From Micromonospora chokoriensis (lineage in GTDB: Bacteria; Actinomycetota; Actinomycetes; Mycobacteriales; Micromonosporaceae), in NCBI RefSeq assembly GCF_900091505.1, contig NZ_LT607409.1, positions 806,001 through 870,000 on the forward strand: a DNA stretch of 64,000 nucleotides, written 5' to 3'. Shown here piece after piece: positions 1 to 64,000 of the stretch (positions within the stretch are counted from its first letter, which is position 1; each line of letters starts with the position of its first letter). The notes beneath the pieces are model-generated. The model was not told the origin of the DNA. It saw nothing but the letters and a program-made list of their open reading frames with translations, and made no database searches. A program made the position numbers and the translations under genes.

Positions 1-45
1 CACCCTGCTGGGCCCGCAAACCGGTTTCGCCCGGCCCGGTTCGGT

Positions 46-510
46 TCAGTTCGGCCGTAGCGTCCAGATCACGGTCATCGCTGAGGTCGGCTTGCCGTCC
101 TCGGTCGTGATCTCCACCTCCACGGGGAACTCCGGCCGCTGGCCGGACTCCAGTTCCTCGATCACCTCAAGCGCCGGCCGGCCCAGGCGCGCGGTGGCCA
201 ACACCGCGCCCATGGCGAGCTTGCGGTAGGCGATGTCGGCCCGGACGGCGAGCGGCACGGCCCGGTCGAGCAGCTGCCCGAACGCGGCCATCACGACCGC
301 GCCGGAGGCTGTCTCACCGAGACTGAACATGGCACCGGCGTGGGGACCGCCGATGTGGTTGTGGGTGGCTGACGAGTCGGGCAGCCGGACGACTGCTCGT
401 ACCCCGCCCGCCGCCTCGGGTGCCACCTCGACGAACTCGAGGCCGAGCGTACGGGCGAAGGGCACCGCTTGCAGCATGCCGGCGGCCACCTGGCGGGAGT
501 CGATGGTCAT
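46..510 (-). CDS. Hotdog-fold thioesterase-like protein (DUF4442/PaaI type)
   Basis: A 154-residue protein with the length and layout of a single hotdog domain. The segment around residues 50-70 (HNHIGGPHAGAMFSLGET) resembles the helix-capping motif of PaaI/DUF4442 acyl-CoA thioesterases, where a GG-HxG stretch and a nearby acidic residue line the thioester site. A cytosolic acyl-CoA thioesterase is the likely role; the substrate cannot be told. It ends in TGA at 46-48. The next gene upstream on the strand would lie to the right but points elsewhere, so it is probably transcribed alone. It is a family-level call, and related hotdog proteins with no shown enzyme activity are a possible alternative. 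Confidence 0.8.
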   Translation of the reverse strand: MTIDSRQVAAGMLQAVPFARTLGLEFVEVAPEAAGGVRAVVRLPDSSATHNHIGGPHAGAMFSLGETASGAVVMAAFGQLLDRAVPLAVRADIAYRKLAMGAVLATARLGRPALEVIEELESGQRPEFPVEVEITTEDGKPTSAMTVIWTLRPN

Positions 511-574
511 GGCCTGACGCTACTCGTCGGTAACCAGGGCGGCAACCAGCGGTTTCCCCGGTGACCGCAGGTCG

Positions 575-1591
575 TCAGAGGTTGGCGATCGTGCGCAGGA
601 TCTCCGCGTAGAAGTTGCCGTCGATGCTGCGGAAGAAGGAGAAGTCCTGGCCCGGGTCGCCGAAGAAGGGGCGCAGCGTCCAGGCCAACTGGGTGCCGAC
701 GAAACCGAAGAGCAGGATCCAGATGTAGAGCAGGGTCATGCTCGCCGGCCGCTGGGTCGGCTCGCCGCGCCGCACCGGCGGCCGCTCCCACGGGCGCTGC
801 ACCGGGCCGTAGCCGGGAGGCACCATGCCGGGCGGGAACGCGGCGACGGCCGGCTGACCGCTCGGCTGCGCCGCAACCGGCGGGGTAGCCGCGGCACCGT
901 TCGCGGTCGACCCGGCCGCCGTGGCTCCGGCCGGCACGGCTCCGGCCGGCACGGCCACCGGCTCGGCAGCCGGAACGGCGACCGGCGCCGCAGCCGGGGC
1001 CGGGTCGGCGGGTACGGCCGCGGGCACGGCCTGGGCCGGGACGTTGACCTGGGCGTACGCGTCGGTCTGGGCCCTGGTGGCCTCCGGCGCGAGCAGGCCG
1101 TGGTCGTTGAGCACCTGCATGCCGCCGGTCAGGAACCGCAGCCCGACCAGCGCCGACAGGGTCAGGATCGCCACGTTGAGCAGCTTGAAGAACCCGTAGT
1201 CGGGTGCGGTGATGAGGAAGAAGAGGCTGATCGGTGCGAACGCCACGGCGAGCATCGAGGTGACCGTGATCGCCACCATCACCAGCGCCAAGGACTGCCG
1301 CACCGAGAGCCGGGCGCCGAAGACCAGGTTGAACAGGTAGAGCGTGGGCAGGCAGATGGCGAGCGTGACCAGGAACAGCAGTGGCAGCTTCAGCGCCGAG
1401 GTCAGCGCCATCAGCGGGCTGTGGAAGGCCCCCAGCACCGCCCCGTAGCAGGCCAGCGCGATGGCGGAGCTGGCGAGCATCCGCCCGGTCAACGCGTTGA
1501 GGTCACCCTCGGCCACGATCTGCTGCCAGATGCCCGCGCGATCTCGCAGGATGCGCTCGATGACGAGCGGACTGGGACGGTCACCCGACAC
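575..1591 (-). CDS. Multi-pass membrane protein with long Ala/Pro-rich cytoplasmic or extracytoplasmic linker
   Basis: A 338-residue protein of unknown function. Four or five hydrophobic segments lie between about residues 38 and 160. They are followed by a roughly 115-residue low-complexity linker built from PAAVPA/PAPAAAP-type repeats, then a last membrane segment near residues 285-305 and a short tail. The arrangement resembles actinobacterial Yip1-like or 'WH2-motif' membrane proteins, but no diagnostic motif was found. The start is a GTG at 1589-1591 with a GAGAGGGG ribosome site about 8 bases upstream. The next upstream gene on this strand is the ABC ATPase, 94 bases away, so co-transcription is possible but not compelling. 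Confidence 0.8.
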   Translation of the reverse strand: MSGDRPSPLVIERILRDRAGIWQQIVAEGDLNALTGRMLASSAIALACYGAVLGAFHSPLMALTSALKLPLLFLVTLAICLPTLYLFNLVFGARLSVRQSLALVMVAITVTSMLAVAFAPISLFFLITAPDYGFFKLLNVAILTLSALVGLRFLTGGMQVLNDHGLLAPEATRAQTDAYAQVNVPAQAVPAAVPADPAPAAAPVAVPAAEPVAVPAGAVPAGATAAGSTANGAAATPPVAAQPSGQPAVAAFPPGMVPPGYGPVQRPWERPPVRRGEPTQRPASMTLLYIWILLFGFVGTQLAWTLRPFFGDPGQDFSFFRSIDGNFYAEILRTIANL

Positions 1592-1685
1592 GGATGCACC
1601 CCTCTCGGTGGTCTTGCACGGTGGACTAGGTGCGCAGACGGTAGGACACCGGGTGGCCGAACCGCCACCCCGTCACGGCGAGTCG

Positions 1686-2984
1686 TCAGCGCCAACCCAC
1701 GTCGATCCGGGCGCCGCGCTCGTCGAAGAAGTGCAGCGCGTCCATCCGGACCGAGACGGCGAGCGGGTGACCGGCGCTGACCGCCGGATACGGCGCGAGC
1801 CGCACCGCCAACTCCGCCGGGCGACGGTGGTGCCGGCCCGGGTCGGGGAGCACGCTGGTCTGGGCGTCACCAACGGCGGGTGCCGGCGACTCCACCGGCT
1901 TGCCGGTGAGCCGCTGCATCACCGATCCGAACCGGCGCAGACCACGCTGGCCGACCGGCGGCGGGTCGAGCGATGTGCCCATCTCGTCGACCATGATCGC
2001 GGTCGCGCCGATGTCGAGGAACGCCAACGACTCGTGCCCGTGGTGCTCCAGGTAGCGGATCCGCCCCCGCAGCACGTCGCCAGGGCTGTCCGGGGAGACC
2101 GGAGTGAGCGCCTCGGCCCGCATACCGACCACGATCCGCTCACCGTGGTAGTGCGCCACCGCCCTGCTGCGGATGTCGTTCCACGGCAGGTAGAGCGACT
2201 GCTCACCGAGGTTCAGCGTGACGTACCGGTCGAGGTGGACGTAGACCGACGCCTCCAACAGGTTCATCCGCGGGCTGCCCAGGAAGGCGGCCACGTAGAG
2301 CGTCGCCGGCCGCCCGTACACCTGGGTGGGTGTGCCCACGTCCTGGAGCACGCCACGGCGCATGATGGCCACCCGGTCGGCCATGGTGAGCGCCTCGGCC
2401 TGGTCGTGGGTGACGTAGACGGTGGTGACGCCCAGCTCCCGGGTCAGGCCCGAGATCTCCGCGCGCAGCTCGGCGCGGAGGCCGCTGTCCAGATTCGAGA
2501 GCGGCTCGTCCATCAGGAACAGACCGGGCCGCCGGACGATCGCCCGGCCCATCGCCACCCGCTGCCGTTGGCCGCCGGAGAGTTGCCCCGGCTTGCGGGC
2601 CAGCACGTCACCGATGCCCAGGGCGCTCGCCACGTCGCTGACCCGCTCGCCCCTCGGCTCCGGCTCGACCCCGGCCAGCCGCAGCGGAAAGGCGATGTTG
2701 TCACCGACGGTCATGTGCGGGTAGAGCGCGAAGTCCTGGAAGACCATGGCGATCTTGCGGTCCCGTGGGGGCAGGTCGTTCGCCAGTTCCCCGTCGAGCA
2801 TGACCGCGCCGTGGGTCGGGTCCTCCAACCCGGCGATCATCCGCAGCACCGTCGACTTGCCGCAGCCGGACGGCCCGAGGAGCACCATGAACTCGCCGTC
2901 GTTCACGTCGAGATTGATGCTGTCGACGGCCAGCGTGCCGTCCCTGAAGACCTTGCTGACATCCTTGAGCGTGACGGTGCTCAC
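1686..2984 (-). CDS. MalK/MsmK/UgpC-type sugar ABC transporter ATPase
   Basis: A 432-residue ATPase of the CUT1 sugar-importer class. The nucleotide domain has all motifs: Walker A GPSGCGKST near residue 38, Q-loop FQDFALYPHM, signature LSGGQRQRV near 140, Walker B LFLMDEPLSNLD and the switch VTHDQ. After residue 240 come the regulatory MalK/TOBE-type domains, which are longer than usual and contain a proline-rich stretch near 370-395. No permease or binding-protein gene is adjacent, so it may energise several sugar importers encoded elsewhere, as MsmK and MsiK do in other Gram-positives. The start is a GTG preceded by a G-rich site; the 120 bases upstream carry its own promoter region. Sugar specificity cannot be inferred. 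Confidence 0.9.
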   Translation of the reverse strand: MSTVTLKDVSKVFRDGTLAVDSINLDVNDGEFMVLLGPSGCGKSTVLRMIAGLEDPTHGAVMLDGELANDLPPRDRKIAMVFQDFALYPHMTVGDNIAFPLRLAGVEPEPRGERVSDVASALGIGDVLARKPGQLSGGQRQRVAMGRAIVRRPGLFLMDEPLSNLDSGLRAELRAEISGLTRELGVTTVYVTHDQAEALTMADRVAIMRRGVLQDVGTPTQVYGRPATLYVAAFLGSPRMNLLEASVYVHLDRYVTLNLGEQSLYLPWNDIRSRAVAHYHGERIVVGMRAEALTPVSPDSPGDVLRGRIRYLEHHGHESLAFLDIGATAIMVDEMGTSLDPPPVGQRGLRRFGSVMQRLTGKPVESPAPAVGDAQTSVLPDPGRHHRRPAELAVRLAPYPAVSAGHPLAVSVRMDALHFFDERGARIDVGWR

Positions 2985-3104
2985 CGTCGTCCCCCCCAGC
3001 TAGTCCCTGCCGACCCAGAGACTGTGACCAGGATCATTCGGTTCGCACATCGGGTAAACGTCTCATGTTTGGTTCATGACGCTGCTATTACACGACACAA
3101 GCGA

Positions 3105-5315
3105 TCAACAGGGCGAAGAGCGCCCGCTCGGCTCCCCCAGGAAAACCTGACGCACCACCCGTTCCGCCGCGTGCCCGTCGTCCAACGTGCAGAACCGGCT
3201 TCGGAAATGTTCGCGGGCCTTACTCGCGGCGTCCGAGCGCACCTCGCCGCTGCGGAACACATCGACCAGCTCAGCGAAGGTGGTGGCCACCGCGCCGGGC
3301 GGCTCGGCCGTCACGTCGAAGTAGACCCCCCGAGCCAACCGGTACGCCTCCCAGTCCGGGGCGTAGAGCACGATCGGCCGGTCGAGAACCGCGTAGTCGA
3401 ACATCGCCGACGAATAGTCGGTCACCAACACGTCGGCGACCAGATAGAGGTCCTCCACCCGCTGATGACCGCTGACGTCGCGAACCCGTTCCCAGTCCGC
3501 CGGCCGACCGGGACGCCGCTCCCGATCGTGGAAGTAGTGGCTGCGCATCAGCAGCCGACCGGAGTCACCCAACGCCCGCACGAACCGGTCCGGGTCGAAC
3601 GGCGGCCGGTAGCCGGGGAGGTGTTCACGGTGCGTCGGGGCGTACAGCACGACCTGCTCGTCGGGCCCGACGCCGAACTCGGCGCGCAGTCGGCGCACCT
3701 CGTCCGGGCCGGCCGTGACCAGGCGGTCGTTGCGGGGGTAGCCCACCTCCAACGTCGTGTACGTGGCCGGGTACGCCCGGTCCCACATCTGCGTGGAGAA
3801 GCTGTTCGCGCTGACGCTGTAGTCCCACCGGTCCACCCGGCGCAGCAGCCCGGCGAAGTCCATCCGGCCCGCGCCGATCGGGTAGCGCTGCTGGTCCAGG
3901 CCCATCACCTTGACCGGGGTGCCGTGGTGGGTCTGCACGTGCACCTGCTCGGGCCGCTTGCGCACGAAATCCGGGAAGTTGACGTTGTTGACCAGCCACC
4001 GGGCGCGGGCGAGCACCCGGTAGTACGCCGGGGTGCCGGCAACCACGTACTCCACCCCGGCCGGCACGGTATCCACCCGGTCCCGGCGCACGATCCACAC
4101 CCCGCGCACCCCGGGCGCCAACCGGCGGGCGACCTCGTAGATCGCCGCCGGGTTGCAGGAGTATCCGCGGTACCAGTACGCGGCGTACACCGCGAGCGTC
4201 GGGTCGACCGGCCGACGCAACTCGGCCCGGTAGTACTCACGCAGCAGCCCGTCGCGGGTCAGCCGGGCGCCGCGCCGCGCGACCGGGCCGACCCGCCGGC
4301 GGGCGGTTCGGGCCTGCCTGCGGGCGACGTCGCGGGCCCGGCCGGCGGTCCGCAACGCGCTGAACGTGCGCCAACGGCCGGAGGCGACCAGCCGGTGCTT
4401 GAGCCCCTCCACCCCGCCCGGCACCGGATAGCCGCCGGGCGGCAGCCACCGATCGTAGTCGGCGGTGATCTGCGCGAAGAACGTCTGCCGCAGCTCCGGG
4501 GCGATCCGCTGACCGTTGCCGAGCACCGTCAGGTAGTGCCAGATCATCCGCTCGAAGACCGCCGGCCGCAGGGCGTCCGTCGCCGGCCCCCACTCGTCCA
4601 TCAGGTGGAAGACCCGATGCCACTGTGGGAAGACCTCGAAATGGCGGTCACCGCGGGTCCGGGTGATCGCGCCGGCGCGGCGTTGCCGGTAGTTGACGCA
4701 CACCCGGTCGAGTACGCCGATCCGCTGCGCCGCCATCAGCACCGGATAGCTGAACGAGACGTCCTCGTACCAGCCGGGGGCGAAACGCAGGCCCAGGTCG
4801 ACCAGGAACTCCCGGCGCACCAGGCGGTTCCACGCGGTGTGCAGCAGGTGCATCGCCTCCGGCCGGTCCCGCAGCCGGAAGGTCTCCGGGCCGGGCGACT
4901 CCGGGAACACCTCGGCCATCGCGCTACGGGTGGCGGTGTCGTTCCAGTGGGTGCGCACGTGGTCGACGAGCAGCACGTCCGGGCGGGTCGCCCGCAACCG
5001 CTCGGCGACCTCAGTCAGACACTCCGGGGTCAGCCAGTCGTCGCCGTCGAGGAACCACACGTACTCGCCGGCGGCCCGGTCCAACCCGATGTTGCGGGCC
5101 GGACCGAGGCCGACGTTCTCCGGCAGCCGAACCGAACGGACCCGCCGGTCGCGGGCCGCGTACTCGTCGATGATGTCGCCGCCGGCGTCCGGCGAGCAGT
5201 CGTCGACGGCGATCACCTCGATGTCCGTCTCCGGCTGGCCGAGGACGGAGTCCAGGCACTCACGCAGGTATCCCTGCACGCGGAAGGCCGGCACCACGAA
5301 GCTGATCAGGGTCAT
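3105..5315 (-). CDS. GT2 glycosyltransferase fused to TagF-like CDP-glycerol/polyol glycerophosphotransferase
   Basis: A 736-residue bifunctional enzyme of wall-polymer synthesis. Residues 1 to about 230 form a GT2 domain, with EVIAVDDCSPDAGG for nucleotide-sugar binding and FLDGDDWL as the DXD-type metal site. After a basic linker, about residues 370-730 form a TagF/TarF polymerase domain, with the HHGTPVKVMG stretch and VTDYSSAMFD, which contribute the catalytic and CDP-binding residues in that family. It probably adds sugar and polyol-phosphate units to a lipid-linked polymer at the inner membrane face. It is the last gene of an operon (TagG-like, TagH-like, DUF5941, this gene), 15 bases after the DUF5941 stop. 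Whether the donor is CDP-glycerol or CDP-ribitol cannot be told. Confidence 0.88.
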   Translation of the reverse strand: MTLISFVVPAFRVQGYLRECLDSVLGQPETDIEVIAVDDCSPDAGGDIIDEYAARDRRVRSVRLPENVGLGPARNIGLDRAAGEYVWFLDGDDWLTPECLTEVAERLRATRPDVLLVDHVRTHWNDTATRSAMAEVFPESPGPETFRLRDRPEAMHLLHTAWNRLVRREFLVDLGLRFAPGWYEDVSFSYPVLMAAQRIGVLDRVCVNYRQRRAGAITRTRGDRHFEVFPQWHRVFHLMDEWGPATDALRPAVFERMIWHYLTVLGNGQRIAPELRQTFFAQITADYDRWLPPGGYPVPGGVEGLKHRLVASGRWRTFSALRTAGRARDVARRQARTARRRVGPVARRGARLTRDGLLREYYRAELRRPVDPTLAVYAAYWYRGYSCNPAAIYEVARRLAPGVRGVWIVRRDRVDTVPAGVEYVVAGTPAYYRVLARARWLVNNVNFPDFVRKRPEQVHVQTHHGTPVKVMGLDQQRYPIGAGRMDFAGLLRRVDRWDYSVSANSFSTQMWDRAYPATYTTLEVGYPRNDRLVTAGPDEVRRLRAEFGVGPDEQVVLYAPTHREHLPGYRPPFDPDRFVRALGDSGRLLMRSHYFHDRERRPGRPADWERVRDVSGHQRVEDLYLVADVLVTDYSSAMFDYAVLDRPIVLYAPDWEAYRLARGVYFDVTAEPPGAVATTFAELVDVFRSGEVRSDAASKAREHFRSRFCTLDDGHAAERVVRQVFLGEPSGRSSPC

Positions 5316-5330
5316 CCGGCCGTCCCTCCG

Positions 5331-7292
5331 TCAGTGCGGCGCGGCACCTCCAGCGCCCACCGGCGTAACCGACGCCCGCGCGCTACGGGCCGGTCGCACG
5401 AACCAGGCCAGGACGACGCTCACCACGAAAACCACGAGAAGGTACGCACCGAGTGTAGCTAGACCGCTACCCGCCACGCCGACAATCGCCGTCAGGGCCA
5501 GCAGTGCCGAGCGCACCTCCCAGCCCAGCGTGGCCGCGTGCAACGGCGGTGCCGCCTGCCGCTTCTCCAACCGGGCGGTCAGGTCGTAGTGGTGCACGGT
5601 GAGCACGAAGACGTACCCGAAGATCAGCCAACCCGGCACTCCGCCGACCACCCCGACCGCGATGGCGAACAGGTACTCAGCGGCCCGCAACGCGGCGGGG
5701 ACCAGCCAGTCCAGCGGACCGTTGTGCGCGGCCCCCGCACCCAGACCACCGACCAGTAGCACCAGCAGCGCCACCGGCACCGCCCAGCGCAGCCCGTCCG
5801 GCGTGTCCGTCAGCAGCGCCGCGACCAGCAGCACCGCCGGGCCGAGCGCGGCGGTCACCGCGAGGGTGAGCGGCCCCATCGGGCGGAACACCGGCAGCAG
5901 GCGGGCCAACGGGCCGTCGTCGCGGTGCAGGGTGGCGTCGACAGTGTCCAGCACCGGCACCCACATCCAGCGGGCCCGCAACGTGCGCAGCGCCCCGGTG
6001 TACGCGAACGCCAGAACCCCCCACACCAGCACCGCGATCAGGCTGACCAGCGGGTTGAACAGGGCCACGGTCAGCGCGATCAGCGCCCACCGCTCGCCGA
6101 TCGGGAAGACCACGGTCCGCTTCAGCCAGTACGACAGCGAGCCGGTGTCCGCCTGCACCCTCGTCGATGCCGCGTTGAGCCGGTCACCGATCCCGCCGCC
6201 GGCACCCGTCGCCGTACGAGGTCGGCGGGCCGCCTCGTCGTGCAACACCCCGTACCAGGTGTCGGTCATGTGCCGGACGGTCTGCAGGGTCATCGCGGCG
6301 ATGGCGAGGGCCCAGCCGTTGCCCAACCCGGCGTGGCTGACCCCGAACCCGAGCCCGGCGTAGACCAGGTACTCCTTGGCCCGGTCCGCCATCGTGTCCA
6401 GCCAGCCACCCCAGGCGCTGAAGTTCCGGGTGTAGCGGGCCAACTGGCCGTCCACGCAGTCCAGCACGAACCCGAGGTAGAGCAGCACCGCGCCACCGAC
6501 CAGCGCGGGCCGCCCACCGATCCCGAACAACACCGCCGCGGCCAACGCGAACAGCACCGAGATCACCGTCACCCCGGTCGGGGTGAGCCGCAGCCGGGCC
6601 GCCAACCGGACCAGGTACGGCGACCAGGTGCTGACGAAGTAGGTGGAGAAGAAGTCGTCCTTCTCCTTCACCGACAGCCGCAGCTCGGCCCGGTCCTCGT
6701 CCACCGCCGTCACCGCCGCCTCGGCAGCGGTCAGCTCGTCGGCGCTCTCGACCCGGCGGGCGACGAGCAGGCGTACCCGCTGGGCGAAGATCAGGCTGCC
6801 GAGCGCCGCGAGGCCCGCGAAGAGCCGGTCCACGGCGGACCCGGGGGCACCCGCCGCGGCCCGGGCGGCGGCGGCGAGGGTCGGCAGGTCGTCCACGCCG
6901 ACGCGCAGCGCGCCGCCGAACACGCCGGTGGCGTCCCCGTCGAGGGCGTCCAGCGCGCCGGCGTCGACCACCTGGCCGCGTTCCTCCCGCACGGCCGCCC
7001 GCCCGGGGACCGGTGGGTCGCCGAGCACCAGCGCCACTGTGGGCCCCACCGGGCTGGTGGCCAGGTGCCGCAGTACGGCGGTGTGCGCCACCAGGTCGGC
7101 GCCGGTGACCAGCACCGGGGCGGTGGCACCGGCGACCAGCGTGGTCACCTCGTCGAGGGTGGCCGCGAAGCGCACGTCGTCCGCCCCGGCCCGGCGCAAC
7201 TGGGCGGCCAGGCGGTCGGCCAGCGGCTCCCCGGTCGCAGTGGTCAGGCCCGCCGCCGACGACCCGGCGGCGAGCACGATCGCGAGCGTCAC
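5331..7292 (-). CDS. CDP-alcohol phosphatidyltransferase-like membrane protein with degenerate nucleotidyltransferase domain (DUF5941 type)
   Basis: A 653-residue protein in two parts. Residues 1 to about 170 look like a sugar-1-phosphate nucleotidyltransferase fold (VLAAGSSAAG start), but the expected GxGxR and PK residues are missing, so this part may be inactive. Residues 278-303 carry an exact CDP-OH-P signature, DxxDGxxAR-x8-G-x3-D-x3-D, the metal and CDP site of CDP-alcohol phosphotransferases. About eight to ten hydrophobic segments follow or surround it. The likely role is transfer of a phospho-alcohol from a CDP-alcohol during synthesis of a membrane or wall polymer. Its GTG start overlaps the TagH-like stop by four bases (GTGA), which implies translational coupling. 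The substrate is unknown. Confidence 0.82.
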   Translation of the reverse strand: MTLAIVLAAGSSAAGLTTATGEPLADRLAAQLRRAGADDVRFAATLDEVTTLVAGATAPVLVTGADLVAHTAVLRHLATSPVGPTVALVLGDPPVPGRAAVREERGQVVDAGALDALDGDATGVFGGALRVGVDDLPTLAAAARAAAGAPGSAVDRLFAGLAALGSLIFAQRVRLLVARRVESADELTAAEAAVTAVDEDRAELRLSVKEKDDFFSTYFVSTWSPYLVRLAARLRLTPTGVTVISVLFALAAAVLFGIGGRPALVGGAVLLYLGFVLDCVDGQLARYTRNFSAWGGWLDTMADRAKEYLVYAGLGFGVSHAGLGNGWALAIAAMTLQTVRHMTDTWYGVLHDEAARRPRTATGAGGGIGDRLNAASTRVQADTGSLSYWLKRTVVFPIGERWALIALTVALFNPLVSLIAVLVWGVLAFAYTGALRTLRARWMWVPVLDTVDATLHRDDGPLARLLPVFRPMGPLTLAVTAALGPAVLLVAALLTDTPDGLRWAVPVALLVLLVGGLGAGAAHNGPLDWLVPAALRAAEYLFAIAVGVVGGVPGWLIFGYVFVLTVHHYDLTARLEKRQAAPPLHAATLGWEVRSALLALTAIVGVAGSGLATLGAYLLVVFVVSVVLAWFVRPARSARASVTPVGAGGAAPH

Positions 7293-8035
7293 CGCTGGAC
7301 CGCGGCGTGGTACGCGTCGAGCGCCTCGGCGATGGTGCCGTCGAGCGTCAACCGGCCCGCGTCGAGGTACAACCCCCGACGACAGAACCGGGTCAGGTCC
7401 TTTTCGTTGTGTGACACCAACACGAGCGTGCGCCCCTCCCCGAGCAGACGATCAATCGTCGCGTAACACTTCTTGCGGAACTCCGCGTCGCCGACCGCGG
7501 TCACCTCGTCCATCAGCAGGATCGGGTGCGGCAGGTGCGAGATGATCGCGAAACCGAGCCGCACCTTCATGCCCGACGAGTAGTGCCGCACCGACGTGTC
7601 GATGGCCCGTTCCACCTGCTCACCGGCGAACTCGACGATCTCGTCGAAGTGCCGCTTCAGGTAGCCCGTCGACAGCCCGTGCAGCCCACCGACCAGGTGC
7701 AGGTTCTCCCGCCCGGTCAGGTCGTTGGAGAAACCGGCGGACAACTCCAGCAACGGCGCCACCGCGCCGTGCACCCGGATGTCGCCCTCGTCCGGGATGA
7801 GCACACCGGCGATCAGCCGCAGCAGGGTGCTCTTGCCGGTGCCGTTGCGGCCGATCACCCCGACGGTCTCGCCGGGCGCGACGGTGAACGACACGTCCCG
7901 CAGCGGCCAGAACTGGCCGGGCAGCGCGCCACGCTTCCCGCGATGGATGAACAACTCCCGCAGCCGCAGCTGACGGCGACGGTTACGGACGAACCGGATA
8001 CCCAGCCCGTCGGCCTCGATGATCGGGGCGGCCAC
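7289..8035 (-). CDS. Polysaccharide/teichoic-acid export ABC ATPase (TagH/Wzt-like)
   Basis: A 248-residue ATPase of the ABC-2 polymer export class. It shows Walker A GRNGTGKST near residue 60, a divergent signature HYSSGMKVRL near 150 as typical of TagH, Wzt and RfbE (YSSGM in place of LSGGQ), Walker B ILLMDEVTAVGD, and the switch SHNEK. It lacks the long C-terminal carbohydrate-binding domain of some Wzt proteins. It should pair with the permease encoded one base upstream to flip an undecaprenyl-linked polymer. The start is GTG at 8033-8035; the stop overlaps the next gene's start. Position and family together make the polymer-export role secure; the polymer's identity is not. Confidence 0.92.
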   Translation of the reverse strand: MAAPIIEADGLGIRFVRNRRRQLRLRELFIHRGKRGALPGQFWPLRDVSFTVAPGETVGVIGRNGTGKSTLLRLIAGVLIPDEGDIRVHGAVAPLLELSAGFSNDLTGRENLHLVGGLHGLSTGYLKRHFDEIVEFAGEQVERAIDTSVRHYSSGMKVRLGFAIISHLPHPILLMDEVTAVGDAEFRKKCYATIDRLLGEGRTLVLVSHNEKDLTRFCRRGLYLDAGRLTLDGTIAEALDAYHAAVQR

Positions 8036-8036
8036 G

Positions 8037-8864
8037 TCAGAGTTCCTTGAGCACGGCGGGCTCCAACCGGCGGAACGACCACCAGCCCGCGGTCAGCACC
8101 AGCAGGCTGCCACCGACGGTGGTGGCGAGCAGCCGGGCGTCGGGAAACTCGTCCGGGTACCAGATCGCGTGGTGCAGTTGGAAGATCCCGACCAGCGGGT
8201 TCAGCTCGTACACCACCTTCAACCAGTCGGGCAGGCTGGACTCCCGGACCAGGCTGAGCGGATAGATGATCGGCGTGGCGTAGAAGAGCACCCGAATGAT
8301 CAACCGCATCAACCGCTCGACGTCGCGCATCAGCACGTTCCACGCGGACAGCAGCAGGGCCAGCCCGGTCAGCAGGACGGCCTGGACCAGCACCGCCAGC
8401 GGGAGGGAGAGCAACGACCAACCGGGATGGATCCGACCGTGCGCCGCGTAGATCACCGCGATGGCGATCAGGATCGGCAGGCCGGCCGCGTACTCGGCGA
8501 ACCGGCCGGTAACCCGACCGATCGGGAAGACCTGACGCGGCACGTTCATCGTGGTGATCAGCCGGGACTGGCCGGTCAGCGCGTTGGTCGCCTCACTGAG
8601 CGCGGAACTGGTCCACATCCACGCGAAGATCCCGGTGATCAGGAACAACGGGTACGACTCGGCGGCCTCGCCGAGGTGCCGCCCGGTGTCGCGGGAGTAC
8701 AGCACCCCGAACACGAACCAGTAGATCGCGCCCATGCCGAGCGGCTCGATCAACGACCAGAAGTAGCCCAGCACCGACTGCTGGTACTTGACCGCCAGGT
8801 CCCGTCTGACCAGGATGCGCAGCGAGTTGCGGTGCGACCACAGGGCCGCGACGCCAGAGGTCAC
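8037..8864 (-). CDS. Polysaccharide/teichoic-acid export ABC-2 permease (TagG/Wzm-like)
   Basis: A 275-residue ABC-2 type permease with about six membrane segments. The N-terminal RRDLAVKYQQSVLGYFWSLIEP is the conserved cytoplasmic entry of TagG/Wzm/RfbA permeases. It is the first gene of the operon; the start is GTG at 8862-8864 with GGGAGG six bases upstream, and one base separates its stop from the ATPase start. It would form the channel that moves a lipid-linked wall polymer outward. The upstream 71 bases before the serine dehydratase stop (same strand) are short, so the operon promoter must lie there or within the upstream gene. Confidence 0.92.
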   Translation of the reverse strand: MTSGVAALWSHRNSLRILVRRDLAVKYQQSVLGYFWSLIEPLGMGAIYWFVFGVLYSRDTGRHLGEAAESYPLFLITGIFAWMWTSSALSEATNALTGQSRLITTMNVPRQVFPIGRVTGRFAEYAAGLPILIAIAVIYAAHGRIHPGWSLLSLPLAVLVQAVLLTGLALLLSAWNVLMRDVERLMRLIIRVLFYATPIIYPLSLVRESSLPDWLKVVYELNPLVGIFQLHHAIWYPDEFPDARLLATTVGGSLLVLTAGWWSFRRLEPAVLKEL

Positions 8865-8935
8865 CGCAGCCTCCCGCCTCCTGAAACGGACGCCAGGTTA
8901 GCAGTCGGTGAACGAATGCCCCGAATCGACCGGGC

Positions 8936-10306
8936 TCAGCACTCGATCACGTTGACGGCCAGGCCGCCACGCGCCGTCTCCTTGTACTTGATCTTCATGT
9001 CGGCGCCCGTCTCCCGCATGGTCTTGATGACCTTGTCCAGCGACACCTTGTGCACACCGTCGCCGCGCAGCGCCAGCCGGGCGGCCGTGATCGCCTTGAT
9101 GCTAGCCACCGCGTTCCGCTCGATGCAGGGAATCTGCACCAGGCCACCCACCGGGTCACAGGTCAACCCGAGGTTGTGCTCCATCCCGATCTCGGCCGCG
9201 TTCTCCACCTGCTCCGGCGTGCCGCCGAGCGCCTCGGCCAGCCCTGCCGCCGCCATCGAACACGCCGAACCGACCTCACCCTGACAGCCGACCTCCGCGC
9301 CGGAGATCGAGGCGTTCTCCTTGAACAACACGCCGATCGCGCCGGCCGTCAGCAGGAACCGCACCACGCCGTCGTCATCGGCGTTCTCCACGAAGCGGCT
9401 GTAGTAGTGCAGCACCGCCGGGATGATCCCGGCCGCGCCGTTCGTCGGCGCGGTGACCACCCGGCCGCCTGCCGCGTTCTCCTCGTTGACCGCGAGCGCG
9501 AACAGCGTCACCCAGTCCATCGCGTGCAACGGGTCGGCGGTCCCGGCGTCCGCCTCCAGGCCGCGCCGCAGCTCCGCCGCGCGCCGCCGAACCTTCAACC
9601 CCCCGGGGAGTACGCCGTCGCGCTCGCAACCGCGCTGCACGCACTCCCGCATCACCCGCCAGATCTCCAACAGGCCCGCCCGGATGTCCGCCTCGCTGCG
9701 CCAGGAACGCTCGTTGGCCAGCATCACCTCGCTGATCGACAGGCCGGTGCGGGACGTGACGTCGAGGAGCTGCGCCCCGGTCAGGAACGGGTACCGCACC
9801 TGCGTGCTGTCCGGCTTGATCCGGTCCGCGCCCGCCGCCTCTTCGTCCACCACGAAACCGCCACCGACGGAGTAGTAGGTGCGGGTCCTGACCTCCTCAC
9901 CGGCCGCGTCGAAGGCCGCGAAGGTCATCCCGTTCGGGTGGTACGGCAGCGACCGGCGCCGGTGCAGCGTCAGATCCCGGTCCGGGTCGAAGTCGATCTC
10001 GTGCGCGCCGAGGATGCTGATCCGCCGCTCGGCCCGGATCCGCTCGACCCGAGGAGCGACGGTGTCGGTGTCGACAGTCTCCGGCGACTCCCCGGCCAAC
10101 CCGAGCAGCACCGCCGGACCGCTGCCGTGACCGTGCCCGGTGGCCCCCAGCGACCCGAACAACTCGGCCTGCACCCGCGCGACGTCACTGAGCAACCCGT
10201 CGGCCTTCAGCCCGCCGACGAACGTACGTGCCGCCCGCATCGGCCCCACCGTGTGCGAACTGGACGGCCCGATACCGACGCTGAAGAGGTCGAAAACACT
10301 GATCAT
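8936..10306 (-). CDS. sdaA: L-serine ammonia-lyase (iron-sulfur, single chain)
   Basis: A 456-residue enzyme that converts L-serine to pyruvate and ammonia. It is the fused form, with the beta part first ([17 protein letters not shown], the serine-binding loop) and the alpha part after about residue 180. The alpha part carries conserved cysteines in [24 protein letters not shown] and VQIPCIERN, which hold the labile [4Fe-4S] cluster in this family. Length fits the usual 450-460 residues. The start ATG has GAGGAAG eight bases upstream. It is followed on the same strand by the wall-polymer operon after 71 bases, probably as an unrelated transcript. The call is secure. Confidence 0.96.
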
Positions 10307-10679
10307 GGCTGCGCTTCCTCGCCGTCGCCCCGGCGTACGGGACCCGGCCGGGTCGTGACCACCGATCTGGCGGCCCCGATGGTGACCGTCCGGGGTATGG
10401 GGTGCCGGCCCTCCGGGGTGTGGAAGGCCGATCAGCCAGCCTACCCGCCCAGTTCACAGCCCACCCGGTCCGGGACGTGAACACCCGATCACCGTCCCCC
10501 GCCCCCGCACGCTCGCCGGCGGGTGGCGACGGTTCGGAGGCGTCAGCGGAGGGCTGCCCGGGTAAAGCACCTACGGGTCCACGGGTCGCCGCTCCTCCTC
10601 GGGACCGAGGGCGAGGTGGCCATCCCTTTCTACCGTGGATTGCAGACGCGGCGCACCGCCGCAGAGTGGGAGTACGACG
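10307..10679. other. Intergenic region between sdaA and the PspC-like gene
   Basis: These 373 bases lie between two divergent genes and must hold both promoters. I read both strands for a glycine or other riboswitch ahead of sdaA and found no convincing conserved core. The open frames that cross it have no recognisable protein features. The GGGAG at 10668-10672 is the ribosome site of the PspC-like gene. Confidence 0.5.
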
Positions 10680-10889
10680 ATGAGTCGCAAACTGGTCCGG
10701 CCCCGCGAGGGGCGCATGATCGCCGGTGTCTGCGCCGGCCTCGGACGGCGGTTCGGCATGTCGGCCGGAATGGTCCGGCTGCTGTTCCTGCTGTCGCTGC
10801 TGCTGCCCGGCACGCAGGTGATCGTCTACCTGATCCTGTGGGTGCTGATGCCGAACGAGGACCGCTACCTCGCCTCCACCGGCCACTGA
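10680..10889 (+). CDS. PspC-domain membrane protein
   Basis: A 69-residue protein that is essentially one PspC domain: a basic N-terminus, then RMIAGVCAGLGRRFGM, then a hydrophobic stretch ending in LILWVLMPNED. PspC domains sit in the inner membrane, and some members act in phage-shock-type envelope stress sensing; in actinobacteria many small stand-alone copies have no assigned role. The ATG at 10680 is chosen over the upstream in-frame ATG at 10635 because GGGAG lies seven bases before it and the family begins here. It is monocistronic and is followed by a perfect inverted repeat. Confidence 0.9.
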   Translation: MSRKLVRPREGRMIAGVCAGLGRRFGMSAGMVRLLFLLSLLLPGTQVIVYLILWVLMPNEDRYLASTGH

Positions 10890-10918
10890 TCCCGCCCCGC
10901 ACACCCACGTAATCAGAG

Positions 10919-10963
10919 ATCTTGGACAGTTTCCGTCAGCACCTGACGGAAACTGTCCAAGAT
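10919..10963. repeat. Perfect 21-bp inverted repeat, member of a dispersed family
   Basis: Two 21-base arms (10919-10939 and 10943-10963) are exact reverse complements around a 3-base loop (CAC). The core ATCTTGGACAGTTTCC has no U-tract and could end transcription of the PspC-like gene. However, an 18-base stretch (10916-10933) recurs exactly, in the opposite orientation, at 40400-40417. It is therefore better seen as one member of a dispersed repeat family. Confidence 0.85.
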
Positions 10964-11111
10964 TGCTCGTATCGCAGCCCCACCGGCGTCGCAGATCCAG
11001 TGGATCCGTGATCGACTTCGGCCAGGGCGGCCGCCCGGGACCGCCGGGACCCCCCCCGAGGGCGAGAACCTCAGGCGGCGGACCACCCGCGGACATCCGA
11101 AAGGCACAAGA

Positions 11112-11153
11112 CGGAAGCGCCCGCTCCGACGGAAGTCGGGGCGGGCGCTTCCG
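11112..11153. terminator. Compound GC-rich hairpin terminator
   Basis: A 13-base perfect outer stem (CGGAAGCGCCCGC at 11112-11124 with its complement at 11141-11153) encloses an inner stem CCGAC/GTCGG around GGAA. It lies 20 bases past the stop of the minus-strand DUF4230 gene and probably ends that transcript. There is no T-run, as is usual in high-GC actinomycetes. Confidence 0.75.
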
Positions 11154-11173
11154 CGTACGAGGGATCGAGTGGG

Positions 11174-11992
11174 TCAGGGAGCGATGTAGGTGACCGTGAT
11201 CTGCTGGTAGCCGAGGGAGCGGAGCAGCCCCTCCAGCATCTTGCGGGTGTTCTCCTCGGCCCGGGCGGAGAGACCGCTGTCGCGGGCGGCGGCGGTGATC
11301 CGCTCCTCGGCGAGCTTGTAGACCTGCTGCTGCCGGTTGGGGTCGTTGCCGACCAGGTCACCGAGCCGGTTGAGCAGACCGCGCTGCTCCGCGAAGACGT
11401 AGCTCTTGTCCATGTCGAGGTTGGTCTCGCCGAGCTGCGGCGCCGGCAGTTTGATCTCGACGGACTTGCCGTCGGCCGACTGGACGATGGCGCCGTCACC
11501 GATCTTGGTGAAGTCGACGTACGCCTCGACGCTGCCGGCCCCGACGAACAGGGTGCGCTCGTTGAGCAGGAAGTCGGGGACGTTGCGCCGGTCGTTCTGG
11601 GTGTCGACCACCACCTGGAAGTTGCCCTCGGCGGCGACGTAGCGGCTGAGGTCCTGGATCGACTTCAGCAGCGGTGGCTGGCTGCGGTCGGTCTGCTCCT
11701 TGGCGAACGGGTTGCGGAACTCCGGCAGGAAACCGGTCGCCTGGATGCCGAGCAGCACCACCACGGCCAGCGCCGCGGCGCCGAGCAGCAGGAGCAGGCC
11801 TCGGGCCGCCCCACCACCGCCGCCAGGCTCCGGGCTGCCGGGGCCACCGAAGCCTCCGGAGCCGTCGCCCGGTGTGTCACTGGTCGGCTCGGGTGTCGCG
11901 GCCGACCGCTCCTTGAGGTTGTCACCGGTCGGGTAACCGGGGAACTCCCTCGTGGGCTCGTTGGTGCCAGCGTCGCGGGCCATCACGCTCAC
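11174..11992 (-). CDS. DUF4230 membrane-anchored protein
   Basis: A 272-residue protein. Residues 1-60 are a Gly/Pro/Ser-rich cytoplasmic segment, one membrane helix follows near 64-85 (ARGLLLLLGAAALAVVVLLG), and the rest is a DUF4230 domain containing the VVDTQNDRRNVPDFLLNER and VYVDFTKIG-type strands of the family. It is most likely anchored with the domain outside the cell. Function is not known. The start is GTG at 11990-11992 with AAGGAC just upstream; an in-frame ATG three codons later is possible. It stands alone, ending near a strong hairpin terminator. Confidence 0.85.
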   Translation of the reverse strand: MSVMARDAGTNEPTREFPGYPTGDNLKERSAATPEPTSDTPGDGSGGFGGPGSPEPGGGGGAARGLLLLLGAAALAVVVLLGIQATGFLPEFRNPFAKEQTDRSQPPLLKSIQDLSRYVAAEGNFQVVVDTQNDRRNVPDFLLNERTLFVGAGSVEAYVDFTKIGDGAIVQSADGKSVEIKLPAPQLGETNLDMDKSYVFAEQRGLLNRLGDLVGNDPNRQQQVYKLAEERITAAARDSGLSARAEENTRKMLEGLLRSLGYQQITVTYIAP

Positions 11993-12082
11993 CGTCCTTG
12001 TCAGACACGTCGTCTGTCAATGACGGTACGGCCCCCGTGCGACAGTCGCGCGCCGAGCGCCCCGAAAGCACAAACGGGCAGG

Positions 12083-13255
12083 TCAGGCGAACGCGGAGAG
12101 CCCGGTGAGCCGCTGCCCCACGACCAGTTGGTGGATCTCGGAGGTGCCCTCGTACGTCAGCACGCTCTCCAGGTTGTTGGCGTGCCGCATGATCGGGTAT
12201 TCGCCGGAGACACCGTTGGCGCCGAGGATGGTGCGGCACTGTCGCGCGATGGCCAGGGCCTCCCGGACGTTGTTCAACTTGCCCACGCTGACCTGGTCGG
12301 GCCGCAGCCGGTGGGCGTCGGCGAGCCGACCCAGGTGCAGCGCGAGCAGTTGCGCCTTCACCAGCTCGACGGCCATGTCGGCGAGCTTGGCCTGGGTGAG
12401 CTGGAACCCGGCGAGCGGACGACCGAACTGGGTGCGGGTGCCCGCGTACGCCAGTGTGGTTTCCAGACAGTCACGGGCGGCGCCGACAGCGCCCCAGACG
12501 ATGCCGTACCGGGCCTCGGTGAGGCAGCTCAGCGGCGCCTTGAGCCCGGTCGCCTCGGGCAGGCGGGCGTCCGCCGGGAGCCGGACGTCGTCGAGCGCGA
12601 TCTCGCCGGTGACCGACGCGCGCAGCGACATCTTCCGGCGGATCTCCCGGGCCGTGACACCGGGCGTGTCCATGGGTACGGCGAAACCGCGCACCCCTTC
12701 GTCGGTGCGCGCCCAGATCACCGCGACGTCGGCGATCGGCGCGTTGGTGATCCACATCTTGGCACCGGTGAGCACCCAGTCGTCGCCGTCGCGGCGGGCC
12801 CGGGTGGTCATCGAGGCGGGGTCGGAGCCGTGGTCCGGCTCGGTCAGACCGAAACAGCCGATCGCCTCACCGGTGGCCATCGACGGCAGCCAGCGTTGCT
12901 TCTGCTCCTCGCTGCCGTAGCGCCAGATGGCGTACATGGCGAGCGAACCCTGCACCGAGACCAGCGAGCGGAGGCCGGAGTCGCCGGCCTCCAGTTCCTG
13001 GCAGGCCAGCCCGTACGCGACGGCGGAGGCGCCGGCGCAGCCGTAGCCGGTGAGGTGCATGCCGAGCAGGCCGAGTTTGCCGAACTCCCGGGCCAGTTCG
13101 CGGGCCGGCACCTGGCCCTGCTCGTACCAGTCGGCGACGTGCGGGCGCACCCGGTCGTCGACGAGCTGGCGGACGACGTCGCGGATCTGCCGCTCTTCCT
13201 CGCTGAGCGACGGGTCCAGGTCGAGCAGGTCCAGCGGAGCGGTCATGGACGCCAC
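12083..13255 (-). CDS. Acyl-CoA dehydrogenase, glutaryl-CoA dehydrogenase-like
   Basis: A 390-residue FAD enzyme with the full acyl-CoA dehydrogenase fold. CFGLTEPDHGSDP near residue 137 and WITNAPIADV near 170 are the flavin and substrate signatures. TYEGTSEIH near 372 carries the catalytic-base glutamate in the position used by glutaryl-CoA dehydrogenases. The N-terminal DLDPSLSEEERQIRD is also typical of the glutaryl subgroup. It would oxidise glutaryl-CoA to crotonyl-CoA in lysine or tryptophan breakdown, passing electrons to ETF. The start context allows MASM or, two codons on, MTAP. It lies between two minus-strand genes without tight coupling. Confidence 0.9.
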   Translation of the reverse strand: MASMTAPLDLLDLDPSLSEEERQIRDVVRQLVDDRVRPHVADWYEQGQVPARELAREFGKLGLLGMHLTGYGCAGASAVAYGLACQELEAGDSGLRSLVSVQGSLAMYAIWRYGSEEQKQRWLPSMATGEAIGCFGLTEPDHGSDPASMTTRARRDGDDWVLTGAKMWITNAPIADVAVIWARTDEGVRGFAVPMDTPGVTAREIRRKMSLRASVTGEIALDDVRLPADARLPEATGLKAPLSCLTEARYGIVWGAVGAARDCLETTLAYAGTRTQFGRPLAGFQLTQAKLADMAVELVKAQLLALHLGRLADAHRLRPDQVSVGKLNNVREALAIARQCRTILGANGVSGEYPIMRHANNLESVLTYEGTSEIHQLVVGQRLTGLSAFA

Positions 13256-13290
13256 CTTAACGAAGGCTCAGCGCGCGACAGAAGGGCTCG

Positions 13291-13596
13291 TCACTCGATC
13301 GGCTCGGAGAGCACCAGCACCCGGGCGTGGATCTGGTTGCGCTGCTGAAGGGCGGCGCGCAGCGCACGGTGCAGCCCGTCCTCCAGGTAGAGCCCACCGT
13401 TCCACTGCACGACGTGCGGGAAGAGGTCTCCGTAGAAGGTCGAGTCCTCGGCGAGCAGCTTGTCCAGCGCCAGCTCCCGCTTGGTGGTGATCATCTGGTC
13501 CAGGCGCAGTGGCCGGGGCGGGATCTCCGCCCACTGCTTGAGCGTCAGATTGTGCTCCGGATAGGGACGCCCGTCCCGGACCGCTCTGAAGATCAC
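13291..13596 (-). CDS. Small conserved actinobacterial protein (sometimes labelled VapB-family antitoxin)
   Basis: A 101-residue basic-acidic protein beginning MIFRAVRDGRPYPEH, a start I associate with a conserved actinobacterial family that automated annotation often labels VapB-like antitoxin. I see no clear AbrB or RHH motif in it, and no toxin gene lies next to it. The central FPHVVQWNGGLYLEDGLHRALRAAL recalls the ParB/sulfiredoxin-like fold ('DGhHR' type), so DNA or nucleotide binding is conceivable. The start is GTG at 13594-13596. The 187 bases upstream show nothing further. Real gene, function unassigned. Confidence 0.75.
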   Translation of the reverse strand: MIFRAVRDGRPYPEHNLTLKQWAEIPPRPLRLDQMITTKRELALDKLLAEDSTFYGDLFPHVVQWNGGLYLEDGLHRALRAALQQRNQIHARVLVLSEPIE

Positions 13597-13783
13597 GACG
13601 GCACGCTCCCCTCCCCGTGGCCGGGCCGACCGACGGCGCCGAGCCGGGCCGCGGCGGGCACCGCGCGGCGCGGCACCGATGACCGTGCCAGCCTAGCCGC
13701 CCACCGCACGCTGCGTTTCGCTCCCTGATGTCAGTTTCACTACCGGTCGTCCGATCCTCAAGCGGACAAACGGGACGGCGCGC

Positions 13784-14386
13784 TCAGCTCCACCGGCCGC
13801 GCCGCACCACCTCGTCCATCGGACGGCGCCCCCGACGCAACGACGGTGACCTATGGTCGGCCGCCCGGTAACCGATTGTGACGGCACCGACGGGTTGGTA
13901 CTCCTCCGGCACGCCGAACGCCTGCCGGTAGGTGGCCAACCGCTGCGGCGGAATGCCGAAGAAACAGGCCCCCAACCCCTCGTCCACCGCGGTGAGCAGC
14001 ATCAGCAGCGCCGCGAAGCCGGTGTCCACATGCCAGTACGGCACCGGCCAGCGGTCGACGGACTGGTCCGTCCACCCCTTGTCCGGCTCCGCGTACCGCC
14101 GCAGGTAGACCGACTCGTTGGCGTGCGGCACCACGATGAGCGGCGCCCGGCGCATGCCGGTCAGCCAGCGTTCCCGACCACCACCGTCGGGGGTGGTGGC
14201 GGCCCAGAACCGTTCCCGGTCGGCGGGTTCGTCCAGGACCAGGAAACCCCAGCCCTGGGCGAAGCCGGCCGACGGTGCCCGGACCGCGTGGTCGAGCAAC
14301 CGGTCCACCACGTCGGGCGGGACCGGGCGGTCCGGGTCGTAGTTGCGCACCATCCGCCGACGCCGGACGACCTCGGCGAACTCCAT
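13784..14386 (-). CDS. Nitroreductase-family FMN oxidoreductase
   Basis: A 200-residue nitroreductase-fold protein. The N-terminal VRRRRMVRNYDPDRPVP and RAPSAGFAQGWGFLVL are the FMN-binding beginning of the family, and GLGACFFGIP is the conserved glycine-rich cofactor stretch. Such enzymes reduce nitro, quinone or flavin substrates with NAD(P)H; the natural substrate here cannot be told. The ATG overlaps the last base of the upstream aldose-epimerase stop (TGATG), so the two are translationally coupled. Confidence 0.88.
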   Translation of the reverse strand: MEFAEVVRRRRMVRNYDPDRPVPPDVVDRLLDHAVRAPSAGFAQGWGFLVLDEPADRERFWAATTPDGGGRERWLTGMRRAPLIVVPHANESVYLRRYAEPDKGWTDQSVDRWPVPYWHVDTGFAALLMLLTAVDEGLGACFFGIPPQRLATYRQAFGVPEEYQPVGAVTIGYRAADHRSPSLRRGRRPMDEVVRRGRWS

Positions 14387-15315
14387 CAGGCCCCGGGCCG
14401 GATGCCCCAGGCACCCCGCCAGGTCGTACCGGGCTTGAGGGTCAGCAGGTCCCGGCCCGAACGGAACGCGTCCGGCGGGCAGGTCATCGGCTCGATCGCC
14501 ACCGAGCGGCGGTGCCGGTCACCGACGAGGGCGTCCCCGGTGAACACCTGCCACCAGCCGAACTCGGCGTCCGCCCAGATGCTGACTCCCGCCGAACCGT
14601 CCGGCGCGGCCAGGCTCACCGACGAGCCGCCGTCGGCGTCGCGGATCACCTCGCCGAAGCACAGATCCAGCTCGGCGGCGCCGATCCGGCGCGGGCTGGT
14701 CCAGTCGTACTCCGTCCCGGTCACCGGTGTCACGCCGACCGGCAGCAACCGGCCGTCCACCAGCATCCGGGTACGGGTCGGCAGCCGCATGACCAGGTCG
14801 TCGACCGCGACCCCCGGCAGTTGCAGGTACGGGTGCACGGAGAAGCCGAACGGTGCGGCCTCCTCACCGGTGTTGGTCACCTCGTGCTCGACGCGCAGCC
14901 CGTCCGCGCCGATGCTCCACCGGCTGAGCAGCCGCAGCGGCCACGGGTAACCGGGCTGCGGCGGAAGGTCGTAGCCGACGGTCACCGCGTCCTCGGACTG
15001 CTCCAGCAGCCGCCACGGCACCCAGTTGACCAGGCCGTGGATGGCCACGTGCCGTTCCGGCTCGGTCAGCGGGAGCTGGTGCGTCCGCTCCCCGAACGAG
15101 TAGCGGCCGTCGCGGATCCGGTTCGGCCAGGGCGCCAGCACCTGCCCGGCGCAGCCCGGGCTGACCTCGTCGGTCCGGTATCCGTCGACCAGGTCGACGC
15201 CGTCGTGCCGGTACGTCCGGAGCCCGCCGCCCACCTCGACGATGACGGCCTCGTGGCCGGCGGCGGAGATGGTCCACTGGGCGCCGGAGAACGGGCGCTG
15301 ATCGGGGCTTTCCAT
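14386..15315 (-). CDS. Aldose 1-epimerase-family protein
   Basis: A 309-residue beta-sandwich mutarotase-like protein. It has the family's APWPNRIRDGRY segment near residue 62, AIHGLVNWVPW near 92 with the first catalytic-type histidine, FGFSVHPYLQLPG near 170 with the second, and an acidic residue near the C-terminal third (LCFGEV). It would interconvert alpha and beta anomers of a free sugar in the cytoplasm. It sits 18 bases after the MFS pump stop and is coupled by TGATG to the nitroreductase, so pdxH, MFS, epimerase and nitroreductase probably form one minus-strand transcript. Confidence 0.88.
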   Translation of the reverse strand: MESPDQRPFSGAQWTISAAGHEAVIVEVGGGLRTYRHDGVDLVDGYRTDEVSPGCAGQVLAPWPNRIRDGRYSFGERTHQLPLTEPERHVAIHGLVNWVPWRLLEQSEDAVTVGYDLPPQPGYPWPLRLLSRWSIGADGLRVEHEVTNTGEEAAPFGFSVHPYLQLPGVAVDDLVMRLPTRTRMLVDGRLLPVGVTPVTGTEYDWTSPRRIGAAELDLCFGEVIRDADGGSSVSLAAPDGSAGVSIWADAEFGWWQVFTGDALVGDRHRRSVAIEPMTCPPDAFRSGRDLLTLKPGTTWRGAWGIRPGA

Positions 15316-15333
15316 GTCGGCGACCCTAACCGG

Positions 15334-16632
15334 TCACGTCCGGTCGCCGCTCGACGCCGTCGCCGCCCGGTAGCGCAGCAGCGCCGGGAACGCGACAGCG
15401 AGCACCACCACGAGCACCGCCGAGGCGAGCCCGCCGGCCACCCAGGCGACCCCACCGCCGAAACCGGCCGCCATCGTGCCGGCGCGAAGGTCGCCCAGGC
15501 GTGGGCCACCGGCCACCACCACCGTGTTGACGCCCTGGAGTCGGCCACGCATCCGGTCCGGGGCGTAGACCAGCAGCATCGACTGGCGCAGCACCGCGCT
15601 GATCAGGTCGGCGGCACCGGCCACGGCGAGCAGGAGCACCATCAGCCAGAGCTGGTGGGCGAGACCGGCCGCGGCGATCGCCAGGCCCCAGCCCACCACC
15701 GCGAGCACCAGGCCGACGCCCTGCCGGCGGAGTCGGCCGATCCAGCCGGAGGTCAGGCCGCCGAGCATCGAGCCGATCGCGATGGCGCTGTAGAGCAGAC
15801 CGACCGACCCGCCACCGCCGAACCGCTCGTGGGCGATCTCCGGGAAGAGCGCCCTCGGCATGGCGAGGATCATCGCGATCAGGTCCACGCCGAAGGACAG
15901 CAGCAGCACTGGTGTGCTGGCCAGGTAACGGAATCCGTCGACGACGCTGGCCAGGCCGGCCCGGCGGACCTGACCGTCCTCGGTCGGCTCGGGCGGCAGC
16001 TTGGGCAGTCGCAGCGCGGCCCAGAGCATCGCGGTGAACAGCACCGCGTCCAACCCGTAGGCGATCGGCAGGACCACGGCGGTGTCCGGCGACGCGGAGA
16101 GGATCAGACCGGCGGCGAGCGGCCCGGCCACCGAGGCGGCGGTGAACGTCGTGTAGTTCAGGGTGGTGGCGGACGCCACCAGGTCCTCCGGCACCAGGCG
16201 GGGCAGCATCGCGCTGCGGGCCGGCGAACTGATCGCGAACGCCACCGACTGCACCGCCATCAGCGCCAGCAGCAGCACCGGGCTGCCCACATCCAGCACC
16301 GCCTGGAGCAGCAGCCCGAGAGTGGATGCCCAAAGCAACAATGAACCACCGAGCAGCACGGCACGCCGGTCGCGGGCGTCGGCGACCGCGCCGCCCCAGA
16401 GCCCGAAGACCAGCAGGGGTACGAAGGCAGCGACGCCCAGCAGACCCACCCAGAACGAGTCCCGGGTCAGGGCGTACATCTCCACCGGCACCGCGACGGC
16501 GGTGAACTGGAAGCCGAACATCGCCACCGTGTTGCCGAGCCACAGCCGCCGGTACGCGGGCACCCGCAGCGGCCGTACGTCGATCGCCCAGCGGCGCGCT
16601 CCGCGCGGCCGGGCCTCCTGCACACCGGTCAC
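15334..16632 (-). CDS. MFS exporter, enterobactin-exporter (EntS)-like
   Basis: A 432-residue transporter of the major facilitator superfamily with about 12 membrane segments. It shows GLWGGAVADARDRR after segment 2 (motif A) and ISSPARSAMLPRLVP, both typical of the EntS/MFS_3 group of drug or siderophore exporters. The open frame extends far upstream, but the extra part only shadows pdxH. The true start is the GTG at 16630-16632, which overlaps the pdxH stop (GTGA). Translational coupling to pdxH is thus likely. The substrate is unknown, and no siderophore genes are adjacent. Confidence 0.88.
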   Translation of the reverse strand: MTGVQEARPRGARRWAIDVRPLRVPAYRRLWLGNTVAMFGFQFTAVAVPVEMYALTRDSFWVGLLGVAAFVPLLVFGLWGGAVADARDRRAVLLGGSLLLWASTLGLLLQAVLDVGSPVLLLALMAVQSVAFAISSPARSAMLPRLVPEDLVASATTLNYTTFTAASVAGPLAAGLILSASPDTAVVLPIAYGLDAVLFTAMLWAALRLPKLPPEPTEDGQVRRAGLASVVDGFRYLASTPVLLLSFGVDLIAMILAMPRALFPEIAHERFGGGGSVGLLYSAIAIGSMLGGLTSGWIGRLRRQGVGLVLAVVGWGLAIAAAGLAHQLWLMVLLLAVAGAADLISAVLRQSMLLVYAPDRMRGRLQGVNTVVVAGGPRLGDLRAGTMAAGFGGGVAWVAGGLASAVLVVVLAVAFPALLRYRAATASSGDRT

Positions 16633-17288
16633 GGCGCCAGCCGCTCGACGACCCAGCCACCCTCGTCGAGGCGGCGGAAGCGGAGCCGGTCGTGCAACCG
16701 GCCGGACCGGCCCTGCCAGAACTCCACCGACTCGGGGTGCACCCGCAACCCGCCCCAGTGCGGCGGGGTGGGGACCTCCGCCGTGCCGGCGAACCGCTCG
16801 GTCACCTCCCGGTACCGCTCCTCCAGCACCGACCGGCCCGACACCACCTGGGACTGTGGGCTGGCCCAGGCGCCCAGTTGGGAGCCGCGCGGCCGGCTGG
16901 CGAAGTACGCCTCGCTCGTCGCCCGGTCGACCGGCGCGATCCGCCCGGCGACCACCACCTGCCGCTGCATGGGAAACCACGGAAAGACCAGACTGGCGTA
17001 CGGATTGGCGGACGCCTCGACGCCCTTGCGCGACAGATGGTTGGTGAAGAAGACGAAGCCCTCCCTGTCGTACCCCTTCAACAGCACCGTGCGGCCACTC
17101 GGCCGGCCGGCCGGGTCCGCAGTGCCCACCACCATCGCGTTCGGTTCGGGTAGCCCGAAGGCCACCGCGTCGGCGAACCACCCGTCGAACTGGGTGTGCC
17201 AGTCGGTGGCCAGGTCAGCCTCGGTCAGGCCCAGGTCCGCGGCGTACTCGTTACGCATCGCAGCCGGGGCGGGTGTGTCGCCCGTCAC
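16629..17288 (-). CDS. pdxH: Pyridoxamine 5'-phosphate oxidase
   Basis: A 219-residue FMN enzyme that makes pyridoxal 5'-phosphate from pyridoxine or pyridoxamine phosphate. Diagnostic parts are PSGRTVLLKGYDREGFVFFTN (FMN and substrate binding), FASRPRGSQLGAWASPQS, and the C-terminal VEFWQGRSGRLHDRLRF with the conserved arginines. The GTG at 17286-17288 is chosen because AAGGAG lies close upstream; the longer frame from 17345 adds 19 residues with no family match. It is the first gene of the probable pdxH-MFS-epimerase-nitroreductase unit and is divergent from citrate synthase. Confidence 0.95.
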   Translation of the reverse strand: MTGDTPAPAAMRNEYAADLGLTEADLATDWHTQFDGWFADAVAFGLPEPNAMVVGTADPAGRPSGRTVLLKGYDREGFVFFTNHLSRKGVEASANPYASLVFPWFPMQRQVVVAGRIAPVDRATSEAYFASRPRGSQLGAWASPQSQVVSGRSVLEERYREVTERFAGTAEVPTPPHWGGLRVHPESVEFWQGRSGRLHDRLRFRRLDEGGWVVERLAP

Positions 17289-17537
17289 GTCCCCACTCCT
17301 TCTCGGCGCGCCCGCCTTCGCCCTCCCGCGCTGGCCAGCCCGCACCGCCCAGTCTCACCGAGTCCAGCGGAGATTGCGCGCCTGGGGATGTCGCGTGCAG
17401 CACAGTCGCAGCGGGTCGCGTATCCCTTACTCAGCAGGCAAGATGTTCCGAACACATCCCTGAGGGTCGCCTAAGGCGCTCGGCCGACCAGGCCGGATGA
17501 GCTGTTCGGGCGCACCGACCAGATCCAGGAGAGCGAC

Positions 17538-19975
<2,438 letters not shown>

Positions 19976-19981
19976 GCTTCG

Positions 19982-20025
19982 TCACGGTCGGTGTCCGTCG
20001 GGGCCTCCACGGACACCGACCGTGA
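19982..20025. terminator. Perfect 17-bp hairpin terminator after serC
   Basis: Arms 19982-19998 (TCACGGTCGGTGTCCGT) and 20009-20025 are exact complements around a 10-base loop, beginning seven bases after the serC stop. Confidence 0.85.
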
Positions 20026-20160
20026 TCATCGCCGCAGCTCAGTCACGACATGCGGGGTGTCGCTTCCCCCACCCCGAGGCAGATGCGCGTACGGTGGTCG
20101 GAGACGCCTGGGTGGCCGACTCGTGGCGTGCGGCCAGCGAAGCGGGACGGAGGCAACGCA

Positions 20161-21246
20161 ATGCGCCCAGTACGCTTCGTCGCCCTCTCCGAGGACGGCC
20201 ATGCCCTGGTTCTCGCCGACGAGGTCGGGCGGTTGCTCGCGCTGCCGATCGACGAACGGATCTCCGGCGCGCTGCACGCCGAGCCGGGCGCACCGCCGCT
20301 CGCGGTGGCGCCGACCGCGGCCGACCCGACTCCCTCACTGTCCCCTCGGGACATCCAGGCCCGCATCCGCTCCGGCGAGTCCGCCGAGGATGTGGCCCGG
20401 ATCGCCGGCGTGCCGGTCGACCGGGTGCTGCGATACGCCGGCCCGGTGTTGCAGGAGCGGGCGATGCTCGCGCAGCACGCCCGCCGCACCCGCCTCAAGG
20501 GAGCGGAGAAGCCCACCCCGCTCGCCGAGGTGGTCAACGGCCGGTTGAGCCAGCACGGCATCGACACCGAGAAGATCTCGTGGGACGCATACCGGCGTGA
20601 CGACGGCACCTGGCGGATCATCGCCACCTGGCCGTCCGGCAAGGCCACCGCGCAGGCCGTCTGGGATCTCGACAAGACCCGGCAGCAGGTCACCCCGCAC
20701 GACGACATGGCGCAATACCTGTGCGCGGAGCGGCCCACGCCGATCCTCGGCCAGGAGCCGGCGCCTGAGCGGGGCGGGCACGGCCTGCCCGGTCCGTCGC
20801 GTGGTGAGCCGAGCCGTGGTGGGCACGGCCTGCCGGCGGCCTCCGAGCACCCGCGCCCCGGCCGGGATCCCATCCGGGCCGGCCGCGACGCGCTGCTCGC
20901 CTCGCTGGACCGTCCACTCGGCGCGTCGTCCGGCCGTGGGCTGGAGCCACGCACTCCGGCTGCTCTCGCCGGGTCGGACGCCCCCCGGCAGCGGCCGGTC
21001 GGTGGGGGCGCCGCCGCGCTGCTCGGCGGCGGCCAGGGGTCGGCCTTCGACGACGACTCGGACGCGCCCAAGGAGGTGCCGGCCGTGCCGTCGCTGGCAG
21101 TGCTACGGCCTCGCCGGACGGGCGCCGCGGCGGCGGCTGCCGGCGGTGGCGAGTCCACCGACGCGAACGGCAAGCCGCGTAAGCGGTTGCCCAGCTGGGA
21201 CGACGTCCTCTTCGGCAGCGGCCCGGCAGCGCGCGAGTCCTCCTGA
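20161..21246 (+). CDS. sepH: Septation protein SepH (DUF3071)
   Basis: A 361-residue protein matching SepH, the actinobacterial factor that binds FtsZ and promotes Z-ring assembly in Streptomyces and mycobacteria. The N-terminal MRPVRFVALSEDGHALVLADE domain is the conserved DUF3071 part, followed by a helix-turn-helix (RSGESAEDVARIAGVPVDRVLRYAGPVLQERA) as in the characterised protein. From about residue 200 the chain is long, Gly/Pro/Arg-rich and disordered, ending in the conserved LPSWDDVLFG. ATG 20161 has GGAGG nearby and matches the family start; the longer frame from 20050 does not. Strong hairpins flank the gene. Confidence 0.93.
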   Translation: MRPVRFVALSEDGHALVLADEVGRLLALPIDERISGALHAEPGAPPLAVAPTAADPTPSLSPRDIQARIRSGESAEDVARIAGVPVDRVLRYAGPVLQERAMLAQHARRTRLKGAEKPTPLAEVVNGRLSQHGIDTEKISWDAYRRDDGTWRIIATWPSGKATAQAVWDLDKTRQQVTPHDDMAQYLCAERPTPILGQEPAPERGGHGLPGPSRGEPSRGGHGLPAASEHPRPGRDPIRAGRDALLASLDRPLGASSGRGLEPRTPAALAGSDAPRQRPVGGGAAALLGGGQGSAFDDDSDAPKEVPAVPSLAVLRPRRTGAAAAAAGGGESTDANGKPRKRLPSWDDVLFGSGPAARESS

Positions 21247-21251
21247 CGCTT

Positions 21252-21288
21252 CGCGTTGACGGGTGGCGGTTCACCACCCGTCAACGCG
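21252..21288. terminator. Bidirectional 15-bp hairpin between convergent sepH and hydrolase genes
   Basis: Arms 21252-21266 (CGCGTTGACGGGTGG) and 21274-21288 are exact complements around CGGTTCA, lying between the stops of two convergent genes. Confidence 0.82.
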
Positions 21289-21298
21289 GGACAGCCGG

Positions 21299-22117
21299 CT
21301 ACACCGACTGCCGGTCGTGCTTCTGGTGCGGCGCGGCGACCTCGCGGACGGCCTCGGCAACCGCTCGGAAGTCCTTCTTGAGGATTGCGCCGTGGTTGCT
21401 GGTGACCTTCGCCGCGATGCGGATGTGCGGGTTGCGGGCGATGGTCGTGTCGAGATCGGCACGGATTTTCTCCTGCTCGTCGCCCCGGCTGCCCAGCGAC
21501 GCCCCGGAGGCGACCACGTACCGCACCGGAACGGCGATGGCGTCGAGCACCGGGCCCAGCTCGCTCGCACGGGAGAGCCTGCCCAGCTCGATGTTGCTGT
21601 TCGCCATCTGTTCGGCGTTCATCCGTGGGGTCAGACCGGTCGGGCGTAGCAGCGGCATGAACAGGTTCAGCCGCCGGAACAGTTTCCTGATCCGCTGCTC
21701 TATCGCCTCGTCGAGCCAGTCGGATGGGAAAGCGCCGTCGACCAGGACCACCCCGAGCGCCCGCTCCGGGTTCCGGTTGGCCCAGTGCGCGCCGACGACC
21801 GCCCCGTACGACCAGCCCACCACCATCGCCTGGTCGACGCCCCGGGCTGCGAGGACGGCGTCGACATCCCGCACGGCGGCCTCGAACGAGTAGTCTGCCG
21901 AGCGTTTCGACTTCCTGCCGCGGGCCCGCTCGTCGTAGCTGATGTGCCGGAAATCTGCGCCCAGTTCGGCGATGACCCGCCGCCAGTAGCCCTGGGTGGC
22001 GAACTGGCCGTTGAGGTAGATCACGGGGATTCCGGGACCGCCGGTGTCGGTGACGGCCAGGGCCGTGTCGTCGACCGGCACCATGCCGGTCCAGGTCGAG
22101 CTGGTGGAGATGGTCAT
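21299..22117 (-). CDS. Alpha/beta hydrolase
   Basis: A 272-residue alpha/beta-hydrolase. The oxyanion-side stretch PVIYLNGQFATQGYWR is near residue 33, the nucleophile elbow is GWSYGAVVG near 100, and a C-terminal histidine in TSNHGAILKKD completes the triad. It resembles the broad esterase/haloperoxidase-like group; the substrate is unknown. ATG 22115-22117 has AGGAG six bases upstream. It is 35 bases downstream of the DUF4097 gene and probably shares its transcript and control by the divergent HTH regulator. Confidence 0.88.
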   Translation of the reverse strand: MTISTSSTWTGMVPVDDTALAVTDTGGPGIPVIYLNGQFATQGYWRRVIAELGADFRHISYDERARGRKSKRSADYSFEAAVRDVDAVLAARGVDQAMVVGWSYGAVVGAHWANRNPERALGVVLVDGAFPSDWLDEAIEQRIRKLFRRLNLFMPLLRPTGLTPRMNAEQMANSNIELGRLSRASELGPVLDAIAVPVRYVVASGASLGSRGDEQEKIRADLDTTIARNPHIRIAAKVTSNHGAILKKDFRAVAEAVREVAAPHQKHDRQSV

Positions 22118-22152
22118 GTCGTACTCCTGTCGCGTTGGGGGTTCGATCGAGC

Positions 22153-22818
22153 TCAGCGGCTGCGGGCGGTGATGTCGCCGTACGAGGTGGTAGCCCGGAT
22201 GTCGAGTGTGGTGCTCCCGTCGTTCCTGAGGGAGTTGGTGATCCGGCCGGAGCCGGTGCCCCCGTCCAGGGCGGCCGACACACCGGCGGCGGCGGTGACC
22301 GAGATGTCGCCGGACTGAGTACGCAGCACGACGGTGCCGTGCACGGCTTCGGTGATCCGGATGTCGCCCCGTGCGGTGCTGATCTCGGCGGGTCCGTTGA
22401 GCCGGCCGATCTCGACGTCGCCGTCGATCGCGGTGAGGCGGACGCTCGCCGCCTCATCGATCTTGATCTGGCGGTACGCGCCGTCGAAGGTGATGTCGGC
22501 GAGGCGTCCGACGCTACGAAGCTCGGCGGCGGCGGACGTGGCCTGGATGCGGGAGTCGGCGGGCAGCCGGACGGTGACCTGCAGGGATCCGGACGGGCCG
22601 AGGAGGGCGTTGCCGGGCGTCGCGGCCGTGATCCTCAGGACGCCGTCGGCGTACGTGACGGTGGTCCGCTCAGCGGCCCTGCTGTCACGGTTCTTGGCGG
22701 GGTCGGTGGGCAGCACCTCGACGGTGGTGTCGGAGCGGTCGGCGGCGATGACCTGAACGCGCCCGGCGGGGATGTCCAGGACGGCGGAGATCGGGGTGGG
22801 GGTGTCGAAGGTCTTCAT
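22153..22818 (-). CDS. DUF4097 beta-strand-repeat protein
   Basis: A 221-residue protein made of repeating short beta strands of the DUF4097/adhesin-like type: alternating DV/DI-x-G turns (GRLADITFDG, AIDGDVEIGRLNG, ARGDIRITEAVHG, QSGDISVTAAAG, TSYGDITARS), which predict a right-handed beta-helix or solenoid. There is no signal peptide or membrane segment, so it is likely cytosolic. Related proteins occur next to regulators in actinobacteria, but no function is established. It starts the two-gene unit with the hydrolase and faces a divergent HTH regulator across a box-rich spacer. Confidence 0.86.
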   Translation of the reverse strand: MKTFDTPTPISAVLDIPAGRVQVIAADRSDTTVEVLPTDPAKNRDSRAAERTTVTYADGVLRITAATPGNALLGPSGSLQVTVRLPADSRIQATSAAAELRSVGRLADITFDGAYRQIKIDEAASVRLTAIDGDVEIGRLNGPAEISTARGDIRITEAVHGTVVLRTQSGDISVTAAAGVSAALDGGTGSGRITNSLRNDGSTTLDIRATTSYGDITARSR

Positions 22819-22864
22819 CGGGCTCTCCCGTGTTGGCGCGTCGTTTCTGATGCTGGAAACGCTA

Positions 22865-23012
22865 CGTTGCTTTCCATTTCAGGGCAACAAGCTTGTTGCA
22901 TTCTCATGTCAAACATCCAGTTCAGAGCACCTAAATCGTTGCGTCGACCTGCCGTCTAATGCAACGACGACGCCTCACCTTGTTGCAATGGATGAGAAGT
23001 TAACGCTATGGT
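22865..23012. promoter_or_regulatory. Divergent promoter/operator region with GTTGC/GCAAC boxes
   Basis: The 238-base spacer between the DUF4097 gene and its divergent regulator is unusually AT-rich for this genome and carries repeated boxes. There is a perfect 16-bp palindrome GCAACAAGCTTGTTGC at 22884-22899, an inverted CGTTGC/GCAACG pair at 22937-22942 and 22961-22966, and CTTGTTGCA both at 22892-22900 and at 22979-22987. TTGCAA (22983-22988) and TATGGT (23007-23012), 18 bases apart, could be the regulator's promoter. On the other strand TTGCCC and TAGCGT, 17 bases apart and overlapping the palindrome, could serve the DUF4097 gene. Autoregulation by the encoded HTH protein is the natural inference. 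Confidence 0.65.
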
Positions 23013-23056
23013 GGGGGCGTCTTGGACCGCCTGAAGGAGCACCGAGGGAGATCGCG

Positions 23057-23809
23057 ATGCCGGGAGGCAGGCTCAGCCAGCAGGAACGCCAGCAGATCGC
23101 GCTGGGGCTGGGCGACAGCCTCCCCTACGCGGAGATAGCGCGGCGGATCAACCGTCCCACCTCGACGGTCACGCGGGAGGTCATGCGCAACGGCGGCCCC
23201 ACCGCGTACCGCGCCGATCTGGCCCACCGCGCCACCGAACGCCGCGCCCACCGGCGCAGGCAGGTCTCCGCCGGTGCGGAGTCGGTTCTCCAACCGCGTG
23301 GACGGGACGCCGAGGCGGTTGCCGAATACGAGGAAACCTTCACCACAGTCCTCATGGCGTCGGGCCTGACCAAGATGGCGGCCCGCGTGCTGACCTGCCT
23401 GTACACCACCGACGCGGGCAGCCTCACCGCCTCCCAGCTCGCCCAGCGGCTCCAGGTCAGCCCGGCGTCGATCTCCAAAGCGATCACGTTCCTGGAAGGC
23501 CAGAGCCTGGTCCGCCGGGAACGCGACGAACGTCGCCGCGACCGCTACCTCGTCGACGACGAGCTCTTCTACCAGGCCACCATCACCAGCGCCCGCGCCA
23601 ACGACCAGCTCGTGGAGACAGCGCGGCGGGGCGTCGCCCTGCTCGGCCCGCACACCCCCGCCGCGGCCCGCCTGGAGAACATCGCCCGCTTCCTCGACTT
23701 CATCAGCGAGAGCATGGTCCGCGCCGCCGAACAGGCCCGCGAGATCCTCCACACCAGAGCGGAGAGGACAACCGGCGACGCTGCCCGACCACGTCCCGGC
23801 CAGGGATGA
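23057..23809 (+). CDS. MarR/GbsR-like regulator with IS30-transposase-type N-terminal HTH
   Basis: A 250-residue regulator with two DNA-binding modules. Residues 1 to about 70 (GRLSQQERQQIALGL, then IARRINRPTSTVTREVMRNGG and a YRADLAHRATERRAHRRR tail) match the N-terminal HTH region of IS30-family transposases. Residues about 95-190 form a MarR/GbsR-type winged helix (SQLAQRLQVSPASISKAITFLEGQSLVRRERDERRRDRY). No DDE catalytic domain is present, so it is a regulator, not a transposase. ATG 23057 has GAGGGAG six bases upstream; the longer frame from 22772 is rejected. It likely controls the divergent DUF4097-hydrolase unit and itself. Confidence 0.85.
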   Translation: MPGGRLSQQERQQIALGLGDSLPYAEIARRINRPTSTVTREVMRNGGPTAYRADLAHRATERRAHRRRQVSAGAESVLQPRGRDAEAVAEYEETFTTVLMASGLTKMAARVLTCLYTTDAGSLTASQLAQRLQVSPASISKAITFLEGQSLVRRERDERRRDRYLVDDELFYQATITSARANDQLVETARRGVALLGPHTPAAARLENIARFLDFISESMVRAAEQAREILHTRAERTTGDAARPRPGQG

Positions 23810-23838
23810 GAATGGTCGTCAGGCCGGTCGCGTCGCGG

Positions 23839-24420
23839 TCAGAGCGGCCAGGCGGCGAGTCGCTCGTAGCGTGCCGGCCGCGCGTCGAGGTGGCTGCGCA
23901 CCAGCAGCAGCTCGGGCACCGGCCACTCCGGGCCCTGATAGTCGTCGAGGTTCGCCCGGTCGGCCTCGACATCGGCCGGGGTCATCCGGTCGCCGGGCCG
24001 GGCGACGGTGAGGTGCGGCCGGAACGGCTTCTCGTCGTACGGCAGCCCGGCGTGCCGCAGTCGGGCCCGGATCTCCCCGGCCAGCACGTGCAGGGCCTCG
24101 ACGTCACCCCGTAGGTCCACCCAGAGCACCGTGGACCGACCCTCGCCGAACCGGCCGCCGCCGCCCAGACTCAGCCGGGGCGGGGCGTCGCGGCCGTCCC
24201 GGAACCACGCGGTGGCCAGCCCGAGCGTGCTCTCCACCTCGACCAGCCGGGCGGCCTCGACCGCACCGAGGAAGGCCACTGTGACATGCAGGTGGGCCGG
24301 CTCGGCGAGCCGGACGTCGACACCGGCGGCGGCCGCCGCCGTGACGCGCAGCCCGGTCAGCCGAGCGCCGAGATGGTTGACCGCCGCAACGGACGGGTCG
24401 ACCGCGACGAACAGCCGCAC
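23839..24420 (-). CDS. thpR: RNA 2',3'-cyclic phosphodiesterase
   Basis: A 193-residue 2H-phosphoesterase of the ThpR/LigT group, which opens 2',3'-cyclic phosphate ends of RNA. The paired catalytic HxTx motifs are HVTV (in LHVTVAFLG) and HLTV (in FRPHLTVARPG). It begins with MRLFVAVDPS, the usual family start. Length is normal. It lies two bases after the stop of the small membrane-anchored gene upstream, so the two form an operon. The physiological substrate in bacteria is not settled. Confidence 0.92.
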   Translation of the reverse strand: MRLFVAVDPSVAAVNHLGARLTGLRVTAAAAAGVDVRLAEPAHLHVTVAFLGAVEAARLVEVESTLGLATAWFRDGRDAPPRLSLGGGGRFGEGRSTVLWVDLRGDVEALHVLAGEIRARLRHAGLPYDEKPFRPHLTVARPGDRMTPADVEADRANLDDYQGPEWPVPELLLVRSHLDARPARYERLAAWPL

Positions 24421-24422
24421 GC

Positions 24423-24932
24423 TCAGCGGTGCCGCTGCCAGTGCCCGGCCCTCGCCGCCGGCAGGCTCAGCCCGGCGGCGTGCAGCACACCCTCCACCCG
24501 GACCCGCTCGATCTCCTGGTCGACGCCGTCCAACTCGCCGAGGTGCTCGGTGATGTCGAGGGCTCGGCAGGCGAGGCGAAGACGATCGTCGTACGCCTGG
24601 AGCAGCGCGCCGTGCCAGACCATCGGTCGGCCGGGGCCACCGAGTCGCTGACCGCCCAGCCGCCGCAGATCGGCGGCGAGCTGTTCCAGGGGCCGACGGT
24701 CGATGCGGTCGAACGCGCTGAGGTCGATGTCCCGGGTCAACGCGTCGGCCTCGACGGCCCGGTCGAGGCGCTCGATGGTCCGCCTCTCCCGCCGGCGCTC
24801 ACGCCACTCGGACCAGCCGCAGACCATCCGGTCGAGAATCTCGTCGTAGCAGAAGAGCAGGGCGAACACCGCCGGAAGACTGGCCATGGCGAGCAACGCC
24901 AGGGTCAGCATCAGCGCGCGTTCGACTCCCAC
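24423..24932 (-). CDS. Uncharacterised membrane-anchored helical protein
   Basis: A 169-residue protein that I do not recognise by family. One membrane helix lies at about residues 8-28 (MLTLALLAMASLPAVFALLF). It is followed by a highly charged, Arg/Glu-rich helical region (WRERRRERRTIERLDRAVEADAL) that could be coiled, and a conserved-looking helical C-terminal half. The cytosolic part is probably a helical bundle. The start is GTG at 24930-24932. It is tightly coupled to thpR (two-base gap). It ends before any strong hairpin, which suggests co-transcription with thpR. Confidence 0.75.
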   Translation of the reverse strand: MGVERALMLTLALLAMASLPAVFALLFCYDEILDRMVCGWSEWRERRRERRTIERLDRAVEADALTRDIDLSAFDRIDRRPLEQLAADLRRLGGQRLGGPGRPMVWHGALLQAYDDRLRLACRALDITEHLGELDGVDQEIERVRVEGVLHAAGLSLPAARAGHWQRHR

Positions 24933-24981
24933 ACATCGACGCTAAGCCCCTTCGTGCCCCCTCGCCAGCGGTTTGCGCGCA

Positions 24982-25019
24982 TCCGCGCCATCCGCCGAAG
25001 ACGGCGCGGATGGCGCGGA
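24982..25019. terminator. 14-bp hairpin terminator
   Basis: TCCGCGCCATCCGC (24982-24995) pairs exactly with 25006-25019 around a 10-base loop. It lies 17 bases past the MFS transporter stop at 25036 and upstream of the 24423-24932 gene, and probably ends the marR-MFS transcript. Confidence 0.72.
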
Positions 25020-25035
25020 AAGCGCGGAGCACCGG

Positions 25036-26319
25036 TCAGCAGTCGGCGGACGTGACGTAGAAGCGGGGCATCGGCAGCACCCGGAAACGCAGCCGGGCGC
25101 CGGAGCGGCGCAGCTGCCAGGTGAGGGCGACGAGCGCGGCGGCCAGCGAGATCAGCCCACCCATCCAGATGCTGGCGCCGGCGCCGAAGTGTTCCGCGAC
25201 CCAGCCGATCAGCGGCGCGCCGACCGGGTTGGTGCCCAGGAACACCAGCACCCACAGCGCCATCACACGGCCTCGGAAGGCCGCGTCCACACCCAACTGG
25301 ACCCGCTGGTTGGCGGCCTGGGCGAAGAAGACCATGAAGAAGCCGGTCGGCACCAGCAGGGCCACGACCAGCCAGTACGTCGAGGCGAGACCGACCAGGG
25401 TGCCGAAGCTGGCGCAGGCGATCGCCGCACCGAGGACCAGCCAGACCGACGGCCGGCTGCGCCGACCGGTGCCGCTCAGAGCACCGCCGAGCGCGCCAAC
25501 CGCCAGCGCCGTGCTGAACAGGCCGAAGGAGGCGGCACCGGTGTGGAAGACCGTCTTCGCCAGCGCGGCCAGGGTGAGCTGGAAGTTGAACAACGACATG
25601 CCGATCACCGACATGACAGCCATCGGCAGCAGCAGGTCGGGGCGACGCCACACGTACCGCAGCCCGTCGACCACCTTCGCGGACGCCCGCTCGTCGCGCG
25701 GCAGCAGGGCCTCGCGGTGCAGGTCGGCCGTGCGCATCCGGACCACGTTGACCAGCGGCGCGACGGAACTGAGGGCGGTGAAGAGGAACACCGGGCCGAC
25801 GTCGAACGCGGCGATGGCCAGGCCGGCGACGGCCGGGCCGACGATCCGCGCCGAGTTGAACACGGCCGCGTTCAGCGACAGCGCGTTGGGCAGCAGGGGC
25901 GTGCCGACGAGTTCGGAGACGAACGCCTGACGGACCGGGGTCTCCACGGCGTTGGCGGTACCGAGCAGTGCGGCGAAGGCGAAGACGTGCCAGAGCTGCA
26001 CCAGGTCGGTGAGGACCAGCACGGACATGCCGAGCGCCAGCAGGCTCCAGAAGGCGTTGGCGACGAAGAGCAGCACCCGCTTGTCGTACCGGTCGGCGAG
26101 CCTGCCGGAGAACAGGGTGAGCAGCAGCACCGGTGTGAACTGACACGCGGTCACCACGCCGAGCGCGGTCGCCGAGTTGTCGGAGAGGTCGAGGACGAGC
26201 CAGTCCTGGGCGATGAACATCATCCAGACGCCGATCAGTTTGATCAGCTGCCCGGATGCGAAGAGGCGGTAGTTGCGGACCTGTAGGGACTGGAACATCG
26301 TGCTCAGCTTGGCCTGCAC
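25036..26319 (-). CDS. MFS exporter (MFS_3/EntS-like)
   Basis: A 427-residue transporter with about 12 membrane segments. FSGRLADRYDKRVLLF is motif A, and ETPVRQAFVSELVG is the segment typical of the MFS_3 drug/siderophore exporter group. It ends with a short basic tail. The start is GTG at 26317-26319. It follows the marR gene by 73 bases on the same strand and is likely repressed by it: MarR-MFS pairs commonly form drug- or metabolite-inducible efflux units. The substrate is unknown. Confidence 0.88.
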   Translation of the reverse strand: MQAKLSTMFQSLQVRNYRLFASGQLIKLIGVWMMFIAQDWLVLDLSDNSATALGVVTACQFTPVLLLTLFSGRLADRYDKRVLLFVANAFWSLLALGMSVLVLTDLVQLWHVFAFAALLGTANAVETPVRQAFVSELVGTPLLPNALSLNAAVFNSARIVGPAVAGLAIAAFDVGPVFLFTALSSVAPLVNVVRMRTADLHREALLPRDERASAKVVDGLRYVWRRPDLLLPMAVMSVIGMSLFNFQLTLAALAKTVFHTGAASFGLFSTALAVGALGGALSGTGRRSRPSVWLVLGAAIACASFGTLVGLASTYWLVVALLVPTGFFMVFFAQAANQRVQLGVDAAFRGRVMALWVLVFLGTNPVGAPLIGWVAEHFGAGASIWMGGLISLAAALVALTWQLRRSGARLRFRVLPMPRFYVTSADC

Positions 26320-26392
26320 TCTTGGTGCGCCTCCTTCAGGGCGTACGCGTCATCGACAGGTGACGGCACGGACCCGGTGGCGCGGGCGCGGC

Positions 26393-26842
26393 TCAGGCGC
26401 GAGCGAGCTGCTGGAGAATCTGGGCGGCCCTCTGCAGGGTCTCCCGTTCGTCCTCGTCGAGCGCGGCCAGCCGGTGGGCCAGCCATTCGTCGCGGGCCCG
26501 CTCGAACTGGTCGAGCACGGCCTGCCCCCCTTCGGTCGCCGCGAGGATGACCTGCCGGCCGTCGGTCGGGTGGGGTGTCCGCCGCACGAGGCCGCGGTCC
26601 TCCAACTTTCCGACGATCTTGGTCATCGTCGGTGGCTGCACCCGCTCGACGTCGGCCAGTTCCCTGGGCGTCAGCGCGCCCGCCAGCCGCAGGCTGGTGA
26701 GCGCGGAGACCTGGGTGACTGTGAGGTCGCCGACCGGTCGGGCCTGGCGGACCCGCCGGTTGAGTCGGGTGATCGCATCACGCAACTGGGGAGCCAGTCG
26801 CGCCGGTGGCACGCGTTCCGCCGTCACCGTCCGCTCCATCAC
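26393..26842 (-). CDS. MarR-family transcriptional repressor
   Basis: A 149-residue winged-helix protein of the MarR family. The recognition part LTPRELADVERVQPPTMTKIVGKLEDRGLVRR is near residues 57-88, and the wing is HPTDGRQVILAATEGGQAVL. It should act as a dimer that leaves DNA on ligand binding. It starts at GTG 26840-26842 or at the ATG directly after it; a palindrome sits immediately upstream (26844-26860), leaving almost no leader, so the mRNA may be leaderless and autoregulated. The downstream MFS exporter is the probable target. Confidence 0.92.
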   Translation of the reverse strand: MMERTVTAERVPPARLAPQLRDAITRLNRRVRQARPVGDLTVTQVSALTSLRLAGALTPRELADVERVQPPTMTKIVGKLEDRGLVRRTPHPTDGRQVILAATEGGQAVLDQFERARDEWLAHRLAALDEDERETLQRAAQILQQLARA

Positions 26843-26843
26843 G

Positions 26844-26860
26844 TTAGTTAGCTTAACTAA
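26844..26860. promoter_or_regulatory. Probable MarR operator palindrome
   Basis: TTAGTTA-GCT-TAACTAA is a perfect 7-bp inverted repeat around a 3-base centre, one base upstream of the marR start codon. Its size and AT-richness against a GC-rich background fit the pseudo-palindromes bound by MarR dimers. A second looser inverted pair (TGAGCCTGG at 26861-26869, CCAGGCTCA at 26889-26897) flanks it. Confidence 0.75.
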
Positions 26861-26915
26861 TGAGCCTGGCTAACGACATCTCATATGACCAGGCTCACGA
26901 GGACATTGGTGCAGT

Positions 26916-26951
26916 TCCGGGCGGGGAATCCCGGTCGACTCCCCGCCCGGA
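26916..26951. terminator. 12-bp hairpin terminator after the NCS2 permease
   Basis: TCCGGGCGGGGA (26916-26927) pairs exactly with 26940-26951, seven bases past the stop of the minus-strand permease. It separates that gene from the marR promoter. Confidence 0.75.
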
Positions 26952-26957
26952 CGACCG

Positions 26958-28436
26958 TCAGAGCACCAGGGACTCGATCGGCCCGCGCAGGAAGTACAGC
27001 ACGAACAACGCGGCCACCCCGTACAGCAGCGGGTGGATCTCGCGGGCCTTGCCCTTCGCCAACTTGACCACCACGAAGGTGATCAGGCCGGCGCCGATCC
27101 CGTTGGAGATCGAGTACGTGAACGGCATCAACACGATGGTGAGGAACGCCGGAATGGCGATCTCGTAGTCGGACCAGTCGATCGTCCGCACCGCGGTCAT
27201 CATCAGGAAACCGACCACCACCAGGGCCGTCGAGGCCGCCTCGAACGGCACGATCACCACCAGCGGCGCCAGGAACATCGCCAGCAGGAACAGCACGCCG
27301 GTGACCAGGTTGGCCACACCGGTCCGGGCGCCCTCCGCGACACCGGCGGCACTCTCGATGTACGACGTGTTGCTGGACGTGCTGGCCGCGCCACCGGCCG
27401 CAGCGGCGATCGAGTCGACGAGCAGGATCTCCTTGGCCCGAGGTGGGGTGCCCCTCTCATCGAGCAGGCCACCCTCCTGGCCGACGGCCACCATCGTGCC
27501 CATGGTGTCGAAGAAGTCCGTGATCAGCAGCGTGAAGACGAACATCAACACGACGACCCAGCCGGCCCGACCCCACGAGTCGAGCACGTTGAACGTGCCG
27601 AGCAGCGACAGGTCGGGCAGGTCCACGACCGTCTTCGGCAACTCCGGCACGTTCAGCGACCAACCCTTCGGGTTGGGTTGACCGTTGACGAACGACGGGC
27701 CGATGTTGCCGATCGCCTCCACGATCACCGCCAGCACCGTCGAGGCGAGGATGCCGATCAGGATCGCGCCCCGCACCCGGCGGACCACCAGCACCAGCGT
27801 GATCAGCAGGCCCACCACGAAGACCAGCATCGGCCAGCTCACCAGCTTGCCGCCGATGCCCAGGCCGACCGGGACGGTGGTGTTGGCCTCGTCCGGGATC
27901 CGCCGGACGAACCCCGCGTCGACCAGGCCGATGATGGTCAGGAACAGACCGATGCCCACACCGATCGCGGTCTTCATCTGGGTCGGCACCGCGCGGAACA
28001 CAGCAGTCCGCAGACCGGTCAACACCAGCACCGCGATGATCACACCCTCGATCACCACCAGGCCCATCGCGTCAGCCCAGGTCATCTCGGGGGCGATCTC
28101 GTACGCCACCAACGCGTTGACACCCAGACCAGCGGCCAGCGCCAACGGGAACCGGCCGACGACACCCATCAGGATCGTCATCAGACCGGCGACCAGCGCG
28201 GTGGCGGCAGCCAGCGCGGGAATCGGGAGGGACTTGCCGTCACCGTCGACGGCACCACCCAGGATCAGCGGGTTGAGCACCACGATGTACGCCATCGTGA
28301 AGAAGGTCGCCAGGCCACCGCGTACCTCGCGGCTCATCGTCGAGCCACGGGCGGAGATCTCGAAGAACCGGTCGAAGCCATTACGCGGTTGAGCGGGGTT
28401 GGGAGGTGTGCCGTTCTCGGGCGGCGCTACTGCCAT
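26958..28436 (-). CDS. NCS2-family purine (guanine/hypoxanthine) permease
   Basis: A 492-residue symporter of the AzgA/PbuG branch of NCS2. It has about 12-14 membrane segments and the signatures FFEISARGSTMSREVRGG at the start, GLGVNALVAYEIAPEMTW near residue 115, FDTMGTMVAVGQEGGLLD near 320, and SSNTSYIESAAGVAEGARTG near 360. It probably imports guanine, hypoxanthine or adenine with protons. ATG 28434-28436 is chosen because GAGGA precedes it and family members begin here; the frame open to 28658 adds 74 unrelated residues. It is divergent from the DUF2530 gene, 88 bases apart, with no visible purine riboswitch. Confidence 0.92.
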   Translation of the reverse strand: MAVAPPENGTPPNPAQPRNGFDRFFEISARGSTMSREVRGGLATFFTMAYIVVLNPLILGGAVDGDGKSLPIPALAAATALVAGLMTILMGVVGRFPLALAAGLGVNALVAYEIAPEMTWADAMGLVVIEGVIIAVLVLTGLRTAVFRAVPTQMKTAIGVGIGLFLTIIGLVDAGFVRRIPDEANTTVPVGLGIGGKLVSWPMLVFVVGLLITLVLVVRRVRGAILIGILASTVLAVIVEAIGNIGPSFVNGQPNPKGWSLNVPELPKTVVDLPDLSLLGTFNVLDSWGRAGWVVVLMFVFTLLITDFFDTMGTMVAVGQEGGLLDERGTPPRAKEILLVDSIAAAAGGAASTSSNTSYIESAAGVAEGARTGVANLVTGVLFLLAMFLAPLVVIVPFEAASTALVVVGFLMMTAVRTIDWSDYEIAIPAFLTIVLMPFTYSISNGIGAGLITFVVVKLAKGKAREIHPLLYGVAALFVLYFLRGPIESLVL

Positions 28437-28524
28437 CAGGTCCTCGCAGGTGATCTTCCGGTTGTCGCGCGCATCGTCCCAGATCAGCGACGGGCAGGGG
28501 AAGTCAGTCGCGTACGCTTGCCGA

Positions 28525-28770
28525 ATGCCGAACGAGCAGCCCCCGCGGCCCGCGCCGCTGGACCCGCCGATGGTGCCGTTCGCCCTCGCCGGGTTGATCG
28601 CGTGGGCGGTGGCCGGGCTGGTCCTGCTGATCTTCTTCCGGGGTTGGCTGACCGACAACGGTCACCAGAACTGGCTCTGGACCTGCCTCGCCGGTTTCCT
28701 GTGGGGCTTCCCGGGGCTCGCCGTCATGATGCGGCACGACGCCAACCGACGCCGACGCCGCGCGCGCTGA
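28525..28770 (+). CDS. DUF2530 small membrane protein
   Basis: An 81-residue protein with two membrane helices (about residues 18-40 and 52-70), a Pro-rich N-terminus and a strongly basic tail (RHDANRRRRRAR). This pattern (PPMVPFAL, then WTCLAGFLWGFPGLAVM) fits the actinobacterial DUF2530 family of unknown function. ATG 28525 is the best start. Its stop is three bases from that of the convergent DUF3027 gene. Confidence 0.72.
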   Translation: MPNEQPPRPAPLDPPMVPFALAGLIAWAVAGLVLLIFFRGWLTDNGHQNWLWTCLAGFLWGFPGLAVMMRHDANRRRRRAR

Positions 28771-28773
28771 CGA

Positions 28774-29613
28774 TCAGGAGTGCCCGTACGGCTCCGCCGG
28801 CTCGGCGTTCTCCACCGAGCCGGGGGCACGGCTGACCGACATGGCCTCCACCGCGCTGTCGTCGTACACCGTGGGTAGTTCTTCGACGGCGGTCTCGGCC
28901 GCCTCGATGAGCGTCTCGGAGTGCGCGCCGCAACCGTGGTCGGCGCTCACCACCCGGCCGTCGTCGGGGGCGAAGAAGTTGCCGCACGCACCGAAGGCCT
29001 GCCGCATCGCACCGGCCAACGGCAGGTAGAAACCGCAACTGCCGCAACGGGCAGCGGCTGGCGCGGCGGCGGAGATCGGAGCGTCGGGGCCGTGGTCGCC
29101 GTCGTACCAGCGCTGCGCCGCCTCCATGCGGCCCTCGCGGGAGAACACCCGCGCCCGCCCGAGGCCCAACTCCCACGCGGTCTCCTCGACCGCCGGGTCG
29201 TCGGAGAGCAGGTAACCGGGGACCAGCCGGTCGTCGTCGGGCGGAGTCGGCAGCAGGTCACCTGGACCCAGGTCGCCCGGCTTGAGACGCTCCTGCCAGG
29301 GCAGCCAACCGGGCGCGAGCAGCGCGTCGGGCCCGGGCAGCAGCACCGTCTCGCAGATGGTCACCTTCTTGCTGCGCGACACCCGGGTGACGGTGACCGC
29401 CCACCGCCAACCCCGGTAACCAGCGAGGCGGCATTCGAAGTAATGGGTGACCAACCGTTCACCTTCGGCCACAACCTGCAGGTGGTCACCGACATCGTCG
29501 GCGTCGACCTCGGTGATGCCAGCACGGGCCACCTCGACGGCGGCGGCGCAGACCTGGTCGAGACGGGCGGCACGGGTGGAGGCGGGCCTGGTCACCCGAC
29601 CATTGTTCCCCAT
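28774..29613 (-). CDS. DUF3027 protein with a C-terminal zinc-ribbon-like cysteine set
   Basis: A 279-residue actinobacterial protein of the DUF3027 family. The N-terminal half contains RLDQVCAAAVEVAR and the family's WRWAVTVTRVSRSKKVTICE stretch. Residues about 190-235 carry paired cysteines, ARCGSCGFYLP and FGACGNFFAPDDGRVVSADHGCGAHSE, which look like a zinc-binding site. It ends in an acidic tail. Function is unknown; the cysteine set suggests nucleic-acid or protein contacts. It is divergent from the MFS gene by about 90 bases. Confidence 0.85.
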   Translation of the reverse strand: MGNNGRVTRPASTRAARLDQVCAAAVEVARAGITEVDADDVGDHLQVVAEGERLVTHYFECRLAGYRGWRWAVTVTRVSRSKKVTICETVLLPGPDALLAPGWLPWQERLKPGDLGPGDLLPTPPDDDRLVPGYLLSDDPAVEETAWELGLGRARVFSREGRMEAAQRWYDGDHGPDAPISAAAPAAARCGSCGFYLPLAGAMRQAFGACGNFFAPDDGRVVSADHGCGAHSETLIEAAETAVEELPTVYDDSAVEAMSVSRAPGSVENAEPAEPYGHS

Positions 29614-29702
29614 GCGCCCCGCATGGGTGACAGGGACTCCCGGGGAACCTTTCCGCGCAGTGGTGTGGGCGCACTCGCACCAGATGGGCGAGGATGGTGC
29701 AC

Positions 29703-31304
29703 ATGCCGTCGTACTCCCGCTCCGAGCGATCCCTCCTCGGGCGGACGGTCGGCACCGGCATTCGCGCCGTTCGTCTGCTGTTCCGCGGTTCGGTGGGCAG
29801 CGGTCGCTGGGTGACCCGCCGGGCCGGTCGGGCCCGGGCCCGGGGCGCCGGCGGCGAGGTCGGCATGGTGCGCCTGTTCGACCTGCACGCGCTCTCCTGC
29901 GCCGGTGACACCCTGATCGCCATCGGCCTGGCCGGGACGATCTTCTTCAACGTTCCGCTGGGCGAGGCCCGCAGCAAGGTCGCGCTCTACCTGCTGGTGA
30001 CCATGGTGCCGTTCGCCATGCTCGCCCCCGTGGTGGGCCCGCTGCTCGACCACTTCCGGCACGGCCGGCGGTACGCGCTGGCCGCGACGATGCTGGGCCG
30101 CGCGTTCCTGGCCTGGTTGATCTCCGACTACATCCATGGCTTCGGGCTCTATCCGGCCGCGTTCGGGGTGCTCGCGCTGTCCCGGGCGTACGGCGTGGCC
30201 CGGTCCGCGGCCGTGCCTAGGTTGCTGCCCGAAGGTCTCGGTCTGTCCCAGGTGGGAGCCCGGGCCAGTGTGTACGGCACGGTCGCGGGCGCGCTTGTCG
30301 CTCCGATCGGGTTGGCCGCGTTCTGGTTCGGGCCGCAGTGGCCGCTGCGCGTCGCGTCGGTGATCTTCCTGGTCGGCATGGTGATCTCCCTGCGCCTGCC
30401 GCCGAAGGCCGACTCGGAACCACCGGAGCGGGTTCCCCGGCCACTGCGCGCGCTGGGTCGCCACCGTGGCGACCGACCGCTGGGCCGAGGTCGGCCCAGC
30501 GGCCGCCTGGTGATCGCCACGCTGATCGGCGCCGCGACGCTCCGCGCGGTATACGGCTTCCTGCTGCTCTTCCTCGCCTTCGCAATCAAGAAGGGCGACC
30601 TGACCACTGTGGCGTTCGGCCGGGATCTGGGCGCCGAGTGGGCGTTGGGGGCGGTCGGCGGCGCACTCGCGGTCGGCACGTTCCTGGCCACCGCCATCGG
30701 CACCCGTCTGCGCATCCACCGGCCGGCCGCCATCCAGTCCAGCAGCATGATCATCGTGGCTGGCGTGGCGGTTCTCGCCGTCATCCAGTTCTCACTGGTG
30801 ATGGTCGCCCTGCTCTGCCTGGTCGCGGCCCTGGTCAGCGGTATATCGAAGCTGGCCGTGGACGCCTCGATCCAGGAGCGCATCCCGGAGCGGCTGCGGG
30901 CGAGTTCCTTCGCCCATTCGGAGACGGTGCTGATGCTCGCCTTCGTCGCCGGTGGGGGGCTGGGGCTGGTCCCGTTCAACGGTCGGATGGGCATCGCGGT
31001 CGCCGCCGGGGTCGGCGTCCTGGCCGCGATCCGGGGTGTGCTGGTCGCCGCCCGACTGCGGGGCGAGAAGCTGGCCGGCCGACCACTCGGTGACGACGAG
31101 CTGACCGGGGACGAGCCGGCCGACGAGCCCGCTGATGTCGCGCCCACCTCGCCGGCCCCGACCCAGGCCACCTCGCCACGGTACGACGACCCGAGCCTCG
31201 CTCCTCCCGGCTATCACATCTACCGGCCGTCCTCGGCGGTCGGCGGCCCGGGTGGCGGGGCGGACGACGAGACCCGCCGCGAATCCCCCGGCTCCGTCTC
31301 GTGA
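29703..31304 (+). CDS. MFS transporter-like membrane protein
   Basis: A 533-residue membrane protein with about 12 hydrophobic segments, a basic N-terminal tail of about 50 residues and a disordered acidic/Pro-rich C-terminal tail of about 80 residues that ends near PPGYHIYRPS, a stretch conserved in actinobacterial relatives as I recall them. It is MFS-like, with weak motif A (LLDHFRHGRRYALA). ATG 29703 is preferred over 29694 because AGGA lies eight bases before it. Its stop overlaps the mqnB start (GTGA), so they are coupled. Whether it moves a futalosine-pathway compound is unknown; the coupling is suggestive only. Confidence 0.82.
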   Translation: MPSYSRSERSLLGRTVGTGIRAVRLLFRGSVGSGRWVTRRAGRARARGAGGEVGMVRLFDLHALSCAGDTLIAIGLAGTIFFNVPLGEARSKVALYLLVTMVPFAMLAPVVGPLLDHFRHGRRYALAATMLGRAFLAWLISDYIHGFGLYPAAFGVLALSRAYGVARSAAVPRLLPEGLGLSQVGARASVYGTVAGALVAPIGLAAFWFGPQWPLRVASVIFLVGMVISLRLPPKADSEPPERVPRPLRALGRHRGDRPLGRGRPSGRLVIATLIGAATLRAVYGFLLLFLAFAIKKGDLTTVAFGRDLGAEWALGAVGGALAVGTFLATAIGTRLRIHRPAAIQSSSMIIVAGVAVLAVIQFSLVMVALLCLVAALVSGISKLAVDASIQERIPERLRASSFAHSETVLMLAFVAGGGLGLVPFNGRMGIAVAAGVGVLAAIRGVLVAARLRGEKLAGRPLGDDELTGDEPADEPADVAPTSPAPTQATSPRYDDPSLAPPGYHIYRPSSAVGGPGGGADDETRRESPGSVS

Positions 31305-31951
31305 CCGGTCTGCTGGTGGTGACGGCGGTCCCCGCCGAGGCGGACGCGGTCCGCGCCGGCCTGACCGACCACACCGTGACCGTGACGCCGGTCGGCGTGG
31401 GCCCGGCTGTCGCCGGCGCCGCCACCGCCCGCCTGCTGGCGCTGGCCGAGGCCGCCGGCCGCCCGTACCGTGCGGTGATCAGCGCCGGCGTCGCCGGTGG
31501 CTTCACCGGGCGGGCCGAGGTCGGCGACACCGTGCTCGGCACCGCCAGCATCGCCGCCGATCTGGGTGCCGAGTCACCGGACGGCTTCATCCCCGTCGAC
31601 GAACTGGGAATGCCGCCGGCGATGCTGGGCGTCGGCGGCGTGCTGCCGACCGACGCGAGCCTGCTGGCGGCGCTGCGGGCCGCACTCCCGGCGGCCACGA
31701 CCGGGCCGGTGCTCACCGTCAGCACGGTCACCGGCACCGAAGCCAGCACCGACGAGCTACGCCGGAGGCATCCGGAGGCGGTCGCCGAGGCCATGGAGGG
31801 GTACGGGGTGGCGGTCGCCGCCGCTCAGGCCGGGGTGCCCTTCGCCGAGCTGCGGACCATCTCCAACCCGATCGGCCCGCGCGACCGAGACGCCTGGCGG
31901 CTACGCGAAGCCCTCGCCGCTCTGACCACGGCGGCGCCGGCGCTGCGCTGA
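31301..31951 (+). CDS. mqnB: Futalosine hydrolase
   Basis: A 216-residue nucleoside-phosphorylase-fold enzyme that cleaves futalosine to dehypoxanthine futalosine and hypoxanthine in menaquinone synthesis. The fold is shown by MTGLLVVTAVPAEADAV, ISAGVAGGFTGRAEVGDTV, and AEAMEGYGVAVAAAQAGVPF, where the glutamate-methionine-glutamate set contacts the nucleoside. Its GTG start overlaps the upstream MFS stop. It is convergent with the XRE-GNAT gene; mqnD lies 1.4 kb further on. In Streptomyces coelicolor mqnB and mqnD are adjacent (SCO4327/SCO4326). Confidence 0.93.
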   Translation: MTGLLVVTAVPAEADAVRAGLTDHTVTVTPVGVGPAVAGAATARLLALAEAAGRPYRAVISAGVAGGFTGRAEVGDTVLGTASIAADLGAESPDGFIPVDELGMPPAMLGVGGVLPTDASLLAALRAALPAATTGPVLTVSTVTGTEASTDELRRRHPEAVAEAMEGYGVAVAAAQAGVPFAELRTISNPIGPRDRDAWRLREALAALTTAAPALR

Positions 31952-31964
31952 GCCGGCCGACGGC

Positions 31965-32819
31965 TCACTCGTAGCTCTGCCGCCCGGGACGGCCCAACCG
32001 CAACGCGGCGGGACGCCGGGCCTCGATCTTGAAGCCGCACGCCAGCAGCAGGTCGATGCCCGCACCCTCGGCCAGCGCCGCCACATCCTCGACACCCGCC
32101 CCACGCATGTCGGTGAGTAGGGCCGTGACCAGCCGACGCCCGAGCCCCAGCCGCCGGTACCGGGGGTCGACGAGCACGCCGTCGAGCACCATCTCGCGCT
32201 CGGCCTCACCGGGGTGCCATTCCCCGTGCTCAAGGTGGGGACTGCGCTCATGGGCCCGCAGTTCCCCGACCAACTGCCCGTCGGGCAACTCGGCGACGTA
32301 CCGCCAGCAGGTGGCCGGCAGATCGCCGACCAGTCGGCGGACCTGGGCCGTCCGACGAACCTCATCACCCCACCGCCGGTTGTCGCGGTAACGGCGGTTC
32401 AGCTCGTACGCCGCCGGTGGCAGCGGAAGCGGATACCGCTGGGGCGGCAGCCTGTACCACTCCGCCCACCAGGCACCCGGCCAGTCCCGAGGCTCGTGCA
32501 CCGGCCAGACGTCCAGGTGGGCCGGGTACCGCCTCCCGGCCTTGTCCCGCATGTCGTCGTGCGGAACCGGGGTCGGCCCGGTGACGGCAGGGGCCGTCGA
32601 CACGCCGACGGCAACCTCCCCACCCGCTGCCGTGACGAGCCGCTCCACCGTCCGGAAGCGGGGATCGGCAGCGCGCCCCGACTCGATCCGTGCCAGCGTC
32701 GGCTGCGGCACCCCGGACCTCTCGGCCAACTCCCGTTGGCTGAGATCGGCGCGACGGCGCAGCGCTCGGAGAGCTCGGCCGAGATCAGCCTCGCCGGTTC
32801 CATCCGGGCAGTCGGTCAC
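31965..32819 (-). CDS. XRE-type HTH fused to a GNAT acetyltransferase
   Basis: A 284-residue fusion. Residues about 10-65 are an XRE helix-turn-helix (LGRALRALRRRADLSQRELAERSGVPQPTLARIESGRA). A middle region with many Arg, Tyr and Trp residues follows (LDVWPVHEPRDWPGAWWAEWYRLP). Residues about 195-275 are a GNAT domain with acetyl-CoA loop DPRYRRLGLGRRLV. The GTG at 32817-32819 is chosen because GAGGAG lies about five bases upstream; a GTG at 32837 is the alternative. It lies head-to-tail against mqnB and divergent from mqnD. A regulator that also acetylates, or senses acetyl-CoA, is an inference. Confidence 0.82.
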   Translation of the reverse strand: MTDCPDGTGEADLGRALRALRRRADLSQRELAERSGVPQPTLARIESGRAADPRFRTVERLVTAAGGEVAVGVSTAPAVTGPTPVPHDDMRDKAGRRYPAHLDVWPVHEPRDWPGAWWAEWYRLPPQRYPLPLPPAAYELNRRYRDNRRWGDEVRRTAQVRRLVGDLPATCWRYVAELPDGQLVGELRAHERSPHLEHGEWHPGEAEREMVLDGVLVDPRYRRLGLGRRLVTALLTDMRGAGVEDVAALAEGAGIDLLLACGFKIEARRPAALRLGRPGRQSYE

Positions 32820-33060
32820 CTCGGTCTCCTCGGTCACGGGTCGATGTTCCCGGCTGAGCGCGGCTCTATCAACAGCCACACCAGGGCTGTGGATAACCCT
32901 GTGGAAAAGTTCCCGGGCCGGTGGACGACACCTCACAACGCCCCTTTGGAGGTGAATCGTTTGTGGCATCACCGCGCCGACCCTCATCTCCGTGACCGCG
33001 GTTCGCGCGGCGCGGCCCATCGGCGCGGCATGGTCCCACCCGGCCCAGCCCGGCGCGGCG

Positions 33061-33102
33061 CGGCGCGGGTTCGGCACAGCGCGGCGCGGGTTCGGCACAG
33101 CG
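33061..33102. repeat. 21-bp tandem duplication
   Basis: The unit CGGCGCGGGTTCGGCACAGCG occurs twice exactly (33061-33081, 33082-33102), with partial copies on both sides (CGGCGCGG before, CGGCCGG after). It lies in the mqnD upstream region. Confidence 0.85.
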
Positions 33103-33242
33103 CGGCCGGCTCTGGAGCAGCCCCGCCCGACGCGATTCGTTTACGACATCAGCTCCAAAGGCAGCCTGAGGCACGTGCGCCGCTGGCGTCGTCGACCGTC
33201 TTCGCCACCGCCGACCGGCCAGGCCCGATTCCACCAGGCCGC

Positions 33243-33290
33243 GCCAAGCCCGGCCAGGCCAAGCCAAGCCAAGCCAGGCCAGGCCAAGCC
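33243..33290. repeat. 5-bp period array (CCAAG/CCAGG)
   Basis: Around ten near-perfect copies of CCAAG, CCAGG or CCCGG units run in tandem about 70-110 bases upstream of the mqnD start, making a strand-asymmetric purine/pyrimidine pattern. Confidence 0.8.
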
Positions 33291-33355
33291 TGCAAGCCGT
33301 TGCGGATCACAGTGGGCGGGGTGGGCACGGGCCTCGGGGCGGGGGCAGGGCTAAC

Positions 33356-34195
33356 GTGAGGGGCGTGGCGCTCTCCCTGGCGATCTCGCCCTGCCCCAAC
33401 GACACGTTCGTCTTCCACGCGCTGGTGCACGGACGAGTTCCCGGCGCACCGCCGGTCGAGGTGACCTACGCGGACGTGGACGTCACCAACACGGCGGCCG
33501 AGCGGGGCGCCTTCGACCTGGTCAAGGTCAGCTTCGCGGCGCTGCCCTGGCTGCTCGACGACTACCACCTGCTGCCCTGCGGTGGCGCACTCGGTCGTGG
33601 CTGTGGCCCGCTGGTGCTGACCAGGGGCGACCGCACCGACCTGACCGGCGCGACGGTGGCGGTGCCGGGCGACCGAACCACCGCGTATCTGCTGTTCCGG
33701 CTCTGGTCGGCCGGGCAGCCGCCGGCCCGGATCGAGGTGGTTCCGTTCCACGAGATCATGCCGGGCGTCGCGGCCGGGCGTTACGACGCTGGGCTGGTCA
33801 TCCACGAGGCCCGGTTCACCTACCACCGGCACGGTCTGAGCGCGCTCGTCGACCTCGGCGAGTGGTGGGAGGCCGACACCGGCCTGCCCATTCCACTCGG
33901 TGCGATCCTGGCCCGACGCGGTGCGATCGACCCGGAGGCCGCAGCGGGCTGGGTCCGCGAGTCCGTCCGGCAGGCGTGGGCCGACCCGGCCGCCAGCCGG
34001 GAGTACGTGTTGGCGCACGCCCAGGAGATGGAACTCGACGTGGTGGACCGGCACATCGGCCTCTACGTCAACGAGTTCACCGCGGACCTGGGCGAGGCCG
34101 GCTTCGCCGCGGTGGCGGCACTGCTCGACCGGGCCGCCACCGCCGGCCTGGTGCCTCAGACCTCCAGCTCGCGCGCCACAGCGTGGACCAGCTGA
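33356..34195 (+). CDS. mqnD: 1,4-dihydroxy-6-naphthoate synthase (futalosine pathway)
   Basis: A 279-residue enzyme that splits cyclic dehypoxanthine futalosine to give 1,4-dihydroxy-6-naphthoate for menaquinone. It has the periplasmic-binding-protein-like fold of MqnD, with the signature SPCPNDTFVFHALVHGR, VKVSFAALPWLL, GRGCGPLV, and HEARFTYHRHGL carrying the family's histidines. The start is GTG 33356; a second GTG at 33365 is possible. Its last 40 bases overlap the end of the convergent cold-shock gene. It is downstream of repeat-rich DNA. Confidence 0.93.
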   Translation: MRGVALSLAISPCPNDTFVFHALVHGRVPGAPPVEVTYADVDVTNTAAERGAFDLVKVSFAALPWLLDDYHLLPCGGALGRGCGPLVLTRGDRTDLTGATVAVPGDRTTAYLLFRLWSAGQPPARIEVVPFHEIMPGVAAGRYDAGLVIHEARFTYHRHGLSALVDLGEWWEADTGLPIPLGAILARRGAIDPEAAAGWVRESVRQAWADPAASREYVLAHAQEMELDVVDRHIGLYVNEFTADLGEAGFAAVAALLDRAATAGLVPQTSSSRATAWTS

Positions 34196-34542
34196 GCGAT
34201 CTTCTGGGCGGTCTTCTTGTCCGGGTACCGGCCCCGACGCAGGTCGGGCTGGACCTTCGCCTCCAGCACCTTGATCATGTCTTCGACCAGGCCGTGCAGC
34301 TCCTCGGCCGGTCGACGGCGCAACTCCGCCATCGACGGCGGCGCGTCGAGCAGCTTGACTCCCATGGCCTGTGCGCCCCGGCGGCTGTCCACCACGCTGA
34401 AGTCGACCCGTTGGCCACCCTTGAGGTCGGTGACACCCGCCGGCAACGCCCCCTTGGGCAGGAACACGTCCCCGCCCTCGTCACTCGTGACGAAGCCGTA
34501 TCCCTTGGCCGTGTCGTACCACTTCACTCGACCCGTAGGCAC
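34156..34542 (-). CDS. Cold-shock-domain protein with C-terminal helical extension
   Basis: A 128-residue protein. Residues 1-66 are a cold-shock domain binding single-stranded RNA or DNA, with RNP1-like KGYGFVTS and RNP2-like DVFLPK (the usual VFVH is VFLP). Residues about 67-128 are a helical Arg/Leu-rich extension (MAELRRRPAEELHGLVEDMIKVLEAK and a C-terminal helix) found in the actinobacterial long cold-shock type, not in CspA. ATG 34540-34542. The 3' end overlaps the mqnD 3' end by 40 bases in convergent orientation. Confidence 0.9.
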   Translation of the reverse strand: MPTGRVKWYDTAKGYGFVTSDEGGDVFLPKGALPAGVTDLKGGQRVDFSVVDSRRGAQAMGVKLLDAPPSMAELRRRPAEELHGLVEDMIKVLEAKVQPDLRRGRYPDKKTAQKIAQLVHAVARELEV

Positions 34543-34569
34543 CTGAAAACCCCTGCTTCACTTGAGCCG

Positions 34570-35193
34570 CTACTGCTCCAAGGCTAGCTGGATCATGCCG
34601 TCGAGTGCCGCTGGGAATTCGGTGAGCCGGTCCAGCACCACTTCCGCCCCGGCCGAGCGCAGCTCATCCCGCGAGCACGGGCCGGTCGCGACCCCGATGC
34701 CGGGCACCCCGGCCGCTGCCGCCGCCACCATGTCCGCCACATGGTCACCGACGTAGTGGGTGGCGCCGTGCTCGCGCAGGGCGGTCGCCTTCTGCTCGGC
34801 GAACAGGTCACCGGCCAACTCGTCGACCTCGAGACCGAGGTGGTCCAGGTGCAACCGGGCCAGCCGGCCGATCTTGGATGTGACGACCAGCACCCGCCCA
34901 CCCCGCGCACGGATCGCGTCGATGGACTCCCGCGCGCCGGGTAGCAGGAGCGTCGGGGTGATCGCGTACGCCGGGTACAGCTCGCGGTACACGAGCACGG
35001 CCGACTCGACCTGCTCCGGTGGGAACCAGTGCGCGATCTCGGTGCGCAGCGGCGGTCCGAGGCGGGACACCGCCAGCTCGGCGTCGATCGGCACACCGGT
35101 CTTCGCGGTCAGCGCGCGGTACGCCGCGGCGATGCCGGGGCGGGAGTCGACCAGGGTCATGTCGAGATCGAATCCGACGGTCAGGGCGGGCAT
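34570..35193 (-). CDS. HAD-superfamily hydrolase
   Basis: A 207-residue phosphatase-type HAD protein. Motif I is FDLDMTLVDS, motif II is VVTSK near residue 105, and motif IV is YVGDHVADM with its paired aspartates. The helical cap after motif I is of the phosphoglycolate-phosphatase class. The substrate is unknown. It ends 27 bases before the cold-shock gene start on the same strand, and lies divergent from the helicase-associated gene. Co-transcription with the cold-shock gene is plausible. Confidence 0.88.
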   Translation of the reverse strand: MPALTVGFDLDMTLVDSRPGIAAAYRALTAKTGVPIDAELAVSRLGPPLRTEIAHWFPPEQVESAVLVYRELYPAYAITPTLLLPGARESIDAIRARGGRVLVVTSKIGRLARLHLDHLGLEVDELAGDLFAEQKATALREHGATHYVGDHVADMVAAAAAGVPGIGVATGPCSRDELRSAGAEVVLDRLTEFPAALDGMIQLALEQ

Positions 35194-35277
35194 GCCGAAA
35201 AACGTACCCGGCGACTCCCGTCCGGCCGAACGTCCGAGGGGCGCGGAAGCCCGCTGCCGGGCTAGCGTGGAAAGACG

Positions 35278-37764
35278 ATGACCACCTCACTCGCCGACCA
35301 CCTGCGGTCGCTGCCCGACGAGTCACTGGCCGCGCTCCTTGCGCTGCGGCCCGACCTCGTCGTGCCCGTGCCGGCCGACGTCTCCGCCCTGGCCATCCGA
35401 GCCCAGTCCCGGGTCTCGGTGGCGCGCGCGCTGGACGGGCTGGACCAGTTCACCCTTCAGATCCTCGACGCCGCCCGCCTCACCCGGAACCCGGACGACG
35501 GCACCACGGCCACCGACGCCGTCCTGGCCATGGCGACCTCCGGGCCGCATCCGCCGGCTCCGACGGCCGTCCGGGCGGCGGTGGGTCGGCTGCGCGCGCT
35601 CTTTCTGCTGTACGGCCCGGAGCACGCGCTGGAGGTGGTGCCCGCCGTCGACGAAGTCGCCCCGTACCCCGCTGGGCTCGGCCGGCCGGCCGCGGAGCTG
35701 GACCCGCGCACGGCCGCGCTCTGCGCGGACCCGGCGAAACTGCGTCGGACGCTGCTCGCCGCCCCGCCGTCGGCCCGGGCGATCCTGGACCGGCTGGCTG
35801 CCGGCCCGCCGGTGGGCAGTGTGCCCCCGGGCGCGTTACAGGCACCACCGCTCGGCGCGGAGGACCCGGTGCTCTCCGACCCGACCAACGGTGGCGCACC
35901 GACCGGCTCCCCGGTGCGGTGGCTCGTCGACAACCGGCTGCTGGTCCCCGTGACCACCGGATCGTCGACGGCCGGCGGCACGGTGGAACTGCCCCGCGAG
36001 GTCGGGTTGCTGCTGCGCCGCGACAGTGGCCCTCTCGGCCCGCTGCGCACCAGCCCGCCGCCGGTCGCCGGCGCGCCACGCGAACCGAAGGCCGTCGACT
36101 CGGCCGGCGCCGGGCAGACGATGGAGGTGGTCCGGAACGCCGAAGGGCTGCTGGAGCAGCTCGCCGACGAACCCGCGCCGGTGCTGCGCTCGGGCGGCAT
36201 CGGGGTACGGGACCTGCGGCGGTTGGCGCGCACCGCCGGGCTGGACGAGCCGACGACCGCCCTGCTGCTGGAGGTGGCGTACGCGGCGGGGCTCCTCGGC
36301 GAGTTGGAGACGCCGGGTGCGGCCACCGGCCGGTACGGGGTCGATCAGCAGGTGCTGCCGACCGGCGGGTACGAGGTGTGGCGGGCCGCCTCACTGGCCC
36401 AGCGCTGGGAGCAGTTGGCCCGGGCCTGGCTGACCATGACCCGGCAGGTGGGGCTGGTCGGCCGCCGGGACGACCGGGACCGACCGATCACCGCGCTGTC
36501 CTCCGAAGCCGAACGGGCGAGTGCTCCGGGCGTCCGGAGGGCCGTTCTCGGTGTGCTCGCCGACCTGGAGCCGGCCACCGCACCCACCCCCGACGAGGTG
36601 CAGGCCCTGCTCGACTGGCGGGCGCCACGACGCAGCCGGGGCCGGGACGCCGCGCACCGGGAGGTGCTGGCCGAGGCCGCGCAGTTGGGTGTCACCGGGC
36701 TGGGTGCGCTCACGTCGTACGGTCGGCTGCTGCTGGGTGACCTGACGTCGACCGACGAGCGCGGCGGGGAGGATCCGCTGGGCGTGCACGCGGACGTCGA
36801 GAGCGGCGACCCGTCGAGCACCGCCCGGGCGTTGGACGCGCTGCTGCCCGCACCGGTCGACCACTTCCTGGTGCAGGCCGACCTGACGGTGGTGGTGCCC
36901 GGCCCACCCGAACCGGCGCTCGCCGCCGAGTTGGAGGCGATGACCGAGTTGGAGTCGGCCGGCGGGGCCAGCGTGCACCGGGTCACCACGTCGAGCGTGC
37001 GGCGTGCGCTGGATACCGGCTACACGGCCGACGACCTGCACGACGTGTTCCGGCGGCGGTCGCGTACCCCGGTGCCGCAGGGCCTCACCTACCTGGTGGA
37101 CGACGTGGCCCGCAAGCACGGCGGGCTGCGGGTCGGTCTGTCCGGGGCGTACCTGCGCAGCGACGACGAGACCCTGCTCAGCGAGGTGCTGGCCGACCGT
37201 CGGCTGGAGTCGTTGGCGCTGCGCCGGCTCGCGCCGACGGTGCTGTGCACGCAGTACCAGGTGGGTCGGTTGCTGGGTGCGCTGCGCGACGCCGGGTACG
37301 CCCCGGTGCAGGAGGACGGCACCGGCGGGACGGTGCTGGCCCGGCCACGGATCCGGCGGGCCCCGGCCCGGGTGTCGGTGACCACCCGGTCACTCGACCC
37401 GCTGACCGCTCCGAAGCTGCCCATGCCACGGCTGCTCGGTGTGGTGGAGCACATCCGGCGGGGTGAGGCGGCGGCGCGGGCGGCCCGGCGGGCGCCGGCG
37501 GTGGTGCGTGGCGGTGCGGCGGGGCTGGGTGGCGGTCCGGTGCCGGCACATGCGCACAGCGACGCTCTGGCGGTGCTCCAGCAGGCGGTGCGGGACAAGG
37601 CGCTGGTCTGGGTCGGTTACGTCGACGCGCACGGGGCGACCGCGTCCCGCCTGGTGAAGCCGGTCTCGATCGGCGCCGGCTACCTGCGGGCCGAGGACGA
37701 ACGGACCGAGATGCTGCACACGTTCGCGCTGCACCGGATCACCGCGGCGGTGCTGGCGGACTGA
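35278..37764 (+). CDS. Helicase-associated (Helicase_C_3-type) protein with C-terminal WYL-like domain
   Basis: An 828-residue actinobacterial protein often annotated as helicase C-terminal domain-containing. It lacks Walker motifs. The first 350 residues are helical with winged-helix-like parts (LLRSGGIGVRDLRRLARTAG). The region around 520-680 (DHFLVQADLTVVVPGPPEP and LTYLVDDVARKHGGLRVGLSGAYLRS) is the Helicase_C_3 domain. The last 65 residues (LQQAVRDKALVWVGYVDAHG, then RLVKPVSIGAGYLRAED, then HRITAAVL) look like a WYL-type domain, which in other proteins binds nucleic-acid ligands. ATG 35278. It lies 0.8 kb upstream of the XPB helicase in the same direction. Confidence 0.85.
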   Translation: MTTSLADHLRSLPDESLAALLALRPDLVVPVPADVSALAIRAQSRVSVARALDGLDQFTLQILDAARLTRNPDDGTTATDAVLAMATSGPHPPAPTAVRAAVGRLRALFLLYGPEHALEVVPAVDEVAPYPAGLGRPAAELDPRTAALCADPAKLRRTLLAAPPSARAILDRLAAGPPVGSVPPGALQAPPLGAEDPVLSDPTNGGAPTGSPVRWLVDNRLLVPVTTGSSTAGGTVELPREVGLLLRRDSGPLGPLRTSPPPVAGAPREPKAVDSAGAGQTMEVVRNAEGLLEQLADEPAPVLRSGGIGVRDLRRLARTAGLDEPTTALLLEVAYAAGLLGELETPGAATGRYGVDQQVLPTGGYEVWRAASLAQRWEQLARAWLTMTRQVGLVGRRDDRDRPITALSSEAERASAPGVRRAVLGVLADLEPATAPTPDEVQALLDWRAPRRSRGRDAAHREVLAEAAQLGVTGLGALTSYGRLLLGDLTSTDERGGEDPLGVHADVESGDPSSTARALDALLPAPVDHFLVQADLTVVVPGPPEPALAAELEAMTELESAGGASVHRVTTSSVRRALDTGYTADDLHDVFRRRSRTPVPQGLTYLVDDVARKHGGLRVGLSGAYLRSDDETLLSEVLADRRLESLALRRLAPTVLCTQYQVGRLLGALRDAGYAPVQEDGTGGTVLARPRIRRAPARVSVTTRSLDPLTAPKLPMPRLLGVVEHIRRGEAAARAARRAPAVVRGGAAGLGGGPVPAHAHSDALAVLQQAVRDKALVWVGYVDAHGATASRLVKPVSIGAGYLRAEDERTEMLHTFALHRITAAVLAD

Positions 37765-37809
37765 CCGGCTCGGGTCGGGCGACCGGCAGCGCGACGCGGG
37801 CGCTGTCGG

Positions 37810-38046
37810 TCAGCGGCGGCTGCGGCGGACGGTGCCGACCACCGAGATGATCAGAAGTAGCGCGAAGCCGGCGCCGGCCGACTCCCCGACCGAGTCGACG
37901 AAGCCCTGCCGCAGCACCAACCATCCGAAGAGGAACCACCCGAGGAGGAGTGTCGCCGCGACGGCGTACGCGATCACCGTCGCTCGGGACACCTCGTCGG
38001 GTGGTGCCTGCTCGTGTTCCGTCATCACGTCGCGGTCGACCGTCAT
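37810..38046 (-). CDS. Small two-helix membrane protein
   Basis: A 78-residue protein with a short charged N-terminus and two membrane helices (about residues 25-46 and 53-72) and a basic end, VRRSRR. I do not recognise the family. ATG 38044-38046 is preferred because GGGAGG lies six to seven bases upstream. It sits between the helicase-associated gene and the small lipoprotein on the opposite strand from both helicase genes. Confidence 0.7.
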   Translation of the reverse strand: MTVDRDVMTEHEQAPPDEVSRATVIAYAVAATLLLGWFLFGWLVLRQGFVDSVGESAGAGFALLLIISVVGTVRRSRR

Positions 38047-38142
38047 GCCCAACCTCCCCGCCCGGTCCGGCCCTGGACTCCCAGGGTGACACTCGTTGGA
38101 CCGGTCGGACAGGGGTTGAACCCCGATTCGCGCCCGTGTCGG

Positions 38143-38409
38143 TCAGGTGCCGGGGTCTGGTCTGGGTGTGACGGTGCGGGTGGGTTTGGGCTTGGGTGTG
38201 GCGGAGGTGGGTGCGACCGGCGGGAGCCGGTCGCGCTGGTCCGGACCGGGCGCGCCGCTCGCCCCCGTTGCCTTATCCGCCGCACCGGCTGGGGCGGCTC
38301 CCCCGCCACCACTCCCACCGGACTGCGGATCGAACGTGCACGCACCGGAACCGACCAGCACGACCACCAGCAGGGCGACCAGCCGGGAGGTGTTGCCGAA
38401 ACGCTTCAT
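38143..38409 (-). CDS. Small Pro-rich putative lipoprotein
   Basis: An 88-residue secreted protein. Residues 1-24 form a signal peptide with a lipobox-like end, LVGSGAC, the cysteine being the probable lipidation site. The rest is low-complexity, Gly-rich then Pro/Thr-rich (PKPKPTRTVTPRPDPGT), and probably unfolded on the cell surface. Function is unknown. It is divergent from the XPB gene by 171 bases. Confidence 0.7.
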   Translation of the reverse strand: MKRFGNTSRLVALLVVVLVGSGACTFDPQSGGSGGGGAAPAGAADKATGASGAPGPDQRDRLPPVAPTSATPKPKPTRTVTPRPDPGT

Positions 38410-38580
38410 GGCACCTCCCCAGAGAATCGCCCCTTTGCTAGACGTTCGTGAGTGCCGTCACGGTTGCACCTGGTGAGCAACTTTCTTGGGAGATCCCGCC
38501 CCGTGCAACACTGGATGGTCGGCCATCTGCGGGTATGCGACCCGCCCGAGCCGAAGACCGACCGAGGAGAGGACGCTGGC

Positions 38581-40260
38581 GTGAGCGGTGGACCACTGAT
38601 CGTGCAGTCGGACAAGACCCTGCTGCTGGAGATCGACCACCCCGACGCGCAGGCCTGCCGGATGGCGATCGCGCCCTTCGCCGAGTTGGAGCGCTCGCCG
38701 GAGCACGTGCACACGTACCGGCTGACGCCGCTGGGTCTGTGGAACGCCCGGGCGGCGGGGCACGACGCCGAGGGTGTGGTCGACTCGTTGCTGAAGTACT
38801 CCCGCTACCCGGTGCCGCACGCGCTGCTGGTGGACGTGGCCGAGACGATGGACCGGTACGGCCGGCTCCAGCTCGCCAACGACCCGGCGCACGGGCTGGT
38901 GCTGCGGGCGCTCGACCGGCTGGTGCTGATCGAGGTGGCCAAGAGCAAGAAGCTCGCCGGAATGCTCGGCGAAAAGATCGACGACGACACCATCCGGGTG
39001 CACCCGTCCGAGCGTGGTCGGCTCAAGCAGGCGTTGCTCAAGTTGGGCTGGCCGGCGGAGGACCTGGCCGGTTATGTCGACGGTGAGGCGCACCCGATCG
39101 AGCTGGCCGAGGCCGGCAAGGACGGGCGCAAGCCGTGGACGCTGCGGTCGTACCAGCGGGAGGCCGTGGAGGCGTTCTGGGCCGGCGGGTCGGGCGTGGT
39201 GGTGCTGCCGTGTGGCGCCGGCAAGACCCTGGTCGGCGCGGCGGCGATGGCCGAGGCGAAGGCGACGACCCTGATCCTGGTCACCAACACGGTCGCCGGT
39301 CGGCAGTGGAAGCGGGAGCTGATCGCGCGCACGTCGCTGACCGAGGAGGAGATCGGGGAATACTCCGGCGAGCGCAAGGAGATCCGCCCGGTCACCATCG
39401 CCACGTACCAGGTGCTCACCTCGCGTCGCGGTGGCGCGTTCACCCACCTGGACCTGTTCGGGGCCCGCGACTGGGGCCTGGTCGTCTACGACGAGGTGCA
39501 CCTGCTGCCCGCGCCGATCTTCCGGTTCACGGCGGACCTCCAGGCCCGCCGTCGGCTGGGCCTGACGGCGACCCTGGTACGCGAGGACGGCCGCGAGGGC
39601 GACGTGTTCAGCCTGATCGGCCCGAAGCGGTACGACGCACCGTGGAAGGACATCGAGTCGCAGGGCTGGATCGCTCCGGCGGAGTGCACCGAGGTCCGGG
39701 TGACCCTGACCGACGCGGAGCGCATGTCGTACGCGACGGCGGAGGCCGAGGAGCGTTACCGGATGGCGGCCACCGCCCGGACGAAGCTGCCGGTGGTCAA
39801 GGCGCTGGTCGAGCGGCACCCGGAGGACCAGGTGCTGGTGATCGGCGCGTACATCGACCAGCTGCACCAGCTCGGCGAGTATCTCGACGCGCCGATCATC
39901 CAGGGTTCGACCACCAACAAGGAGCGGGAGCGGCTCTTCGACGCGTTCCGGTCCGGCGAGCTGCGCACGTTGGTGATCTCGAAGGTCGGCAACTTCTCGA
40001 TCGACCTGCCCGAGGCGGCGGTGGCGATCCAGGTGTCCGGGACGTTCGGGTCACGCCAGGAGGAGGCGCAGCGCCTGGGCCGGGTGCTGCGGCCGAAGGC
40101 CGACGGCCGGCAGGCGCACTTCTACACGGTGGTGTCCCGGGACACGATCGACACCGAGTACGCGGCACACCGGCAGCGCTTCCTCGCCGAGCAGGGGTAC
40201 GCGTACACGATCGTCGACGCCGACGACGTCCTCGGCCCGAAGCTGCCGACCGTCGACTGA
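38581..40260 (+). CDS. XPB/Ssl2-type DNA repair helicase
   Basis: A 559-residue SF2 helicase homologous to eukaryotic XPB, which occurs in many actinobacteria. Walker A is PCGAGKTLVG near residue 212, the DEAD-box is YDEVHLLPAP (DEVH), motif III is GLTATLVREDG, motif V is ISKVGNFSIDLPEA, and motif VI is QRLGRVLRPK. The N-terminal 190 residues include a WYL-unrelated helical domain and the damage-recognition-type region. GTG 38581 is chosen for its match to the family start and for GAGAGGA upstream; the frame from 38452 is longer. ATP-driven 3'-to-5' DNA unwinding is the family activity; its repair role in bacteria is unclear. Note the helicase-associated gene upstream. Confidence 0.94.
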   Translation: MSGGPLIVQSDKTLLLEIDHPDAQACRMAIAPFAELERSPEHVHTYRLTPLGLWNARAAGHDAEGVVDSLLKYSRYPVPHALLVDVAETMDRYGRLQLANDPAHGLVLRALDRLVLIEVAKSKKLAGMLGEKIDDDTIRVHPSERGRLKQALLKLGWPAEDLAGYVDGEAHPIELAEAGKDGRKPWTLRSYQREAVEAFWAGGSGVVVLPCGAGKTLVGAAAMAEAKATTLILVTNTVAGRQWKRELIARTSLTEEEIGEYSGERKEIRPVTIATYQVLTSRRGGAFTHLDLFGARDWGLVVYDEVHLLPAPIFRFTADLQARRRLGLTATLVREDGREGDVFSLIGPKRYDAPWKDIESQGWIAPAECTEVRVTLTDAERMSYATAEAEERYRMAATARTKLPVVKALVERHPEDQVLVIGAYIDQLHQLGEYLDAPIIQGSTTNKERERLFDAFRSGELRTLVISKVGNFSIDLPEAAVAIQVSGTFGSRQEEAQRLGRVLRPKADGRQAHFYTVVSRDTIDTEYAAHRQRFLAEQGYAYTIVDADDVLGPKLPTVD

Positions 40261-40275
40261 GCCCTCGCGCGACCT

Positions 40276-40352
40276 TGATCGACTCGGTTTTCAGGAAGTC
40301 GCGGTATCCGCGGCGCTGTGACGCCCCGGCTTTCTGGAACCCGAGTCGATCA
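40276..40352. repeat. Dispersed hairpin repeat, family A copy 1
   Basis: A 77-base element with perfect 12-base outer arms (TGATCGACTCGG at 40276-40287, complement at 40341-40352) and a conserved middle: AAGTCGCGGTATCC and TGACGCCCCGG. A second copy lies at 41487-41560. By hand 56 of 74 aligned positions match. It lies 16 bases after the XPB stop. Confidence 0.85.
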
Positions 40353-40371
40353 GCGCGGTGGGACACTTTTC

Positions 40372-40417
40372 GTTACGTCTGAATAGTTACGTCTGAACTG
40401 AAACTGTCCAAGATCTC
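40372..40417. repeat. Dispersed family-B core with short direct repeats
   Basis: GTTACGTCTGAA occurs twice with 14-base period (40372-40383, 40386-40397), directly followed by 18 bases (40400-40417, GAAACTGTCCAAGATCTC) that are identical, inverted, to 10916-10933. Unlike the copy near 10.9 kb it lacks the second arm. Confidence 0.8.
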
Positions 40418-40435
40418 AACGATTTCGCGCGCCGG

Positions 40436-40549
40436 TGTGGTCCAGCAGGCAACGAGCGTCAGCGCTTGCGAGGGCTTCGCGACCAAGGCCCCGCGCCCCG
40501 GACGGCCAACGAGCACGCCCTCTTCCCGCAACCAGGTCAGCTCCGACCG
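40436..40549 (-). pseudogene. GntR-type winged-helix fragment
   Basis: An open frame on the minus strand encodes LTWLREEGVLVGRPGRGALVAKPS, which matches the end of the GntR recognition region and its wing (typical pattern L-EGLV-RRPGRGTFVA). The upstream recognition helix is not present in the same frame, where I see only unrelated Pro/Arg-rich sequence, and the downstream part runs into the family-B repeat. I read it as a decayed remnant of a GntR regulator. This rests on one short motif. Confidence 0.45.
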
Positions 40550-40629
40550 GCAGCACTCAGCGGAAGGAGCGGTTGGACGAGCACCGCCAGTCGACGATCG
40601 TGGCCGGGTCGGCGGCGCCGGCCCCGCCC

Positions 40630-41352
40630 TTACGGCGTCGGGGGTGGGCAGCGGTCGGGGAGGGTCACCTGGCCGGGGCGGTGGTCGAAGGTGTCCATCG
40701 TGAACCACTCGTCCAGCTCGGGGTCGAAGAGGTTCTGCAGGCCGAACTGGAGCACCTGCCACCACCGGGTCGGGTCGCGCTGGTCGACGTAGATGTCACC
40801 GAGCGCGAGCGGGAACCGGAAGAACTCCCCCGGCACGGTGGATCCTCCGACGACCCCGACCCGCCAGTGGTCGACGTGCCGGTCCTTGTCCCCCTGCAGG
40901 ATCTCCGGCCCGACGAAACGGGACGTCTTCAGCTTGTCGTTGAAGATCTGCCGGTTGAAGAACCCCGGGACCTTGCTGCACTCGCGCGGCGGGAACAGCG
41001 GGATGTTCGGCCACTTGTAGGTGAGCGTGTAGAGCGTGTTCTCGTAGATCAGGTTCGTGAACCAGATCGGATGCTCCGGGCCGCCGGCGACCATCTGACT
41101 GTTGCCGTCGCGGCCCTGCCAGGTGAACGGCACGTCGATGCCGAGGTCGCGCACGACGTACCGGCCGGTGCCCTGGAAGTCCGCCGGCAACTGCGGCGGG
41201 CGCGGCTCGGTCGGCGCGGGCGTCACGTCGCCGTCCGCCTGGGCCGCGCGGGGCAGTGGCGCGGCGGCCGGGCCGGGTGCGACCACGCCGAGGGCGAACA
41301 GCGCCCCAGCCACCGCCGCAACCACAACCCGAGGTGTACGCCTCGACGTCAT
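40630..41352 (-). CDS. Secreted protein of unknown function
   Basis: A 240-residue protein with a clear signal peptide (MTSRRTPRVVVAAVAGALFA, then cleavage near PAAAPLPRAAQA). The mature part is rich in Phe, Trp and Asp (NLIYENTLYTLTYKWPNIPLFPPREC, GDKDRHVDHWRVGVVGG, WWQVLQFGLQNLFDP) and has two cysteines that could pair. I do not recognise the family. ATG 41350-41352 is chosen because the signal peptide starts there; the frame continues upstream into an Ig-like remnant and a repeat. It is the only intact-looking gene of the 40.3-42 kb patch. Confidence 0.75.
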   Translation of the reverse strand: MTSRRTPRVVVAAVAGALFALGVVAPGPAAAPLPRAAQADGDVTPAPTEPRPPQLPADFQGTGRYVVRDLGIDVPFTWQGRDGNSQMVAGGPEHPIWFTNLIYENTLYTLTYKWPNIPLFPPRECSKVPGFFNRQIFNDKLKTSRFVGPEILQGDKDRHVDHWRVGVVGGSTVPGEFFRFPLALGDIYVDQRDPTRWWQVLQFGLQNLFDPELDEWFTMDTFDHRPGQVTLPDRCPPPTP

Positions 41353-41486
41353 CTGCCCTCCGCCAGTGTCGAAAGTGGCCGGCGCCCCGGCCGCGCCTGC
41401 CTCCGGCGAAGCGTAGGAGCAGGGCAAACGTGGGAACGGGCGGAACGGGTGGCCTCCACCGGACGGGTGACGCACACGTGCGGCTC

Positions 41487-41560
41487 TGATCGCATCGGCT
41501 CTCGGTAAGTCGCGGTATCCCGGGCACGTTGACGCCCCGGTTTCACGAAGACCGAGTCGA
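41487..41560. repeat. Dispersed hairpin repeat, family A copy 2
   Basis: Same length and order of conserved blocks as copy 1 (AAGTCGCGGTATCC, TGACGCCCCGG, ACCGAGTCGA). Its left edge has drifted (TGATCGCATCGG), so outer pairing is weaker. The Ig-like remnant ends at its right edge (about 41563). Confidence 0.85.
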
Positions 41561-41562
41561 AC

Positions 41563-41730
41563 TGTCGTACCCTCGCGCAGCTCCACCGCGCCGGCTACCG
41601 GCGTGCTGCCGGCCGCGACCGTGACGGCCACCGTCGCCGCGGTGCCCCAGGTGGTCGGGTTGGCGGTGACGGTCATCGTCGGGACCTGATCAACCGAGCT
41701 GTCGAGCGGCGACACACACTGCACCCACTC
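41563..41730 (-). pseudogene. Bacterial Ig-like-domain gene remnant
   Basis: The minus strand encodes TMTVTANPTTWGTAATVAVTVAAGSTPVAGAVELREGTT at about 41679-41563, the front strands of a bacterial Ig-like (Big_3-type) domain such as occur in secreted multi-domain proteins. It starts near the broken end of hicB and stops at the family-A repeat, after which the frame continues as nonsense. It is a fragment of a lost exported protein. Confidence 0.55.
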
Positions 41731-41908
41731 AGGCGGCGCGGAGCTTCCGCAGGAGACTCTGGAGGCCCAGCAGCGCCTCGACCTGCGAGGGTGCCAGCCA
41801 GGAGAGCGATGGGAACTCGGCACAGGTGGCGACGAACTCCTGGTCATCGGCCGACCAGGTGACACGGTATGTGTAGTGCGTGATCTCGGGACGGGCATCG
41901 GGGTGCAT
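41729..41908 (-). pseudogene. Truncated HicB-type antitoxin
   Basis: The 59-residue frame from ATG 41908 begins THYTYRVTWSADDQEFVATCAEFPSLSWLAPSQVEALLGLQSLLR, the HicB RNase-H-like fold core. It then diverges after about 48-50 residues and ends at KLRAA-stop where a longer C-terminus with a DNA-binding part is expected. No hicA-like toxin gene is adjacent. The break leads into the Ig-like remnant in another frame. It is most likely a dead antitoxin gene; a functional short protein cannot be excluded. Confidence 0.65.
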
Positions 41909-41964
41909 CACTGGCCTCGTTGTCGCAAGAATGGCACTAAATCCAGTACCATCGCGGTCGGCGG

Positions 41965-42717
41965 TCAGAGGACGCGGGTCACCCGTTCGGCGGCGACGAT
42001 CGCGTCCCGCCGCGCCGGGTCGAGGTTGGCGCTGATGACCACTGACGCGCCCGCGGAGAGCGGCGCGAGCAACCACTTCAACGGCTCCTCGTGCTCGGCC
42101 GCGTCGACCAGCAGCCGGTCACCGGCACGCAGGTCCAGCACCTCGGCGATGCCCTGGGCGATGGCGCCCCACTGGCCGTAGGTGGTGCCGTCCGCGGTGG
42201 CCGGGTCCGACGGGTGGATGGCGGTGTGGTCGGGCGTGGTGTCGGGGTGGCGAAGCACCTCGGCGGACCAGTCCAGCCAGCCCAACGGCACGTCCGCCAG
42301 CGGACCGGGCCCGGTGCCGACGAGGTAGCGGTGTGGCGCGTCCGGCACGTCCTCCAACCAGTCGTCCTGCCGCTGCGGCGTCACGAGAACCGCGTCGAAC
42401 GGCCGGTCACCGCCGGGCTCCAGCACCGGCAGGCCCGCCGTGGCGCGCGGCCGGAACGACACCGCCAGGCCGCAGGCCCACGCGCCCAACAACACCGCTG
42501 CGGTACGCCAGTGCGGCGGCAGCAGCACCGCTACGCGGCTGCCGGGGCCGAGCCCGCAGCCGTCCCGCAGCAGGCCGGCGCTACGCGCAGCCCAGGAACC
42601 GACCTGCTGGGCGGTCAGGTCGACGCGCTCGCCGGTCGCCTCGTCGCGGTAGCTCAGCATCGGGCTCTCGATGGCGGTGGGCGGGACCGTCAGGTCGGCC
42701 GTGACGGTTGGCTGCAT
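41965..42717 (-). CDS. TIGR03089-family protein (AMP-binding-like)
   Basis: A 250-residue actinobacterial protein of the TIGR03089 family, similar to the N-terminal lobe of acyl-CoA-synthetase/AMP-binding enzymes but lacking their phosphate-binding and C-terminal motifs. LTAQQVGSWAARSAGLLRDGCGLGPGSRVAVLLPPHWRT and LSYRDEATGERVDL are typical. Enzyme activity is unlikely or untested. ATG 42717 is the family start; the longer open frame is a shadow. It is divergent from the membrane protein, 145 bases apart. Confidence 0.85.
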   Translation of the reverse strand: MQPTVTADLTVPPTAIESPMLSYRDEATGERVDLTAQQVGSWAARSAGLLRDGCGLGPGSRVAVLLPPHWRTAAVLLGAWACGLAVSFRPRATAGLPVLEPGGDRPFDAVLVTPQRQDDWLEDVPDAPHRYLVGTGPGPLADVPLGWLDWSAEVLRHPDTTPDHTAIHPSDPATADGTTYGQWGAIAQGIAEVLDLRAGDRLLVDAAEHEEPLKWLLAPLSAGASVVISANLDPARRDAIVAAERVTRVL

Positions 42718-42862
42718 CCGCGTGCTCCCGGTGGTGACGACGTCGGCACACCACCCTACGCAACGACTTTGGTCTCGGTCGTCGTCGGCCGATGGCCGTA
42801 GCGGCGGGCCGGATGGCCCCCGCACGGTACGGGTGACCCTGCCGAGCCGCCGAGGAGCGCCC

Positions 42863-44014
42863 GTGCCGACCGAAGCCGACCCCGCCGACCGTCCCGCCAC
42901 GCCGCACACCGCCGACGCCGCCCAGGCCGACCGTCCCGCCGCGCCGGAGGCTGACGCCGGCCTCGCCGACCGGCCGCCGCTGCGGCGCAGGCTCCCGCCG
43001 GTGATCGCGTTGCTGCTGCTCGCGCCCTGGGCGGCCGAGTGCTCGTGGGGTGGATTCGCCATCGACGACTTCCTTCCGGTGCTGATCTTCCTGGGTCCGA
43101 TGTACGGCGGCGCGGCGATCCTGATCCGGGAGACCGCCCGACACCTCGGCGCGGGCTGGCCGACGATCGTGCTGCTCGCCGCCGCGTTCGGGGTAGTCCA
43201 GGCCGGGCTGGTCGACCAGTCGCTGTTCAACCCCGACTTCCTCGACGACACCCAGTACGCCGACACCCGGGCCGCCGCCGAGGCGACGCTGGTGCCGGGG
43301 CTCGAATTCAGCCTCCGGCAGGCCTTCGACTACGTGGGCAACCACATCGTGCTGACGATCTGCGCGCCGATCGTGCTGATCGAGTCGTTCCTCGGGGCGG
43401 AGCGCCGGCTCCGGCCGTGGCTGGGCCGACCAGGTCTCCTCGTCGTCGGTCTGGTCTACCTGCTCGGCAGTCTGTTCATCTTCTCGGACATCAACGAGGA
43501 CAAGGGCTTCCTGGCCAGCCCACTGCAAATGACCTTCGCCGCGGTGGTGGTCCTCGCACTCGTTACGACGGCTCTCCTGCCGCATTGGCGACTCCCAGGC
43601 CGCCCGGCCGGTGGTGCACGGGGGGCAGCAGAGCAAAGGGGACCACGCCGCATCCGTCGGGTGCCGCATCCGCTGTGGGTGGGCCTGTTGGTCGTCGTCG
43701 TCCGCCTCGGCAGCGACCTCACGCCGAGCTGGACGGGGGTGGCCATCGCGCTTGGGCTCGCCGCCATCGTGGCAACCACCATCGCCTACTGGTCGTCGCG
43801 CAGCGGGTGGGGGCAGCGGCATGTGCTCGCCGCCGGCTCGGCGAGCCTGGTCAGCGCCGCCGCGTTCGCGTACCTCGTGCCGCCGTACTCCCCGGCGAGC
43901 CCGGCGGCGGCCCTGGCCGGCGACATCGCGGTCACCGTCATCACGGTCACTCTGGTCGCGGGAGCGTGGTGGCGGCTACGCGCTTCGCCCGCTGTTCACG
44001 TCGGCGCAAGCTGA
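42863..44014 (+). CDS. Multi-pass membrane protein of unknown function
   Basis: A 383-residue protein with an Ala/Pro/Asp-rich N-terminal 45 residues and about ten membrane segments. The first (VIALLLLAPWAAECSWGGFAI) and the long internal loop (EATLVPGLEFSLRQAFDY) are distinctive, but no transporter motif was recognised. GTG 42863 is chosen because GAGGAG lies five bases upstream. It is followed 54 bases on by the secreted phytase-like gene in the same direction; the RBS of that gene is in the gap. Confidence 0.78.
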   Translation: MPTEADPADRPATPHTADAAQADRPAAPEADAGLADRPPLRRRLPPVIALLLLAPWAAECSWGGFAIDDFLPVLIFLGPMYGGAAILIRETARHLGAGWPTIVLLAAAFGVVQAGLVDQSLFNPDFLDDTQYADTRAAAEATLVPGLEFSLRQAFDYVGNHIVLTICAPIVLIESFLGAERRLRPWLGRPGLLVVGLVYLLGSLFIFSDINEDKGFLASPLQMTFAAVVVLALVTTALLPHWRLPGRPAGGARGAAEQRGPRRIRRVPHPLWVGLLVVVVRLGSDLTPSWTGVAIALGLAAIVATTIAYWSSRSGWGQRHVLAAGSASLVSAAAFAYLVPPYSPASPAAALAGDIAVTVITVTLVAGAWWRLRASPAVHVGAS

Positions 44015-44068
44015 TGCTCCCCGGCAGGTGTCAGCCTCCGTGCGGGTACGACCTAACGGAGGAAGTCC

Positions 44069-46372
44069 TTGACACTCAGAAGAGCATTCACCGCGCTCAC
44101 CGCAGCCGGTGTCGCCGCCGCCAGCCTGACCGGGGCCACCCCCGCGTCGGCCGGAGCGCACCACCCGGGCGGGTCGCTCGCTTTCGACCGGGTCGCCACC
44201 TACCCGGTGTTCCAGAACCGCCCGGCCGGTGAGGACCCGGCGACCGCGACGGTCGCCGAGATCTCGGCGGTCAGCGAGGACGGCCGCACTCTGATCCACA
44301 CCGACGCACTGGCCAAGCGGATCGGCTTCCTGGACATCTCCCGGGCCGACCGGCCGCGCGGCCTCGGCACGCTCTCCCTCGCGCAGCTCGGCGACGCCGA
44401 GGACGAGCCGACCTCGGTCGCCGTGGTCGGGAAGTACGTGCTGGTGGTGGTGAACACCAGCAGCAGCTTCACTGAGCCGTCCGGTCGCCTCGACGTGATC
44501 GAGTTGGCCGGCCGCAAGCGGGTGGCCAGCTTCGATCTGGGCGGCCAGCCCGACTCGATCGCGATCAGCGCTGACCAGCGGTACGCCGCGATAGCGATCG
44601 AGAACGAGCGCGACGAGGAGGCCACCCCGCCCGGCGGTGAGGAGGGCGACCTGCCCCAGGCGCCCGCCGGTTTCGTGCAGATCGTCGACCTGGTCGGGAA
44701 GTCCCCGGCCGGTTGGCGGCTGCGGCCGGTCGCGCTGACCGGCGCCGACGGCAGCGCGTTGCCCGCGTTGGTCCGGGCGGGCCTCGCCGCGCCCACCGAC
44801 CCGGAGCCGGAGTACGTCTCGATCAACAGCCGCAACCAGCTGGCCGTGACGCTCCAGGAGAACAACGGCGTCGTCCTCGTCGACCTGCCCACCGGCCGGG
44901 TCACCCGGGTGTTCAGCGCGGGCACCGCCACGATCAGCGGGATCGACACCAGGAAGGACGGTGTCATCGACCTGACCGGCAGCATCACCGACGTGCCGCG
45001 CGAGCCGGACGCGGTGGCCTGGATCGACGACCGGTACCTCGCCACGGCCAACGAGGGTGACTGGCACGGCGGCACCCGCGGCTGGTCCGTCTTCGACAGC
45101 CACAGCGGCCGGGTCGCCTGGGACGCCGGCAACACCTTCGAGCGGCTCGCCGTCACGTACGGGCTGCACAACGAGGACCGGGCCGGCAAGAAAGGCACCG
45201 AGCCGGAGGGCGTGGCGGTCGCCTCGTACGACGGCGTGCGGTACGCGTTCGTCGGCTCGGAACGCAGCAACTTCGTCGCCGTCTACGACCTCACCGACCC
45301 CACGAGGCCGGTGTTCAAGCAGGTCCTGCCGACCACCAACGGGCCGGAAGGGCTCCTGCCGATCCCGTCGCGCGGGCTGCTCGCGGTCTCCAGCGAGGAG
45401 GACGACGCGTCGGTGAACGTCCGGGCGTCGGTGTCGCTCTTCCAGCTCGGTAAGGGCAGGCCGACGTTCCCGAGCATCGTGTCCGGCACCGATCCGGCCG
45501 GCGCACCGATCGGCTGGGGCGCGCTCGGCGCGTTGAGCGCGGCACCGGGCAAGCGGGACCAGCTCTACAGCGTCACCGACTCGGCGTACACCCAGACCCG
45601 CATCCTCACCATCGACGCGAAGCGGACGCCCGCCGTGATCACCGGCGCGCTGCCGGTGAAGGACGCGGCCGGAGCACCCGTCGGGTACGACGCGGAGGGT
45701 CTCTTCGCCCGCCCGCAGGGTGGCTTCTGGCTCGCCGTCGAGGGTGCCAAGGGCGCGGAGAACAAGCTGGTCCGGCTCGACGAGGCCGGGGTGACCCGGC
45801 AGACCGTCGCGCTGCCCGCCGAGGTCGCCGCCGGTCTCGGTAAGCAGGGTCTGGAGGGCGTCACCGCGACCACCGACCGGCAGGGCCGGGAGATCGTCTG
45901 GGTGGCCGTGCAGCGGGAGCTGGGCACCGACCCGGCCGGCGTCGTCCGGCTCGGCCGGTACGACGTCACGGCGGGCACCTGGAGCTGGTTCGGTTACCAG
46001 CTCGAGGCGACCACCGTGCCCGGCGACTGGATGGGCCTCTCCGAGATCACCGTGGTCGGCGACCGGTTGGCGGTCGTCGAGCGGGACAAGCTGAACGGCC
46101 CGGCCGCCACGGTCAAGCGGATCTACACGGTGCCGCTGCCGGGTGCGGCGGCGACCGGCCCGCTGACGGTGTTGCCGAAGACGCTCGCCGTCGACGTGTT
46201 GCCCGCGCTGCGTGCCACCAACGGCTGGACCCAGGAGAAGCTTGAGGGTCTGACCGTGGCCGGCAACGGCGAGGTGTACGCGATCACCGACAACGACGCG
46301 GTGCAGGACGCGACCGGCGAGACGGTGCTGCTGCGTCTCGGCGACAGCCGAAAGGTCTTCGGACACCGCTGA
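44069..46372 (+). CDS. Secreted phytase/esterase-like beta-propeller protein
   Basis: A 767-residue exported protein. A signal peptide lies at residues 1-29 (FTALTAAGVAAASLTGATPASA). Two halves follow: a seven-blade-like region with repeated DG/NE-x-D loops (SISADQRYAAIAIENERDEE, SINSRNQLAVTLQENNG), and an 'esterase-like activity of phytase' domain (EPEGVAVASYDGVRYAFVGSERSN, GYDAEGLFARPQGGFWLAVEG, QGLEGVTATTD, WTQEKLEGLTVAGNGEVYAITDND). The start is TTG 44069, supported by GGAGGA six bases upstream. It probably acts outside the cell on a phosphate ester or similar; the substrate is untested. It ends at a hairpin. Confidence 0.86.
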   Translation: MTLRRAFTALTAAGVAAASLTGATPASAGAHHPGGSLAFDRVATYPVFQNRPAGEDPATATVAEISAVSEDGRTLIHTDALAKRIGFLDISRADRPRGLGTLSLAQLGDAEDEPTSVAVVGKYVLVVVNTSSSFTEPSGRLDVIELAGRKRVASFDLGGQPDSIAISADQRYAAIAIENERDEEATPPGGEEGDLPQAPAGFVQIVDLVGKSPAGWRLRPVALTGADGSALPALVRAGLAAPTDPEPEYVSINSRNQLAVTLQENNGVVLVDLPTGRVTRVFSAGTATISGIDTRKDGVIDLTGSITDVPREPDAVAWIDDRYLATANEGDWHGGTRGWSVFDSHSGRVAWDAGNTFERLAVTYGLHNEDRAGKKGTEPEGVAVASYDGVRYAFVGSERSNFVAVYDLTDPTRPVFKQVLPTTNGPEGLLPIPSRGLLAVSSEEDDASVNVRASVSLFQLGKGRPTFPSIVSGTDPAGAPIGWGALGALSAAPGKRDQLYSVTDSAYTQTRILTIDAKRTPAVITGALPVKDAAGAPVGYDAEGLFARPQGGFWLAVEGAKGAENKLVRLDEAGVTRQTVALPAEVAAGLGKQGLEGVTATTDRQGREIVWVAVQRELGTDPAGVVRLGRYDVTAGTWSWFGYQLEATTVPGDWMGLSEITVVGDRLAVVERDKLNGPAATVKRIYTVPLPGAAATGPLTVLPKTLAVDVLPALRATNGWTQEKLEGLTVAGNGEVYAITDNDAVQDATGETVLLRLGDSRKVFGHR

Positions 46373-46379
46373 TCCGCCA

Positions 46380-46411
46380 GGCCCGGCGTCCACCAGCGTG
46401 GACGCCGGGCC
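46380..46411. terminator. 14-bp hairpin between convergent genes
   Basis: GGCCCGGCGTCCAC (46380-46393) pairs exactly with 46398-46411 around CAGC. It lies between the phytase-like stop and the convergent 46420 stop and probably serves both. Confidence 0.8.
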
Positions 46412-46419
46412 GCGCGGGA

Positions 46420-47313
46420 CTACTCCTTGATCGGCACGACGTCGGTCGGGCGTTCGACAGTCACGGCGGTGCCGTAGTCGAACAGTTCGAGGGTCGAGTT
46501 GGACGTCCCCGTGTCGAGACGGCCCTTCGCCGTCGACTGCCAGGTGGAGGTGAGCGCCACCGTCGCGATCCGACCGTCGCGGTCCAGCGTGACGTCGCCG
46601 GTCGTGCTGCTCGACCCGTCCCTTCCGCTCTCGGCATAGCTGAAGTGCAGTGAGCCGTCCGGGTTCTCGGTGACTGTCGCGTTCGCGCGCTTCAACGCCG
46701 CGAACAGGGCGGCCGGGTCGGGTTCGGCGGCACCCAGGACCTCATTGCCGTCCCCGTAGAGGGAGAGCCGGTCGTACGTCCCCGGGTACTGGCCGTAACG
46801 GCCGTACGTCTCGCCCGGCCCCTTGTCGGCCGGCAGCGGGCTCAGGGGGCGTTCGCCACCCTGGTACCGGGTGCCGTTGATCAGCAGTTCGGTCATGACC
46901 GAGTCGTCCTGTGGCGCGCGGACGTAACCGGTGGCGGTCCTCGGGTCGAACGCGCCCTCGTAGGTCAGCCCGCCCGGGCCCGAGTTGGTCAGCCGGATCC
47001 GGTAGCTGATGTTCTCGCTGGCGGCGGCGGCCGAGACGAGCCGCATCGCCGGTGAGACGGGCTCCGGTCGCGCGGCCTCGGTGGTGACGCCGGGCCGACC
47101 CGACGGTGAGGTCGTCGGCACGGTGAGCGCGGTGCCGACGCCCAGCGCCAGCAACGCGCACGTCGAGCCGACCAGTGCTGTGGTCCGGCGTCGGCGGCCC
47201 CGCCGACCGCGCTCGATCAACGCACCCACCGGGGGTTCGGAGCCCGTTTCGCCGTCGACGATGTCGTGCAGCCGTTGGGCGAGACGGTCATCGATGCTGT
47301 TCATGACTTTCAC
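46420..47313 (-). CDS. Membrane-anchored protein coupled to SigE-family sigma factor (putative anti-sigma or lipoprotein-like)
   Basis: A 297-residue protein. Residues 1-45 are cytosolic and Arg-rich (ALIERGRRGRRRRTTALVG), one membrane helix follows near 47-65, and the remainder is extracellular with the fold of LppX/LprG-like lipid-binding proteins (DDSVMTELLINGTRYQGG, TVTENPDGSLHFSYA). The GTG start overlaps the sigma factor stop by four bases (GTGA), so it is translationally coupled. This makes it the likely partner of the sigma factor, as anti-sigma or sensor, though the cytosolic part has no recognised anti-sigma motif. Confidence 0.82.
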   Translation of the reverse strand: MKVMNSIDDRLAQRLHDIVDGETGSEPPVGALIERGRRGRRRRTTALVGSTCALLALGVGTALTVPTTSPSGRPGVTTEAARPEPVSPAMRLVSAAAASENISYRIRLTNSGPGGLTYEGAFDPRTATGYVRAPQDDSVMTELLINGTRYQGGERPLSPLPADKGPGETYGRYGQYPGTYDRLSLYGDGNEVLGAAEPDPAALFAALKRANATVTENPDGSLHFSYAESGRDGSSSTTGDVTLDRDGRIATVALTSTWQSTAKGRLDTGTSNSTLELFDYGTAVTVERPTDVVPIKE

Positions 47314-47828
47314 CTGCTTACCAAGTCGAAGGATTCCTCAAGGAGGTGGCGCAGTTTGCCCAGCGCCCGGGCGTTCTGGCTCTTGACGGTGCCCAGCGAG
47401 CAACCCAGCACCTGGGCGACCTCGCGCTCGCTCAGGTCCTCGTAGTGGCGGAGCACCACCACCGCTCGCTGCTTGGCCGGCAGCGACATGAGCGCCCGGC
47501 GCAGGACCACCGCGTCCGGGCCGACGCCGTCGGCCGCGGCGGCCCTGTCGGGGACGTCCGCGAAGAGGCTCTCCCGGCGACGCCGCCGCCACGCCGACGT
47601 GTGGTTGTTGACCAGGGCCCGGCGCAGGTAGGCGTGCGGGTCGCCGAGCCGGGACAGCCGCCGCCACCGCTCGTAGACCTTGACCAGGCTGTCCTGGAGC
47701 AACTCCTCGGCCCGCCACCGGTCGCCGCTGAGCAGCATGGCCAGCCGGATATGTCGCTGCCACGCCACCTCGACGAACGCGACGTAGGACCGGTCCGCCG
47801 CGGACAGTGGTTTCTGTTGGTCGGTCAC
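47310..47828 (-). CDS. SigE-family ECF RNA polymerase sigma factor
   Basis: A 172-residue extracytoplasmic-function sigma factor of the actinobacterial SigE family (about 170 residues, no extra domains). Region 2 is AWQRHIRLAMLLSGDRWRAEELLQDSLVKVYERW, the linker is short, and region 4 is LPAKQRAVVVLRHYEDLSEREVAQVLGCSLGTVKSQNARAL. GTG 47828 with AAGGCGC upstream is preferred; the frame from 47852 adds eight Arg-rich residues. It directs polymerase to a set of envelope or stress promoters; the regulon is unknown. Coupled to the downstream membrane protein; 33 bases after ligD-pol. Confidence 0.92.
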   Translation of the reverse strand: MTDQQKPLSAADRSYVAFVEVAWQRHIRLAMLLSGDRWRAEELLQDSLVKVYERWRRLSRLGDPHAYLRRALVNNHTSAWRRRRRESLFADVPDRAAAADGVGPDAVVLRRALMSLPAKQRAVVVLRHYEDLSEREVAQVLGCSLGTVKSQNARALGKLRHLLEESFDLVSR

Positions 47829-47861
47829 GCGCCTTACACGCCGCGGGGTCACCGAAGGTTG

Positions 47862-48776
47862 TCAGGCCGAGGGCAGTTCCGGGCCGCCGTCGAGCAGGGG
47901 CGCGAGCAGGTCGTCGTACTCCTCGACCCGGGCCAGGACCTCGGCGGCGGTGAACTGGCGGACGGCAGGCCTCCGGCCGCGGGCGCCGGCCTCGACCTCG
48001 TCCCAGGTCAGCGGCGTCGACACCGACGGCACCGACTGGGCCCGCAGCGAGTACGGCGCCACCGTCGTCTTCGCCGCGTTGTTCTGGCTCCAGTCGATGA
48101 AGACCTTGCCCGGGCGGAGGTTCTTCGCCATCTTCGACACGATCAGCTTCGGGTGGGCCTTCTCCAACTCCTGGGCGATCCGTCGGGCGTAGTCGGAGAC
48201 CAGATCGGACGACTGGGTGCCGGCGATCGGGCAGCAGAGCTGCATGCCCTTCTTGCCGGAGGTCTTCGGGTACGACTCGATCCCGTCGTCGGCGAGCCGG
48301 TCCCGCATCAGCACCGCCACCGGGCAGCACTCGGCGAGCCCGGCCGGCGGCCCCGGGTCCAGGTCGACGACCATCATGTCCGGGTGTTCGCCCACCTTCC
48401 ACTGGGGCGTGTGCAGCTCCAACGCGGCCAGGTTGGCCAACCACACCAGCGTGGGCAGGTCGTCGGCGACCACGTAGTCGAGGGTTTCCCGGCCCTTCGT
48501 CGACCCGGGCGCGGGCAGGTTCTCCACGCGCACCCAGTCCGGGGTCGCGGCCGGCGTGTTCTTCTCGAAGAACGACTTGTCGTCCACCCCGTTGGGGAAG
48601 CGGATCCGGGTCACCGGCCGGTCCCGCAGGTGCGGCAGCAGCACCGGCGAGATCCGGGTGTAGTAGTCGATCACCTCGCCCTTGGTGAAACCCGCCGCCG
48701 GGTAGAGCACCTTGTCCAGGTTGGACAGCTCCAGCGGGCGGCCCTCGACGTCCACCCGTAGCCGCTCAGCCGGCAT
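47862..48776 (-). CDS. LigD-type polymerase/primase for NHEJ
   Basis: A 304-residue archaeo-eukaryotic-primase-type polymerase, the stand-alone form of the LigD polymerase domain. Catalytic aspartates are in MMVVDLDPGPP, PKTSGKKGMQLCCP forms the template/nucleotide site, and KVFIDWSQNNAAKT is the family signature. It adds ribo- or deoxynucleotides at broken ends during non-homologous end joining. ATG 48774-48776. It overlaps the stop of the LigD ligase by 11 bases, so the two are one operon. Confidence 0.92.
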   Translation of the reverse strand: MPAERLRVDVEGRPLELSNLDKVLYPAAGFTKGEVIDYYTRISPVLLPHLRDRPVTRIRFPNGVDDKSFFEKNTPAATPDWVRVENLPAPGSTKGRETLDYVVADDLPTLVWLANLAALELHTPQWKVGEHPDMMVVDLDPGPPAGLAECCPVAVLMRDRLADDGIESYPKTSGKKGMQLCCPIAGTQSSDLVSDYARRIAQELEKAHPKLIVSKMAKNLRPGKVFIDWSQNNAAKTTVAPYSLRAQSVPSVSTPLTWDEVEAGARGRRPAVRQFTAAEVLARVEEYDDLLAPLLDGGPELPSA

Positions 48777-49707
48777 CGTCGACCTCCTCCGGAGGTTTGT
48801 CCGGGCGCAACCGCAGCACCCGGGGGAAGCGCAGCCGACCGTCGGGGGTGCGTTGGCCGTACTTCACCTCCACCACCACCCGGGGTTCTACCCAGATGGC
48901 TCCCCGGGCATCCTCGCGCGGCACGCCGGGCGCGAACGGTGACGCGCCGGACCGCAGCGGCTCCAACGCGGCGAGGAGCTGACGCTCGATGGCCGCGCCG
49001 ATCCCGCCGCCGACCCGACCTCGGTAGATCAACCTGCCGTCCGGGCCGGGCACCCCGACCAGCAGCCCGCCGATCCGGCGAGCGCCCGGTCGCCAGCCAC
49101 CGACGACGAAGTCACCGGTCACCTCCAGCTTGACCTTCACCCAGTCCGGTGAGCGCACCCCCGGGCGGTAGGCGGCACCGAGCCGCTTGGCCATCACGCC
49201 CTCCAGGCCGTGCTCGCCGGCCGCCTCGTAGGTGGCCGGCCCGTCGGCGAACATCGGCGGCACCGCCCAGCGGGCGCTCCCCAGCCCCAGCCCGTCCAGG
49301 GCCTCCCGGCGGCGCTCGTACGACCAGCCGGTCAGGTCGTCGCCGTCGAGCCGCAGCAGGTCGAAGATCATGTACGTCACCGGCGTGACCGCCGCCAGCC
49401 GGGCGGCCTTGTTGCGGTCCCGCACGTGCATCCGCTCGGCCAGCGCGGTGAACGACGGCTGCCCGCCCTCGCCGAGCAGCACCACCTCGCCGTCGAGCAG
49501 CGCGTCGTCGACCTGCTCGGGCAGCGAGGCCAGCTCCGGGTACGCGGCGGTGATCTCCACGCCGGAACGGGCATACAGGTGCTGAGCACCGCCTGAGATG
49601 TCGGCGAGCGCGCGGACCCCGTCCCACTTGAACTCGTACGCCCAGCCGTCACCCGCCGGGAGCGGCCCGGTCATCGCGAGCATCGGCTTGAGCGGCGCGC
49701 CGGGCAC
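48766..49707 (-). CDS. LigD-type ATP-dependent DNA ligase
   Basis: A 313-residue ATP-dependent ligase, the ligase module of LigD. The adenylated lysine is in YEFKWDGVRAL (KxDG), GEVVLLGEGG is motif III, EGVMAKRLGAAYRPG is motif IV, and DWVKVKLE is motif V, followed by an OB-fold with WVEPRVVVEVKYG. It seals double-strand breaks held by Ku. GTG 49705-49707 (V-PGAPLKPML) is preferred over the frame from 49803, which would run into the divergent Ku gene. It is divergent from Ku by 85 bases. Confidence 0.92.
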   Translation of the reverse strand: MPGAPLKPMLAMTGPLPAGDGWAYEFKWDGVRALADISGGAQHLYARSGVEITAAYPELASLPEQVDDALLDGEVVLLGEGGQPSFTALAERMHVRDRNKAARLAAVTPVTYMIFDLLRLDGDDLTGWSYERRREALDGLGLGSARWAVPPMFADGPATYEAAGEHGLEGVMAKRLGAAYRPGVRSPDWVKVKLEVTGDFVVGGWRPGARRIGGLLVGVPGPDGRLIYRGRVGGGIGAAIERQLLAALEPLRSGASPFAPGVPREDARGAIWVEPRVVVEVKYGQRTPDGRLRFPRVLRLRPDKPPEEVDDAG

Positions 49708-49792
49708 GACCCGACTGTAGTAGCAGGCCGAACACCTCGCGTCCGGTTCTTTCGGATGCGAGCATGGTCGATACCGGGGAAGGGAGCGCAGG

Positions 49793-50806
49793 ATGCGTGC
49801 CATCTGGAAGGGAGCCGTGTCGTTCGGGCTCGTCTCGATCGGGGTGAAGCTCTACTCCGCGACCGAGGAGAAGGACATCCGGTTCCACCAGGTGCACCGC
49901 GAGGACGGCGGGCGGATCCGCTACAAGCGCACCTGCTCGGTCTGCGGCGAGGAGGTCACCTACGACGACATCGCCAAGGGCTACGACATCGGCGGCGGCG
50001 AGATGGTGATCCTCACCGACGAGGACTTCGCCGACCTGCCGCTGACCAGTTCCCGGGCGATCGACGTGCTGGAGTTCGTGCCGGCCGAGCAGGTCGACCC
50101 GATCCTCTACAACAAGGCGTACTTCCTGGAGCCGGAGGGCGCGGCGACCAAGCCGTACGTGCTGCTGCGCGACGCGCTGATCGACTCGGAGCGGGTGGCC
50201 ATCGTCAAGGTGGCGCTGCGCCAGCGGGAGCAGTTGGCCACGCTGCGGGTCCGTGAGGGTGTGCTGCTGCTCAACACGATGCTCTGGCCGGACGAGATCC
50301 GTACCCCCGACTTCGGTTTCCTCGACGAGGATCTCACGGTGCGTCCGCCGGAGCTGGCGATGGCCAGCTCCCTGATCGACTCGATGACCGGCGAGTTCGA
50401 GCCGGACGTCTTCACCGACGACTACCGGGCCGCGTTGCAGGAGGTCATCGACGCCAAGGTGGAGGGTCGCGAGGTCGTCCAGCCGGAGGAGGTCGAGGAG
50501 GCGCCGGCCGCCGCAGTGGACCTGATGGCCGCGTTGAAGGCGTCGGTGGAGCGCGCCAAGGCGGCTCGCGGTGAGCAACCCGCCCGTGGTGGCGGTGGCG
50601 GCGGTGAGCCGACGCCCATCTCGTCGGCCCGGTCCGCCCAGAAGGCGGCCGAGAAGAAGGCCGCCAAGGCCCCCGCGAAGAAGACCACGGCGAAGAAAGC
50701 CGCCGAGCCGGCGAAGAAGACCGCCGCCAAGAAGACGCCCGCGAAGAAGACGGAGGCGGCGAAGAAGACGGCCGCCCGCAAGACCACCCCCCGCAAGAGC
50801 GCCTGA
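49793..50806 (+). CDS. ku: Ku protein with long Lys/Ala-rich tail
   Basis: A 337-residue bacterial Ku homodimer subunit. The ring-forming domain runs from MRAIWKGAVSFGLVSIGVKLYSA to about residue 245, with the expected SLIDSMTGEFEPDVFTDDYR and EVIDAKVEGREV stretches. After that comes a disordered tail of about 75 residues made of PAKKT/AAKKT repeats, very basic and histone-H1-like. Tails of this kind in Ku bind DNA and affect threading. It starts at ATG 49793 after GGGAGC. It recruits the divergent LigD ligase and polymerase. The tail length is at the long end for the family. Confidence 0.94.
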   Translation: MRAIWKGAVSFGLVSIGVKLYSATEEKDIRFHQVHREDGGRIRYKRTCSVCGEEVTYDDIAKGYDIGGGEMVILTDEDFADLPLTSSRAIDVLEFVPAEQVDPILYNKAYFLEPEGAATKPYVLLRDALIDSERVAIVKVALRQREQLATLRVREGVLLLNTMLWPDEIRTPDFGFLDEDLTVRPPELAMASSLIDSMTGEFEPDVFTDDYRAALQEVIDAKVEGREVVQPEEVEEAPAAAVDLMAALKASVERAKAARGEQPARGGGGGGEPTPISSARSAQKAAEKKAAKAPAKKTTAKKAAEPAKKTAAKKTPAKKTEAAKKTAARKTTPRKSA

Positions 50807-50880
50807 CCGGTACGGCAGCGGCGGCGGTGTCCGCCGGGCCGGGTACGCTCCGCCGGCCGCTGGCCACCGGAGGAGCCCCC

Positions 50881-51519
50881 ATGCCGTACACCCCTGATCT
50901 GGACCGGTTGTTGACGCCCGGAGCCTGCTTCACCGACGAGCACGGCGGATACCTGATCGAGGTGCACCCGGTTGGTGAGATCGTGCTGCCGACCGGTCGG
51001 GTGGTCGGGTGCGACCCGCTGGTGTGCCCGGAGGCCGAGCCGTTCACGGTGACCGTGCCGCCGGGGCGGTACCCCGCCCGTGCCTGGGTGGCGGTGGTGC
51101 TCCGCGAGGACACCGAGGTGGACCGGCGGGTGGCCGCGTTCGAGCTGGTCGTCTCGGCCGAGCCGACCAGTCGGTGGGAGCCGGCCGTCGCGGGCGACCA
51201 GGACGTCGCCGCCCTCGGCGCTGACGACTATTTCGGGTACGGGGTGGACGCCGGTGCCGGCACCCTCGCCGACCCGACGGCGCTCGGTGTCCTGGAGAGC
51301 TGGGACTACGACCGGGTCGAGCAGGTCTTCATCCCCGACAAGCTGCCCTCGTCCCCGGTGCCGGGGCTGATCACCGCCGTGCTGGACGAGGCCAGTGGTG
51401 CCAACGTCGTCACGGTGGCCACCGGTTGGGGCGACGGTTGCTACGGCACCTGGATCGGCCGTACCGCCGACGGACGGGTCACCTCGTTCGTGACCGACTT
51501 CATGGTCGTCCCGGAATAA
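50881..51519 (+). CDS. DUF4241 protein
   Basis: A 212-residue protein of the DUF4241 family. FELVVSAEPTSRWEPAV in the middle and the C-terminal GWGDGCYGTWIGRTADGRVTSFVTDF are characteristic. DUF4241 proteins are sometimes linked to bacterial immunity or toxin-immunity families by annotation, without shown function. ATG 50881 with GGAGGAG seven bases upstream fixes the start; the frame from 50827 does not. It follows ku by 74 bases and may be read from the same transcript. Confidence 0.85.
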   Translation: MPYTPDLDRLLTPGACFTDEHGGYLIEVHPVGEIVLPTGRVVGCDPLVCPEAEPFTVTVPPGRYPARAWVAVVLREDTEVDRRVAAFELVVSAEPTSRWEPAVAGDQDVAALGADDYFGYGVDAGAGTLADPTALGVLESWDYDRVEQVFIPDKLPSSPVPGLITAVLDEASGANVVTVATGWGDGCYGTWIGRTADGRVTSFVTDFMVVPE

Positions 51520-51664
51520 CGCCCGGGAAGGTTCCGGAACCGCCTCGCTGGGCGATCCGTGGCGTGCGCGGCGGGCACGGTGGGCCGCAGTGCGGGTACC
51601 GTGTGCGTCGGCTTTCCCCCCGGCACCGGGTGCCGGCCACACTTCGCAGCAGGGAGTCGACGAC

Positions 51665-52336
51665 GTGAGCGAGCGGACGCAGCAGAAGGGTCCGGACCAG
51701 AGCCCGGCGACCAAGTCGGGGCGCCGGTTGGCCGCCCAGTTGGCGGAGAAGAAGGCAGCCGACGCGAGGCGGAAGCGCAACGCGTGGGCCAGTGGCCTCG
51801 TCGCGGTCGTCGTGGCCGGAGGTTTGATCGGCCTCTTCGTGGCGATCGGCGGGGGCGACGACAAGCCCAAGAACCAGGCCGACGCGACCCCGTCCGCCTC
51901 CGCTCCGGCCCCCGACGCGCCCGGCGCTCCCCCCGCCCCGCAGCTCCCCGAGGGGGCCGACCCGGCGTTGGGCACCAAGCCGACAGTGACGCCGGGCACG
52001 GGTGACCTCAAGAAACTCACTGTCACCCCGTTGATCAAGGGCACTGGCCCGGCCGTGCAGAAGGGCCAGAACATCACCACCAACTACGTGGGGGTGTTCT
52101 ACAAGGACGGCAAGGAGTTCGACTCGTCCTGGAAGGCCGGGCAGCCGGCCACCTTCCCGATCGGCGTCGGTCAGGTCATCCCCGGTTGGGACCAGGGTCT
52201 GGTCGGCGTGAACGTGGGCAGCCGGGTGCAGCTCGACATCCCGGGCGAGCTGGCGTACGGCAACGACGAGGCGAACGCCGGCGGACGCCCGACCGGCCCG
52301 CTGCGCTTCGTGGTGGACATTCTCGCCGCCCAGTAA
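51665..52336 (+). CDS. FKBP-type peptidyl-prolyl isomerase, membrane-anchored
   Basis: A 223-residue protein with an N-terminal basic segment, one membrane helix near residues 42-63 (AWASGLVAVVVAGGLIGLFV), a Pro/Ala linker, and an FKBP domain from about residue 120. The FKBP strand pattern is VGVFYKDGKEFDSSWKAGQP, VIPGWDQGLVGVNVGSRVQLDIPGELAYG and FVVDILAAQ. It probably speeds proline isomerisation of exported proteins at the outer face of the membrane. GTG 51665 is preferred with AGGGAG upstream. A hairpin follows. Confidence 0.92.
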   Translation: MSERTQQKGPDQSPATKSGRRLAAQLAEKKAADARRKRNAWASGLVAVVVAGGLIGLFVAIGGGDDKPKNQADATPSASAPAPDAPGAPPAPQLPEGADPALGTKPTVTPGTGDLKKLTVTPLIKGTGPAVQKGQNITTNYVGVFYKDGKEFDSSWKAGQPATFPIGVGQVIPGWDQGLVGVNVGSRVQLDIPGELAYGNDEANAGGRPTGPLRFVVDILAAQ

Positions 52337-52427
52337 TCCGACCGAATCGCCCCGGTTGTCCGCTGGTCGCGATGGAGTTGTTCACATGGGGCTTCCGGCC
52401 CGTCACCCACCGGCAGTAGGTTCGGCG

Positions 52428-52457
52428 TCACCCCGGGCGGTTCGCCGCCCGGGGTGA
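52428..52457. terminator. 13-bp hairpin with UUCG loop
   Basis: TCACCCCGGGCGG (52428-52440) pairs exactly with 52445-52457 around TTCG, a tetraloop that stabilises RNA hairpins. It lies 91 bases after the FKBP stop and 30 before the next start. Confidence 0.75.
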
Positions 52458-52486
52458 TCATCCGTAACCGGGACGCGGAGGTGCGT

Positions 52487-53353
52487 GTGACGGCGTTGGA
52501 CGAGGCTGGGCGGACGGCCCGCGTGATGTGGGCGTACTTCGAGCCGGTGCACGCGGTCACCTACCTCCATCCACGGGCCCGCGCCGCGTACGAGGCGGTC
52601 GGGTTGCGCGGCTACTGGCGAGGCTACTTCGCCGGCCGCGCCGCGCCGCTGGGCGCGACCGAGGCGGCACCGGTGGTCGCCGCCTTCTTCAACTTCGCGC
52701 CGCCGATGGTGGCCCGGGCGCTGCCGGCGGTGTGGCGGCTGGCCACCCCACAGGAGGCGCTCCGCGCCCGCCTGACCGGCGCGGTGCAGGCGCTCGCCGA
52801 GCTGACCTACGAGCTGCCGGAGGCGCACCTGGCCGAGGCCGCCGACCTGCTGGAGCGGGCCGCCTCGGCGGTGGAGACCGGCGGCCGGGTGCTGGGCGCG
52901 GCCAACGCGGCGCTGCCGGTCGGGGAGTACCCGCTGGCCCGGCTCTGGCAGGCCGCCACGACGCTGCGCGAACACCGGGGGGACGGGCACGTGGCGGCGC
53001 TGGTGGCCGCCGGGCTGGACCCGGTCGAGACGTTGGCCGGACGGGTCGCGCTGGATGGTTCACCCCCGCAGTACCTGTTGGGCCGGGGCTGGTCCGAGGA
53101 GCAGTGGAAGGCCGCCCGCGAGCGGCTCGCACAGCGGGGCTGGCTGACCGGGGACGGCGCGGCCACCGACCACGCCCGGGCCGGGTTCCAGGCCGTCGAG
53201 GACGCCACCGACCGGGCCGCCGCGCACCCGTGGCAGGCGCTCGGCCCGGACGACGCGGATCGGCTCCGGGAGCTGTTGGAGCCGATCGCCAGGTCCGGCC
53301 ACACGCTGCTCCCCGAGGGCAGCCCGCTCGGCCTGCCCGCGCTGCCCGGCTGA
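52487..53353 (+). CDS. SCO6745-family protein
   Basis: A 288-residue actinobacterial protein of the SCO6745 family, largely helical. It begins TALDEAGRTARVMWAYFEPVHAVTYLHPRARAAYEAVGLRGYWRGYFAGRAAPLG, the family's conserved start, and has WLTGDGAATDHARAGFQAVEDATDRAAA in its winged-helix-like C-terminal half. No catalytic function is known; the latter stretch resembles an HTH wing. GTG 52487 is chosen because GGAGG lies five bases before it. It is followed 33 bases on by a HAD phosphatase gene, and probably co-transcribed. Confidence 0.86.
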   Translation: MTALDEAGRTARVMWAYFEPVHAVTYLHPRARAAYEAVGLRGYWRGYFAGRAAPLGATEAAPVVAAFFNFAPPMVARALPAVWRLATPQEALRARLTGAVQALAELTYELPEAHLAEAADLLERAASAVETGGRVLGAANAALPVGEYPLARLWQAATTLREHRGDGHVAALVAAGLDPVETLAGRVALDGSPPQYLLGRGWSEEQWKAARERLAQRGWLTGDGAATDHARAGFQAVEDATDRAAAHPWQALGPDDADRLRELLEPIARSGHTLLPEGSPLGLPALPG

Positions 53354-53385
53354 CCGGGCGCCCACCGGTCGGGCAGGATGGTGCC

Positions 53386-54039
53386 GTGACGGATGCGGTG
53401 GTCTTCGACCTGGACGGCGTGATCGTGGATTCCGAGCCGGTGTGGGAGGAGGTCCGCCGGGCGTACGTGGCGGCGCACGGCGGGACGTGGCAGCCGGACA
53501 CGCAACGTCGCCTGATGGGGATGAGCACCGGCGAGTGGGCCCACTACCTCAGCGGTGAGCTGGGCGTGGACCGCACCGCCGAGCAGGTCGCCGCCGAGGT
53601 CGTCGAGGAGATGACCCGGCGTTACCGGGACCACGTACCCCTCATCGACGGTGCCGACCTGGTCGTCCGAGGGCTGACCGGGCGCTGGCCGCTGGGGTTG
53701 GCCAGCTCGTCGCCGACCCGGCTGATCGAGGCGGCGCTGGCCGCCACCGGCCTGACCGACGCGTTCGGCGCGACCCTCTCCACCGAGCAGACCGAGCGGG
53801 GCAAGCCCGCGCCGGACGTGTACCTGAGCGTCGCGGAACGCCTCGGCGTCGACCCGGCCCGCTGCGTGGCGGTGGAGGACTCGTCCAACGGGGTTCGCTC
53901 GGCGGCTGCGGCGGGCATGCGGGTGGTGGCGGTGCCCCATGGTTCGTACCCTCTCGACCCGGACGCCGCCCGGCTGGCCACCGTGACGCTGGGCGCGATC
54001 GGTGAGCTGACCCCGGAGCTGGTGGACGGCCTGGGTTGA
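53386..54039 (+). CDS. HAD-superfamily phosphatase (beta-phosphoglucomutase-like)
   Basis: A 217-residue HAD enzyme with the helical cap of the beta-phosphoglucomutase/phosphatase group. Motif I is VVFDLDGVIVDSEPVW, motif II ASSSPTRLIE, motif III lysine in ERGKPAPDVYL, and motif IV VEDSSNGVRSAAAAG. It probably dephosphorylates a small sugar or nucleotide phosphate. GTG 53386 with AGGA upstream is the start. It follows the SCO6745 gene by 33 bases and is 28 bases before the oxidoreductase. Confidence 0.9.
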   Translation: MTDAVVFDLDGVIVDSEPVWEEVRRAYVAAHGGTWQPDTQRRLMGMSTGEWAHYLSGELGVDRTAEQVAAEVVEEMTRRYRDHVPLIDGADLVVRGLTGRWPLGLASSSPTRLIEAALAATGLTDAFGATLSTEQTERGKPAPDVYLSVAERLGVDPARCVAVEDSSNGVRSAAAAGMRVVAVPHGSYPLDPDAARLATVTLGAIGELTPELVDGLG

Positions 54040-54067
54040 CCGGGGCCGGGCGGGGTAGAGACCACGA

Positions 54068-55078
54068 ATGAAGGCCATCGTGTACGAGCGCACCGGCGAC
54101 CCCTCGGTGCTGGAGCTGGTCGACCGGCCGGTGCCGGAGCCGGGCGCGGGCGAGGTGCTGGTCCGGATGGCGGTCTCCGGGGTCAATCCGACGGACTGGA
54201 AGTCCCGCCGCAGCTCCGCGCCGGACGGGTGGCAGATTCCCGGGCAGGACGGCGCGGGGGTGGTGGAGGCCGTCGGCGAGGGGGTCGACCCCGATCTGAT
54301 CGGTGAGCGCGTCTGGATCTGGGAGGCGGCCTGGCAGCGGCCGTGGGGCACCTCGGCGGAGTACACGCTGGTGCCGGTCCGGCAGGCGGTACGCCTCGGT
54401 GACGCCCCGTTCGAGCTGGGGGCGGCCCTGGGCATCCCGTTCCTCACCGCGCACCGCTGTCTGACCGCCGGCGAGTTCATGCCGGACACGCTGCGCGCCG
54501 GGGCGTTGGCGGACCACACGGTGCTGGTGCAGGGCGGGGCGGGCGCGGTCGGCAACGCCGCTGTCCAGCTCGCCCGCTGGGCCGACGCCACTGTCGTCGC
54601 GACGGTGAGCAGCGCGGAGAAGGCGCAGCTCGCGGCGGCGGCCGGCGCCTCCCACGTGATCAACTACCGGGAGCAGGACGTGGTCGAGGAGGTCCGCCGG
54701 ATCGCCCCCGACGGGGTGCACACGATCGTGGAGGTCGCCCCGGCCCGGAACGCGGCGGTGGACGTGCAGGTGCTGCGGCACGGCGGGGCGGTCTGCGTGT
54801 ACGCGGACGACGGGGGCGCCGACCTGACGATCCCGGTCCGTCCACTGATGGTGCCGAACGCGCGTTGGCAGTTCGTGCTGGTCTACACGGAGCCGAAGGC
54901 GGCCAAGGCGCAGGGTGTCAAGGACGTGGCGGCGGCGGCCGGCCAGGGCGCGCTGCGGGTCGGCGCGGAGGCCGGCCTGCCTCTGCACCACTACCCGCTG
55001 GCCGAGACGTCAGCAGCGCACCAGGCGGTGGAGGACGCGACGGTGGGCAAGGTCCTGGTGCGGACGAGCGACGCCTGA
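54068..55078 (+). CDS. NADPH:quinone reductase-like MDR oxidoreductase
   Basis: A 336-residue medium-chain dehydrogenase/reductase of the quinone-oxidoreductase type. The catalytic-domain start MKAIVYERTGDPSVLEL, VSGVNPTDWKSR and the cofactor loop VQGGAGAVGNAAVQLAR are clear, while the zinc-binding cysteines and histidine of alcohol dehydrogenases are absent. It should reduce quinones or enones with NADPH. The substrate is unknown. A GC-rich hairpin lies 90 bases downstream. Confidence 0.9.
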   Translation: MKAIVYERTGDPSVLELVDRPVPEPGAGEVLVRMAVSGVNPTDWKSRRSSAPDGWQIPGQDGAGVVEAVGEGVDPDLIGERVWIWEAAWQRPWGTSAEYTLVPVRQAVRLGDAPFELGAALGIPFLTAHRCLTAGEFMPDTLRAGALADHTVLVQGGAGAVGNAAVQLARWADATVVATVSSAEKAQLAAAAGASHVINYREQDVVEEVRRIAPDGVHTIVEVAPARNAAVDVQVLRHGGAVCVYADDGGADLTIPVRPLMVPNARWQFVLVYTEPKAAKAQGVKDVAAAAGQGALRVGAEAGLPLHHYPLAETSAAHQAVEDATVGKVLVRTSDA

Positions 55079-55167
55079 TCGGGTCGCGGACCACCCGATT
55101 TCGCCGTCATCAGGACAGAGGCGAAGAACTTTCGCAACAATGACGGTGCGGGTCATCCGCGTGGAAC

Positions 55168-55204
55168 GGGCGGCCCCGGCGCGGTGCGAACGCCGGGGCC
55201 GCCC
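55168..55204. terminator. 14-bp hairpin between convergent genes
   Basis: GGGCGGCCCCGGCG (55168-55181) pairs exactly with 55191-55204 around a 9-base loop. It lies between the oxidoreductase and the convergent acyl-CoA synthetase. Confidence 0.75.
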
Positions 55205-55270
55205 TCCCGGGGAGGGATTGTGTTTCAGGAGTTACCCCTGCCCCAACAGGCGACAGTGCCGGGGAAAACG

Positions 55271-56920
55271 TTACGGGGCTGTCAGCTCCCGGACAGTCAG
55301 CTCACCCTCGGCGTACCGCGAACGGACGACCTTCTTGTCGAACTTGCCCACGCTCGTCTTGGGCACCGCGTCGATGAACGCCCAGCGCTCGGGCAGTTGC
55401 CAACGCGCCACCGAGTCGGCCAGGAAGTCCCGCAACTCCTCGGCGGTCACCGAGGCGCCCTCCCGCACCACCACGGTGGCCAGCGGTCGCTCGTCCCACC
55501 GCTCGTCCGGCACGCCCACCACGCACGCCTCCAACACCGCCGGGTGGGCCATCAGGGCATTCTCCAACTCCACCGAGGAGATCCACTCACCCCCGGACTT
55601 GATCACGTCCTTGGCGCGGTCGGTCAGCGTGATGTAGCCGTCCGGTGAGAGGGAGCCGACGTCCCCGGTACGCAGCCAGCCGTCGCGGAACTTCTCCTCG
55701 TCCGGGGCTTCGTCACCGACGTACCGTGCGGTCACCCACGGCCCCCGGACCTCCAACTCGCCCACGGCCGTGCCGTCGGCGGGCAGCGGCTCGCCCGACG
55801 GCCCGACGATCCGCGCCTGCACGCCCGCCGGCACCCGCCCCTGCGTGTAGCGGTACCGCCACGCCTGCTCCCCGGAGACCCCGGCGGGTGGACGTGAGAC
55901 GGAGCCCAACGGGGACATCTCGGTCATGCCCCAGGCGTGGATGACGTCGATCCCGTGTCGCTCGTCGAACGCGTGCATCAACGCCGGCGGGCAGGCCGAG
56001 CCGCCGACGATCACCTCGGTGAGCGAGGACGTGTCCACCTCGTGGCCGTCCAGGTAGGCCAGCAGATCCGTCCAGATGGTCGGCACCGCGCCGGCCAGGG
56101 TGGGCCGCTCGGTGGCGATCATCTCGGCGATCGGCGCGGCCTGGAGGAACCGGTCCGGCATGATCAGCGACGCGCCGGAGAGGAAGGCCGCGTACGGCAG
56201 ACCCCAGGACATGGCGTGGAACATCGGCACGATCGCCAGCTCCCGGTCGGTCGGCCCGAGACCGAAGCCCTCCGGCATGCAGACCTGCAACGAGTGCAGG
56301 TAGATCGAGCGGTGCGAGTAGGCCACACCCTTCGGGTTGCCGGTGGTGCCCGAGGTGTAGCAGAGCGCGGCGGCGTCGCGCTCGTCCACCTCCGGCCAGT
56401 CGTACACCTCGGGCCGGTCGGCGAGCAGCGCGTCCCAGTGGTGCACGGTGATCCGGTCGCCGGCCGCCGCCACCAGCGGCGCCGGGTCACCACCACCGAC
56501 CACGACGACGTGCCGCACCGTGCTCAGCTCGCCGATCACCCGGGCCAGCAGCGGGATGAGCGTGGTGTCGACGAGCACCACCCGGTCCTCGGCGTGGTTG
56601 GCGATGTAGACGACCTGGTCGGGAAAGAGCCTGATGTTGAGCGTGTGCAGCACCGCGCCCATGCTCGGCACCGCGAAGTAGGCGACCAGGTGCTCGTTGT
56701 TGTTCCACATGAAGGTCGCGACCCGCTCGTCACCGGTCACGCCGCACTCGTCGCGCAGCGCGTGCGCCAGCCGGGCGGCGGCGCGGCCCACCTCGGCGTA
56801 CGTCATCCGACGGGGTTCGGCACCGGTCCAGGTCACCACCTCGGCCGTGCCGTGCACCCCCGCGCCGTGCTCGAGGATCCGGGAGACCTGGAGAGGGGCG
56901 TCCATCATCGTGCTACGCAT
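55271..56920 (-). CDS. Medium/long-chain fatty acyl-CoA synthetase
   Basis: A 549-residue AMP-forming ligase that activates fatty acids to acyl-CoA. The phosphate loop is CYTSGTTGNPKGVAYSH near residue 186, the adenine-binding motif is HAWGMTEMSPLGS near 330, the hinge is GWLRTGDVGSLS, and the catalytic lysine lies near the end in KTSVGKFDKKVVR. FMWNNNEHLVAYFAVPSMGAVLHTLNIRL is typical of the medium/long-chain branch. ATG 56920 is chosen, though no clear Shine-Dalgarno precedes it; 56908 is an alternative. It is divergent from the NUDIX gene by about 55 bases. Confidence 0.92.
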   Translation of the reverse strand: MRSTMMDAPLQVSRILEHGAGVHGTAEVVTWTGAEPRRMTYAEVGRAAARLAHALRDECGVTGDERVATFMWNNNEHLVAYFAVPSMGAVLHTLNIRLFPDQVVYIANHAEDRVVLVDTTLIPLLARVIGELSTVRHVVVVGGGDPAPLVAAAGDRITVHHWDALLADRPEVYDWPEVDERDAAALCYTSGTTGNPKGVAYSHRSIYLHSLQVCMPEGFGLGPTDRELAIVPMFHAMSWGLPYAAFLSGASLIMPDRFLQAAPIAEMIATERPTLAGAVPTIWTDLLAYLDGHEVDTSSLTEVIVGGSACPPALMHAFDERHGIDVIHAWGMTEMSPLGSVSRPPAGVSGEQAWRYRYTQGRVPAGVQARIVGPSGEPLPADGTAVGELEVRGPWVTARYVGDEAPDEEKFRDGWLRTGDVGSLSPDGYITLTDRAKDVIKSGGEWISSVELENALMAHPAVLEACVVGVPDERWDERPLATVVVREGASVTAEELRDFLADSVARWQLPERWAFIDAVPKTSVGKFDKKVVRSRYAEGELTVRELTAP

Positions 56921-56976
56921 GGGTAACAAGCTAGTGTCGCCGGTCACACGTTGGGAACCCCCGTAAGTTGTCGCAG

Positions 56977-57468
56977 GTGAGCATCTCCTGGGCCGACTCG
57001 TACGTGGGGCAGTTACGCGCAATCGCCGGGGACCGGACGCTGATGTTCGTCGGCGCTCGTGCCGTGGTCAACGACAACGCCGGGCGCATCCTGCTGATCC
57101 AGCGCTCGGACAACGGCCAGTGGGCCATGCCGGCCGGCGCAATGGAACTGGGCGAGTCGATCGCCGACTGCGCCGTCCGGGAGGTCCGCGAGGAGACCGG
57201 GCTGCGCGCGTTGCGGGTCTGCGCGTTCGCCCTCTACACCGGCCCGGACCGGACCAGCACCAACATGTACGGGCACACGTACCAGGTCTTCACGACGGCG
57301 TTCAAGGTGGAGGAGTGGGACGGACAACTGGCCCGGGTCACCGACGAGACCACCGACGCGGGCTTCTTCGCCCGGGACCGGTTCCCCGCCCCGCTCTCCA
57401 CCTCGGTAGCGGAGACCCTGGCCGACCTGGACGTCTTCGAGCAGACGAACCGGCTCATCCTGAAGTAG
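56977..57468 (+). CDS. NUDIX hydrolase
   Basis: A 163-residue NUDIX enzyme. The Nudix box is exact: G-AMELG-E-x7-REVREETGL near residues 55-77, which binds Mg and hydrolyses a nucleoside diphosphate linked to another group. The N-terminal SWADSYVGQLRAIAGDRTLM is an extension seen in related actinobacterial NUDIX proteins. The start is either GTG 56977 or TTG 56968; neither has a strong ribosome site. The substrate cannot be predicted. Confidence 0.9.
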   Translation: MSISWADSYVGQLRAIAGDRTLMFVGARAVVNDNAGRILLIQRSDNGQWAMPAGAMELGESIADCAVREVREETGLRALRVCAFALYTGPDRTSTNMYGHTYQVFTTAFKVEEWDGQLARVTDETTDAGFFARDRFPAPLSTSVAETLADLDVFEQTNRLILK

Positions 57469-57498
57469 GTCGGCCCGGGTCGGGTCGCGTCACTGCGG

Positions 57499-57681
57499 GT
57501 GGCGCAGCCCGGCGAAGAACCCCTCCTGGATCCAGCCGCCAGCCGGCTGATCGTCATCGGCGGTGACCGCTTCCTCGCCGACCACGTCAGCACCACCACC
57601 GCCGACCCCGACACCGACGCGACAGCCGCCCGGGAGTTGGCCGCGACCTGGTGGGACGGCGCCTACCGCCGCCCGGCCTGA
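57499..57681 (+). CDS. Small hypothetical ORF after the NUDIX gene
   Basis: A 60-residue frame starting at GTG 57499 whose codons have high third-position GC, as in real genes here. It has no recognisable domain; residues about 18-30 (RLIVIGGDRFLADHV) look like a beta-strand and loop. Its end is six bases from the convergent DHA2 pump stop. It could be a remnant of a larger gene. Weak call. Confidence 0.4.
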   Translation: MAQPGEEPLLDPAASRLIVIGGDRFLADHVSTTTADPDTDATAARELAATWWDGAYRRPA

Positions 57682-57686
57682 CGCGA

Positions 57687-59363
57687 TCAGATCATCGTCT
57701 GGGACTTGGCCTCCATGTCGGCGGCGGCCTCCTCCTTGGATTCGCGGGTCAGCGGCTTGCCGCCCGGGGCCGGCGCCTTACCGCCGAGCGGGTCGGCGCC
57801 GCCGGTGGCGCCCTGCGGACCGGCGCCGCGCAGTTGGGTGTTGGGCAGCGTCAGCGTGACCACCACCGCCAGGATCGCGATCAGACCGGCGGTCAGGAAG
57901 ACCATGTCCAGCGCGTCGACGAAGGCTCCCTGGATGGCCGCGCGCACCGGTCCCGGCAGGGCCAGGATGGTCGCCGGATCGTTGATCGAGATGTTGGCGC
58001 CACCACTCGCCGCCACGGCGGCCTGCTCCTGCGGCGGGAGCTGCGCGATGGCGCCGGGCAGCCGGTCCGCGAGCCCGCCGGTCAGCCGGGACGAGAGCAC
58101 CGTGCCGAGGATCGCCACCCCGAACGAACCACCCAGCGACCGGAAGAACGTCGCCGACGAGGTGCCGGCCCCCAGGTCCCGCACGGAGACCGCGTTCTGC
58201 ACGGCCAGGATCAGCGACTGCATACACAGACCCAGCCCGACACCGATCACCACCATGAACCCGAAGGCCACCCAGAGCGAGGTGGTCACCTCCAGCCGGG
58301 TGAACAGGAACATGCCGGCCAGGAGGGTCACCGACCCGGCCACCGGGAACCACTTGTACCGGCCGATCCGGGTCATCGCGCGACCGGTCAGGATCGACGT
58401 GATGATGATGCCGGCCATCATCGGCAGCATCAGCAGACCACTGCGGGTCGGCGAGGCGCCCTTGACGATCTGCAGGTACAGCGGGATGAAGATGATCGAG
58501 CCGAACATCACCAGACCGATGATGAGCAGCGCCGAGTTGGCCAGGGCGAACGTCGCGCTGCGGAACAGTCGCAGCGGCAGGATCGGCTCGGCGACCCGGG
58601 CCTCCTGGAGGACGAAGAGCACCCCCAGCACCGCACCGACGACGAACAGACTGATGATCACGCCGGAACCCCAGGCGTACTCGGTGCCGCCCCAGCTCAG
58701 TGCGAGCAGCAGCGCACTCACCCCGGCGACCAACAGGCCGGCACCCAGCCAGTCGATCGAATGCTCCCGGCGCTCGAACGGGATCAACCGCATCACGTGG
58801 TAGCAGACCACGATGGCCAGGATCGCCAGCGGCACGTTGATGTAGAAGATCCACCGCCAGTCGGTCTCCGCGAAGTACCCACCGACCAGCGGCCCGGCCA
58901 CCGACGAGATCCCGAAGACCGCACCGAACAGACCCTGGTAGCGCCCGCGCTCGCGGGGGGAGACCACGTCCGAGATGATGGTGAACGCGAGCGTCAGCAG
59001 TCCACCCGCGCCGAGGCCCTGGATGCCCCGGGTGACGATCAGCTGGGTCATGTTCTGGGACAGCCCGGCCAGCAACGAGCCGACCAGGAACGTGCCGATC
59101 GAGAAGAGGAAGACCGGTCTGCGCCCGTACAGGTCGGCCATCTTGCCGTACAGCGGGGTCGACGCGGTCGAGGCGAGCAGGTACGCGGTCACCACCCACG
59201 AGTAGTGGTTGATCCCGCCCAGCTCGCCCACGATGGTCGGCAGGGCCGTGCCGACGATGGTCTGGTCGAGCGCGGCCAACAGCATGCCGGTCATCAGACC
59301 GAGCATGAGCAGCCGGATCTGCTGACGGTTCAGCACCGGCGCGTCCGAGGCTTCGGTGGTCAT
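57687..59363 (-). CDS. DHA2-family (EmrB/QacA-type) 14-TM MFS drug exporter
   Basis: A 558-residue transporter with about 14 membrane segments. Motif A is GKMADLYGRRPVF, motif D1 region LLAALDQTIVGTALPTIVGELGG at the start, and motif C GISSVAGPLVGGYF; this set defines the DHA2 drug:H+ antiporters. A 40-residue basic/acidic tail with Pro and Gly follows. ATG 59363 with GAAGG upstream is the start; the frame from 59402 is longer. No TetR or MarR regulator lies beside it in this window. Confidence 0.93.
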   Translation of the reverse strand: MTTEASDAPVLNRQQIRLLMLGLMTGMLLAALDQTIVGTALPTIVGELGGINHYSWVVTAYLLASTASTPLYGKMADLYGRRPVFLFSIGTFLVGSLLAGLSQNMTQLIVTRGIQGLGAGGLLTLAFTIISDVVSPRERGRYQGLFGAVFGISSVAGPLVGGYFAETDWRWIFYINVPLAILAIVVCYHVMRLIPFERREHSIDWLGAGLLVAGVSALLLALSWGGTEYAWGSGVIISLFVVGAVLGVLFVLQEARVAEPILPLRLFRSATFALANSALLIIGLVMFGSIIFIPLYLQIVKGASPTRSGLLMLPMMAGIIITSILTGRAMTRIGRYKWFPVAGSVTLLAGMFLFTRLEVTTSLWVAFGFMVVIGVGLGLCMQSLILAVQNAVSVRDLGAGTSSATFFRSLGGSFGVAILGTVLSSRLTGGLADRLPGAIAQLPPQEQAAVAASGGANISINDPATILALPGPVRAAIQGAFVDALDMVFLTAGLIAILAVVVTLTLPNTQLRGAGPQGATGGADPLGGKAPAPGGKPLTRESKEEAAADMEAKSQTMI

Positions 59364-59428
59364 GTGGCCTTCTATCCGGCGAGCCGAGGAACATGCCCCC
59401 AATCCCCAAAAACCCCACTCCCGTTCTC

Positions 59429-59487
59429 GTTGATCAAGAGGTTTGCGTCAGGAAACACCGGAATCTGACGCGAACCTCTTGATCAAC
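59429..59487. repeat. 23-bp inverted repeat (dispersed-repeat family C)
   Basis: GTTGATCAAGAGGTTTGCGTCAG (59429-59451) and its near-exact complement (59465-59487, 22 of 23 match, the odd pair being a G-T wobble) flank a 13-base loop. The motif recalls hairpin elements that I recall seeing in other Micromonospora-type genomes (unverified). It lies in the intergenic region upstream of the DHA2 start. Confidence 0.8.
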
Positions 59488-59489
59488 CA

Positions 59490-59522
59490 GGGTGGGGGGT
59501 GGGGTGGGTGGGGTGGGTGGGG
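59490..59522 (+). other. G-quadruplex-forming tract
   Basis: Seven runs of three to six Gs separated by single Ts (GGGTGGGGGGTGGGG, then GGGTGGGGTGGGTGGGG) occupy 33 bases and end at the PfpI stop codon. The second half is a 9-bp tandem, GGGGTGGGT. Any four runs could fold as a very tight quadruplex; the G strand is the non-coding strand of the PfpI gene. Confidence 0.85.
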
Positions 59523-60062
59523 TTAGGCGGCGAAGGTTTGGGTGATCTTCTGGCAGAAGGCCGGGAGGTCGTCGGGGTTGCGGCTGCTGGTCAGGTTGCC
59601 GTCGGTCACGCACTCCTCGTCCACCCAGGTGGCGCCCGCGTTGGTCAGGTCGGTACGCAGGGTGGGCCAGGAGGTGATCCGGCGACCCCGCACCACGTCC
59701 GCCTCGATGAGCGTCCACGGGCCGTGGCAGATCACCCCGACGGGCTTACCCGCGTCGAAGAACGCCCGCACGAACCGCACCGCGTCCGGGTCGCCCCGCA
59801 GGAAGTCCGGGTTCGCCACGCCACCGGGCAGCACCAGCGCGTCGAAGCCGGCGGCGTCCGCCTTGTCCGCTGTCACGTCCACGTCGTACGTCGTGGACTG
59901 GTCCAGGTGGTTGAAGGACTGGATGGTGCCGGGCTTCAGCGAGACCAGCTCGACCGTCGCGCCGGCGTTCTCGACCGCCTCGCGCGGCTGGACGTACTCG
60001 ACCTCCTCGACGCCGTCGGTGGCCAGGAAGGCGATCCGCTTGCCGTTCAATGCCGCTGTCAT
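59523..60062 (-). CDS. DJ-1/PfpI-family glutamine-amidotransferase-like protein
   Basis: A 179-residue PfpI/DJ-1 fold protein. The nucleophile elbow is GVICHGPWTLIEA (cysteine), with the acidic residue in FLATDGVEEVEYVQP and the DALVLPGGVANPDFLR strand. Members act as chaperones, glyoxalase-like or protease-like enzymes. This short form with C-H-x and no extra domain is common in bacteria. ATG 60060-60062. It is divergent from the heptose gene by 159 bases. Confidence 0.9.
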   Translation of the reverse strand: MTAALNGKRIAFLATDGVEEVEYVQPREAVENAGATVELVSLKPGTIQSFNHLDQSTTYDVDVTADKADAAGFDALVLPGGVANPDFLRGDPDAVRFVRAFFDAGKPVGVICHGPWTLIEADVVRGRRITSWPTLRTDLTNAGATWVDEECVTDGNLTSSRNPDDLPAFCQKITQTFAA

Positions 60063-60221
60063 GTCGGTACATCTCCTCTCCGGGGTACCTCAATCCCCTT
60101 CCCAGCTCGGAACGCCCGAAACAGAGCGGACCGGTGACGAACCACCAAAAGGCGTACGACCAGCGGCCGGACCGACCGGCGCGCAGGTTTGGCCAGGGGG
60201 GCGGTGGGGACCCGGGGAGGC

Positions 60222-62033
60222 ATGGCAGGAGCAGCAGCGGAACAGCGCCGGCTCGCCACCGTCGTGGAGAGCTGGCTCGGACGCCCGGTCCTGATCGTCG
60301 GTGACGCCATGTTGGACGAATGGCGGTTCGCCGAGTCCGATCGGCTCTGCCGGGAGGCACCAGCTCCGGTCCTGACCCTGCGCAGACGGATCTCCGCAGC
60401 CGGTGGTGCCGCGAACACCGCTGTCAACGTCGCCGCGCTGGGCGGCCGGGCGGTGCTGGTGGCACCGGTCGGCGCCGACGTGGCCGGCGACGAACTGCAC
60501 GACTGTCTGGACCGCGCCGGCGTCTGGGACCGCACCGTCAACCAGCCGGGACGGCCCACCCCGGTCAAGCGGCGGATGCTGGCCGGTAACCAGATCCTGC
60601 TGCGCGAGGACTCCGGCGACCCGGACGACGCCCTCGACCAGGAGGGCGTGAGCCGGCTGCTCACCGCGCTGGCCTGCGCCACCGAGGAGCTGCGCGCCGC
60701 CGCCGGCGGGGAGGCGCCCACCCTGGTGGTCTGCGACTACGGCCTGGGTGCGCTGCCCGCGCCGGTCCGCGCGTGGCTGGTCGAGCAACGCGAGCGGTAC
60801 GCCACCGTCGCGCTGGACGCCCACGACCTGGCCGACTGGCGGGGGCTCGCCCCGACAGTCGTCACTCCCAGCTTCGCCGAGGCGACCCGCCTGCTGGCCC
60901 GCGCCGGCGGTACGACCCGACCGACGGGCGGGACCGACCTGCACCTGGAGCACCCGGACCACGACAGGGCCGACGGTCCCTCCGAGATGACAGCGGGCTC
61001 GGCACCGGGCGCGGTACGCGCCGACGCCGACCGTCCCGGGCCGGTCGGCGAGCCGGTCCCGGCCGAGGGCCGGGTGGCGCTCACCGGCGACGGGCTCAGC
61101 GTCACCGGCACCGGCGTCACGGTGAACACCCGGGCCGGGGAGGGCGTCGACCGGGCCGTCCTGGCCGAGTCACGGCTGGCCGAGTTGCGCGCGCACACCG
61201 GCGCGGACGTGGTCGCGGTGACCCTGGACACCGAGGGCGCTGTCGTCGGCGGTGCCGACGGGGCACCACGGCGCAGCCACAGCACCCCGGTGCCGGCCAG
61301 TCACGCCGTGGGCGCCGGGGACGCGTACCTGGCGGCGATGACGTTGGCCCTGGCCGCCGACGCGCCGCTGCCCACCGCCGCCCAGCTCGCCCAGTTGGCG
61401 GCCACGATCACCGTCTCCGACACCGGCACCTGCGTGTGCCGACGGGAGGACCTGCTCACCGCGCTCGACCAACCGACCGGGAGCACGGACCGCTCGGCGC
61501 TGGTCGGCACCGACGAGTTGGACGCGATCGTCGCCGAGTACCGCGAGGCGGGACGGTCGGTGGTGTTCACCAACGGCTGCTTCGACGTGCTGCACCGCGG
61601 CCACGTGCGCTACCTGGAACAGGCCCGCGCCCTGGGCGACCTGCTGATCGTGGCGGTCAACTCGGACGGCAGCGTACGACGGTTGAAGGGCCCGGACCGC
61701 CCGGTCAACCCGGTCGAGGACCGGGGTGCCCTGCTCGCCGCGCTGGCCTGTGTGGACCACGTGGTGGTCTTCGAGGAGGACTCGCCCGCCGCGCTGATCG
61801 AGGCGGTCCGGCCGGACGTCTACGTCAAGGGCGGTGACTACCCGCCGGAGCTGGTCCCGGAGGGCCCGCTGGTGCGTCGCCTGGGCGGACAGGTGCGCAC
61901 CCTCGGGTACGTGCCGGACCGGTCCACCTCCGCGATCATCGAACGGATCCGGACACACAGTCAGGACCCGGCTCCGCGCGCCTCGGACCACACGCCCGAC
62001 GAGTCGCTTCGCACCCGCACCCAGGCGTCGTGA
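60222..62033 (+). CDS. HldE-like bifunctional heptose kinase / nucleotidyltransferase
   Basis: A 603-residue fusion in HldE order. Residues 1 to about 410 are a PfkB kinase (GGAANTAVNVAALGG near 61, GAGDAYLAAM near 364 with the catalytic aspartate). Residues about 445-580 are a nucleotidyltransferase (NGCFDVLHRGHVRYLEQA with HxGH, VNSDGSVRRLKGPDRPV, RSTSAIIERI). In Gram-negatives such enzymes make ADP-heptose for LPS. Two oddities are seen: about 80 low-complexity residues inserted at about 230-310, and a DAHDLADWRGL motif where HldE kinases have a DPK-type stretch. ATG 60222 follows GGGGAGG by one base; GTG 60204 is an alternative. It is coupled to the GT2 gene by GTGA. Confidence 0.88.
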   Translation: MAGAAAEQRRLATVVESWLGRPVLIVGDAMLDEWRFAESDRLCREAPAPVLTLRRRISAAGGAANTAVNVAALGGRAVLVAPVGADVAGDELHDCLDRAGVWDRTVNQPGRPTPVKRRMLAGNQILLREDSGDPDDALDQEGVSRLLTALACATEELRAAAGGEAPTLVVCDYGLGALPAPVRAWLVEQRERYATVALDAHDLADWRGLAPTVVTPSFAEATRLLARAGGTTRPTGGTDLHLEHPDHDRADGPSEMTAGSAPGAVRADADRPGPVGEPVPAEGRVALTGDGLSVTGTGVTVNTRAGEGVDRAVLAESRLAELRAHTGADVVAVTLDTEGAVVGGADGAPRRSHSTPVPASHAVGAGDAYLAAMTLALAADAPLPTAAQLAQLAATITVSDTGTCVCRREDLLTALDQPTGSTDRSALVGTDELDAIVAEYREAGRSVVFTNGCFDVLHRGHVRYLEQARALGDLLIVAVNSDGSVRRLKGPDRPVNPVEDRGALLAALACVDHVVVFEEDSPAALIEAVRPDVYVKGGDYPPELVPEGPLVRRLGGQVRTLGYVPDRSTSAIIERIRTHSQDPAPRASDHTPDESLRTRTQAS

Positions 62034-62908
62034 ACCGCCCTCTCGACCTCGGCGATCCGGAGGAGTTCCGCACCGACCGGCTGCTCGACGTGCTGATCCC
62101 GACCCGGAACCGGCCCGCCGAACTGGCTGTCACCCTGGCCGGGCTCGCCGCCCAGGACGGGGTACCCGGCTTCGGGGTAATGGTCAGCGACCAGTCCGAC
62201 GGGGATCCCGCGTACGCGCACCCCGCCGCGGCCACCATGGTCCGGGCGCTGCGCCACCGGGGTCACCCGGTGCTGTTGACCCGTCGGCTGCCCCGCCGGG
62301 GGTTGGCCGAACATCGGGCGTACCTGCTCGCCGCCTCGACCGCCCGGTACGTCCTCAACCTCGACGACGACATCTGGTTGGAGCCGGGGGCGGTGCACCG
62401 GCTGGTCACGGCGATCGGTGAGCTGGGCTGCGGGTTCGTCGGCAACGGCGTGCACGGGCTGTCGTACGCCGACGACGTGCGGCCGGAGGCGCACGGGCAC
62501 TACGAGGAGTGGACCGGTCCACCGACGCCGGAACGGATCCGCCCGGACACCCCGGAGTGGAACCGCGCCCGGATCCACTCGGCGGCCAACCTGCTGCACG
62601 TCACCGAGCGGTTGGCGCTGCCGCCGGGCGCGTGGCGGGCGTACAAGGTGTCCTGGATCGGCGGGTGTGTGCTCTACGACCGGGCCAAACTCGTCGACGT
62701 CGGCGGTTTCGACTTCTGGCGTCGGGTGCAGGAGAAGCACCAGGGCGAGGACGTGGCCGCCCAGCTCGCGGTGCTGGCCCGGTACGGCGGGGCGGGCATC
62801 CTGCCCAGCGGCGCGTACCACCTGGAGTCTCCGACCACCGTCACCGACCGGGACGTCGAGGCGTGGGAGGTGGTCCTCGCCGAGGAGGACACCCCCCAAC
62901 CGGCCTGA
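62030..62908 (+). CDS. GT2-like glycosyltransferase
   Basis: A 292-residue family-2-type glycosyltransferase. DVLIPTRNRPAELAVTLAGLAAQ opens the fold, YVLNLDDDIWLEPGA is the metal-binding DXD, and VSWIGGCVLYDRAKLVDVGGFDFW is a typical acceptor-loop. No membrane segment, so it acts in the cytosol or at the inner membrane face. Its GTG start overlaps the HldE-like stop by four bases. It probably transfers a sugar to the same glycan that receives the heptose-type sugar. Confidence 0.88.
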   Translation: MNRPLDLGDPEEFRTDRLLDVLIPTRNRPAELAVTLAGLAAQDGVPGFGVMVSDQSDGDPAYAHPAAATMVRALRHRGHPVLLTRRLPRRGLAEHRAYLLAASTARYVLNLDDDIWLEPGAVHRLVTAIGELGCGFVGNGVHGLSYADDVRPEAHGHYEEWTGPPTPERIRPDTPEWNRARIHSAANLLHVTERLALPPGAWRAYKVSWIGGCVLYDRAKLVDVGGFDFWRRVQEKHQGEDVAAQLAVLARYGGAGILPSGAYHLESPTTVTDRDVEAWEVVLAEEDTPQPA

Positions 62909-62914
62909 CCGCCG

Positions 62915-63976
62915 TCACTCGGCGCTGAGCAGCTCCCGGGCCGCTTCGAGCACCTCGACCACGGGCACGTCCGCCACGAACGAGTCCCGGTGTGGGCACT
63001 CGCCGTCGCCGGGGCGGTGCGGGTAGATGCCGGGCGTGCAGTCCACCCCGCAGACCGGGCAGTGCACAGTCCAGGAACAGATCGGCCGGTGCCGGCCCCG
63101 CAACGGGTTCGCCGTGTTGATCAGGTTGCCGACCCAGAAGATGCCCACAGTGGACGTGCCCACCGCAGCGGCCACGTGCAACGGGCCGGTGTCGTTGGAC
63201 ACGACCAACGCGCAGTCGGCGTAGCAGCCCAGCAACCCGCCGAGGCTGAGCGTCCCGACCTGCGGCCGGACCGGAACCCCGGCCGCTGCGACGACCCGGT
63301 CCACCACGTCCTGCTCGGAGGACGTACCGGTGACCAGCACCTCGTAGCCGTCACCGTGCAGCTCACGGGCCACCTCGGCGAAGCGCTCGGCAGGCCAGCG
63401 GCGGCGGGTGTCGCTGGCTCCGGGGTGCAGTGCCACCCGGGGGCGGTTGGCCGGCCCGAGCACCTGCGCCGCTTCGGCCCGGTCGGCGTCGGTCACGGTC
63501 AGCGTCGGGGTGACGGTGGTTGCCGGCGCCCCGACCAGCGCCACCACCTCCAGGTAACGGATCACCTCGTGCTGGTAGTAGACGTAGCGGAGCCACCGGT
63601 CCAGCGGCGGCGCGTCCTCGGCGCGTAGGCCGACCGTCACCCGGGCACCCAGTCGACTCATCAGCGGGTTCGAGTTGGCGCCGCCACCGTGGATCTGCAC
63701 CGCCAGGTCGAACCCCTCACCGGAGGCAGCGGCGACGAAGTCGTCCATCGACGACTCCGGCTCACCCGGGTCGGGCGTACGGATGCCGGGTGCCGGCGGC
63801 ACCACCAGCACCCGGTCCACCGGGCCCGGCCGGTCGCGCCAGAGCTTCGCGTGCCACGGCGCGCCGAGCAACACGATCTCCGCCGAGGGGTACGCGGCGC
63901 GCAGCGCGTCCAGCGCCGGCAGGACGAACACGAAGTCGCCCAGGGCGTTGGCGCGGAGCACGGCGATCCGCCGCAC
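62915..63976 (-). CDS. GT9 heptosyltransferase-like glycosyltransferase with Cys-rich loop
   Basis: A 353-residue glycosyltransferase of family 9, the family of LPS heptosyltransferases. RANALGDFVFVLPALDALRAAYP at the N-terminus, LHPGASDTRRRWPAERFAEVA near 192, and VSNDTGPLHVAAAVGTSTVG near 258 are typical. Near the end are five cysteines and a histidine (ICSWTVHCPVCGVDCTPG and GECPHRDS), a likely metal site that many GT9 proteins do not have. The start is GTG 63974-63976. It converges on the GT2 gene with a six-base gap, so HldE-like, GT2 and GT9 form one sugar locus. Confidence 0.9.
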   Translation of the reverse strand: MRRIAVLRANALGDFVFVLPALDALRAAYPSAEIVLLGAPWHAKLWRDRPGPVDRVLVVPPAPGIRTPDPGEPESSMDDFVAAASGEGFDLAVQIHGGGANSNPLMSRLGARVTVGLRAEDAPPLDRWLRYVYYQHEVIRYLEVVALVGAPATTVTPTLTVTDADRAEAAQVLGPANRPRVALHPGASDTRRRWPAERFAEVARELHGDGYEVLVTGTSSEQDVVDRVVAAAGVPVRPQVGTLSLGGLLGCYADCALVVSNDTGPLHVAAAVGTSTVGIFWVGNLINTANPLRGRHRPICSWTVHCPVCGVDCTPGIYPHRPGDGECPHRDSFVADVPVVEVLEAARELLSAE

Positions 63977-64000
63977 GTCGGGTAGGGGCTCGGCGGTCGG

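Follow-up and report, generated by a model that had tools for sequence, protein, structure and literature searches.

MarR repressors (PF01047; structures 4nb5 and 1ku9) are built on a winged-helix body with flanking helices, and their genes stand beside a divergent gene with which they have a spacer in common. The locus described here, which lies in a window of 64 kb (the whole stretch of DNA that was analysed) within a 6.9 Mb single-contig genome, resembles them in both respects. Unlike them, however, its regulator carries an additional HTH_38 domain at the N-terminus, and its spacer holds a multi-box array, whereas the MarR type has a single short palindrome. The transposases of the IS30 family offer a second point of comparison, since they share with the regulator an N-terminal helix-turn-helix (HTH) of about 50 aa (37.5-45.8% identity in the rows sampled), although the regulator is without a catalytic domain among the Pfam matches listed. 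The second HTH of IS30 binds the IS30 terminal repeats. Finally, the Toastrack (DUF4097) stress operons of the LiaG type also place a DUF4097 gene beside a DNA-binding regulator (PMC11237479). Among the regulators named for such operons in that paper are two-component, LytTR, PadR-like, GntR-HTH and RHH proteins, and the word 'MarR' is absent from its main text. A fusion of HTH_38 to a MarR body was likewise not found among the literature titles and abstract openings listed, which lay mostly outside subscription journals.

We consider it probable, from the comparative sequence evidence below, that this protein is a two-headed local repressor of the MarR family, in which HTH_38 would read an array of NTTGC boxes and shut off both divergent promoters until the protein is released. 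Its own gene and its neighbour are most likely the genes repressed, with the divergent DUF4097 gene as its likely main target. Under this proposal, the recognition helix of HTH_38 would contact the boxes, while the MarR body would dimerise, presumably adding contacts and ligand sensing. We infer repression (rather than activation), the promoters, the dimer, the ligand and a MarR contact with TGAA/TTCA.

Genes of the locus and domains of the regulator

The interval 22865-23809 had been given by the sequence-only reading as one feature; it in fact comprises spacer (22865 on) followed by the regulator gene (23057-23809, forward strand), which runs from an ATG at 23057 to a stop at 23809 and encodes 250 aa. 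On inspection of the sequence, a Shine-Dalgarno-like GAGGGAG lies ahead of this ATG at 23044-23050. The divergent DUF4097 (Toastrack) gene occupies 22153-22818 on the reverse strand (221 aa; Pfam PF13349, E 7.5e-12), and an alpha/beta hydrolase gene lies beyond it on the same strand (21299-22117; Pfam Abhydrolase_1, E 3.1e-15). The two are presumably co-transcribed.

Within the regulator, HTH_38 spans residues 5-45 (Pfam PF13936, E 1.7e-14, 53.7 bits against a cut-off of 27) and is followed by a helix at 47-70, a linker at about 71-84 and a MarR body at about 85-239, in which the winged-helix domain covers residues 108-158 (Pfam PF01047, E 2.2e-11, 43.9 bits against a cut-off of 24.6). An AlphaFold2 model of the single chain, built from 60 sequences, gives the same layout, with a three-helix HTH at 8-44, a long helix at 47-70 and a MarR-type body at 85-239. 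Mean pLDDT in this model is 83.3, with blocks within residues 81-230 at 82-98 and residues 66-80 under 50. The modelled body has the MarR topology of helices, winged helix and two long C-terminal helices. In a fold comparison confined to the body (residues 87-229, which places the HTH fold outside its scope), the matches included 4nb5 (Z 14.6, 144 residues, rmsd 2.2) and, among the best, 1ku9 (Z 12.6, 148 residues, rmsd 3.7). The latter (MJ223) we take to be linked to GbsR. The NCBIfam model CudC, which is presumably of GbsR type, scores the regulator at 16 bits, far under its cut-off of 218, and the GbsR label for the body would rest on the fold.

The sequence-only reading had described an IS30-type HTH at the N-terminus, a MarR-type winged helix after it and no catalytic domain behind the HTH, and this architecture was borne out on each point. 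The first agrees with the HTH_38 match and with IS30-annotated plasmid rows that align to the N-terminus, and the second with the Pfam match and the fold matches of the body. As to the third, a transposase catalytic family is absent among the best 25 of 32 Pfam matches of the regulator, and the full-length IS30 model (NCBIfam transpos_IS30) reaches 13.9 bits against a cut-off of 80, over residues 36-69 only.

The box array of the divergent spacer

The two start codons enclose six GTTGC/GCAAC boxes. In the whole 64 kb there are 141 such pentamers, and six per 238 bp are reached only for stretches starting at 22749-22866; we reject chance as an explanation of this cluster. Conservation was assessed in 98 non-redundant aligned upstream regions, obtained from 110 loci by removing duplicates. 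Box A (GTTGC, 22866-22870, forward strand), contained in TACGTTGCTTTCC, is GTTGC in 94 of the 98, and box B (GCAAC, 22884-22888, reverse) is GCAAC in 69, while box C (GTTGC, 22895-22899, forward) is kept in 84. Boxes D (CGTTGC, 22938-22942, forward; family consensus GTTGCAACG) and E (GCAACG, 22961-22965, reverse) are the left and right halves of an inverted pair; D is GTTGC in 83 of 98 loci and ATTGC in 13, and E is GCAAC in 93. Box F (GTTGC, 22982-22986, forward; family consensus CATTGCAATGG) is divided between ATTGC (49/98) and GTTGC (45/98). A seventh, degenerate box G follows at 22999-23012 (forward), which here reads GTTAACGCTATGGT against a family consensus of GTGAACGCTATGGT, or, as it is also given, GTTAACGCTATGG against GTGAACGCTATGG. 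The GCTAT of box G lies 23 bp past box F, the same step as from D to E, and D-E and F-G can thus be described as two alike units with 23 bp within a unit and 44 bp between units.

Across the aligned regions, the sequence between the boxes drifts while the boxes stay. Box conservation in orthologous loci was the point on which the sequence-only reading had made its proposal depend, and the proposal withstood this check: five boxes are exact in 69-94 of the 98 regions and F in 45. Its inverted CGTTGC pair is present as boxes D and E, and the two copies of CTTGTTGCA that it had noted occur at C and F. It had also drawn attention to a 16-bp palindrome, GCAACAAGCTTGTTGC, at 22884-22899 (boxes B and C). 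The palindrome is perfect in this genome, but its inner bases vary across the aligned loci; it is not kept as a unit, and we rejected it as an operator unit.

The array is dense throughout the main family (125 loci), with 5.73 GTTGC/GCAAC per locus compared to 0.87 in resampled sequence. Its spacings, counted besides the self-overlap of TTGCAA, peak at 22-23 bp for inverted and at 20-21 and 43-45 bp for direct pairs, where the maxima in shuffles were 7 and 5 or less. The same spacings are among the highest peaks in each of two thinned sets, one of 21 main-family loci and one of 73 paralogs.

Putative promoters could be placed by eye in both directions. For the DUF4097 gene, a TTGCCC at 22887-22882 (reverse strand) would serve as -35 and overlaps box B, and a TAGCGT at 22859-22864, 17 bp away and adjoining box A, would serve as -10. 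For the regulator, the candidate -35 is TTGCAA at 22983-22988 (forward), overlapping box F, and the candidate -10 is TATGGT at 23007-23012, 18 bp from it and within box G. A strict sigma-70 consensus scan found neither promoter. The cores of B and F do overlap both by-eye hexamers, in keeping with the earlier suggestion of a box over a candidate -35 in each direction. TTGCCC and TTGCAA coincide with box cores, and a regulator bound to A, B and C and to the two inverted pairs, D-E and F-G, which stand 44 bp from each other, would therefore cover the -35 hexamer of each divergent promoter. The DUF4097 gene, probably with the hydrolase gene, and the regulator itself would then be off until release by a ligand or signal. 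Since DUF4097/Toastrack proteins have been tied to membrane-stress systems (PMC11237479), we would guess that this ligand is membrane-active or antibiotic-like.

Residue 35 and the reader of the boxes

The recognition helix of HTH_38 runs R33-P-T-S-T-V-T-R-E41, with Thr at residue 35, and across the family this residue tracks the first base of NTTGC. The comparison covered 254 upstream loci after de-duplication, 236 of them with the fused regulator and 18 of them HTH_38-free. Where residue 35 is Thr, the first box, which is box A in this genome, begins with G in 186 of 202 loci, 16 being without a match and no other base occurring, although these rows are kin and about 125 of the 202 belong to one main family. 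Ala35 (n=16) goes with A in 12 loci, T in one and G in one, with two lacking the pattern. Leu35 goes with C in 4/4, Ile35 (n=6) with C in four and T in two, and the single Gly35 locus with A. In all seven paralogs with Arg35 (L159, L165, L232, L240, L256, L261 and L275) the pattern is absent. Box densities follow the same division: GTTGC occurs 4.79 times per 250 bp in 200 loci with RPT and 0.31 times in 16 with RPA, and the latter carry 5.31 ATTGC per 250 bp. The recognition helix of the MarR domain, by comparison, retains K141 in most Thr, Ile and Leu rows and F/Y145 in most rows with Thr or Ala. Because residue 35 tracks the base while 141 and 145 fail to do so across all groups, HTH_38 is the likely reader, and the pattern points to its reading of the boxes as the most likely arrangement.

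Phylogeny limits how far this pattern can be pressed. In a body tree of 94 thinned rows, about four changes are seen at residue 35, and two independent pairs fall on starred branches; this is too few for a sign test to reach significance, so the code is statistically unestablished. Two or more GTTGC boxes were found in 69 of 72 Thr rows compared to 4 of 22 others in this set. With a stricter label (GTTGC outnumbering ATTGC plus CTTGC), the counts are 39 of 72 and 2 of 22, the lower Thr figure reflecting the many Thr paralogs in which GTTGC and ATTGC occur together; under that label the independent pairs are almost even, with averages of 0.5 in agreement and 0.3 in opposition. Other residues also vary by group, namely 25 and 29 in Ile/Leu rows, 28, 39 and 141 in Ala rows and 144-145 in Ile/Leu rows. 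Moreover, the reverse half of NTTGCAAN boxes departs from the residue-35 pattern. Every non-Thr row with such boxes carries A there; the Thr rows show A 217 times, G 104 times and C once. This apparent palindrome may be read asymmetrically, or that side may be read by something besides residue 35.

Relatives of the MarR body that are without HTH_38 provide a second line of comparison. These Actinomycetes proteins (e.g. L176-L180) are 28-40% identical to the regulator over the body and have in common with it the recognition helix SPA-x-(I/V)-S, yet they lack both HTH_38 and GTTGC-type boxes. From 20 such loci (L176-L195), 18 were readable, L184 and L190 being without a match. Within 300 bp upstream, GTTGC/GCAAC was found in 0/18, where resampled sequence gives 0.6 per locus. 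Instead, a loose TTCACAAATTTGTGAA-like palindrome stands ahead of the gene in 12 of the 18, and of the 236 fused loci, 2 contain 8-mer half-sites of this pattern. The gene starts of this HTH_38-free set were chosen by script and three (L185, L186 and L189) look misplaced, so that their upstream stretches may be partly coding. In a body tree of 26 fused and 18 unfused rows, from which near-identical rows were dropped and L234, L172 and L216 were excluded as long branches, the fused forms fall on one side of a single branch (SH-aLRT 99, one change), which makes a single fusion possible.

It could still be the MarR winged helix that reads the NTTGC boxes, with HTH_38 merely aiding oligomerisation or gripping DNA non-specifically. 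MarR proteins bind palindromes about the size of the inverted box pairs, such pairs exist in the array, and the MarR helix itself varies by group at residue 141 (Ala rows) and residues 144-145 (Ile/Leu rows). We nonetheless think this unlikely, given that the HTH_38-free relatives lack such boxes and mostly have another palindrome, that residue 35 tracks the base across groups where MarR 141 and 145 do not, and that conservation is higher in the HTH_38 part (34 invariant columns in residues 1-75, compared to 30 in 85-235).

Some non-palindromic boxes extend as TTGC-R-TTCA (TGAAYGCAA on the other strand). The number per locus is 1.75 for the Ala group, 1.0 for Ile/Leu, 0.42 for Thr paralogs and 0.18 for the main family, compared to 0.01-0.02 in resampled sequence, and TTCAC/GTGAA is a half-site that also occurs in the HTH_38-free relatives. 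A composite site, in which the MarR head would sit on TTCA/TGAA next to a box, fits these observations. We treat it as a lead, since TTCAC/GTGAA alone shows just a mild enrichment in the main family (1.0 compared to 0.69, maximum 0.78). The proposal of the sequence-only reading that two modules in one chain might read different half-sites gains comparative support to this extent: the boxes go with HTH_38, and relatives without it mostly have another palindrome.

More broadly, we tentatively entertain the possibility that two-headed repressors of actinomycetes descend from one IS30-HTH/MarR fusion, that their operators passed from a TTCACAAATTTGTGAA-type palindrome to arrays of NTTGC plus TTCA/TGAA, and that residue 35 sets a one-base code. 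Paralogs would then turn orthogonal by single changes at residue 35 (Thr with G, Ala with A, Leu with C). If this were true, targets could be assigned from sequence for a large group of regulators, paralogs within one cell could be distinguished by one residue and one base, and a bacterial transposase-type DNA-binding domain would act as a specificity module atop a MarR sensor.

Neighbours, ancestry and spread

In the genome-contig set (best 80 of 506 relatives), 71 loci have DUF4097 as their divergent neighbour (in L091 it is matched over residues 1-61 only), and the hydrolase lies within 1.3 kb on the divergent side in 39. Nine of the 80 have no adjacent DUF4097: L071 and L105 are cut by contig ends, the spacer of L097 contains an N-run, and 3-5 boxes are kept in the other six (L045, L050, L052, L057, L059 and L099). 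The distant paralogs (L143-L175, 38-63% identity) mostly face other genes, such as those for an ABC ATPase (L147), a P450 (L163) and beta-lactamase-family hydrolases (L148, L152, L161 and L173), and arrays are present there too, in some of which the box is ATTGC or CTTGC. For three of ten divergent proteins tested (L149, L167 and L144) a Pfam family was not found; by tblastn, the divergent gene of L144 matches DUF4097 at 43%. Since arrays persist without DUF4097 and over other divergent genes, the boxes follow the regulator rather than DUF4097.

The same evidence bears on the view that the boxes belong to promoters or to another factor and that the regulator binds elsewhere. Boxes B and F do overlap -35-like hexamers, which would be kept on their own account if they act as a -35. 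However, A, C, D and E lie outside these hexamers, and their conservation (83-94/98) matches or exceeds that of B and F, arrays accompany the regulator family over several different divergent genes, and the base of the box is associated with residue 35. We regard this view as improbable.

Taking the regulator as the factor that binds the array, its range looks local, since a whole-operator model found a single site in its own genome, namely this stretch, within which it also gave two weak echoes on the reverse strand; a scan of this kind would miss single boxes elsewhere. In L031 and L106, the regulator start is followed, about 3.2-4.5 kb downstream, by another DUF4097 match, a more distant one at 42% identity.

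Shared ancestry of HTH_38 in the regulator and the HTH of IS30 is clear from the sequence comparison. IS30-annotated rows among 40 sampled plasmid records align to residues 2-54 (E 7e-4 to 9e-2), and the recognition helices read RPTSTVTRE in the regulator and RSPSTISRE in E. coli IS30. A second HTH-like stretch of E. coli IS30, HLTLSEREEI...NRSPSTISREVQRNRG, aligns with RLSQQERQQI...NRPTSTVTREVMRNGG of the regulator. A domesticated transposase domain, which would imply descent from a transposase, is plausible and less clear than the shared ancestry. We also considered a second IS30-type protein in the same genome as a source and rejected it: the other two HTH_38 hits are otherwise placed, one being a response-regulator-like HTH and the other a frame with a TetR-like start (frames read by eye). 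Relatives were absent from the phage collection at E 0.01.

The regulator is found at E 1e-20 or better in 63 of 121 genomes of the genus, its own included. Eight genus genomes without the three-gene cassette (21299-23809) keep the order serC-like, DUF3071, LigT (loci such as L284 and L280), with only about 180 bp between DUF3071 and LigT in L284. Genome G032 has two copies of the regulator, one about 79 kb from its DUF3071 gene and the other about 3 Mb away. Being patchy in the genus, with copies at other sites and also on a plasmid, the DUF4097-regulator pair seems to travel. That HTH_38 still serves mobility, with the boxes as relic transposon end repeats by which the cassette moves, is very improbable: homology to the IS30 transposase domain and the patchy occurrence of the cassette at different sites would fit, but a catalytic domain is absent among the Pfam matches listed and the boxes lie inside the cassette, between the divergent genes and away from its ends.

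The plasmid copy is carried by a Streptomyces linear plasmid (L291), where the DUF4097-regulator pair at 2098-3783 has six box matches and lies beside replication genes. In one actinomycete family (f18), 80 of 150 genomes have a match to the HTH, a count that refers to the HTH only, and HTH_38 is expanded in this family (G512 and others), with up to nine matches in one genome.
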